This document shows, piece after piece, positions 1-32,170 of a stretch of 32,170 bases of DNA. Location: IMG/VR virus record IMGVR_UViG_3300012666_001037, positions 1 to 32,170 of that record; one strand, 5' to 3'. This DNA is from a virus. The notes beneath the pieces are model-generated. The model made no database searches. It saw nothing but the letters and a program-made list of their open reading frames with translations, and was not told where the DNA came from. Position 1 is the first letter of the stretch. Every line of letters starts with the position of its first letter. Made by a program: the position numbers and the translations under genes.

Positions 1-414
1 GTCGATACTGGTATCGGCTACGCCGGGCATCGTCGTCGCGTGCACGATGGCGGTGAACACAAGCCAATGATCGTCCGGCAGCCGCGTCTTGCGCCAGCGG
101 CAGATGGTGCCGCGGGCGGTGTGCTGATCCATCGCGGTAAAGGTGATGCCGGTGTCTTCGGACGTGGGGTCGAGGAGCCACTTCACGAGGCGATCAAGAT
201 CGTCGAGCGCGATGAACTCGCACCAGTTGTGTCCGCTTACGGCGAGGGCCGCCGCCCGGGACGGGTCGCACTTTACAAGCGCGGGAGAGCGCCAGATGCA
301 ATTCGCGTCGCGATCAAACGCGATTGCTCGGTCGTCAGCGGCGACTGCGAGTTTCCATTCGCTTTCTTGCGGCGTCCACGTCGGCCGCAAGGGCTCGTTT
401 AGTTTCTGCAACAC
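1..414 (-). CDS. Unknown protein, 3' end cut by the window edge
   Basis: An open leftward frame runs off the left edge. The visible part is about 138 residues, rich in Trp, Asp and Arg, with normal-looking composition (segments such as WTPQESEWKLAVA and HNWCEFIALDDLDRLVKWLL). I recognise no family. The start is uncertain. GTG at 414 is used here and gives an 80-nt overlap with the 3' end of the upstream RHH gene in another frame. In-frame ATGs at 495 and 540 are possible but would add a low-complexity Pro/Leu stretch. It probably shares a leftward transcript with the RHH gene. Confidence 0.5.
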   Translation of the reverse strand, partial: MLQKLNEPLRPTWTPQESEWKLAVAADDRAIAFDRDANCIWRSPALVKCDPSRAAALAVSGHNWCEFIALDDLDRLVKWLLDPTSEDTGITFTAMDQHTARGTICRWRKTRLPDDHWLVFTAIVHATTMPGVADTSID

Positions 415-613
415 GTGTTGCCAGAGACGTTTTTTGTGGAGAGTGAGCAGCGGGAGGATCCTCGCTAAGAGGAGGGGTAGGGGTAGGGGTAACATGGCGG
501 GAAAGGATGAGGGTGACGTAATTCGCCAAGCTCCGCTCATCCGCAGCGGCGCGCTTTTCTAGCTCGGCGCGCAATTCAGGTGGGATCCTCAGCGTGAAGG
601 TCGGTGTGTTCAT
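335..613 (-). CDS. Ribbon-helix-helix DNA-binding protein (leftward)
   Basis: The protein has 92 residues. Residues 1-42 match the Arc/CopG/MetJ-type ribbon-helix-helix pattern: a short beta strand (TFTLRIPPELRAELEKRA) followed by two helices ending in LANYVTLILSRHV. Such proteins dimerise and insert the beta ribbon into the major groove. Residues 43-62 are a Pro/Thr linker, partly encoded by a GGGGTA tandem repeat, and the tail is basic and helical. It is transcribed away from a second RHH gene at 729, and their N-terminal domains align clearly (TFTLRIPPELRAEL against SLTVRIPNRVRAQL). The shared intergenic region holds a perfect palindrome. A repressor role is inferred from family and position; an antitoxin role is less likely because no toxin gene is adjacent. 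Confidence 0.75.
   Translation of the reverse strand: MNTPTFTLRIPPELRAELEKRAAADERSLANYVTLILSRHVTPTPTPPLSEDPPAAHSPQKTSLATRVAETKRALAADVDAARKRMETRSRR
471..490 (+). repeat. GGGGTA tandem repeat, G-quadruplex-capable
   Basis: Three runs of four G separated by TA, preceded by GG, lie on the plus strand inside the leftward RHH gene, where they encode a Thr-Pro repeat. The arrangement could form a G-quadruplex on the non-template side. Confidence 0.6.
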
Positions 614-625
614 GCGGGCTCAACC

Positions 626-642
626 GTAAGCGGTCCGCTTAC
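626..642. promoter_or_regulatory. Candidate operator: perfect 17-nt palindrome
   Basis: GTAAGCGG-T-CCGCTTAC has two perfect 8-bp arms around one central base, 13 bp upstream of the leftward RHH start, inside the 115-bp gap between the divergent RHH genes. RHH repressors usually bind such inverted repeats in pairs. The right ten bases (GTCCGCTTAC) recur at 231-240 inside the leftward partial gene. Use as an RHH operator is inferred. An AT-rich stretch with TAATTTTG at 674-681 may hold a rightward -10-like element, but I see no convincing -35. Confidence 0.5.
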
Positions 643-728
643 AGTGGCAAAGCCTATTTTCGACGGGCGGCATTAATTTTGCAAAACGCAGTTGACGCGA
701 CTCGGCGCGGGTGTCTTACAACAGAGTC

Positions 729-917
729 ATGCCAGAGACCCCCTCGCTCACTGTCCGAATCCCTAACCGCGTCCGGGCTCAATTGGCCGCACGCGCCCGC
801 GCCGCCCGGCTGCCGCTGGGAGCCTACACAAGGCTCGTGCTGTGGGATCATGTCGAGGCCGCGCCCGGGCTGAAGCTCGGTGCCGGGTTTAAGACTCCAC
901 GGGAGGATGCACCATGA
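729..917 (+). CDS. Ribbon-helix-helix DNA-binding protein (rightward)
   Basis: The protein has 62 residues from ATG 729; an in-frame GTG at 711 would add six. Nearly the whole protein is an RHH fold: strand SLTVRIPNRVRAQLAARA, helix, turn and second helix LGAYTRLVLWDHV. It resembles the divergent RHH protein at 335-613 in length and register, which suggests duplication or two competing regulators like the Arc/Mnt pair of phage P22. The stop overlaps the next start as ATGA (914-917), so the two are probably translationally coupled. Control of the flanking operons through the palindrome at 626 is inference. Confidence 0.7.
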   Translation: MPETPSLTVRIPNRVRAQLAARARAARLPLGAYTRLVLWDHVEAAPGLKLGAGFKTPREDAP

Positions 918-1132
918 GGCGCCCGGTCGCCGCGGTAGTAGAGCAGCACCTCACGCCGGCGCAGGTGTGCGAGCGCCTCGCGGTGTCGAGGCGCACACTT
1001 TTTTCCCTGATGGTGCCCGGGCGCCTCTGGCCGGTTGTGCGGCTCAACGCGCGCAATATCCGCGTGCCGGCGTCGGCCGTGAATCGGTTTCTGGCCGCGG
1101 CGTCGTGGACGCCCAAGGGGATCGAGCTATGA
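914..1132 (+). CDS. AlpA/excisionase-like helix-turn-helix protein
   Basis: The protein has 72 residues. Residues 13-62 follow the small MerR/AlpA (HTH_17) pattern: LTPAQVCERLAVSRRTLFSL as helix-turn-helix, a wing carrying RLNARNIRVPASAV, then a closing helix. Such proteins serve as excisionases or transcription regulators. There is no integrase in the window, so an excision role has no support and a regulatory role is more likely. It is coupled by ATGA overlaps to the genes on both sides. Confidence 0.65.
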   Translation: MRRPVAAVVEQHLTPAQVCERLAVSRRTLFSLMVPGRLWPVVRLNARNIRVPASAVNRFLAAASWTPKGIEL

Positions 1133-1326
1133 GCGCCACCATCACCACCACCGCGGCGCCGGCCGTGAGTCCGTCCGCTGTCCGTCCGCACATGGCCGGC
1201 ACCGTCGTGCGTCAACACCCGAGCGGCGGATGGACGCACGCGATCAGCGCGGCCGGATCCTCCTCGGCGCGGATCTACGCCGGCAACTGGCCCACGCGGC
1301 GCTCGGCGTTGCGCGCGCTCACCTGA
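1129..1326 (+). CDS. Small protein of unknown function
   Basis: The protein has 65 residues and begins at the ATG overlapping the previous stop (ATGA 1129-1132). The N-terminus is a Thr/Ala/Pro-rich low-complexity tail. The C-terminal half (GGWTHAISAAG ... NWPTRRSALRALT) has the look of small phage proteins with a beta hairpin and a helix. Function unknown. The ATGA coupling to the HTH gene and the same direction support its being real. Confidence 0.5.
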   Translation: MSATITTTAAPAVSPSAVRPHMAGTVVRQHPSGGWTHAISAAGSSSARIYAGNWPTRRSALRALT

Positions 1327-1339
1327 CATTTTTTCCGCC

Positions 1340-1990
1340 GTGCCTCCTCTCGATCAAATGGAATTCACCGGGGAAGTTGGCGAGATCCATGCGCTGACGG
1401 CGCCGGCGGATTCTCCGGCGTTCAGTGGGTGCACCGGCGCGCAGCGGGCGCGGATCGTGCGGCTGCGCGAGCAGATCGTGGAGCTGACGGCCTGCGGGGT
1501 GGGCGCCAAGCGGGCCGCGGCCGCGCTGGGTGTTTCGCCGCAAGTCGTGCGCGCCGTGCGGGCCGATGCCTGGCTGCGCGGGGAACTTGACCCCATGAAA
1601 GAAAGGCTGGGCCGGCAATACCTCGCCACTGCGGATCTTCTGCGGGCCGAAGCGATCGAGCGGATCGACGAGATCCCTGCTCAGGTGTTGCTGCTGGCCT
1701 CGGCCCAAGCGGCCGACAAGGGCCAACTGCTGACCGGCGGAGTCACCGCACGGGTCGAGCGGGTGCAGGTGCCGGCCGATCTGGCGTCGCTCATCGACTC
1801 GCTACCGGTTGTGGTGGAGGACGGCGGTGCCTATAAAGGGCGATCGCTGCCGGGCGCTGCGGGCATCGAGGCAGGATCCGACTCTGTTGTTGATACTCAA
1901 TCAACTCGTCTCACGGGGGAGAGCGCGCGTTGCGTGCCCCCTTGCGCGACCGCGGATGCGTCCGCGGCGCCGGCCGACACCCACCCATGA
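1340..1990 (+). CDS. HTH protein, possible small terminase subunit
   Basis: The protein has 216 residues from GTG 1340; ATG 1358 is an equally possible start. Residues 1-40 look disordered. Residues 42-75 form a helix-turn-helix (ELTACGVGAKRAAAALGVSP). Helices follow, with QVLLLASAQAADKGQLLTGG at 114-133 and ARVERVQVP after it, then a low-complexity tail. An HTH followed by a helical segment ending in a DK-QLL-G motif is common in phage DNA-binding proteins annotated as small terminase subunits or regulators. No other TerS candidate lies next to the large terminase at 9121, so this is the best one in the window, but it is about 7 kb away. A regulatory role is equally open. Confidence 0.55.
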   Translation: MPPLDQMEFTGEVGEIHALTAPADSPAFSGCTGAQRARIVRLREQIVELTACGVGAKRAAAALGVSPQVVRAVRADAWLRGELDPMKERLGRQYLATADLLRAEAIERIDEIPAQVLLLASAQAADKGQLLTGGVTARVERVQVPADLASLIDSLPVVVEDGGAYKGRSLPGAAGIEAGSDSVVDTQSTRLTGESARCVPPCATADASAAPADTHP

Positions 1991-2300
1991 TGCACACAGG
2001 CACACGCGCGCACCGCGCGCCCGGGGGCGGGGGGGGGGGGTCGATCGTCGCCCGGGGGGCTGGACACTCGACGGGTCTGCCGAACGTCGATTTTAGGACA
2101 ATTGTTTTGGCTCGGCCAAAAAAAACTTTGAAGAGCGGCCGGCGAAGTTGCGACGAGCTGGACCGAGAGGCCGAGCTCGGGCCGCGGCAACGCCGCAGAA
2201 GCGTGCGCGAAACAAGGGCGCACCGCCCGTGGCAGTCACGCCTCGGCGCGGCGGGAACAATGCGGGCACCATCCCGGCCGGCCGTTCTTCACTCCTCCCA
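1991..2300. other. Mostly non-coding gap
   Basis: No well-supported gene covers this stretch. It holds the G run at 2029-2040, a locally AT-rich patch near 2090-2130, and an inverted repeat TTTTGGC-TCG-GCCAAAA (2105-2121) that runs into eight A. The inverted repeat is not followed by a T run on either strand in the way a terminator would be. One marginal rightward frame (2107-2304) is listed separately. Confidence 0.6.
2029..2040 (+). repeat. Run of twelve G
   Basis: A 12-base G homopolymer, preceded by GGGGGC, lies in the gap between two genes. It is the longest G run in the window and a likely site of slippage or of an assembly error. Confidence 0.9.
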
Positions 2301-2304
2301 ATGA
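2107..2304 (+). CDS. Marginal small basic protein, doubtful
   Basis: A 65-codon frame would start at TTG 2107, with AGGA at 2094-2097 nine bases upstream. It ends in an ATGA overlap with the next gene (2301-2304), the spacing used by many real genes here. The start reads MARPKKTLKSGRRS and the rest is rich in Arg. An eight-A run (2118-2125) right after the start could shift the frame. The neighbouring frame is also open, so coding is uncertain. Confidence 0.25.
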   Translation: MARPKKTLKSGRRSCDELDREAELGPRQRRRSVRETRAHRPWQSRLGAAGTMRAPSRPAVLHSSQ

Positions 2305-2876
2305 AATCCACTCCGCCCCCATTGCCGGCCGATCTCTTCTGGGAAGCTCGCACCGCCGAGAGTCTGGGGATCTCGCGCACAGTGATGCGCGCTTTGCGCA
2401 AACAACACCTCACCGCCGTGGTCGATTGGCAACTGATCGAGAACGCCGTCGTGCTCACCGCAAGCGGCGTGGCTAAAATTTCGGCGGTGTTGCACCCGGT
2501 GCGGGCTCCGAGCCCGGCCGCGGCTCCCGGCCCAGCCGTGGCTGCGAGCCCCGCGGCGGGCAACGGCGGGGGTCTGGCGCTGCCTCCCGGGCCACCGTTG
2601 CGGCGCAAGTTCATGGTGACGCGCAAGCCCGTCTTCCGCTCCGATGCCCCGCAGCGCAAGATCGTCTTGTGCGCCGAGTGCGCACCGGAGGCCAAGGATA
2701 TTTCCTCGCTCGATCTGATCCGGCTGCGCGCTTCGCTCGTTCTGGGGACCGAGCGCCCGATCCGCGTCCGCGACAATCTCAACTTTGCCCCGGGCATGGT
2801 GCTGGAGGCCGTGGCGATTGGCCACGGCATCTGGCAATATCTCGGCCGGCTCCCGCGTCGGCTCGGCCGTTGGTGA
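2301..2876 (+). CDS. Unknown protein with HTH-like N-terminus
   Basis: The protein has 191 residues from ATG 2301. Residues 10-60 (PADLFWEARTAESLGI, then a helix and a strand ending in VVLTASGVAKI) resemble a small winged DNA-binding domain. Residues 65-100 are a Pro/Ala/Gly linker. The C-terminal 80 residues (FRSDAPQRKIVLCAE, PIRVRDNLNFAPGMVL) look like a compact beta-rich domain. The open frame continues upstream to 2148, but that part is Arg/Pro-rich filler, so the internal ATG was chosen. It starts the replication-side gene block; a DNA-binding role is inference. Confidence 0.6.
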   Translation: MKSTPPPLPADLFWEARTAESLGISRTVMRALRKQHLTAVVDWQLIENAVVLTASGVAKISAVLHPVRAPSPAAAPGPAVAASPAAGNGGGLALPPGPPLRRKFMVTRKPVFRSDAPQRKIVLCAECAPEAKDISSLDLIRLRASLVLGTERPIRVRDNLNFAPGMVLEAVAIGHGIWQYLGRLPRRLGRW

Positions 2877-2883
2877 TCTCCCC

Positions 2884-3201
2884 ATGACTGCCAAACAAGC
2901 CGATAAACTTTCCGCGACGGCGGCCATGACGCAGACCGCCCACTTGGCGGGCCTCGTCTCGTGGGAGCGGCGGCGCAAATGGTCGCGCACCGATACCGCG
3001 CGCCACCTCGGCGAGTGTGGCGCTGCGCTGCTTGCTCACTTTCGGCGTCAATACCCGGCCGCGCGCACGGCGCACACCACCCAGTTTGGTTTTTGGCTGC
3101 GCGAGCACGCGCCGGCGATCTTCGACCGAGCGCACACGACGCTTGCGGCCTGCGCCGACGACGATGCGCGCGCGCGTCTCCTGCCTTCCGAACTTCTATG
3201 A
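2884..3201 (+). CDS. Unknown helical protein
   Basis: The protein has 105 residues, helical and rich in Arg, Ala and His, with MTAKQADKLSATAAMTQTAH at the start and HLGECGAALLAHFRRQYP in the middle. No family is recognised. ATG 2884 was chosen because it follows the previous stop by seven bases, and the stop overlaps the next gene as ATGA (3198-3201). Its place between DNA-binding-like and replication genes suggests an early function. Confidence 0.55.
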   Translation: MTAKQADKLSATAAMTQTAHLAGLVSWERRRKWSRTDTARHLGECGAALLAHFRRQYPAARTAHTTQFGFWLREHAPAIFDRAHTTLAACADDDARARLLPSELL

Positions 3202-3530
3202 AACCACAACATTCCACCGAGCCGCTCGCGTCCTTTGTGTTGATTCCTTGGTCGGACATTCAGACCGAAGGGTGGCTAACTGAGAACCCGCTGCCGGCCG
3301 ATTTCCTTTGGCTGGACCGCTACAACAAGCCCCGCAACGCGCTCCCCACCTATCGGATCAAGGGCGGCTACGGCAAATGGCTGCACGAGACGCCCTATTT
3401 CCCGGGGCTCTTTGAGCTGATTCATCAGATCTTGGCCGTCGCCCCCGGCGATCAAGAGCTCTCGATGCCGTGGCTTGTAAAGCGCCTCGACGAGTATCGC
3501 CCCAACGGCGAGCAAACCGCCTTTCTCTGA
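3198..3530 (+). CDS. Unknown protein
   Basis: The protein has 110 residues, starting at the ATG of the ATGA overlap. It is rich in aromatic residues and Pro (LPADFLWLDRYNKPRNALPT, WLHETPYFPGLFELIHQIL) and looks like a folded single domain. I recognise no family. It sits directly ahead of the replisome-organiser-like gene in the same operon, separated from it by 29 bases containing a C-rich tract. Confidence 0.6.
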   Translation: MKPQHSTEPLASFVLIPWSDIQTEGWLTENPLPADFLWLDRYNKPRNALPTYRIKGGYGKWLHETPYFPGLFELIHQILAVAPGDQELSMPWLVKRLDEYRPNGEQTAFL

Positions 3531-3559
3531 TTCCCCCCCCTCGTGCCCGTCTGAACAAC

Positions 3560-4378
3560 ATGGATACCAAGATTGCTTCGTCAATTTGGAGTAACGTCGA
3601 TTTCGACGCCGCTTCGCCGCCGGCCAAGCTCGCCGCGCTCTGGCTCATTTCCAATGAGCACGTCAACACGCTGGGTTATGCCGATTTCAACCTCCGACGC
3701 TTCATTTTCGAGACGCGACTCGATGCCGAAGCCCTCCACGCGGGACAGCAAGCCCTTGGCAAGGGCTTCGTATCTGTGGGCAAGGGGTATTGGTTGCGGC
3801 ACTACATCCAGTTCCAATTTGGCCGCGGTGCCTCTCTCGCCGCCAACAACTTTGCCCGCGCGATCTGCAAACTCATGCTCAACGGCATGGAGGAAGCGAT
3901 GGGCCGACTCCTCCTCACCGAATATCCCGAATTGCTCACGGTCTCCGATTTCGTGTGTCCGTGGATTGGGTGTGATTGGTATGAAGCCCTTGCCAAGGGC
4001 TCCCGTGCTTCTCGGAAGCACAAGAGAGGAGAAGAGCAGAGCAGAGCAGCCAAGCAAGGCGCTGGGGCCACGCTGACCGCCGCCGAGCAGATCTACGCGC
4101 TCTATCCGCGCAAGGTCGCGCGCGCCGCGGCGCTCAAGGCGATCGGTCACGCCCTGCGGCGCCACTCCCGGGAGACGTTGGTGGCGGCCGTGACCGCCTA
4201 CGCTGCCGCCGTGCGGCAGTATTCCGACGCCGAGCGGCAATTCGTGCCGCATCCCGCCTCGTGGTTCAACGGCGAACGCTTCCTTGACGATCCCGCTCAA
4301 TGGCGGCGAGACGCCGGGAAAATTTCGACGCCGGAGACCGCCCCGCGCACCGCCGCCCCCACGATCGCTTTGCCATGA
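3560..4378 (+). CDS. Phage replication protein, replisome-organiser-like
   Basis: The protein has 272 residues from ATG 3560. Residues 1-140 resemble a winged-helix initiator domain (SPPAKLAALWLISNEHVN; GYWLRHYIQFQFG). A basic, low-complexity linker follows (about 145-172). The C-terminal segment has a signature common in phage replisome organisers and DnaT/DnaD-like loaders: LYPRKVARAAALKAI near 181-195 and FVPHPASWFNGERFLDD at 228-244. Such proteins bind the origin and recruit the replicative helicase, and the DnaB gene follows with an ATGA overlap, which fits a helicase loader. Two copies of a palindromic sequence lie within the gene and encode AL[GA]KG both times. Confidence 0.7.
   Translation: MDTKIASSIWSNVDFDAASPPAKLAALWLISNEHVNTLGYADFNLRRFIFETRLDAEALHAGQQALGKGFVSVGKGYWLRHYIQFQFGRGASLAANNFARAICKLMLNGMEEAMGRLLLTEYPELLTVSDFVCPWIGCDWYEALAKGSRASRKHKRGEEQSRAAKQGAGATLTAAEQIYALYPRKVARAAALKAIGHALRRHSRETLVAAVTAYAAAVRQYSDAERQFVPHPASWFNGERFLDDPAQWRRDAGKISTPETAPRTAAPTIALP
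3751..3767 (+). repeat. Palindromic repeat copy 1
   Basis: AGCCCTTG-G-CAAGGGCT, with perfect 8-bp arms, inside the replication gene. With the next two bases it matches copy 2 (3985-4001) over 19 nt in inverted orientation. Confidence 0.8.
3985..4001 (-). repeat. Palindromic repeat copy 2 (inverted)
   Basis: AGCCCTTG-C-CAAGGGCT is the reverse complement of copy 1. It falls at the junction between the winged-helix part and the basic linker of the replication protein. A purine-rich AGAGC-type tandem stretch (about 4023-4050) follows. Confidence 0.8.
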
Positions 4379-5952
4379 ACACCACTCCCGCACCCACTTC
4401 CCGCCGCGCCGCCGTAGACGCTGCCGTTGACTCCGCCCCATCTTTCCCCGGCCGCACTTTGCCGCACAGTGTGGAGGCCGAGGCCAATCTCCTCTCGTGC
4501 TGTATCCTCGATGGCACCACCGCCGTCGCGCGGTGCCTGGGGGCCAAGCTCACCGCAAAGTCTTTCTACGATCCCAAGCACGGCAGCGTCTTTGCGGCCT
4601 TGGTCGCGCTCCACGGCCGCCAAGACGCGATCGATACGGCCACCGTGGCCGAGGAGCTCCGCACTCGCGGCGAGTTGGAGACGGTCGGCGGTTTCGCCTT
4701 CATTTGCCAAGTGTCGGGCTACGTGCCGACCACCTCGCAGCTCGTGTACTTCCTGCGCGTCGTGCGCGAGTATTGGATCCTCCGTGAGGTCATTCGCGCC
4801 GCGTCGAAGCTGAGTGAAGATTGCCGGCACTACGATGGCGACATGAAGGCTTTGCTCTCTCCGCCCGTCGTCTGGTTTCAATCCGCCTTGGCGCGCGTGG
4901 TGCACGGCGAGCGGGCCGGCGGCTCGTTGTCCGAGCGCGGCGCCGAGGTGAAGCAGGAGTTGGCCGCGCGCGCCGCCGGCACCGAGGACACCTCCCGTTG
5001 GATCCACACCGGGATGCCTACTTTTGACAAACGGTGCCGGCCGCTCGGCTCCGATTCCGAGGATCATTTGGTCGTGATTGGTGGCGGCTCCGGCCACGGC
5101 AAGAGCGCCCTCATGCGCCAGTGGGCCGGCGGCGCCCTCTTGGCCGGCAAGACCGTGGTGAACTACACTCGCGAGACCAGTATCAAGGGCTGGCTCCGGC
5201 AGCTCGGATCGAATTGGGCCCGGTGCGATCTGCGCACCCTCGCCGAGGCGCCGGCCGACCATGCCAAGCGATTGCAAGACGAGATGGATCGGATGCTCGG
5301 CTACGTCGACAAAAGTTTGTTCGTCTATCAACAGGAGCCCGGGTGTTCGCTGGAGACGGTCGAAGATCTCGTGGCGCACGCGCGCTCGTGGGCGTGGCAA
5401 CACGGGGCGCCGAGCTTGGTCGTGATCGACTACCTCCAATTGTTTTCGACCGCGCGGCGCGTCGGCTCCCGCGAGCAGGAGGTGGCGCATATCTCGCACA
5501 CGATCCAAGCCCTGCAACGCGAGCTCGGTTCAGTCTTCGTGATCGGCGCGCAGCTCAACGAAGCCGGGCTGCGCGAGATGCGCGAGGCCAAGCACGATGA
5601 GGACGGCCGGTTGCTGCACCGGCTGCCTACGGCGGGCGATTTTCGCGAATCACAAGCGATCTATCACGACGCCGATCGCGTGATTGCCATGTATCGACCG
5701 CCCGAGGATTGCCGCGGTGCCGTGAACTACGGGCCCGATGTGCAGATGCCCGAGCAATGGCTCGTGCAGATCAAGCGCCGCTACGGTGGCGAGGCCGCGG
5801 TGAAGTGCTGGTTTGAGAAACGCTTTCTCAATTTCCGCGAGTTTGTGCTCGCCGATCATGCGCCGGCCGAAGCGCCGGGCTCGACGCCGGCCTCGGCTGC
5901 GCCGCCGAGTGCACCGCGCTCCAAAAACCAATGGAAAGGCGGTGCCAAGTGA
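4375..5952 (+). CDS. dnaB: Replicative DNA helicase, DnaB family
   Basis: The protein has 525 residues, somewhat longer than bacterial DnaB (about 470), with extra sequence at both ends. The N-terminal primase/loader-interaction domain spans about 28-150 (LPHSVEAEANLLSCCILDG; DTATVAEELRTRGELETVGG). The RecA-like motor carries Walker A GGGSGHGKS at 236-244 and Walker B LVVIDYLQLF at 348-357. Motif H4 reads GAQLNEAGLREM instead of the usual SQLSR, and GDFRESQAIYHDADRVIAMY follows. It unwinds DNA at the phage fork as a hexameric ring. The start is the ATG overlapping the upstream gene (ATGA), which probably encodes its loader. No phage primase or polymerase is seen in the window, so host enzymes or genes outside it must supply them. 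Confidence 0.95.
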   Translation: MNTTPAPTSRRAAVDAAVDSAPSFPGRTLPHSVEAEANLLSCCILDGTTAVARCLGAKLTAKSFYDPKHGSVFAALVALHGRQDAIDTATVAEELRTRGELETVGGFAFICQVSGYVPTTSQLVYFLRVVREYWILREVIRAASKLSEDCRHYDGDMKALLSPPVVWFQSALARVVHGERAGGSLSERGAEVKQELAARAAGTEDTSRWIHTGMPTFDKRCRPLGSDSEDHLVVIGGGSGHGKSALMRQWAGGALLAGKTVVNYTRETSIKGWLRQLGSNWARCDLRTLAEAPADHAKRLQDEMDRMLGYVDKSLFVYQQEPGCSLETVEDLVAHARSWAWQHGAPSLVVIDYLQLFSTARRVGSREQEVAHISHTIQALQRELGSVFVIGAQLNEAGLREMREAKHDEDGRLLHRLPTAGDFRESQAIYHDADRVIAMYRPPEDCRGAVNYGPDVQMPEQWLVQIKRRYGGEAAVKCWFEKRFLNFREFVLADHAPAEAPGSTPASAAPPSAPRSKNQWKGGAK

Positions 5953-6260
5953 GACGCTTTTTCGCCAGTCTGCTCGCCGCCGTCTGTTTCTCGGGGCTCT
6001 TCCTTTTATCGCTCTGGCCCGCGCGGTGGTTCTCCCGGGCGCCGGCCGTCCCGAGCAAGCAGCGGCGGTGCGACTATACCGGCCGTCCACCCTTTGCCGA
6101 TGCGGCGTGGGCCGGAAAGGAAAACGACAACTCAAGATGTCCTCTGTGCGAATGGTGCGCGGGGACGGGGCATCCGCACGGGGATGAGCGCTACGGGGTG
6201 TGTGAATGCCCGGATCTCAAAACAAGGAGGGCAAATGAACGCGCCGCTGCCCAATCCTGA
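5949..6260 (+). CDS. Small membrane protein with a Cys cluster
   Basis: The protein has 103 residues from GTG 5949, overlapping the helicase stop as GTGA. Residues 3-23 are a hydrophobic segment after two Arg, a signal anchor. Residues 64-88 carry a cysteine cluster, CPLCEWCAGTG ... GVCECP, which resembles the CxxCxGxG elements of DnaJ-type zinc centres and could bind one metal. A membrane-anchored zinc-ribbon-like protein is the safest description. Role unknown. Confidence 0.6.
   Translation: MRRFFASLLAAVCFSGLFLLSLWPARWFSRAPAVPSKQRRCDYTGRPPFADAAWAGKENDNSRCPLCEWCAGTGHPHGDERYGVCECPDLKTRRANERAAAQS
6224..6230 (+). promoter_or_regulatory. Strong Shine-Dalgarno
   Basis: AAGGAGG lies four bases before ATG 6235. 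It fixes that start inside the preceding gene and stands out because most genes here lack a clear Shine-Dalgarno. Confidence 0.75.
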
Positions 6261-6468
6261 GCTCTCCGCGCTTTACGTGGAGCAGACCCAGAAGCTCGCC
6301 GCCCTCGCCTCGGCCCTGCGGCTGCACGGCGATGCGCCGGCCGACGAGCTTGCCGCCGCCGCGCGCAAGCTCGGCCAAGACCGCCGCCGCCTCTTGGCGA
6401 TGGCTGACCTCACGTCCAGTTTAGACCGCCTCGCGCGGGCCGTTGCCGATGCCAAACAAACTTCGTAA
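6235..6468 (+). CDS. Small helical protein
   Basis: The protein has 77 residues, almost entirely alpha helical and rich in Ala, Leu and Arg, with likely coiled-coil character (ELSALYVEQTQKLAALASAL; RLARAVADAKQTS). Function unknown. The start is set by the strong Shine-Dalgarno, giving a 26-nt overlap with the upstream gene in another frame. The next gene starts 20 nt before its stop. Confidence 0.6.
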   Translation: MNAPLPNPELSALYVEQTQKLAALASALRLHGDAPADELAAAARKLGQDRRRLLAMADLTSSLDRLARAVADAKQTS

Positions 6469-6937
6469 ATCCCTTGCCGTCTTCACTGCGTTTGCCCGCT
6501 TTCTCATTGGAGGTTTTTTGCACGGAGCGCCCTCGGCTTCGTCCGCTGATCTGCAACGGACTGCTTTTCTCAATGGTATCGCGCTATTGGAGACTGGCAC
6601 GATCGATGTGGGCCGGCCATGCGCCAAGATCGGGCGCCGCGGGGAGCGCAGCGCGTGGCAGATCTCGCCCGAGGTCTGGCGGGAGTATTGCGAGGCTCCT
6701 TTTACGCGCGCCAGCTCGGATGGCAGACTCGCCGCGATGGTGGCCGCGGCTCATCTGGAATGGTTGCGCCTCTCGTTGGAGGGGAAAGGCCGGCCGGCCA
6801 CGCCGTATAACCTCGCGCTCGCGTGGAATGCCGGGCTCGGGGCCGTGCTCACCGGCAAGGCTCCGCCCGGCGCCCACGACTACGCGGCCCGCGCCGTCGC
6901 CCTCTACGAGGCGCTCACGAGCGCGAAAGCCCAATGA
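6449..6937 (+). CDS. Lysozyme-fold protein, probable lytic transglycosylase
   Basis: The protein has 162 residues. Residues 4-34 form a signal-peptide-like N-terminus: basic, then hydrophobic VFTAFARFLIGGFLHGAPSA. The rest follows the soluble lytic transglycosylase pattern: LLETG with the presumed catalytic Glu48, RRGERSAWQISPEVW at 63-77 (the GxxQI block), a helix AAHLEWLRLSLE, and LALAWNAGLGAVL at 122-134, matching the YNAG-type motif. Such enzymes cleave the glycan strands of peptidoglycan. It is the only muralytic candidate in the window, so it may be the endolysin, exported by its signal and far from the holin-like genes (20669-21371). A virion-entry or host-like role is possible. The assignment rests on motif spacing only. 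Confidence 0.5.
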   Translation: MPNKLRKSLAVFTAFARFLIGGFLHGAPSASSADLQRTAFLNGIALLETGTIDVGRPCAKIGRRGERSAWQISPEVWREYCEAPFTRASSDGRLAAMVAAAHLEWLRLSLEGKGRPATPYNLALAWNAGLGAVLTGKAPPGAHDYAARAVALYEALTSAKAQ

Positions 6938-6970
6938 AAAACATCATGCGAATTATGTGTGCCTCACCCC

Positions 6971-7576
6971 ATGAATAAATCCGTCCCTCAACACACCTAC
7001 GGCTTCGTCGATCAAGGCATTTTGCGTGGCTTGACCACAGACACCGGCGAATACGAACGCTGCGTGATCTTCGGCGTCACCTCGATTCCTTCACGCGCCC
7101 TGCACTTCTCGATCCTGTGCGAATCGGGAGCGCAGTGGGCACGCATACCGCTGCATAAGCTGCGGCACGAGCAGCCCACTTGCCAGAAAGTCCACGACCT
7201 TCCCCAACTGCAATCGTGGGACTGCCACGGCTGGGATTTCTGCGTCACGCAGTACGACTACCTCCGCGAGATGGGGTGCCAGTACCGGACGCGCGATGGG
7301 GCTATGATCCCCGCAAGCTACTGGTTTACCCTCGACCATACGGATAACGGTTACAGCCAATACCCGCCAGAGCACAAATGCTACCACCTGCTATTGTTGG
7401 AAGATGGCTCGGGCCAGATCGCAGCCCAGCCTAACAACCGCATTTTGTGGCGTGATGATAGCTTTGTGCGGCCCGACCCCGCGCAAATTTCGGAGTACCG
7501 AGTGATGCCAGAAACGACGTGGCACGCCGAACTAGGCCGCAATGCGGACCTCACAAAAGTAATCAACGAACCATGA
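6971..7576 (+). CDS. Unknown phage protein (PNNR motif)
   Basis: The protein has 201 residues from ATG 6971 (GTG 6959 is possible). It is rich in Tyr, Trp, His and Cys and looks like a folded, soluble protein. The C-terminal block HKCYHLLLLEDGSGQIAAQP followed by NNRILWRDDSFV resembles an uncharacterised domain I associate with phage accessory genes, but I know no function. Base composition is visibly less GC-rich than the helicase or terminase genes, suggesting a separate origin. The stop overlaps the next start (ATGA 7573-7576). Confidence 0.6.
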   Translation: MNKSVPQHTYGFVDQGILRGLTTDTGEYERCVIFGVTSIPSRALHFSILCESGAQWARIPLHKLRHEQPTCQKVHDLPQLQSWDCHGWDFCVTQYDYLREMGCQYRTRDGAMIPASYWFTLDHTDNGYSQYPPEHKCYHLLLLEDGSGQIAAQPNNRILWRDDSFVRPDPAQISEYRVMPETTWHAELGRNADLTKVINEP

Positions 7577-7941
7577 ACACACTCGACGCACCCAGCCTCA
7601 CCACGCCGCCCGCACTCGCGGCGGCGCTCGCCCCTGATTCGGCGCTTACACAGGCGCAACAAGAGTCTGCCGATTGGTGGACCGAGTTCTTCGCACGCCG
7701 CCGGTTTCCGCAGCGCGGCATATTCTTCCTCGTGCCGGGAGTAGAGTTGGGGTTGGGTCACGCCGTCATTCTTCACGTCCACAGCGGGCGGAAGTATGAT
7801 TACCGTTTTGATCCCGGCGAGACATGGCGGCAGTCGCAGCAGGTTTTCGCGGCGGCGCTACCGAGAGCGGATGAGGTATGTTTTCCCAGCGGCATCGACC
7901 CAGACTCGGCGCCGGTGCCGAATCCAATCGTGCGACCATGA
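7573..7941 (+). CDS. Unknown protein
   Basis: The protein has 122 residues. The N-terminus is a Thr/Ala/Pro-rich tail; residues 35-95 look folded (WWTEFFARRRFPQRGIFFLV; GHAVILHVHSGRKYDYRFDP). No family recognised. It is linked to both neighbours by ATGA overlaps and lies in the same less GC-rich accessory block. Confidence 0.55.
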   Translation: MNTLDAPSLTTPPALAAALAPDSALTQAQQESADWWTEFFARRRFPQRGIFFLVPGVELGLGHAVILHVHSGRKYDYRFDPGETWRQSQQVFAAALPRADEVCFPSGIDPDSAPVPNPIVRP

Positions 7942-8573
7942 ACACACCCACACCCCGCACCAACGCCGCTTGGGCACAAACCTTCGACGCGAACGGATTT
8001 CTTTCTGGCCGAGGCAACGCGGCGAGCCAAATGCGCGACGAGTGCGCGACGCTTGAGCGCGAGTTGCTCGCCGCAAACGAGTGCGCGGCTATTGCCAACC
8101 GTTCGGCCGACGACCAGATGCACCAAAAGCGAGAGGCCCAACGCGAACTCGCCACCCTCACCGCCGAGCGCGACCAGCTCCGCGCCCGCGCCGAACGCGC
8201 CGAGGCTGAACTCGCCGAGATGCACAACGAGGTGGCGGGTGGTTCGGCGGCTGGGCAACGGCTGGAAGAATGGCTCTGCGGTATCACCGAAGCGCTTCGA
8301 GAACTACCACAGGTGAACAACGCGACCTCTGTGCATCTTTGGAATTTACGAGCGGCATACTTCAATGCGAAGCCACCGCTCACCCGCGATGATACGCTTT
8401 TAAACGCTGCCCGAGCCGAACTCATCGCACTTCGCGCCGAGCTGACCGTCGCGCTTGCTCATTGGAACGGCGCGCTTGAACGCGCTATGAAAGCCGAGGC
8501 CGAACTCGCCACCGAGCGGGCGCGGTTGCGGCACGTCGCGCTCGATGCGGCGATGAAGGGGGGCGAGAAATGA
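7938..8573 (+). CDS. Coiled-coil protein, paralogue 1
   Basis: The protein has 211 residues. Residues 30-100 and 150-205 are predicted by eye to be long charged coiled coils (ERELLAANECAAIA, AERDQLRARAERAEAELAEM, ELATERARLRHVAL), separated by a short globular stretch with LPQVNNATSVHLWNLRAAYF. The next gene encodes a related coiled coil with the same motifs, and the two share a 24-nt exact repeat, so they probably arose by duplication. Function unknown; a scaffold-like or partner-binding role is a guess. Confidence 0.6.
   Translation: MNTPTPRTNAAWAQTFDANGFLSGRGNAASQMRDECATLERELLAANECAAIANRSADDQMHQKREAQRELATLTAERDQLRARAERAEAELAEMHNEVAGGSAAGQRLEEWLCGITEALRELPQVNNATSVHLWNLRAAYFNAKPPLTRDDTLLNAARAELIALRAELTVALAHWNGALERAMKAEAELATERARLRHVALDAAMKGGEK
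8183..8206 (+). repeat. 24-nt direct repeat, copy in paralogue 1
   Basis: Identical to 8812-8835; encodes part of an ARAERAEAE heptad segment. A second near-identical pair is 8502-8528 and 8996-9022 (26 of 27 bases). Confidence 0.85.
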
Positions 8574-9124
8574 GCGCACCTACCGAGGCGCACCGGGAGG
8601 TGGCAGTTGCAATTTTTGCAATCGCCATGAAGTCGGCGCACCGCGGCGCACCTTTCCACGAGCCGTGCGCCCAACTCATCGCCGACAGCGAGGCGAGGGC
8701 GACCGCCGAACTCCGCGACTCTCTGGCGTTGGAGCAAGATATAGGCAACGCCGCCTGCGACGAGTTGCGCGGCGACGCTGACGAGTTGCGCGCCGACGTG
8801 GTGCGGCTCACCGCCCGCGCCGAACGCGCCGAGGCCGAGGTGGAGAGGTTGCGTTCTGGCCGCGACTGCGAGAAAAGACTGCGGAAGGACGCGGAAGAAC
8901 TAAGAGAGGATGCGATAGCTCGCGCCGAGAAAGCCGAGGACCAACTCCGCGCCGAGCTAATTACGCGTGCCGGAGAAATACAAACACTCACCGAAGAACT
9001 CGCCGCCGAGCGGGCGCGGTTGGATTACCTCCTCCAATGGGATGTCACGTTTCACGACCGTGCCGACATCGATGCAGAGATCGGCTATGCGCAGCGCAAA
9101 AAGAGCACACCCACTCTCCCGTGA
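8570..9124 (+). CDS. Coiled-coil protein, paralogue 2
   Basis: The protein has 184 residues, starting at the ATG of an ATGA overlap. An N-terminal helical region (AHREVAVAIFAIAMKSAHRG) precedes a long coiled coil at about 45-165 (ELRADVVRLTARAERAEAEV, EELAAERARLDYLL). It shares sequence with the preceding gene at protein and DNA level. The stop overlaps the terminase start as GTGA. Position directly before TerL is where a small terminase often lies, but the coiled coil shows no DNA-binding domain. Confidence 0.6.
   Translation: MSAPTEAHREVAVAIFAIAMKSAHRGAPFHEPCAQLIADSEARATAELRDSLALEQDIGNAACDELRGDADELRADVVRLTARAERAEAEVERLRSGRDCEKRLRKDAEELREDAIARAEKAEDQLRAELITRAGEIQTLTEELAAERARLDYLLQWDVTFHDRADIDAEIGYAQRKKSTPTLP
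8812..8835 (+). repeat. 24-nt direct repeat, copy in paralogue 2
   Basis: Identical to 8183-8206 in the preceding gene. Confidence 0.85.
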
Positions 9125-10866
9125 TCTGGACTCCGCATCCCGTTTTCCCCGTACCGTCGCGCGCGCAGGCGAGCGCATTGGTGGCTGCCGCCGGGCCCGA
9201 GGAGGCCAAGCGCCGCCTCTTGGAGATTTGGGAAAAGCGCGAGCACGTCATCCGTATCGAGAAAACGGATCCGTTGCGCGTGCCGCATATCTACGAGCCG
9301 GAGCCGTTCAAGCGCGCGCGCGCCCTCCTCGCGGATTTCGATGAGCTCGCCGTCCTCGGGCAAAACCGCTCCGGCAAGACCATCTTCACACAAAAATACG
9401 TGATGGAGCAGCTCGCCAACCGGCCGAATCAGGCGTGGGCCTACTTCCACCAAACCGCCGAGACCAGTATCCGCCAGCAGCAGGAGATCGCTTACCGCTT
9501 CATCCCCGCCGAGTGGAAGCATCTCGGGCGGCAGGGCGATCGGATCTATGTCCAGTATTCGGAGGCCACCGGATTCTCTAATCAAAAGTTTATCTTCCCC
9601 AACGGATCCCGCGCCTACTTCTTCAACTACAAACAGGACTTGTCGATTTTGGAGGGCGATGAGCTCGACGGCGTGTTGTTCGATGAGCTCGTGCCTTTGC
9701 CGTTTTTGGAGACGGTGCGCTTTCGCCGTGGCCGCGGCCGCACGCTGAAGGTCTTGGTCTCCTTCACGCCGAAGACGGGCTACACCGCTACCGTGGGCTC
9801 GCTCATCGAGGGCGGGGAGATCGTCGAGACGCTCGCGGCCAATCCCGCGCTCTTGGCGCCGGATGTCGTACACGTGCGCGGGTGCCCGGCGGGGCATATG
9901 CCCTACGTGCTCAAGTGCCGGCGGCCCGGCTCGCGCGTGCTGTGGTTTCACTGGGGGGCCAATCCCTACGGCGCCCACGCCGAGATCGCCGGGGCCGTGG
10001 CGGGCGAGGCGAGTAACAAGATCAAGATGCGTTGTTATGGCTGGGTCGATAAGGTCGCCGGCAATGCCTTCCCGCGCTATGGCAAGGCGCACAAGCTCAC
10101 GCGCGCGCAGTTTGCGGCCGTCGCCGCCAAGGGTGGCACGCGCTACGTGTACTCGGATCCCGGCTTTGAGAAGAATTGGTTTATGCTCTGGATTTTGGTC
10201 ACGCCGGCTGGCCACCGCATCGTGTATCGGGAGTGGCCGGATCGCCGCGCGTATGATGAGTGGGCGCTCTCCCCGAGCGAGGCCACGGAGAACGATGGCG
10301 CGCGCAAGTGGGATTGGCGCCCGGGCCCGGCGCAGCGCACCGATTCCGGCGGCGGCGCCAACCACTACAAGTCCCTCATCATGGAGGCCGAGGGTCAGGT
10401 GTGGCGCGCCTCGGAGACGCGGTGGGATAGCACCGCGGCCGAGGTGATCCAGCGCCGTCTCATGGATCCCCGGCTGGGCGGGCAAAACGTGCCCAACGTC
10501 AACGAGGGCACGAGCATCATCGATCTCATGGCCAAGGCGGATCCTGACGGCGGCGGGCGCCCCATGCCGCCGCAGTATTGGGAGGAGGCCAGCGCGTGCG
10601 GGGTGGGCGAGGGGATCCAGCTCATCAACATGGCGCTCTACTACGACGAGACTAAGCCCATCTCGATCGAGAATTGCCCGAAGCTCTACGTGGTCGAGGA
10701 TTTGGAGCAGCTCGATCTGGCGCTCGCGCAATACGTCGCCCCGCCGGCCACGAGTGAGCGCAACGCGCTCAAGGATCCGATCGACTGCCTGCGCTACGCG
10801 ATGAAGGACGATTTTGGCCACGTCGATGCCGCGCTTCTGCGGGGTCGCCGCGGCACCTACTACTAA
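9121..10866 (+). CDS. Terminase large subunit (packaging ATPase-nuclease)
   Basis: The protein has 581 residues from GTG 9121, chosen because the GTGA overlap with the preceding stop matches the coupling used across this region. The frame continues upstream to 9037, but that segment is Arg/Cys-rich and unlike a terminase. The ATPase domain has Walker A GQNRSGKT at 80-87 and Walker B LDGVLFDE at 182-189, whose final Glu is catalytic. The C-terminal RNase H-like nuclease has an acidic motif in YVYSDPG (about 341-347) and a late DPIDCLRYAMKDD near 552. It cuts concatemeric DNA and drives it through the portal, whose gene follows one small gene later. Confidence 0.93.
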   Translation: MIWTPHPVFPVPSRAQASALVAAAGPEEAKRRLLEIWEKREHVIRIEKTDPLRVPHIYEPEPFKRARALLADFDELAVLGQNRSGKTIFTQKYVMEQLANRPNQAWAYFHQTAETSIRQQQEIAYRFIPAEWKHLGRQGDRIYVQYSEATGFSNQKFIFPNGSRAYFFNYKQDLSILEGDELDGVLFDELVPLPFLETVRFRRGRGRTLKVLVSFTPKTGYTATVGSLIEGGEIVETLAANPALLAPDVVHVRGCPAGHMPYVLKCRRPGSRVLWFHWGANPYGAHAEIAGAVAGEASNKIKMRCYGWVDKVAGNAFPRYGKAHKLTRAQFAAVAAKGGTRYVYSDPGFEKNWFMLWILVTPAGHRIVYREWPDRRAYDEWALSPSEATENDGARKWDWRPGPAQRTDSGGGANHYKSLIMEAEGQVWRASETRWDSTAAEVIQRRLMDPRLGGQNVPNVNEGTSIIDLMAKADPDGGGRPMPPQYWEEASACGVGEGIQLINMALYYDETKPISIENCPKLYVVEDLEQLDLALAQYVAPPATSERNALKDPIDCLRYAMKDDFGHVDAALLRGRRGTYY

Positions 10867-10869
10867 ATT

Positions 10870-11076
10870 ATGAATGCTCCCGCCACTTCTGTCGTGCTTC
10901 CGGCCAAGGTGTATCTCCGGCGCAAGGAGGTCGAGTCCGTCGTCGGTGGCTGGCGGCAGCTCGCGGCTTTGGAGGCGGCGGGGCGGCTGCGGCGCATCAT
11001 CCTCCCGGGCTACACGCGCGCCCACTATGCCCGCGCGGAATTGCAGGCCGTCTTGCTCGCGCTTTATGGGCAATAG
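10870..11076 (+). CDS. Small HTH-like protein between terminase and portal
   Basis: The protein has 68 residues. Residues 13-62 (VYLRRKEVESVVGGWRQLAA, then a wing RRIILPGYTRAHYARAELQA) resemble a small MerR/AlpA-type winged DNA-binding domain. The start ATG follows the terminase stop by three bases with AT-rich sequence (AAATT) instead of a Shine-Dalgarno. A role in packaging or in late regulation is possible, but nothing in the sequence decides. Confidence 0.55.
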   Translation: MNAPATSVVLPAKVYLRRKEVESVVGGWRQLAALEAAGRLRRIILPGYTRAHYARAELQAVLLALYGQ

Positions 11077-11118
11077 ACACCTTGACGCTCCTTTTCCCCA
11101 GCGTGAATTGCTCGGGCC

Positions 11119-13305
11119 ATGAAATCGTATCTTGAAGAGAGCCCCGCGGAAGAGCTTGCCGAGGCGCGTCGTGATTTGGAGCGGACCGTGGATGATTGCC
11201 TCGGCGTGTGGATGCGGCAGGCGCGGGCGACTGAGCTCCGGCACAATGTGTGGGAAGGGCAGAGCCAAGACGGTCGCAAGCACTCGGATTCGGGTGAGTC
11301 GGTCTTGCCGTTTGAGGGCTCGGCGGATTCGCGTATTCCCCTTCTCGATACGATTATCAACGATAAGGTGGCGATGGCCCAACAAGCCTTTTGGCGGGCC
11401 GAGGTGCAGGCCTCGCCCATCGAGCCCGGCGATAGCGCCCAAGCCGCGAGCGTCTCCACGCTCCTGCGGTGGTTGCGCCGCGTGCCGATGCGCGAGGAGC
11501 TCCGCACCGAGATCGAACTCTCCGCGCAGTATATGTACGGCGACGATCCCGGCATCGCCGTCGTGGCCGTGGATTGGTTGCAGGACACCAAGCTCGTGCG
11601 CACGGTGCTGACGTTTGACGAAGCCGCGGCCATGTATGCCAGCGGCGCCGCCACCCCGGCCGAGGCTCCGCCGGAGATGTTGGAGCCGGAGATGCTGGCC
11701 GATTTCATCGATCTCATGCAGAACCGGGAGCGGGAGCGCGAGGCGCTCGCGTGGATCGCCGTCGCCTTCCCTTCGACGAGCAAGCGCATTCACCGCCAGA
11801 TCTTGCGTGGCTTGAGCCGGGATGGCGCGGCCGATGTGCCGATGCCCAAGATCCGGGAAAACCGGCCCACGATCACGAGCCTGCGCTACGGCCGGGAGGT
11901 CTTCTTTCCGGTGGGCACGGCGGATATCCAGCGGGCCCGCCGGATCCATCGTGTCGAGTGGCTCAACGAGGAGGAGTTGTATGAGCGCGTAGTCACGCAA
12001 GGGTGGGATGCCGACCACGTGGATGAGATTTGCAAACGCGGCAAGGGGCAGTCGCTCATTCAAAGCTACGGTGAGACGCGCGCCAACCAGAGCGCCGTAT
12101 CCTTCTCGGGCCCGGGCTTGGAGATCGATGAGACGCAACACCTCTTTGAGGTCATTTGGAGCTACGAGCGCCGCACGGATGAGCTCGGCATCGCCGGGAT
12201 CTACGTCGTCGTGTGGAATTGCGCGGTCAAAGAGGGCTGGATGTGGGCGGGGCTGTGCGATTTCGACCACGGCCGGTATCCGTTTGTCATGCGCACCCGG
12301 GAGCGCCTCGGCCGGCAGGTCACGGATTCGCGCGGCATCTCGCGCGCCCTCCCGACGCATCAGAACGAGATCAAGGTGCAGCGTGACGCGCGCTCCAACA
12401 ATACGCAGCTCATCGCCTCCCCGCCCATGAAGCGCAAGCTCATGGCGGGAGCCGCCGAGCTCATCCTCGGGCCCGCGTCCGATGTGCCCGTGCAGAAGAT
12501 CGATGATTTTGAGCTCATTTCCTATCCCGCGCTCACCGCCGCCTCGATGGAGATGGAGTCCACCACGAAGAACGAGGCCTTTCACTACTCCGGTATCCTC
12601 ACCAAGGAGGCGGATCCCAACCGGGTCTTTATGCTCGCGCAGGCCGAGGCGGATAATTTCAACGCCCTCTGGTGCGGCGTCTTTGACCAAGTGCTCGCGC
12701 TCTGCCAGCAATACTACTCGCCCACCGAGCTCGCGCTCATCACCGGGGGCGACGATGCCCCGCTGGGCCTCGGGCCCGATGACATCGCCGGCCGGTGGAA
12801 TATCGCCCTCGAAATCGATGCGCGCGATCTCAACATGGATTTCGTAATCAAGAAGCTCGATACCTACAACAAGCTCCTCTCGCTGGATCCGCAGGGCGTG
12901 ATCGACCGCACGCAGGCGCCGGCGTGGGGTGCGGCCGCGCTCTTCCCGGGCATGGCCGGCCGCCTCATTCAGCCGATGGAGAAGGTCACGCAACGCCTCA
13001 TCGACGAGGAGGAGAGCAATGTGGCCAAAATGGCGATCGGCATGGAGCCGCGGATGCCCGAGGATGGGATCGACGCGCCGCAAACCCGTTTGCAGGCGAT
13101 GCAGGGTGCTGTCGGCAAGAGCCCGCGGCTCTCGGCGCAATGGTCTGGCGATCCCGAGTTTCGCGCGCTCCTGGAGAATCGGCAAAAGTTCCTCATGCAA
13201 CAGCTCACGCAGGAGCAAAACAAGGTCGTCGGCCGGCTCGGCACCGCGCCCTTGCAAGCCGATCCGATGGCCGGCCTCCCGGCCGCTCCCGGCCCGAGCG
13301 CGTAG
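11119..13305 (+). CDS. Portal protein
   Basis: The protein has 728 residues, in the upper range for portals of podovirus type. The N-terminal part has the typical opening VWEGQSQDGRKH ... PFEGSADSRIPLLDTIINDK near 45-80. A central part has GDDPGIAVVAVDWLQDTKLV and LNEEELYERVV, and a late helical crown region ends in a Gln-rich helix (LLENRQKFLMQQLTQEQNKV). It would form the dodecameric DNA channel at one capsid vertex and dock the terminase. Its place between terminase and scaffold/capsid genes strongly supports this. Assigned by pattern and position, not by alignment. Confidence 0.85.
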   Translation: MKSYLEESPAEELAEARRDLERTVDDCLGVWMRQARATELRHNVWEGQSQDGRKHSDSGESVLPFEGSADSRIPLLDTIINDKVAMAQQAFWRAEVQASPIEPGDSAQAASVSTLLRWLRRVPMREELRTEIELSAQYMYGDDPGIAVVAVDWLQDTKLVRTVLTFDEAAAMYASGAATPAEAPPEMLEPEMLADFIDLMQNREREREALAWIAVAFPSTSKRIHRQILRGLSRDGAADVPMPKIRENRPTITSLRYGREVFFPVGTADIQRARRIHRVEWLNEEELYERVVTQGWDADHVDEICKRGKGQSLIQSYGETRANQSAVSFSGPGLEIDETQHLFEVIWSYERRTDELGIAGIYVVVWNCAVKEGWMWAGLCDFDHGRYPFVMRTRERLGRQVTDSRGISRALPTHQNEIKVQRDARSNNTQLIASPPMKRKLMAGAAELILGPASDVPVQKIDDFELISYPALTAASMEMESTTKNEAFHYSGILTKEADPNRVFMLAQAEADNFNALWCGVFDQVLALCQQYYSPTELALITGGDDAPLGLGPDDIAGRWNIALEIDARDLNMDFVIKKLDTYNKLLSLDPQGVIDRTQAPAWGAAALFPGMAGRLIQPMEKVTQRLIDEEESNVAKMAIGMEPRMPEDGIDAPQTRLQAMQGAVGKSPRLSAQWSGDPEFRALLENRQKFLMQQLTQEQNKVVGRLGTAPLQADPMAGLPAAPGPSA

Positions 13306-13317
13306 CCTCCGCCCTTT

Positions 13318-13584
13318 ATGAATGCCTCCCGCCTCGTCTACTATCCGGCCTCGCCCGGGCAACTGAACCCGGCAGCCGTCTCCGAGGAATTTGCCAAGCT
13401 CGGGCGCAATGATGCGCTCTGGCAGGCCTTCATGCAGGTTTTGCAAGAGCGTTTGGCCAATGCCACCGTGGATGCGGCCAACGGCGAGCCCTCCGCGGCC
13501 GGCCGTTTGCAAGAGCTCCTCGGCTTGCAGCAACAGTTTTCCGCGATTCGCCACGGCGAGCCGAGGAAGCCCGCGCGGGCCTAA
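13318..13584 (+). CDS. Small virion-region protein
   Basis: The protein has 88 residues. It is helical (AVSEEFAKLGRNDALWQAFM; ERLANATVDAANGE; GRLQELLGLQQQF). Short proteins with this layout commonly follow portal genes in podovirus-like genomes, but their role is unknown. The start is preceded by CCCTTT rather than a Shine-Dalgarno. Confidence 0.6.
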   Translation: MNASRLVYYPASPGQLNPAAVSEEFAKLGRNDALWQAFMQVLQERLANATVDAANGEPSAAGRLQELLGLQQQFSAIRHGEPRKPARA

Positions 13585-13597
13585 GTGAGTGCGAAAT

Positions 13598-13620
13598 AGG
13601 CACGGTTAGGCACGGTTAGG
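13598..13620 (+). repeat. Short tandem repeat before the scaffold gene
   Basis: AGGCACGGTT occurs twice in tandem and is followed by AGG, in the 93-nt gap before the scaffold gene. Confidence 0.7.
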
Positions 13621-13648
13621 CTCCGGTGGGGCCGGGGCTATTGACGGG

Positions 13649-13670
13649 CCAGCGCCCCGCGGTGCGCTGG
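13649..13670 (+). other. Hairpin upstream of the scaffold start
   Basis: CCAGCGC and GCGCTGG pair perfectly (7 bp) around CCCGCGGT. The stem ends seven bases before the GTG start at 13678, so it could limit ribosome access. No T run follows, so it is not a typical terminator. Confidence 0.5.
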
Positions 13671-13677
13671 GCTCACT

Positions 13678-14886
13678 GTGTCAAAAGCACCGAAATCAGC
13701 GACTTCAACCAAGACCGCGGAGACAGCGCATCCGGCCGCGGCGCCTACGGTCTCGCGAGCCGTGCCGGCCACAGGATCGAACACCCAAGCGGAGCCCGAT
13801 TACGAGCTCCCGAGCGCCGCCGAAATCGCGGCGTTCTTACCGACGAGCCGAGCCGAGCCTACGGGCTCTGGCGCGATCGATGATGAAGACGCGGGGGCCG
13901 ATATTACACCCCAAGCTGCGACTGATACGGACGATGAGGCATCCGCCGAATCGGCCGAGGCCGCAGCCGAGGGTGTAGCCGAGGATCCCGCCACCACCGA
14001 AGAGATTCCCGAGGAGGAGCCCGCCGCGCCCGAGCCGGCCGAGGAGCCCACCGCCGAGGAGCCCGACAAGACCCGCTTTCAAAAGCGGATCGACGAGCTC
14101 ACCGATGGTCGCACCAAGGCCGAGCAGGAGACCGCCACGTTGCGCGAGCAATTGGCGATGGCCAAGGCATCGGCGCCGCCCGATCTGTTGAATCCCTTCA
14201 ACCTCATCGATAGTGAGCAAGAGCTCGCCACCGCCGTAGACCGTGAAGAAGGGTTTATGGAGTGGATCATGGCCCACGAGGCCAATCCCGATGGTGGCTA
14301 TCTCTCCGATGGCAAGGGAGGTCAGGTCCATTTTGAGCCGGAGCAGATCCGCCAAATGAAGGTCTCGACCTACCGTATCCTGCGCACGGCCGAAAAGCGC
14401 CGCGAATTCATCCGCCAGCGGGTGAGCCGCGATGCCGAGGCCGTCGCCGTCTACCCGTGGCTGCGGTCTACCAAGGAAGGCCTTGGTGCCGAAGTGCAAA
14501 GCGCGATCGAGGCTCGGCCGTATCTGCGGCAGAGCCCCGACTACCGTACCTTTGCCGCGGATGCCGTGCTCGGGGCCAAGCTCCGCGCCTCGGGCCTCAA
14601 GCTCGACGAGCGTGGTTTGGCTGCGCTCCTCAAGGGCCGGCCCCTCCGCGCCTCCGCCGCTCCCGGCCAGCCCGGGATCGCCGGTGCTGCCGCCGTCGCC
14701 ACCATCCGCGCCGGCCAGCCAGCGCCGGTGCGGCGGCTGGCGCCTTCCCCCGCTCGCCCGGGCTCTCTCCCGCCCAAGCTCTCCGGCCGCGAGGCCGTGG
14801 TGCGTCAGGCATCGAGAGCTCTCGCGAATGGGGGCGGTTCAATCGCCTCAGTCGAAGAGAGCATTGCCGCAAAGTTCCGCTGGTAG
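13678..14886 (+). CDS. Scaffolding-like protein
   Basis: The protein has 402 residues from GTG 13678. Residues 1-130 are acidic, Ala/Glu/Pro-rich and probably disordered. A helical coiled-coil section follows (TRFQKRIDELTDGRTKAEQE, about 140-172), then a folded helical region (EEGFMEWIMAHEANPDGGYL; RRTAEKRREF-like helices) and an Ala/Pro-rich tail ending in a short basic helix with VEESIAAKFRW. An acidic N-terminus with coiled coil and a basic C-terminal helix directly before the capsid gene is typical for scaffolds, which guide capsid assembly and then leave. No protease gene is adjacent. Confidence 0.7.
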   Translation: MSKAPKSATSTKTAETAHPAAAPTVSRAVPATGSNTQAEPDYELPSAAEIAAFLPTSRAEPTGSGAIDDEDAGADITPQAATDTDDEASAESAEAAAEGVAEDPATTEEIPEEEPAAPEPAEEPTAEEPDKTRFQKRIDELTDGRTKAEQETATLREQLAMAKASAPPDLLNPFNLIDSEQELATAVDREEGFMEWIMAHEANPDGGYLSDGKGGQVHFEPEQIRQMKVSTYRILRTAEKRREFIRQRVSRDAEAVAVYPWLRSTKEGLGAEVQSAIEARPYLRQSPDYRTFAADAVLGAKLRASGLKLDERGLAALLKGRPLRASAAPGQPGIAGAAAVATIRAGQPAPVRRLAPSPARPGSLPPKLSGREAVVRQASRALANGGGSIASVEESIAAKFRW

Positions 14887-14908
14887 CTGCCGACACAGCT
14901 CCGTCCCG

Positions 14909-14939
14909 TTTCAACCAATAATCCTAATCCAATCCTATC
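14909..14939 (+). promoter_or_regulatory. G-free leader of the capsid gene
   Basis: Thirty-one bases before the capsid ATG contain no G and repeat AATCC three times. There is no Shine-Dalgarno. Such unstructured C/A/T leaders can support S1-dependent initiation of highly translated genes. Confidence 0.55.
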
Positions 14940-15956
14940 ATGTCCACCGAACTCGTCGATCGCGATGCAGTCGCCAAAGTCCAAGATCTCTCCTCGGAAT
15001 TCGCCAACGCGGAATCCCGTAAATACCCGTTTACGTCCAGCGCCCGCAAGGGGCCACCTCCCGGCAATGCTCAACTAGAGTATCCCGTCGAGAAATACGA
15101 CACCCCGAACAGTAACGCGGCCGTCGATGAAGCCGATCCTTCCACCTATCAGGATCCCAGCGCCGGCGATGCCAACCTCTACGCCCGCGTGCACACGTGG
15201 GAGCGCGCGGTGCGCATCGGTGGCCACTCCGTCACCTTCACCCAGCAGGCGGGCATCTCGCCCCGCAACGTCATAGCGAAGAAGATCGCCAAGAAGATGA
15301 TCGAGCTCAAAGGCGATTGTGAGCTCACTTTCTTGGGCGACCAAGAGAGCCAGGTCGATAATGGTATCGTGGGCAACAAGACCCGCGGCCTCGGCAAGTG
15401 GATCTCCGCTACGGCGCAGACCCACTACGCCGTCGATTCAAACTATCTGGTGCCCGCCGCGAGCATCGATACGAGCACGGCCACGGCCGACTACACGGAC
15501 GCTACCGTGTTGAACGTCCTCAAGAGCTCCTACGGTGTCCACGGCGACCCCGAGGCGGCGATGACGATCTGGGCGGGCGCGACGTGGAAACAGACCCTCG
15601 GCCGCTTCACGTTCTACACGCGCAACGTGTCGAATTTCACTGCGGTGCGTCAGTTCAACACGACCTCCACGGATCGCATCGTGCTGGGCAAAGTCGATAT
15701 GTTGGAGACCGATTTCGGCTCCCCCGTCGTCCGCCTCTCGCGCTTTGTGAATGCCTCGGGCGATCACACCTCGGCCACGAGCAAGCTGCTCGCGCTGGGC
15801 ATCGTGGATGATCTGATCGAGACCCGTTGGGCCGCCCAGCCCTACGCCGAGAAGCTCGCGAAGACCGGCCGCAACGAGAAGTTCCTCGTCACCGCCACCG
15901 CCGCCCTCGCGTGCACCAACCCCAAGGCGCTCTTCGCATGGCGCCCCACTAGCTAA
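14940..15956 (+). CDS. Major capsid protein, SU10/DUF5309-like
   Basis: The protein has 338 residues, a usual size for an HK97-fold capsid protein without a delta domain. The block VRIGGHSVTFTQQAGISPRN, followed by a long helix KKIAKKMIELKGDCELTFLG and then TRGLGKWIS, matches the pattern of the SU10/DUF5309 capsid family. A later section (PEAAMTIWAGATWKQTLGRF) is consistent with the A domain. Position after a scaffold-like gene supports the call. It is preceded by a G-free leader and followed by a very stable hairpin, both fitting a strongly expressed gene. Confidence 0.85.
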   Translation: MSTELVDRDAVAKVQDLSSEFANAESRKYPFTSSARKGPPPGNAQLEYPVEKYDTPNSNAAVDEADPSTYQDPSAGDANLYARVHTWERAVRIGGHSVTFTQQAGISPRNVIAKKIAKKMIELKGDCELTFLGDQESQVDNGIVGNKTRGLGKWISATAQTHYAVDSNYLVPAASIDTSTATADYTDATVLNVLKSSYGVHGDPEAAMTIWAGATWKQTLGRFTFYTRNVSNFTAVRQFNTTSTDRIVLGKVDMLETDFGSPVVRLSRFVNASGDHTSATSKLLALGIVDDLIETRWAAQPYAEKLAKTGRNEKFLVTATAALACTNPKALFAWRPTS

Positions 15957-15962
15957 CTCACG

Positions 15963-15998
15963 CGCGGGCCCGGGGGGCATAGGCTCCCCGGGCCCGCG
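15963..15998 (+). terminator. Very stable hairpin after the capsid gene
   Basis: CGCGGGCCCGGGG and CCCCGGGCCCGCG form a perfect 13-bp stem (15963-15975 with 15986-15998) around a 10-nt loop, seven bases past the capsid stop. A pyrimidine-rich stretch without a real T run follows, so it may be an attenuator or an mRNA-stabilising 3' end instead of a full terminator. Confidence 0.6.
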
Positions 15999-16033
15999 AT
16001 TCCCTTCTCCCTTCACTCTCAAATTATCTTACT

Positions 16034-16495
16034 ATGAAAGTCACTGTTCTCTCCAACGCTCAGATGTCCCAGATGGGCTTCACCCATCGGTTCGAGATTC
16101 CGTACACCGATCTCAGCTCCACCGCGGCCGCCTCGCTCGCCGTCTCGCTCGCCGCCTACACGGCCGGCAAAGGCGTGACAGGCGCCGCTTACAAGCTCGT
16201 GACGCCCTTTGATGGCGGCGCCACCTCGGCGCTCGCCCTCGATGTGGGCCACAACGGCGCCACCACCGATGATCCCGATAGCATCCTCGATAACTACGAG
16301 ATCCACGTCGATGCGACGGAGGTCTCGTATGGCGATGGCAACGGGGCGATCTTCGCCACGCTGCGCACGGGCTACTTTCCGCTCGATGCCGGCACCTACG
16401 AGGCCACGTTTACCGCCACCGGTGGCAACCTCACGTTGCTGACGACGGGCGAGGTGCACATCTACCTCAACATCGTCGATCTCGCGACGGGTTGA
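16034..16495 (+). CDS. Head decoration or minor virion protein
   Basis: The protein has 153 residues, beta-rich. The opening (FTHRFEIPYTDLSSTAAASL) and the segment TSALALDVGHNGATTDDPDS followed by ILDNYEIHVDA resemble small beta-sandwich proteins commonly encoded after the capsid gene in phages and assumed to be decoration or accessory virion proteins. Its leader (15999-16033) is also G-free. A Rho-independent terminator starts at its stop codon. Confidence 0.55.
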   Translation: MKVTVLSNAQMSQMGFTHRFEIPYTDLSSTAAASLAVSLAAYTAGKGVTGAAYKLVTPFDGGATSALALDVGHNGATTDDPDSILDNYEIHVDATEVSYGDGNGAIFATLRTGYFPLDAGTYEATFTATGGNLTLLTTGEVHIYLNIVDLATG

Positions 16496-16516
16496 GCGCC
16501 TTCGGCGCTGTTTTAT
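16495..16516 (+). terminator. Rho-independent terminator
   Basis: AGCGCC-TTC-GGCGCT (16495-16509) forms a 6-bp GC-rich stem with a three-base loop and is followed by GTTTTATT. The stem begins at the last base of the upstream stop codon. This is the clearest intrinsic terminator in the window. It would separate the capsid-decoration unit from the adaptor genes. Confidence 0.7.
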
Positions 16517-16528
16517 TCATGTTTCCAG

Positions 16529-16579
16529 CGCCGGTTTGCTAGTCCCGGCGAGTGCAGGTGCGGGGGCGCCTCCACTCGC
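16529..16579 (+). other. Two mutually exclusive hairpins in the leader
   Basis: CGCCGG (16529-16534) can pair with CCGGCG (16545-16550). Alternatively GCGAGTG-c-AGGTGC (16548-16561) can pair with GCGCCT-c-CACTCGC (16566-16579), with one mismatch and one wobble. The two share three bases at 16548-16550, so only one can form. They lie between the terminator and the next gene. Confidence 0.45.
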
Positions 16580-16620
16580 TGGGTAAATCTTTTAGCAGCC
16601 CCCAATCCCTTTTCCGTTTT

Positions 16621-17031
16621 ATGCCCGTGGATCCCTTGGCGCAATTTGTTGAACAGGTCAAAAACGTACCCGGCTATGGGGACATGACCGAGGATGTGGC
16701 GCGCGAATTGCACGCGATGCGGATGGAGCGCCTTGAGCGCGAGGCCTCCGTCGTCGGTGCCCGCCAACGCTACCTCGCGCGTGAGCACGGGGAATCGCAG
16801 ATGCACACCGATGGGGCGCTCGTGGGCCAAGTCGATGAGGCCGTGTACCAACACTACGTGGACCGCTACGGCGCCGCTTGGTGGCACGACAAAGGCAACC
16901 GCGCGTGGTTCTTCAAGCGCCACCCCGAGGCCAAGGTCAAAGTGATCGCCCCGATGGGAGTCCACGTCTCGCGGCTACCCAGCTACCGCGTGAATGATCG
17001 CCGCTCGGCGGCACAACTCGCCACCGCATGA
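16621..17031 (+). CDS. Unknown phage protein, head-tail region
   Basis: The protein has 136 residues from ATG 16621, preceded by CCGTTTT and no Shine-Dalgarno; the frame upstream overlaps the hairpins and looks non-coding. An N-terminal helical half (EDVARELHAMRMERLEREAS) leads to VYQHYVDRYGAAWWHDKGNR and FFKRHPEAKVKV. That YGAAWW-DK-FFKRHPEAKV layout resembles short phage proteins seen beside structural genes. Function unknown. The stop overlaps the adaptor-like gene as ATGA. Confidence 0.6.
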   Translation: MPVDPLAQFVEQVKNVPGYGDMTEDVARELHAMRMERLEREASVVGARQRYLAREHGESQMHTDGALVGQVDEAVYQHYVDRYGAAWWHDKGNRAWFFKRHPEAKVKVIAPMGVHVSRLPSYRVNDRRSAAQLATA

Positions 17032-18074
17032 GATCCGTGGCCTACGCTTCCGTGCTCACGCAGGTGTACAGCCTGCTCAACTTAGTCGCGGCCGATGTCA
17101 CCGCCGCCGACAAGACGAAAGTGAATGCCTTCATCCAGCGCCGCGCGCGCGAGGCCTTCCAAAAGCATTGGTGGGCGGAGACGATGCGGAGTGAGGAGCG
17201 CTGGTTTCGCGGCTTCTATGCTGGCGCCACCACCTACGCAGCGCCCACGGCCACCACCGCCACCGAGGTATTTCATCCCGGCTCCAAGGCCTATTTTCAA
17301 GCCTTGCGCGCCAGCACGGGCAATGCCCCGGCCACGTTTGCCGCGGGCTCGTGGACTACGAACACCGCCTATTGGGCGCCCATTGCCGAGAACTACACCG
17401 GGCTCGATTGGGCCGATGCCACCGTGTACGCCGTGGGAGATACGGTGCGCTCGCTCGACGATGCCCGCTACTACCGCTGTTTCACCGCGCACACGAGCTC
17501 GGGCTCCATCGATACCGCCAAGTTTGGCTTGTTGAGCGAGTGGATCCCGACGATCTCGCTCGATCAATCCGGCAAGACCGCGATGGGCCTCGTGCGCGGG
17601 TGTTTTGTAGATAATCCCGAGCGCGAGAGTGCGCCCCGCCGGCTCAAGAGCTTGCTGGGATCCAGCGGCGTGCACCTGCTGGATAATACGTTTAGCAGTG
17701 TGTGGGTCTGGTTTCAGATCAAAGCGCCCATCCTCACCGGGGCTGATTGGGCCGCCGGCCCCACCTATGCCGTGGGCGATGTCGTGTACTACTCCTCCGC
17801 TACGAGCGGCTACGAGGGCGATTACTGGCTCTGCCTCACGGCCACGAGCGCCGGCCAAGATCCCGAGGATACTGCGGCCAAGTGGCAGCGGCAGGAGATC
17901 CCCGAGGCGCTCCGCGATGCGATCGCGCACGCCGCTTATTCGGACTACCTCCGGCCCGTGGGCAAAGATGGCGCGGTGCCACTGGAATCTACCGCCGGCG
18001 GCCAATTTCTCACCGACGAACTGTTTAAGGCCGTGGCCATGCAACGCCAAGCCGGCCGGTGGGCCCAAGGGTAA
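17028..18074 (+). CDS. Head-tail adaptor-like protein with sugar-binding-like inserts
   Basis: The protein has 348 residues. The N-terminal 65 (helices ending WWAETMRSEERWF), the middle (about 175-235) and the C-terminus (IPEALRDAIAHAAYSDYL near 291-308, then a Gln-rich end) look like one helical structural protein of adaptor type. Between these parts are three W/Y-rich modules, about 80-118, 128-172 and 239-288. Modules two and three share W...YAVGD.V....YY or Y.C...T, the pattern of chitin-binding type 3 / CBM5-12 domains; the first is a degenerate copy (PGSKAYFQALRASTGN). Such modules would face outwards and could bind host glycans. The adaptor role is inferred from position and layout. 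Confidence 0.55.
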   Translation: MRSVAYASVLTQVYSLLNLVAADVTAADKTKVNAFIQRRAREAFQKHWWAETMRSEERWFRGFYAGATTYAAPTATTATEVFHPGSKAYFQALRASTGNAPATFAAGSWTTNTAYWAPIAENYTGLDWADATVYAVGDTVRSLDDARYYRCFTAHTSSGSIDTAKFGLLSEWIPTISLDQSGKTAMGLVRGCFVDNPERESAPRRLKSLLGSSGVHLLDNTFSSVWVWFQIKAPILTGADWAAGPTYAVGDVVYYSSATSGYEGDYWLCLTATSAGQDPEDTAAKWQRQEIPEALRDAIAHAAYSDYLRPVGKDGAVPLESTAGGQFLTDELFKAVAMQRQAGRWAQG

Positions 18075-18101
18075 ACCGCACGCTCTCAACACCTCTTATT
18101 T

Positions 18102-18437
18102 ATGGAATCCATTAAACTGCAAAACGTCATCTCCGAAATGGTCCCGCCCAATACGACCACGGAGCTCGGCTACCGGCTCACGGTCTCTTCCTCCGCGGTT
18201 TCGCTCTTGGCGGCCGACATCGGCGCCAGCGCCAAATATGTCATGCTCCAAGTGCAGGGCGCCGCAGTCTATTGCACCTATGATGGCACCACCCCGAGCG
18301 CCACCAATGGGATCTACGTCAACGTGTTTGAAAAGACCGTCACGCAGCGCGCGCTGGCGCTGCGGATGAAGTTCATCCGCGTGACCGCGACCGATGGCTA
18401 CGTGATGGCCCAGCCTTTCAACAGCCTCGCCGCCTGA
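18102..18437 (+). CDS. Small virion protein (decoration or tail type)
   Basis: The protein has 111 residues, beta-rich. The middle (YVMLQVQGAAVYCTYDGTTP, then SATNGIYV) is typical of a widespread small phage protein found beside structural genes, probably a virion component; the exact role is unknown. The 19 bases before its ATG contain no G. Confidence 0.6.
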   Translation: MESIKLQNVISEMVPPNTTTELGYRLTVSSSAVSLLAADIGASAKYVMLQVQGAAVYCTYDGTTPSATNGIYVNVFEKTVTQRALALRMKFIRVTATDGYVMAQPFNSLAA

Positions 18438-18468
18438 TTCGCCTCCTAGCCTTTTACCTCCTCCTCCT

Positions 18469-19779
18469 ATGATTATCGATACACCTTGGATGCCGAATGT
18501 CCTGGGGGGCGGCGATGTGGCCGGCCCAGCCTCCGCAACTGATAACGCAGTCGCACGGTTCGACGGCACGACGGGCAAGCTCATCCAGAACTCCACAGTC
18601 ACCATCGCCGACACCACAGGGGCAATCGCTGGGGCGTCCTCCCTCACCGCCCCCGCCGCGATCGACCTGACGCTCGCGGGCGGCACGGCAGGCAGTGACT
18701 CCGTGGTGGTGAGCAATACGCTTGCGGCCTCATCCTCGATTATCGGCGCGTTCAAGGTCGGCAACGGCACGGCCGCGACCAACGTGGCGATTGGCGGCGG
18801 CAACATCAACGCGGGTGGGACGGGGACGTTTGGGGGCCGCATCGGAATCAATGGCGCAGCCGCAAACTTCGCTGGCGTGAACGTCAGCGGTATCATGCCG
18901 AATATTGGTGGGGACTCAAACGGAGTTGGCTATTTCTCGAATGGCACTTTCCCCGCATCATTTACGGCGGGCGCGCACTCGTTTTATTCATTACCAGCAA
19001 CCACCGCGTCGGCCTATACGGTTACGAATGTGACGGGCTTCTATGCCGCCGCCCCGACGAAGGGCGCAGGCTCGACGATCACGAATGCTTATGGCGTCTA
19101 CGTCGAAGCACTCACTCAAGGGACAAATAATTATGCGTTCCGAAGCGTAGGAGGGGGAATTGTTTCGATTGCCGACTCCACCGCAGGCTCCGCAAGCGCA
19201 GGCGCGCTAGTGGTCACGGGTGGGCTGTCGGCGGGTGCGGCGAGCTATTTCGGGGGGAAGGTTAGCTCCAACGACCGTTTCTACGCTGCATCGTCGGGCG
19301 GCGGCTTTTGGGCTGGCGCGGCAGACTTGACTCTCGGCTTTTATGATGCGGCTGGTGCGATGGTTTTCCGCACGTCAGGAATCAATCAACTGACGCTTGC
19401 CGCCACCACCGGAGCCGCCACCTTCGCGGGCGCGGTGACGGTGAGCGGCACGCTCAATGCGAACAGTGCTGGTTCCAATGTTTCATTGGCTGCCAATGGA
19501 ACGACGGTTCAATCTGGTATCATTGTACAAGCAAATACCGGATTTGTCTTTTTTTCAGACTACGCGACCGTTACCAAGGGCATTAAGGTCGATGTGAACA
19601 ATGGCGGTCTGACCATTCTCTCGGGTGCATTAACGACTGCTACGCCGACCGGAGGCACCGCGAAACCGTGGAAGGTTGGCGAAGCCGCAACCGTTTCTCC
19701 TACGTCCCCCAATCGAACCATCCGAGTGGAAATCGACGGCACCGTTTACTTTCTCGCCGCAAAAACCACAAACGATTAA
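18469..19779 (+). CDS. Tail fibre or spike protein
   Basis: The protein has 436 residues. The motif DNAVARFDGTTGKLIQNSTV near 24-43 is a classic fibre-shaft start. Gly/Ala/Ser/Thr-rich beta repeats follow, with SAGALVVTGGLSAGAASYFG as a second shaft signature, and the C-terminus (VGEAATVSPTSPNRTIRVEI) resembles a fibre end domain. It would trimerise and bind the host surface. There is no intramolecular chaperone or endosialidase peptidase motif at the end. Base composition is less GC-rich than the head genes, as is usual for exchanged fibre genes. The leader is G-free. Confidence 0.75.
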   Translation: MIIDTPWMPNVLGGGDVAGPASATDNAVARFDGTTGKLIQNSTVTIADTTGAIAGASSLTAPAAIDLTLAGGTAGSDSVVVSNTLAASSSIIGAFKVGNGTAATNVAIGGGNINAGGTGTFGGRIGINGAAANFAGVNVSGIMPNIGGDSNGVGYFSNGTFPASFTAGAHSFYSLPATTASAYTVTNVTGFYAAAPTKGAGSTITNAYGVYVEALTQGTNNYAFRSVGGGIVSIADSTAGSASAGALVVTGGLSAGAASYFGGKVSSNDRFYAASSGGGFWAGAADLTLGFYDAAGAMVFRTSGINQLTLAATTGAATFAGAVTVSGTLNANSAGSNVSLAANGTTVQSGIIVQANTGFVFFSDYATVTKGIKVDVNNGGLTILSGALTTATPTGGTAKPWKVGEAATVSPTSPNRTIRVEIDGTVYFLAAKTTND

Positions 19780-19783
19780 TCCC

Positions 19784-20044
19784 ATGACCATCCCAATCGC
19801 TCCCTACACAATGGGCTCTCCCGCAGCCCCGAAAGTCGGCGTCCTCTTTGAGTGCCGCTACATCAACTACACCGGAGTCACCGCCGTGGCCGACTGCCAT
19901 CTGCTCGACGCGGACGGCGTGGAAATCATGGCCGTGGGCCTCGTGCCTGCGACGGCAGAGCAATGCGCGGAGTGGACGGACGACGAGGCGTTTGCGTGCG
20001 TGTTGGCCGTGAACGCGGGGTTTGAGCTGGTATCCGCAGAATAA
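19784..20044 (+). CDS. Small unknown protein after the fibre
   Basis: The protein has 86 residues, compact and beta-rich (VGVLFECRYINYTGVTAVAD; LLDADGVEIMAVGLVP), with an acidic C-terminus. It follows the fibre gene by four bases. It could be a fibre accessory or assembly protein, but no family is recognised. Confidence 0.55.
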   Translation: MTIPIAPYTMGSPAAPKVGVLFECRYINYTGVTAVADCHLLDADGVEIMAVGLVPATAEQCAEWTDDEAFACVLAVNAGFELVSAE

Positions 20045-20049
20045 TTACC

Positions 20050-20193
20050 ATGACCAAAGACGAACACAAATCCGCGATCGTGCAGCAACTCCAACAGCAG
20101 TCCTTGAACCTGCTGGTGGACTCACTCGCGGCTGCGCTGGCGGAAATTGAACAGCTCAAGGCCGCTGCAAACGCTGATAAGCCCGCGTCGTGA
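20050..20193 (+). CDS. Short coiled-coil protein
   Basis: The protein has 47 residues. It is a single amphipathic helix rich in Gln and Leu (KSAIVQQLQQQSLNLLVDSL; LAEIEQLKAAAN). It ends in a GTGA overlap with the next gene, which supports it as real despite its length. Function unknown. Confidence 0.5.
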   Translation: MTKDEHKSAIVQQLQQQSLNLLVDSLAAALAEIEQLKAAANADKPAS

Positions 20194-20666
20194 ACCTCAA
20201 ACGCTCACTTCTTCTCGCGGTGCTCGCGCTCGGCCTTGTGGTCGTGCTGGGCCTTGCGTTGAGGAGTGAGCGGGTGCTCACGGCGGGACTGCCGCTGCGG
20301 ATCGTGGCCAAGACGCAGGACGAGGCGCGGACGCTGGCAGGGCTCGGGGCCGTGGCGGTGCTCGGGACGGGCTCGATGGCTCCCTACATCGCAGCCGCGC
20401 CCGCGGGCACCGACCCGCTGGCGACGGTGATGGCCTACGCGGTGCCGAGCACAACTCTGCGCTACGGCGACATCACGACGGGCGCGCTCGTGATCTACTC
20501 AATCAACTACGTCGCGGGCTCCAACACGATGCACCAAGCCGCCCAGCTTGACGCTGGCGGCTGGATTATGACCGGTCTCGGAAACAAAGCCTACGAAAAC
20601 AAGGTGCGCGTGACGAAAGAGAACTTCGTCGGCATCGTTGCGCGGGTGTATGTCTGGACGCCGTAA
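20190..20666 (+). CDS. Membrane-anchored signal-peptidase-like protein
   Basis: The protein has 158 residues from GTG 20190. Residues 6-24 form a hydrophobic anchor. GTGSMAPYI at 59-67 matches the nucleophile box of S24/S26 peptidases (GxSMxP), giving Ser62. Further on, RYGDITTGALVIY fits the GD-I-x-V-x-Y strand, and MHQAAQLDAGGWIMTG at 114-129 matches the H-R...GGW...GD block with His115 where ER-type signal peptidases have His. The usual GDN...D end is altered to GNKAYEN, so activity is uncertain. Position in the lysis cluster suggests it acts at the membrane, for example on a holin, spanin or virion protein, but this is inference. Confidence 0.55.
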   Translation: MNLKRSLLLAVLALGLVVVLGLALRSERVLTAGLPLRIVAKTQDEARTLAGLGAVAVLGTGSMAPYIAAAPAGTDPLATVMAYAVPSTTLRYGDITTGALVIYSINYVAGSNTMHQAAQLDAGGWIMTGLGNKAYENKVRVTKENFVGIVARVYVWTP

Positions 20667-20668
20667 CC

Positions 20669-20815
20669 ATGGACGCGCTCGAAATCCTAGTCAAAGGGTG
20701 GCCGATTTTCTTGGGCATGATAACCCTGATTATCGTGCTCTCGAAGCTCGACCTGCGCGTGGCAGTTCTTGAGGAAAAGATGAAATCGCTCTTCGACCTC
20801 TTTAATAAAAAATGA
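20669..20815 (+). CDS. Short one-helix membrane protein, holin-like
   Basis: The protein has 48 residues: a short amphipathic start, a membrane segment at about 11-25 (WPIFLGMITLIIVLS) and a charged helical tail (DLRVAVLEEKMKSLFDLF). The size and layout resemble small holin or XhlA-type lysis proteins. It overlaps the next gene as ATGA. Base use is AT-rich for this window. Confidence 0.5.
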   Translation: MDALEILVKGWPIFLGMITLIIVLSKLDLRVAVLEEKMKSLFDLFNKK

Positions 20816-21219
20816 ACATCCTCGATTTGCTTGGCAACGCTCTCGGTGGTGGTGCGCTCGGTGTGATTCTGCGCATCGGCAACGGCTTTTTCGAGGAATA
20901 CAAAGCGGGCAAAGACCACGCACGGAAGCTGGAAGAGGCCAAGACGATGGCGACGATCGCAGCCGACGCCGCAGCGTGGGCAGCGTTCACCGCGAGCCAG
21001 CAGGCCGCGACCGTGCCGAGCAACGTCGCGCCGTGGTGCGCTCACATCATCACGCTCTTCCGGCCCTTCATCACTTTGACTCTGGTCGGTGTCGCGACCG
21101 TGGTGTATTTCTACTCAGTCGGCACAGATCGTTCGTCTATGGCGGAACAGGTAAATTTCGCGGCATTTAATTCTGTGGGATGGTGGTTCGGAGATCGAAT
21201 GGCGCGAAAATCAAAATGA
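20812..21219 (+). CDS. Holin-like protein, GTA/3TM type
   Basis: The protein has 135 residues. An N-terminal Gly-rich hydrophobic stretch (about 5-22), a charged helix, then a strong membrane segment at 76-102 (IITLFRPFITLTLVGVATVV) and a C-terminal NSVGWWFGDRM helix. The order helix, FRPxITLTLVG segment and terminal GWWFGDR is typical of the 3TM holins of phages and gene-transfer agents. It would form the inner-membrane lesions that time lysis. Neighbouring short membrane genes support a lysis cassette. Confidence 0.65.
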   Translation: MNILDLLGNALGGGALGVILRIGNGFFEEYKAGKDHARKLEEAKTMATIAADAAAWAAFTASQQAATVPSNVAPWCAHIITLFRPFITLTLVGVATVVYFYSVGTDRSSMAEQVNFAAFNSVGWWFGDRMARKSK

Positions 21220-21371
21220 ACGCTGACAACATCCGCGCTACCCTAACCGCCGCAACGCCTGCCGCTGCAATGATCTCGCTGTCGCAAGTCAACGAGGTCG
21301 CTGCACTCGTCGGCACACTCCTTGGCATTGCGTTTCTGCTATGGCGCTGGCGGCGCGAGGCCCGCCGCTGA
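21216..21371 (+). CDS. Short membrane protein of the lysis cluster
   Basis: The protein has 51 residues, with one membrane helix at about 25-43 (VNEVAALVGTLLGIAFLLW) followed by a basic end (RWRREARR). The basic inner end suggests an N-out, C-in helix. It may be an antiholin or a second holin. It overlaps the upstream holin-like gene as ATGA. Confidence 0.5.
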   Translation: MNADNIRATLTAATPAAAMISLSQVNEVAALVGTLLGIAFLLWRWRREARR

Positions 21372-21440
21372 GGCACTCTCCCCCTCTCTCCGTCTCCCCC
21401 TCTCTCCCTCTTCCGTCCCTCTTCCGTCCCCCTCTCCCTT
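21372..21440 (+). other. Polypyrimidine tract
   Basis: About 70 bases of almost pure C and T (CTCTCC and TTCCGTCCCTC repeats) between the lysis cluster and the giant structural gene. The complement is purine-rich, so triplex formation or transcription pausing is conceivable. No clear terminator hairpin is present. Confidence 0.6.
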
Positions 21441-21483
21441 CCGCCCTCTGCGCCCGTGGGCGCGCGCTGGCTAAACGTCTACC

Positions 21484-24400
21484 ATGTCACTGCAACGCAC
21501 CCGCCCCAACGAGAATCGCACGCCGGACTTCATCGAGCTCCCCGATGGCCGCAAGCGGCTCGTGCGCTACTTTGATTTGCCGAATGGCACGAATCTCACC
21601 GATGCGCTCATCGAGCCTTACGGCACCCTCGATGTGGGGCCGGCCACGGGCACTACGGCCAGCTTTGCGGGGCTGCGGCTCGTCGATCAACGGCTACTCA
21701 AGATCAACGAGGTTAGTTTCTGGCAGAAGACCTTTGAAGAGCTCCCGGCTACGGCCGAGCTCCAAGTAGGCGGGGCGACCACGGGCAATACCACGAGCAA
21801 GCTCCCCGATGGCCGCACGAGCTACGAGGCGGAGTTTTTGCAATTGGTGGCCGGCACCTACGTGCCCGGCACCGTGGGCACGACCACGGCCCCCGGCGAT
21901 GCCACGGCCTATCTGCAAAAGGAGGAAGCCACCAGCGATGGCTCCCTGCGCCGCATCAAGCGTGTCTACGTGAGCGCCGGGGTGATCCAAATCAACGACG
22001 AAACGAAGAACAACGGCGCGCTGCTCCTGCGCACAATCGTCTCGGTCAAGACCGTCCCCACCACGCCGACCGGCTACACGCTCATCTCGACCCGCGATGA
22101 TCCCTCCGGCGGGCTAGTGGTCTACACCTACACCTACGCTAAGGGCAGCGGCGAGATCTCTCGCAGCATCGACTACTCGCAGTCGATCAACGGGGGCACC
22201 ACCGGCCTCACGCGCACGACGATTCGCTACCTCGTGGCACCATCCTTTCCGATGCTGCCGGCCACATTGTCGAGCGCAGTCAACGTCGGGCGGGACTACG
22301 CCGAGCAAGACGGGCACGGCATCTGGACGACCACGTGGGCGAGCGGCACGGGCACCGTTTCAACGCAGGACGAGACCAAAAACAATGGCGCGCTCCTCAC
22401 GCGCACCATTCGCGCCCTCGGCAGCGCACCGGCTACGCCGTCCGGTTACACCCCGATCTCGACGGACGAGGCTTTCCAAGACGGGTTTGCCGTCTACACA
22501 TCCACGTTTGCCAACGGCACAGGGGAAATCTCCCGCAGTGTGGATTTCGCGCAATCGGACGATCAGGGCGTGACGGGCGTCACGCGCACCACGATCCGCT
22601 ATCTGACGACGGCCTCGGTCAGCACCGATCCGACCACGCTCTCCGGCTCGGTCAAAATGAGTCAGGACATGGCGGAGCAAAATGGACACCGCATTTGGAC
22701 TATCGGCTACGCGAAAGGCACGGGCACCGTCGTGCAAGACGTGGACATCAAGGAAGGTGGCGCGCTTACGCTTTATCACCGCGTAGGGCTCAACGCCATC
22801 CCCTCGGCACCCAGCGGCGGCAACGGGGCGCTGACCACCATCATCGTCACCAACGGCGGCTCGGGCTACACCAGTGTCCCTACGGTCGGAATCACCGGCG
22901 GGGGCGGTTCCGGGGCCACGGCTACGGCGGTTATTTCTGGCGGCGCCATTACCGCGCTCACGGTTTCGACCAGTGGCAGCGGCTACACGAGCGCGCCGAC
23001 CGTGGCGTTTTCCGGCGGCGGGGGCAGTGGTGGTGCTGCGACGGCCGTGCTGGCAACGCGAGCCGTCTCCTCCATCGCAGTCGGCGCGGCCGGCAGTGGC
23101 TACACGGCGGCACCCACGGTCACGTTGACCAGCGGCAGTGGCACCGGTGGCGCGGCGGCAGCGGTCCTGACAGCGACCACGCTCGCCTCGATTGCGCTCA
23201 CCAACGCCGGCACGGGTTACACGAGTGCACCCACAGTCTCGATCACGGGCGGTGGCGGCTCGGGGGCAACGGCGACGGTCACGCTCCTAGCTGGCGGCGT
23301 CACCGGCCTGACGCTCACCAACGCGGGCTCGGGCTACACGAGCGCGCCCACGCTGAGTTTTAGCGGCGGGGGCGGCAGTGGCGCGACGGCTACGGCGGCG
23401 CTCACCGGCACCAGCGTGGCCTCGGCCAGCGTGAGCGCAGGAGGCAGCGGCTACACGAGCGCGCCCACCGTCAGCGTCTCAGGCGGGGGCGGATCCGCAG
23501 GTGCGCTCACGGCGGTGCTCACCGCGACCACGTTGGCGAGTATCACGGTGACGGCGGCTGGCAACGGCTACACGAGCGCCCCCACGGTCTCGATCACGGG
23601 CGGGGGTGGATCCGGCGGCACGGCGACCGCCGTCCTCACCGGGCGCACAGTCGCCAGCATCACCGTGACGAATGCGGGCAGTGGCTACACCACGGTGCCC
23701 ACCGTGAGCTTTGCCGGTGGCGGGGGGACTGGCGCGGCGGCTACGGTGAGTCTCGCGGGCACGACGCTGGCCTCGGCGACGTTGGTCGCGGCGGGCTCGG
23801 GTTACACGAGCGCGCCCACGGTGGCGCTCTCGGGTGGTGGCGGATCGAGTGGAGCGGTGACGGCGGTGTTGACGACGACGACGATTGCCTCAATTGCGCT
23901 CACCAACGCGGGCAACAACTTCACGTCCGTTCCCGCCGTTTCGTTTTCCGGTGGCGGTGGCACGGGCGCAGCGGCTACGGTCAACATATTGAGCGGTGTA
24001 GGGATTAACATGACGAACAGAGGCAGCGGATATTATCCAGATGGAAATTACACGTTCACTGATTTTACAGGAGGAGGCGGTAGCGGATTGATTGCAGTCG
24101 CTACTATCGCTGGAGGCGAATTCATCGGATTTGATTTTGACCCCGTTTCGTTTCCCACCGCATCCCCCGGTTCAGGTTACAGCTCCGCGCCGACAGTAAA
24201 CTTTGCGGTATTTGATGCCATTTATCACGGAACCGGAGCAGCCGCAACCGCTGTTGTAGGGGGCGGCGTTTCCTACGTAAGAGTTACCGCTGCCGGCAGT
24301 GGCTATACAACAACCCCGACTGTGGCGTTTTCCGGTGGTGGAGGCAGCGGTGCCGCCGCTTTTGCTTTGATAACTCCCGGCCCTATTTATCAAATCATCA

Positions 24401-26919
24401 TCACTAATCCCGGGACCGGCTACACGTCGGCACCCACAGTCACAATAAGCGGTGGCGGCGGAAGCGGAGCCACGGCTTCAGCGCACTTAATTCCGGTGTC
24501 GCTTAGTTCCCTGACACTGACCAACGCCGGCTCGGCATACACGTCCACGCCAACGGTTTCGTTTTCAGGCGGCGGCGGCACGGGTGCCACAGCCACGGCG
24601 ACCCTCACCGCCACCACCCTCGCCAGCCTCACGCTCACCAATGCCGGCACCGGCTACACGAGCGCGCCCACCCTCTCCTTTTCGTATGGAGGGGGCAGCG
24701 GAGCCACGGGCACCACTGCAATCACCGCCACCACGGTCGCGAGCATCGCCGTGACTGCGGCGGGCAGCGGCTACACGACTGCGCCTACGGTAAGTTTTGC
24801 GGGCGGCGGCGGAGGCAGTGGTGCAGCGGCTACTTCGGCACTCACCGCGGGCACCGTGGCAAGTGTGACCGTGACGGGCGCCGGTAGCGGCTACACGTCT
24901 GCTCCCAGCATTAGTTTCAGCGGCGGCGGTGGCAACGATGCCGCGGCTACGAGCACCATCACGGCCACGAGTGTAGCGAGCTTCACCGTGACCAATGGCG
25001 GCAGCGGCTACACCAGTACGCCGACACTTTCTCTTTCCGGCGGTGGCGGCAGTGGTGCCTCCGGCAATGCCGTGCTCACGGGCACGACGATTGCCTCGCT
25101 CACCGTAGGTGCCGCGGGCTCTGGTTATACCTCGGTGCCCAGCCTAGTCTTCACGGGCGGCGGGGGCACGGGTGCGGCGGGATCGGTCTCGACCGCCGGC
25201 GTCACGCTCACGGGCTTCACCGTCACGGCCGCCGGTTCCGGCTACACCTCCACGCCGACGGTTGCGCTCTCGGGTGGCGGTGGCACCGGGGCGATCGGCA
25301 CGCCCACGCTTACCGGCACGACTATTGCGAGTTTTACCGTCACCAGCGCCGGCAGCGGGTACACGTCTGCACCCACGCTCTCGCTCACCGGCGGAGGCGG
25401 CGGCAGCGGCGCAAGCGGCACCGTCACGCTCACCGCGGTCGGCCTAGCCAGCCTCACGATCACCAACGCAGGGAGCGGCTACACGTCCGCGCCCACCTTA
25501 GCGTTTTCCGGCGGCGGGGGCACGGGCGCGGCGGCCACGGCCACCATCGCTACGTCTTCAATCCTTGCGGTCACGATCACGGCGGCTGGCACGGGCTTCA
25601 CTTCGGCGCCCACGGTCGGATTCTCCGGCGGCGGGGGCACGGGCGCGGCGGCGGTGGCGCCGGCCGGCGTAGGCCTAGTCACGCTCATCTCAGCCAACCA
25701 ACGCAAGGAAGCTGGATATGACGTCTACGACTACACTTGGGCGCTGGGCGTGGGCGAAATCGAAGCCAGCACGCGCTACAATCAATCGTCCGATGGGGGC
25801 GCGACGGGTGTTACCATTACCACCTACCGCACCATTACCTCGTTGAGCGCGAGCGATCCGACGACCGCACCCGCCAACACCGTCAAGATTTCAAGCACCT
25901 ACACCCTCCAAGACGGCTATAAAGTCTGGACGGTCGTCTACGCCAAAGGCACAGGCGAAGTCTCCCGCAGCATCGACTATTCGCAATCTAGCGACGAGGG
26001 CGCGACCGGCCTCAAGCGCACCACCATCCGCTACCTCAGCGCTTCGACGCAGGCCACCCGACTCCCGGCCACGCTTACCGGCTCGGTCTGCGTCGGCGAA
26101 GACTACGCAGAGCAAGACGGGCATCGCGTCTGGACGACCAATTGGGCCAAAGGCACAGGCGTCGTCTCCGAACGCTACCAGCAACGCCCCGGCGGCTTGC
26201 GCATCGCGACGTGGGTATCCCTTGGCCAAGGCTACGACGACACGTATATGCTCCCTACGGGCGTGCTCCTCGCCAAAGACAGCGACGACCGCGATGGCCA
26301 CACCGTCTGGACGGTCTCGACCATGCAGCTTGCCGCCGGCGGCGCAGATCCCACGAGCGGCACGGCGCACAGCTTCACGACCATGCACCCCTTCCGCTAT
26401 CCCGGCAGGGCCAAGGCGATCACGACCACCATCACGGCCGGCTCGGCAAAGTTGTGCTTCGATGTCTACAAGAGCCCGCCGGTGGATTTGCTCGTGTTGG
26501 CCACCGTCACGATCACCTACCAAACGTCGAACGCGCTCGGCGCGGTCAGCCCTACGCTTTGGAATCCCGATAATTGGGCGACGATCATTGCAAAGTATTG
26601 GGGTTGGAATGCCTACCCAAAGGCTGTCGTGGAGACCCTGACGGGCTACCGCTCCGTGAGCGACACGCCGATCACGTTTAACGGCGGTGCGTTGGGCGGT
26701 GAACAAACGTGCCTCGGAGACCGCGTTTACGGCTATGGCTCCCTCACGCCTTACTCACTCACGGTCTTCGGCGGGCCAGCAAATCCCGATAGTACTGACT
26801 ACTCGCTCGCGGCTGAAATCGATGCCGAGCCCGCATTCGTCGCCTACGGCGGCACCAAGTACTACCGCAGGACGATCATCTCCGCCAACATTCCCGCGCA
26901 GACCGCGCTACCCGTATGA
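21484..26919 (+). CDS. Giant repeat-rich structural protein (1811 residues)
   Basis: The N-terminal 170 residues look like a virion-attachment region. A repeat of about 124 residues starts at 172 and 296, each with an ETKNNGAL start, a GEISRS[IV]D[YF]SQS-type core and a DYAEQDGH-type end. A third copy starts at about 419 but is interrupted at about 452 by some 24 copies of a 39-residue Gly/Ser/Thr repeat (core GSGYTSAPTVSFSGGGG), then resumes at about 1395 with VTLISANQRKEAGYDVYDYT and ends GEISRSIDYSQS-like further on. The C-terminal 300 residues have no repeats. A beta-solenoid host-contact or fibre protein is inferred. It is flanked by the lysis cluster and by small virion-like genes. Confidence 0.7.
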   Translation: MSLQRTRPNENRTPDFIELPDGRKRLVRYFDLPNGTNLTDALIEPYGTLDVGPATGTTASFAGLRLVDQRLLKINEVSFWQKTFEELPATAELQVGGATTGNTTSKLPDGRTSYEAEFLQLVAGTYVPGTVGTTTAPGDATAYLQKEEATSDGSLRRIKRVYVSAGVIQINDETKNNGALLLRTIVSVKTVPTTPTGYTLISTRDDPSGGLVVYTYTYAKGSGEISRSIDYSQSINGGTTGLTRTTIRYLVAPSFPMLPATLSSAVNVGRDYAEQDGHGIWTTTWASGTGTVSTQDETKNNGALLTRTIRALGSAPATPSGYTPISTDEAFQDGFAVYTSTFANGTGEISRSVDFAQSDDQGVTGVTRTTIRYLTTASVSTDPTTLSGSVKMSQDMAEQNGHRIWTIGYAKGTGTVVQDVDIKEGGALTLYHRVGLNAIPSAPSGGNGALTTIIVTNGGSGYTSVPTVGITGGGGSGATATAVISGGAITALTVSTSGSGYTSAPTVAFSGGGGSGGAATAVLATRAVSSIAVGAAGSGYTAAPTVTLTSGSGTGGAAAAVLTATTLASIALTNAGTGYTSAPTVSITGGGGSGATATVTLLAGGVTGLTLTNAGSGYTSAPTLSFSGGGGSGATATAALTGTSVASASVSAGGSGYTSAPTVSVSGGGGSAGALTAVLTATTLASITVTAAGNGYTSAPTVSITGGGGSGGTATAVLTGRTVASITVTNAGSGYTTVPTVSFAGGGGTGAAATVSLAGTTLASATLVAAGSGYTSAPTVALSGGGGSSGAVTAVLTTTTIASIALTNAGNNFTSVPAVSFSGGGGTGAAATVNILSGVGINMTNRGSGYYPDGNYTFTDFTGGGGSGLIAVATIAGGEFIGFDFDPVSFPTASPGSGYSSAPTVNFAVFDAIYHGTGAAATAVVGGGVSYVRVTAAGSGYTTTPTVAFSGGGGSGAAAFALITPGPIYQIIITNPGTGYTSAPTVTISGGGGSGATASAHLIPVSLSSLTLTNAGSAYTSTPTVSFSGGGGTGATATATLTATTLASLTLTNAGTGYTSAPTLSFSYGGGSGATGTTAITATTVASIAVTAAGSGYTTAPTVSFAGGGGGSGAAATSALTAGTVASVTVTGAGSGYTSAPSISFSGGGGNDAAATSTITATSVASFTVTNGGSGYTSTPTLSLSGGGGSGASGNAVLTGTTIASLTVGAAGSGYTSVPSLVFTGGGGTGAAGSVSTAGVTLTGFTVTAAGSGYTSTPTVALSGGGGTGAIGTPTLTGTTIASFTVTSAGSGYTSAPTLSLTGGGGGSGASGTVTLTAVGLASLTITNAGSGYTSAPTLAFSGGGGTGAAATATIATSSILAVTITAAGTGFTSAPTVGFSGGGGTGAAAVAPAGVGLVTLISANQRKEAGYDVYDYTWALGVGEIEASTRYNQSSDGGATGVTITTYRTITSLSASDPTTAPANTVKISSTYTLQDGYKVWTVVYAKGTGEVSRSIDYSQSSDEGATGLKRTTIRYLSASTQATRLPATLTGSVCVGEDYAEQDGHRVWTTNWAKGTGVVSERYQQRPGGLRIATWVSLGQGYDDTYMLPTGVLLAKDSDDRDGHTVWTVSTMQLAAGGADPTSGTAHSFTTMHPFRYPGRAKAITTTITAGSAKLCFDVYKSPPVDLLVLATVTITYQTSNALGAVSPTLWNPDNWATIIAKYWGWNAYPKAVVETLTGYRSVSDTPITFNGGALGGEQTCLGDRVYGYGSLTPYSLTVFGGPANPDSTDYSLAAEIDAEPAFVAYGGTKYYRRTIISANIPAQTALPV
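22858..25665 (+). repeat. Array of about 24 x 117-nt glycine-rich repeats
   Basis: Unit length is 39 codons, with the phase marked by GSGYT at the start of each unit. Copies 1-9 and 14-24 are close in sequence; copies 10-13 (about 23985-24400) are degenerate, variable in length and less GC-rich. Confidence 0.85.
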
Positions 26920-27332
26920 GCACCCCAAACGACGCCAATTTTGACGTGCTCGGGCGCGCGCTGCAAAAGCAGACCGCAGGCATGGGCCGCACCGCGACCG
27001 AAGGACGAGCGATCCGCGATTTTGAACAAGGCAAGATCGGGCGCGATCATTTTGCGGCGATCACGACGCCGCCGGTGCGCTTGCCCAGCGGTCCCGCGCC
27101 CGCGGGTGATGGGCCGAAAAGCAAGCTGCTCGCAATTGGTAATGTCGACGGGTTGGAGGCTGCCTTGCGCAAGATCGGATATGATGCAGCCGATAGCGCC
27201 GACCTTACCGCGCTCACCGCGCGGGTGGTCGTGTTGGAAACTTTGTTGTCGGGCCTTGCGCGCCGCAGCGTTGACGTGTGCGACGCGGGCACGGCCAAGA
27301 CGATGACCATAGTTAGCACCGCGCCCGCATGA
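26916..27332 (+). CDS. Unknown protein after the giant gene
   Basis: The protein has 138 residues, starting at the ATG overlapping the previous stop. The N-terminal half is charged and probably extended (RALQKQTAGMGRTATEGRAI); the C-terminal half has a helix-rich stretch (LTALTARVVVLETLLSGLAR). No family is recognised. Coupling to the giant gene suggests a partner or attachment role. Confidence 0.55.
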   Translation: MSTPNDANFDVLGRALQKQTAGMGRTATEGRAIRDFEQGKIGRDHFAAITTPPVRLPSGPAPAGDGPKSKLLAIGNVDGLEAALRKIGYDAADSADLTALTARVVVLETLLSGLARRSVDVCDAGTAKTMTIVSTAPA

Positions 27333-27715
27333 GCTTTTGGATCAAAGCACCGCGGGACGGGGAGTGTTGCGATTGTCAGCCGGCGGTGTGCGATCTGTGT
27401 TGCGTGCTCTCAGTCGGCACCAGCGGTTCAGAGAACACCGTCGTTACCTACGATGTCACGGGGCAATTCACCGCCGCGCACGACCTCTATATTCGCGTCA
27501 CCGCAGATGCCGGCTCGCCCTCGACGGCCCGGTTTGAAGTCACCTTTAACGGCGTGGCCGCATACGATAGCGGATGTATTTCGGCAACGAGCGCAAACAC
27601 GACCATCTCGTGCCCAATTGGCACGACTTCAATCGTGATGACGATCACCGCGCCCTGCGCCGGCGGAAATGACGGCTGGGATTTTGTAATTTGCTGCGCA
27701 GGCCTTTGCACATGA
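27329..27715 (+). CDS. Cysteine-rich beta protein
   Basis: The protein has 128 residues with twelve Cys: six in the first 25 residues (ECCDCQPAVCDLCC), then single Cys in GC, SC and PC contexts, and ICCAGLC at the end. The middle is Thr/Ser-rich and beta-like (TYDVTGQFTAAHDLYIRVTA). The Cys spacing suggests disulfides or metal sites, unusual for a cytosolic virion protein. It is coupled by ATGA overlaps on both sides. Confidence 0.6.
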   Translation: MSFWIKAPRDGECCDCQPAVCDLCCVLSVGTSGSENTVVTYDVTGQFTAAHDLYIRVTADAGSPSTARFEVTFNGVAAYDSGCISATSANTTISCPIGTTSIVMTITAPCAGGNDGWDFVICCAGLCT

Positions 27716-27957
27716 CGCGCCGCTACTTCAACGCGCGCGGCCCGGTCGCAATTGAGACGGATGCGGCAGGCCGACCGAAATCCTTCGGCCTAGGCGATGC
27801 TGTCGCCACCGTCGCCGAGCCCATCGCCCGCCTCTCCGATGCGCTCCTCGGCACCAAGCTCGTCGGGTGCGGTTCGTGTGCCGAGCGCCGCGCCGCGCTT
27901 AACCGCCTCGTGCCCGCCGTCACCCCTTCTCTGTACCCACTCACACCAACACCTTGA
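27712..27957 (+). CDS. Small virion-region protein with GCGSC motif
   Basis: The protein has 81 residues. The segment DALLGTKLVGCGSCAERRAA followed by LN resembles a motif of small phage proteins near structural genes (G-T-K-GCG-C-RR-LN). The two Cys could bind metal or form a disulfide. Function unknown. Confidence 0.6.
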   Translation: MTRRYFNARGPVAIETDAAGRPKSFGLGDAVATVAEPIARLSDALLGTKLVGCGSCAERRAALNRLVPAVTPSLYPLTPTP

Positions 27958-27998
27958 CCGCGGGCTGCGCGGCGCACCTCTAGTTTCCCTACACCACC

Positions 27999-29354
27999 AT
28001 GAGCTACACCTTTACGGATCGCCTTTCGCTTGCTCGTGAGCGCCTCAACATCGCGCTCGATCCCGCCGCTCGTGCGGCGCGCTCTGGCCGGGAGCCCGGT
28101 GCCTCGCTCGATGCCGCCGCCGCGGATCCCTACGCGGGTGAGGCGCCGGGCTTTGTGCCGGCCGGCATGATGGCCAATCCCGCGGCGACTAACTTTGGCC
28201 GCCTCGCGGAAGCGCGCACCGATGTACCGCGCTTCGTCATGGCCGGCGAAGCCCCGGCCGGGCTCACCCCCGGGCAGGCGCAAGCGCGCACGGGCATCGA
28301 TGTAACCGGCTACGTGGGGAGTCGCTACGCGGGGAACAACAACCCCCAAGGCATCACGCCCGGCCTCGCCGCCGCCGCCCCGGCTCCGGCCCCGGCTACG
28401 ACGATGCTCCCCACGGGTAATCTCGCGGCCCGCGATGCGCTCCTGCGTGCCGCCTTTCCCAATGCCGATCGCCGCGGGGTGCAAGGGCTCGGCGCCCTCG
28501 CTTTTAACCGCCCCGAGACCTTTAACACGGCCGTGGCCGGCACCGCTCTCGATGCCACCGCGGCCGAGGCCCGGCGCAAGCAAGGCGAAGCCTCCCTTGC
28601 GGCGACGCAGATGGGCACCGCAGCCTCGCGACAAGGCATGACCTTTCAACAAGAGCTGCAACCCGGCGCCCTCGCCGCGCAATCGCTCGCCGCCCAAGCC
28701 ACGGGGCAAGGGATCCAGACCTCAATCGATGACGCCACCCGCCGCGCCACCGGCGATGCCGCCACGCAAAACTTCTTCTCCGCCGATGACAACGCTGCGA
28801 TCGGAGCCGCAGCCGCGGGTGGAGCCCCCGCCGCCGTGTTGTTTGACATGGCCGCCCTCGCGCGCACCCGGGCCCAAGATGCGCAAAGCGCCGCGCGCGC
28901 GACCCCCACGGAAACAACGCTGCTCGGCCGCCGGGCCGTCGTCGCCAACGGCAACGTGCAATTTGAGGAAGGCTCCAAACCGCCGGCGACCACGCTACTC
29001 TACAAGCTGCGCGCCGAACGGGCGCAGGCCTTAGCAGACGGCGATACGGCCGGCGTAAAGGATTACGATCAGGCGATTCAAAACGAGATCACGCGGCCCA
29101 AGACCTTCTTTCAAGAAGCAATGAATCGCCAAGGAGCGCCCGCCGCCGGGGCTGCTACTCCCGCGGCTGCTGCTCCCGCGGCTCCGCGCGCTACGGCACC
29201 ACGCGCGACGGCTCCCGTCGCGACCGCGCCTGCGGGCAGTTCGCCGGCCGCCGCCAAGGCTAATCCAAATTCGCCCGAAGCGGGCCGCATTTGGCTCGCC
29301 GCAAACCCCGATCATCCCCTTGCCGCCGCGGTGCGGGCGAGACTCGGCCTCTAA
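27999..29354 (+). CDS. Ala-rich virion-associated protein
   Basis: The protein has 451 residues, rich in Ala, with helical segments (RLSLARERLNIALDPAARAA; LQPGALAAQSLAAQATGQGI) and Pro/Ala linkers at about 125-145 and 380-420. It ends in a short folded motif, SPEAGRIWLAANPDHPLAAA. It precedes the huge multidomain gene, where ejection or internal virion proteins of podoviruses are often encoded. The Ala-rich helices fit, but no family is recognised. The last 15 bases before its start are G-free. Confidence 0.55.
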   Translation: MSYTFTDRLSLARERLNIALDPAARAARSGREPGASLDAAAADPYAGEAPGFVPAGMMANPAATNFGRLAEARTDVPRFVMAGEAPAGLTPGQAQARTGIDVTGYVGSRYAGNNNPQGITPGLAAAAPAPAPATTMLPTGNLAARDALLRAAFPNADRRGVQGLGALAFNRPETFNTAVAGTALDATAAEARRKQGEASLAATQMGTAASRQGMTFQQELQPGALAAQSLAAQATGQGIQTSIDDATRRATGDAATQNFFSADDNAAIGAAAAGGAPAAVLFDMAALARTRAQDAQSAARATPTETTLLGRRAVVANGNVQFEEGSKPPATTLLYKLRAERAQALADGDTAGVKDYDQAIQNEITRPKTFFQEAMNRQGAPAAGAATPAAAAPAAPRATAPRATAPVATAPAGSSPAAAKANPNSPEAGRIWLAANPDHPLAAAVRARLGL

Positions 29355-29357
29355 TTT

Positions 29358-32170
29358 ATGCCTGCCACTTTCGACCCCGAGACCTTCCTTGCGGAACCGG
29401 CGGCGCCGGCTTTCGACCCCGATGCCTTCCTCGCCGAGCCGGCCCCGGCGTTTGATCCGGCGGCTTTTCTGGGCAAGTCACAGGATGCACCACCAAGCGA
29501 GCCGACGCAGAATTACTTTATCGATAAAGCCAAGCGCGCCGGTCGCTCGCTCGCGCAGGTGCCCGGGCAATTCGTAGAAAGCGTAGGCCAAATGGCCGAT
29601 GCCACCGGCCGCGCCCTCGCCGTAATCGGTGCCGATGAACTTAACGCCCTGCGGGACAGCCCGACCGATGCACGGCTGACCGCGTTTAACGAAGCCCTGC
29701 GCACGCCCACCCCCGGCACCGCCCTCATCCGCGATGTCGGCCGCGAGATCACTCAGAGCGCCCGCGATCTCTACAAGGGCAACTACGCGCCCGATCCCGC
29801 GCGCGATGCCGAGCTCGGATCCGATGTCGCCGGCGCCACCGGCAGCCTCGCCGCCGCCCTTATTACGCCCGGCGGCCTCATTACCAAGACCGCCACCGGT
29901 GCGCTGTTTAATTCACTCGGGCAAAGCGACGAAGCGCGCCAAAAGATGCTTGAACGCGGCGCCACCGAAAAACAGGCCGACGATGAAGGCCTGCGCCAGT
30001 TTGTGCTCAACCTTCCCGCCGGTGGCCTAGAAGCTATCCCGTGGGGAAACGCGATCAAACGCTTTGGAGGCGGCGAGATCGCCGATGCCGTCTCGCAGAA
30101 GTATGGCAAGACCGCCCTGCGCCGGATCAGCACCGCCGTGTTTGGCCAAGCCGCCACGGAGGCTGGCGAGGAAGCATTGCAAAATCTCTGGGGCAACGCC
30201 GCTGCCAAGCTCACCTACGATCCCACCCGTGGGTGGACGGAAGGCACCGGTAGGGCCGCCCTCGTGGGTGGCGTCATGGGAGGAGGATTTGGCGGCACCT
30301 TGCAGGGCACGGCCGAAATCGCCAGCGCCCTCGATGCCCGCGGCCAACGCCTGCGGGATCAAATGCCCGCGGCTCCGGTGCCGGCGGCGCAAGCAGACCT
30401 CGATGAAGCCCTCGCGCGCCAAGCGCCTCCGCCCGCGGCTCCGATGCCCGAGGCTCCGATGCCCGCGGCGCCGGTGCCCGCGGCGCAGACCGACCTTGAG
30501 GCAGCCCTCGCGCGCCAAGCGCCTCCGCCCGCGGCTGCGGTGCCGCCCTCTGCTCCCGCCCAGGTCGCCCCGCCAGAGCCCGCCGTGGCTCCCGTGGATA
30601 ACGCGCCGGTGCCCGGCACGCCCGCAGATGAATTTGGCGCCCTTCACGGTCCCAAGCTCGCGCCCGATACGGCGCAAAAGTTTAGGGACACCGAATTCCA
30701 GCAGGATCTAGGCACCACCGATGGGATCGACTACAAAATCGAGACGCGCGGGAATAAACTATGGCTGACGGCCTCTAGAGTTGCCATAAAAGGGCGCGGC
30801 GCGGATTACGTCGAGCAGGGCATTGCCTACCTGCAAGTCGATCAGGCCGGTAATACGATCCTCAACGGGAGTTTTACTAATCCCCTAATGAAGGATAGCC
30901 CCTTGGCCATCGGTGCCAAAGCGAAGATGATCGCTTTCATCAATGATATGGCGGCCACCAGCCTGCCCGAAACCCCTGCTCTGCTCGCACCCGAGCCCGC
31001 GGCGCCTGCCGCGCCCGCTCCCTTCGATCCGGTGGCCTTCATCGCCGCCTCCGAGCCGATCGCGCCCGTCCAAGTGCCGCCCGAGGTGTTGAATTTCAAC
31101 CGGACCGAGCCGACGTTCACCGATTTGATCTCTGGCCGCGTCGATACACCCGCCGCCGTTTTGTATATGCAGCAGCGCAAGCGGACCTCGGAGCTCCGGT
31201 GGGCTGGCTTATCTGCGCCGGAGCGCGCCGCGGCTCATGCGGAGTTCGGCACACAGAACCAAGTGCAGATCCAGCAGGGAACTTTCCCTTTCGATGCCAC
31301 GCCCTCGCGCTTCGCCGAAGTCGTGACCTCAATCGAATCCGCCCGGGCACCCGCCGCCGTGCCGGCCGCGCCGGCCCCCGAGATCCCCTTGGAGCAACAG
31401 CTCATCGCAGCGCAGCTTTCCGCCTCGCGCGCCACCTCGCGCTTTCGTGAAGCCGGTAAATGGAACGAGCTCAAAGGCCAACCTGCCCGGCAGCGTTGGC
31501 AGGCACTTAAATCTGAAAAGCTCGCGGCCGAGCGCGCCCTCGATGAAATCCGCGCAAAGGTCAAAGATACGGCCCCAGCTCCGGCCGTGGCTGTCGCTCC
31601 CGAGGCTCCGGCCGCCGCCGCTCCCGCGGCCGACTACGAGGATTTGCTCAAGGTCGAGGTGCCAGACGCCAGCACGGCCGAGGCGGCGACCCGGGGATAT
31701 GAGGCTCGGCTCAAAGATCTCAATGCGGAAGTCGCCACGGCGCTCACGACGCTCAAGGCAATGGAGGCAAAGGTGATTAAGCGCACGGGCCCGATGTACC
31801 AACGCGGCCGGGTAAAGGCCTCGGCCAAGGCGTCGGACGTGAAGGCGTATGAGGCTGCGCAATCAAACGTGGAGCGGATCCGGCAGGCGCAAGACACCTT
31901 GCGCTCTAATGCCGCCGGCGATGGGCGGGCCGCGCGGATCGCGCTGCTCGCGCGCGCGGTCGGCGATCCCCGGCGTTCGCTCGTGCAACGCTTGGCGCTC
32001 CGCTTGGACCTTTTCGAGATGCGCAATGAGGTGATCGGGCCGGTGTCGGATCGGATCTCGCTCGCCTTCGACCAAGCGGCCGAGGCCGAGGTGCGCGCAC
32101 GGGTGCCGGATGCCACGCCGGACGAAAGGAAAGCGCTTGGCAATGGGGTAAAGCGTGCGGCCTATGACAT
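29358..32170 (+). CDS. Very large multidomain virion protein, 3' end cut off
   Basis: At least 937 codons, open to the right edge. The start has three copies of FDPxxFLAEP-type motifs (residues 5-35) and a fourth, FDPVAFIAASEP, at about 555. Residues 50-330 form a helical region with glycine-rich stretches (GATGSLAAALITPGG near 160; LVGGVMGGGFGGTLQG near 303) that may insert into or lie on membranes. Pro/Ala linkers include two copies of a 32-residue repeat near 340-400. Later sections (RKRTSELRWAGLSAPERAAA; helical coils) look like independent domains. The layout fits internal virion or polyvalent proteins injected with DNA, but no enzymatic motif is seen in the part present. Confidence 0.65.
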   Translation, partial: MPATFDPETFLAEPAAPAFDPDAFLAEPAPAFDPAAFLGKSQDAPPSEPTQNYFIDKAKRAGRSLAQVPGQFVESVGQMADATGRALAVIGADELNALRDSPTDARLTAFNEALRTPTPGTALIRDVGREITQSARDLYKGNYAPDPARDAELGSDVAGATGSLAAALITPGGLITKTATGALFNSLGQSDEARQKMLERGATEKQADDEGLRQFVLNLPAGGLEAIPWGNAIKRFGGGEIADAVSQKYGKTALRRISTAVFGQAATEAGEEALQNLWGNAAAKLTYDPTRGWTEGTGRAALVGGVMGGGFGGTLQGTAEIASALDARGQRLRDQMPAAPVPAAQADLDEALARQAPPPAAPMPEAPMPAAPVPAAQTDLEAALARQAPPPAAAVPPSAPAQVAPPEPAVAPVDNAPVPGTPADEFGALHGPKLAPDTAQKFRDTEFQQDLGTTDGIDYKIETRGNKLWLTASRVAIKGRGADYVEQGIAYLQVDQAGNTILNGSFTNPLMKDSPLAIGAKAKMIAFINDMAATSLPETPALLAPEPAAPAAPAPFDPVAFIAASEPIAPVQVPPEVLNFNRTEPTFTDLISGRVDTPAAVLYMQQRKRTSELRWAGLSAPERAAAHAEFGTQNQVQIQQGTFPFDATPSRFAEVVTSIESARAPAAVPAAPAPEIPLEQQLIAAQLSASRATSRFREAGKWNELKGQPARQRWQALKSEKLAAERALDEIRAKVKDTAPAPAVAVAPEAPAAAAPAADYEDLLKVEVPDASTAEAATRGYEARLKDLNAEVATALTTLKAMEAKVIKRTGPMYQRGRVKASAKASDVKAYEAAQSNVERIRQAQDTLRSNAAGDGRAARIALLARAVGDPRRSLVQRLALRLDLFEMRNEVIGPVSDRISLAFDQAAEAEVRARVPDATPDERKALGNGVKRAAYD
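30407..30440 (+). repeat. 34-nt direct repeat, copy 1
   Basis: Identical to 30503-30536, 96 nt later, in the Pro/Ala linker of the large protein; encodes ALARQAPPPAA. Confidence 0.8.
30503..30536 (+). repeat. 34-nt direct repeat, copy 2
   Basis: Identical to 30407-30440. The 96-nt spacing gives a 32-residue repeat in the protein. Confidence 0.8.

Follow-up and report, generated by a model that had tools for sequence, protein, structure and literature searches.

A virus-borne relative of ER/archaeal-type signal peptidases with a conserved serine–histidine pair and an altered acidic box

The DNA analysed here over its whole length (the window), a virus record 32,170 bases long, encodes a small protein for which we regard a signal-peptidase-like fold and descent as very likely. 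Together with its relatives the protein forms a family that is probably a virus-borne, active variant of the signal peptidases of the ER/archaeal type (S26B). The overall reading towards which we lean is that of a phage membrane-anchored serine endopeptidase cleaving signal or anchor segments in exported proteins. An earlier note on this DNA had assigned the gene to the S24/S26 peptidases, with a Ser/His pair in place of Ser/Lys, and both points are supported by residue conservation, by profile–profile comparison with S26B and by structure comparison. The features discussed are collected in Table 1.

Table 1. Positions in the window of the peptidase gene, its sequence motifs and the neighbouring genes of the cassette.
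Feature	Position	Strand	Evidence and remarks
47-aa small protein upstream	20050..20193	+	stop overlaps peptidase start (GTGA); relatives upstream of peptidase elsewhere
Peptidase gene, S26B-like phage protein	20190..20666	+	158 aa, GTG start; ORF list, family, dN/dS
N-terminal membrane helix, residues 3-32	20196..20285	+	model secondary structure; hydropathy
GTGSMAPYI, residues 59-67, box B-like	20364..20390	+	Ser62 (20373-20375) as predicted nucleophile
GALVIY, residues 98-103, corresponding to S26B GDVITF	20481..20498	+	A4 and hhalign with S26B
His115, at the position of the histidine in S26B THR	20532..20534	+	His in 38/38 rows; aligned by hhalign
GWIMTGLGNKAYE, residues 124-136, box E counterpart	20559..20597	+	Leu130 for GDN Asp; Glu136 (20595-20597) as distal acid
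48-aa protein	20669..20815	+	one membrane helix predicted in relatives; 2 bases past peptidase stop; stop overlaps next start (ATGA)
135-aa protein, PHROG 6637 (unknown function), possibly holin-like	20812..21219	+	phrog_6637 E 5.4e-6
51-aa hydrophobic protein, weakly holin-like	21216..21371	+	ATGA overlap; phrog_920 holin E 0.012; Phage_holin_2_4 E 0.033, below cut-off

The reading frame of the peptidase was confirmed, and the pattern G[ST]GSMxPx[ILV] occurs a single time in the six-frame translation of the whole window. Comparisons with 16 of the 37 relatives in a 38-row family alignment (A4) gave dN/dS ratios of 0.15 (against L009), 0.10 (L025), 0.11 (L026) and 0.24 to 0.74 (13 further relatives), all of which are rough because dS was near or above 1 in most comparisons, being saturated at about 1.9-2.1 with L025 and L026. 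The frame is taken to be real, because dN/dS is low against the closest relatives and family members exist in 63 other IMG/VR contigs; a chance open frame in GC-rich DNA was rejected on these same two grounds.

The 63 contigs, some of them near duplicates, emerged from iterated searches of IMG/VR, which yielded 15, 35, 47, 61 and 62 loci in successive rounds. When the six most divergent members served as queries, 50 loci were returned, many from the main family, and one contig was new (L162). Alignment A4 consists of the window protein and 37 of 61 loci picked for diversity; L144 and L162 are absent from it. All members of the phage family detected in this analysis come from virus contigs, unlike those of S26B. 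When 84,980 species genomes were scanned twice with exact peptide patterns, no relatives were recovered among 64 and 50 candidates, respectively; because the patterns were exact, cellular relatives could have been missed. A tblastn search of a phage collection with the proteins of the window, L080 and L072 found no match. The L117 protein matched ten records of that collection (E 3 to 8), the top two being S26/S24-type proteins (L122 and L123) and the remaining eight genes of tape-measure type, and the L119 protein matched one, that of L123 (E 0.1). The L122 protein (923-1372) lies on a scaffold labelled as a gut phage, between an ABC-transporter-like gene and a short gene that by eye resembles PqqD, possibly in a peptide-modification cluster. 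Within the family itself, the window gene and that of L011 (5001-5468) are mosaic, DNA identity dropping from about 93% in codons 1-80 to about 51% in codons 81-120; the low-identity stretch, between Ser62 and the region past His115, is perhaps a specificity region.

Kinship to the signal peptidases is carried first by sequence profiles. Aligned by hhalign with a profile of 11 ER/archaeal-type enzymes from one gut phage scaffold and ten plasmids (A5), the 38 members of A4 reached a probability of 96.4% (E 1.4e-9) over 79 columns, with GTGSMAP (of GTGSMAPYI) paired with SGSMEP, MHQ with THR, and GLxN..E with GDxN..D. A repeat run gave 96.7%, while 100 column shuffles of A5 gave at most 2.2% and reversed profiles 0.2-0.3%. 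Removal of the six most divergent members left 93.2% with 32 of the 38, and a reduction to 30 of the 38 left 92.3%. Results against single sequences were mixed: 2.9-93.2% for S26B enzymes, 94.1% for the S24/S26-type protein L122 and 1.1% for Escherichia coli LepB. Searches of the profile libraries were silent on this kinship. No S26 family was among the Pfam and NCBIfam matches at E ≤ 1, and neither the peptidase nor its relatives yielded an E below 0.03 when scanned with Pfam, NCBIfam and PHROG, none of the matches being to S26. TIGR02228 and PF10502 matched nothing in the window at E ≤ 1; as positive controls, the two models matched 13 and 14 of 14 control genomes, respectively. Profile searches of PDB sequences, including one with the A4 profile, found no signal peptidase. 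The link to S26 thus rests on profile comparison and structure, since none of the S26 models is matched directly by the protein of the window, and such genes are likely to have been left as 'hypothetical' because they have no significant Pfam, NCBIfam or PHROG match.

The structural evidence comes from an AlphaFold model built from A4 (mean pLDDT 88.9, pTM 0.77); an earlier prediction from 11 close sequences had been poor (pLDDT 44.8). When the Foldseek matches in the PDB were re-ranked by structural comparison, rows 1-38 were all signal peptidases, SipA, LexA, UmuD and lambda repressor, with Z from 7.7 to 4.9, and unrelated rows began at 4.4. All values of Z are below 8, where the tool warns of possibly just a common arrangement, and the families are tied, so that the fold alone cannot separate S26B from S26A or S24. 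The original Foldseek ranking of PDB entries was weak, with Hfq as the best match (E 0.18), mostly Hfq among the best 50 and one signal peptidase, at rank 8. In BFVD the best match, and the sole one below 0.001, was A0A6J5PXA0 (probability 1.00, E 5.5e-4), a protein of length 148 from an uncultured Caudovirales phage that carries the name Sigpep_I_arch and, compared by structure match only, shows TM scores of 0.53/0.56 and 18% identity. Phage signal peptidases of the ER/archaeal type have therefore been annotated before. Neither the present family nor its altered active site has a significant counterpart in the libraries searched, but a phage protein named as a signal peptidase is already public. 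Among the open-licence articles listed, none concerned a phage-encoded signal peptidase by its title or shown abstract.

Comparison with the individual branches of the clan places the protein closest to S26B (Sec11, SipW; TIGR02228). It shares with these enzymes an N-terminal anchor, a G-S-M-x-P box with the catalytic serine, a histidine at the base position and a GxxN...acid box of equal spacing, in addition to the profile alignment and to the structural rows 7p2q (Z 6.8) and 7p2p (Z 6.3). It differs from them in most members by an extra stretch past the serine box, as well as in the acidic box discussed below. Likeness to the bacterial enzymes of S26A is one of fold class (Z 5.5-6.9 for the rows of LepB, 5.7-6.0 for those of SpsB), whereas the family has histidine where the general base of S26A is lysine, and the single LepB sequence was hardly aligned by hhalign. 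A Ser/Lys dyad is given for the bacterial type I enzymes in PMC2913515. The soluble S24 proteins, which use Ser/Lys as well, call for separate consideration, because a cytoplasmic self-cleaving regulator similar to LexA, CI or UmuD would share the fold: the LexA, UmuD and lambda CI rows (Z 4.9-7.0) are level with those of the signal peptidases. The N-terminal part of the phage protein is, however, a single hydrophobic helix and no DNA-binding domain, family members bear either this membrane helix or a lipobox, and the base is His, not Lys. We rejected such a regulator on account of the membrane anchor and the histidine, and regard it as highly improbable.

Conservation in A4 singles out the residues expected of a working enzyme. 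Ser62 is kept in 37 of the 37 rows that cover it and His115, contained in MHQAAQLDAGGW, in 38 of 38, so that the lack of conservation among homologues which the earlier note had named as grounds for refutation was not observed; Gly124 and Gly129 are present in 38 of 38 rows each and Asn132 in 37 of 38. The conservation of these residues stands out against a mean column identity of 46% in A4. The same note had described the GDN...D end as altered. This holds for the Asp of GDN, the place of which (position 130) is taken by Leu in 32 of the 38 rows, Ile in 5 and Tyr in 1, and never by Asp, but the later acidic position is retained: position 136, six residues further on and corresponding to the second catalytic acid, is Glu in 31 rows and Asp in 7. 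In the 11 S26B sequences of A5, which follow the pattern G-D-x-N-x-x-x-D, the first Asp of GDN is invariant and the two Asp are mostly six apart, a spacing equal to that of Leu130 and Glu136.

Published accounts give two standards by which this altered box can be read. For eukaryotic SEC11, S56, H96, D116 and D122 are all said to be essential, the two acids being six residues apart (PMC6850559), whereas for archaeal signal peptidases a single member of the conserved pair of Asp is described as essential (PMC2913515). Ser52, His122 and Asp148 are listed as crucial in the table of a further paper, where they are printed in the row for FlaK with a citation of a signal peptidase mutagenesis study (PMC4343526). 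Measured against the eukaryotic enzyme, the phage family lacks one essential residue, and Glu in place of Asp is unusual. The dispensable acid in archaeal signal peptidase mutagenesis is reportedly Asp142. Judged from the alignments, the family would seem to have lost the Asp that archaeal enzymes can apparently spare and to have kept an acid at the site where one is needed, which favours activity, as evidence short of proof. We consider it likely that the protein is an active protease.

The alternative of an inactive relative, also raised in the earlier note, deserves attention in the form of a membrane-bound chaperone or scaffold comparable to SipA of Streptococcus pyogenes, a protein titled as a signal peptidase homologue for pilus polymerisation, which is without a Ser/Lys pair. 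SipA provides the best structural row of all (Z 7.7, 2.8 Å, 89 residues), and the loss of the GDN Asp from every row of A4 would fit a dead enzyme. Unlike SipA, the phage family keeps both Ser and His, and their conservation together with that of an acid at position 136 in all 38 rows would be unexpected without catalysis. Because of this conservation an inactive relative is the less likely reading, and we think a scaffolding role of this kind improbable.

The N-terminal anchor proposed earlier is borne out by the helix predicted in the model and by a hydrophobic N-terminus throughout the family, the hydropathy of the 17 N-terminal residues exceeding 1.6 in 36 of the 36 members of the 38-row alignment that are longer than 125 aa. 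In a few divergent members the membrane helix has been swapped for a lipoprotein-type signal (L119 7869-8327, L120 4312-4755, L121 5828-6223 and L162 5956-6432). L119, L120 and L121 have a lipobox with its Cys at residue 16 to 18, and L162 has FYGC at the matching place; LIGC in L080 lies inside the helix and was taken as chance. A lipid anchor places the domain outside the cytoplasm, and for this reason a periplasmic domain is inferred for the family as a whole. The suggestion that the peptidase might process a virion protein is disfavoured by this topology, since virions are assembled in the cytoplasm and the domain should face the periplasm.

With its catalytic site and anchor considered together, the phage protein would act as a serine endopeptidase of the signal-peptidase clan whose N-terminal helix sits in the inner membrane, with the beta-sheet catalytic domain turned towards the periplasm. 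By homology, Ser62 would be the nucleophile and His115 the general base, and Glu136 would take the place of the catalytic Asp. The enzyme is presumably made, probably late, from a translationally coupled cassette together with small membrane proteins, and it would clip signal or anchor segments of exported proteins, of phage or host, at the membrane surface. Such clipping would probably prepare lysis within this scheme, although we put forward only tentatively that the substrates belong to lysis or envelope remodelling.

The gene neighbourhood bears on this last step. The earlier note had spoken of a lysis cluster with holin-like genes, and the small proteins do form a coupled cassette with the peptidase gene (Table 1), but holin models matched the window neighbours only below cut-off or at E ≥ 0.0075, and the endolysin families PF00959, PF01510 and PF01464 had no match in the window. 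In 25 records these three families were matched in 1, 0 and 4 cases, respectively (three of the four above cut-off), separated from the peptidase gene by about 14 to 28 kb. Two of these phages encode lytic enzymes (L195 and L196) with an N-terminal stretch that appears hydrophobic by eye, at distances of about 14 and 24 kb; these are candidate substrates only. In 27 of 44 loci, one or more of the three genes that follow the peptidase in the window could be found (2 kb away in L105), and in the other 17 none of them was, two of these 17 (L112 and L121) being cut off just past the peptidase gene. PHROG 6637 was also matched by proteins encoded beside the peptidase or in its vicinity in L060, L105 and the divergent L119, and weakly in L071 (E 0.004). 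Two relatives of the PHROG 6637 protein match GTA_holin_3TM below cut-off (E 0.02-0.07). The PHROG 6637 gene of the window (20812-21219) thus has counterparts that accompany the peptidase in several divergent phages, and represents a candidate holin-type family.

Other loci have different partners. In 9 of 61 loci (L072, L073, L074, L081, L104, L117, L118, L120 and L144) the next gene encodes a lipoprotein-like product with a predicted membrane segment, and in L075, L101, L105 and L114 the downstream gene is fibre-like by eye. In this survey of downstream genes the ORF picked automatically was wrong or too short in at least seven loci (the window, L029, L059, L079, L080, L098 and L099). Five of the lipoprotein-like proteins encoded directly downstream of the peptidase (L072 10316-11044, L074 10384-11028, L104 8444-9040, L117 8284-8928 and L120 4755-5534) have membrane segments in their second half and no family match above cut-off; we take them to resemble single-protein spanins. 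When L080 is compared with the window, the 47-aa upstream gene and two downstream genes are 64.5-81.6% identical and the next upstream gene 45%, whereas the peptidase is only 35% identical. The L080 gene (9257-9721) has probably been exchanged in place, and such comparisons suggest that the peptidase module is exchanged on its own, which speaks against a single constant partner.

These neighbourhoods can be set against two narrower or different views of the substrate. An enzyme specific to its own cassette, whose substrate is the adjacent 48-, 135- or 51-aa membrane protein and which sets the timing of lysis, would account for the coupled overlaps between the genes, for the recurrence of downstream genes in more than half of the 44 loci and for a PHROG 6637 relative downstream of even the divergent L119 copy. 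The peptidase may process a lysis protein, as the earlier note proposed, but the variable downstream partners and the divergence of the L080 peptidase from its well-conserved surroundings count against an adjacent substrate, and we rate this narrower version as rather doubtful. The variable neighbours and the mosaic exchange within the gene would equally suit an independent module, such as an accessory gene directed at host envelope proteins that brings about receptor loss or superinfection exclusion, or supplements the host signal peptidase. In most loci examined, however, the gene is flanked on one side by fibre-like genes or others of the structural region and on the other by genes for small membrane proteins; an accessory role appears to us unlikely as well.

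Phage lysis is usually described in terms of holin, endolysin and spanin, and processing of the signal-peptidase type by a phage-encoded enzyme is not known to belong to this picture. If active, the phage peptidase would allow phages to liberate or activate exported proteins with an enzyme of their own. It would further demonstrate that the signal-peptidase clan can do without the GDN Asp, a point relevant to the eukaryotic need for two acids and the archaeal need for one. A more far-reaching proposal is speculative, and we hold it to be improbable as a whole: that a virus-only branch of S26B, with a Ser-His-Glu site and the GDN Asp gone, provides many different phages, probably of diderm bacteria, with periplasmic control over the maturation of lysis proteins, and can switch between helix and lipid anchor.

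Elsewhere in the window, genes match the families of DnaB-like helicase, head scaffolding and major head proteins, and the portal family weakly. An ORF of 1811 aa at 21484-26919 consists mostly of repeats resembling GSGYTSAPTVSxSGGGGSGAAAT and has no Pfam match at E ≤ 0.01. On the minus strand, an open frame of 1489 aa (9085-13554) runs antisense to genes of 609 and 728 aa, and probably results from the GC-richness of the coding sequence. By eye, the window (6959-7576) and the divergent L119 phage (9226-9855) apparently have in common a gene of unknown function, about 205 aa in length.
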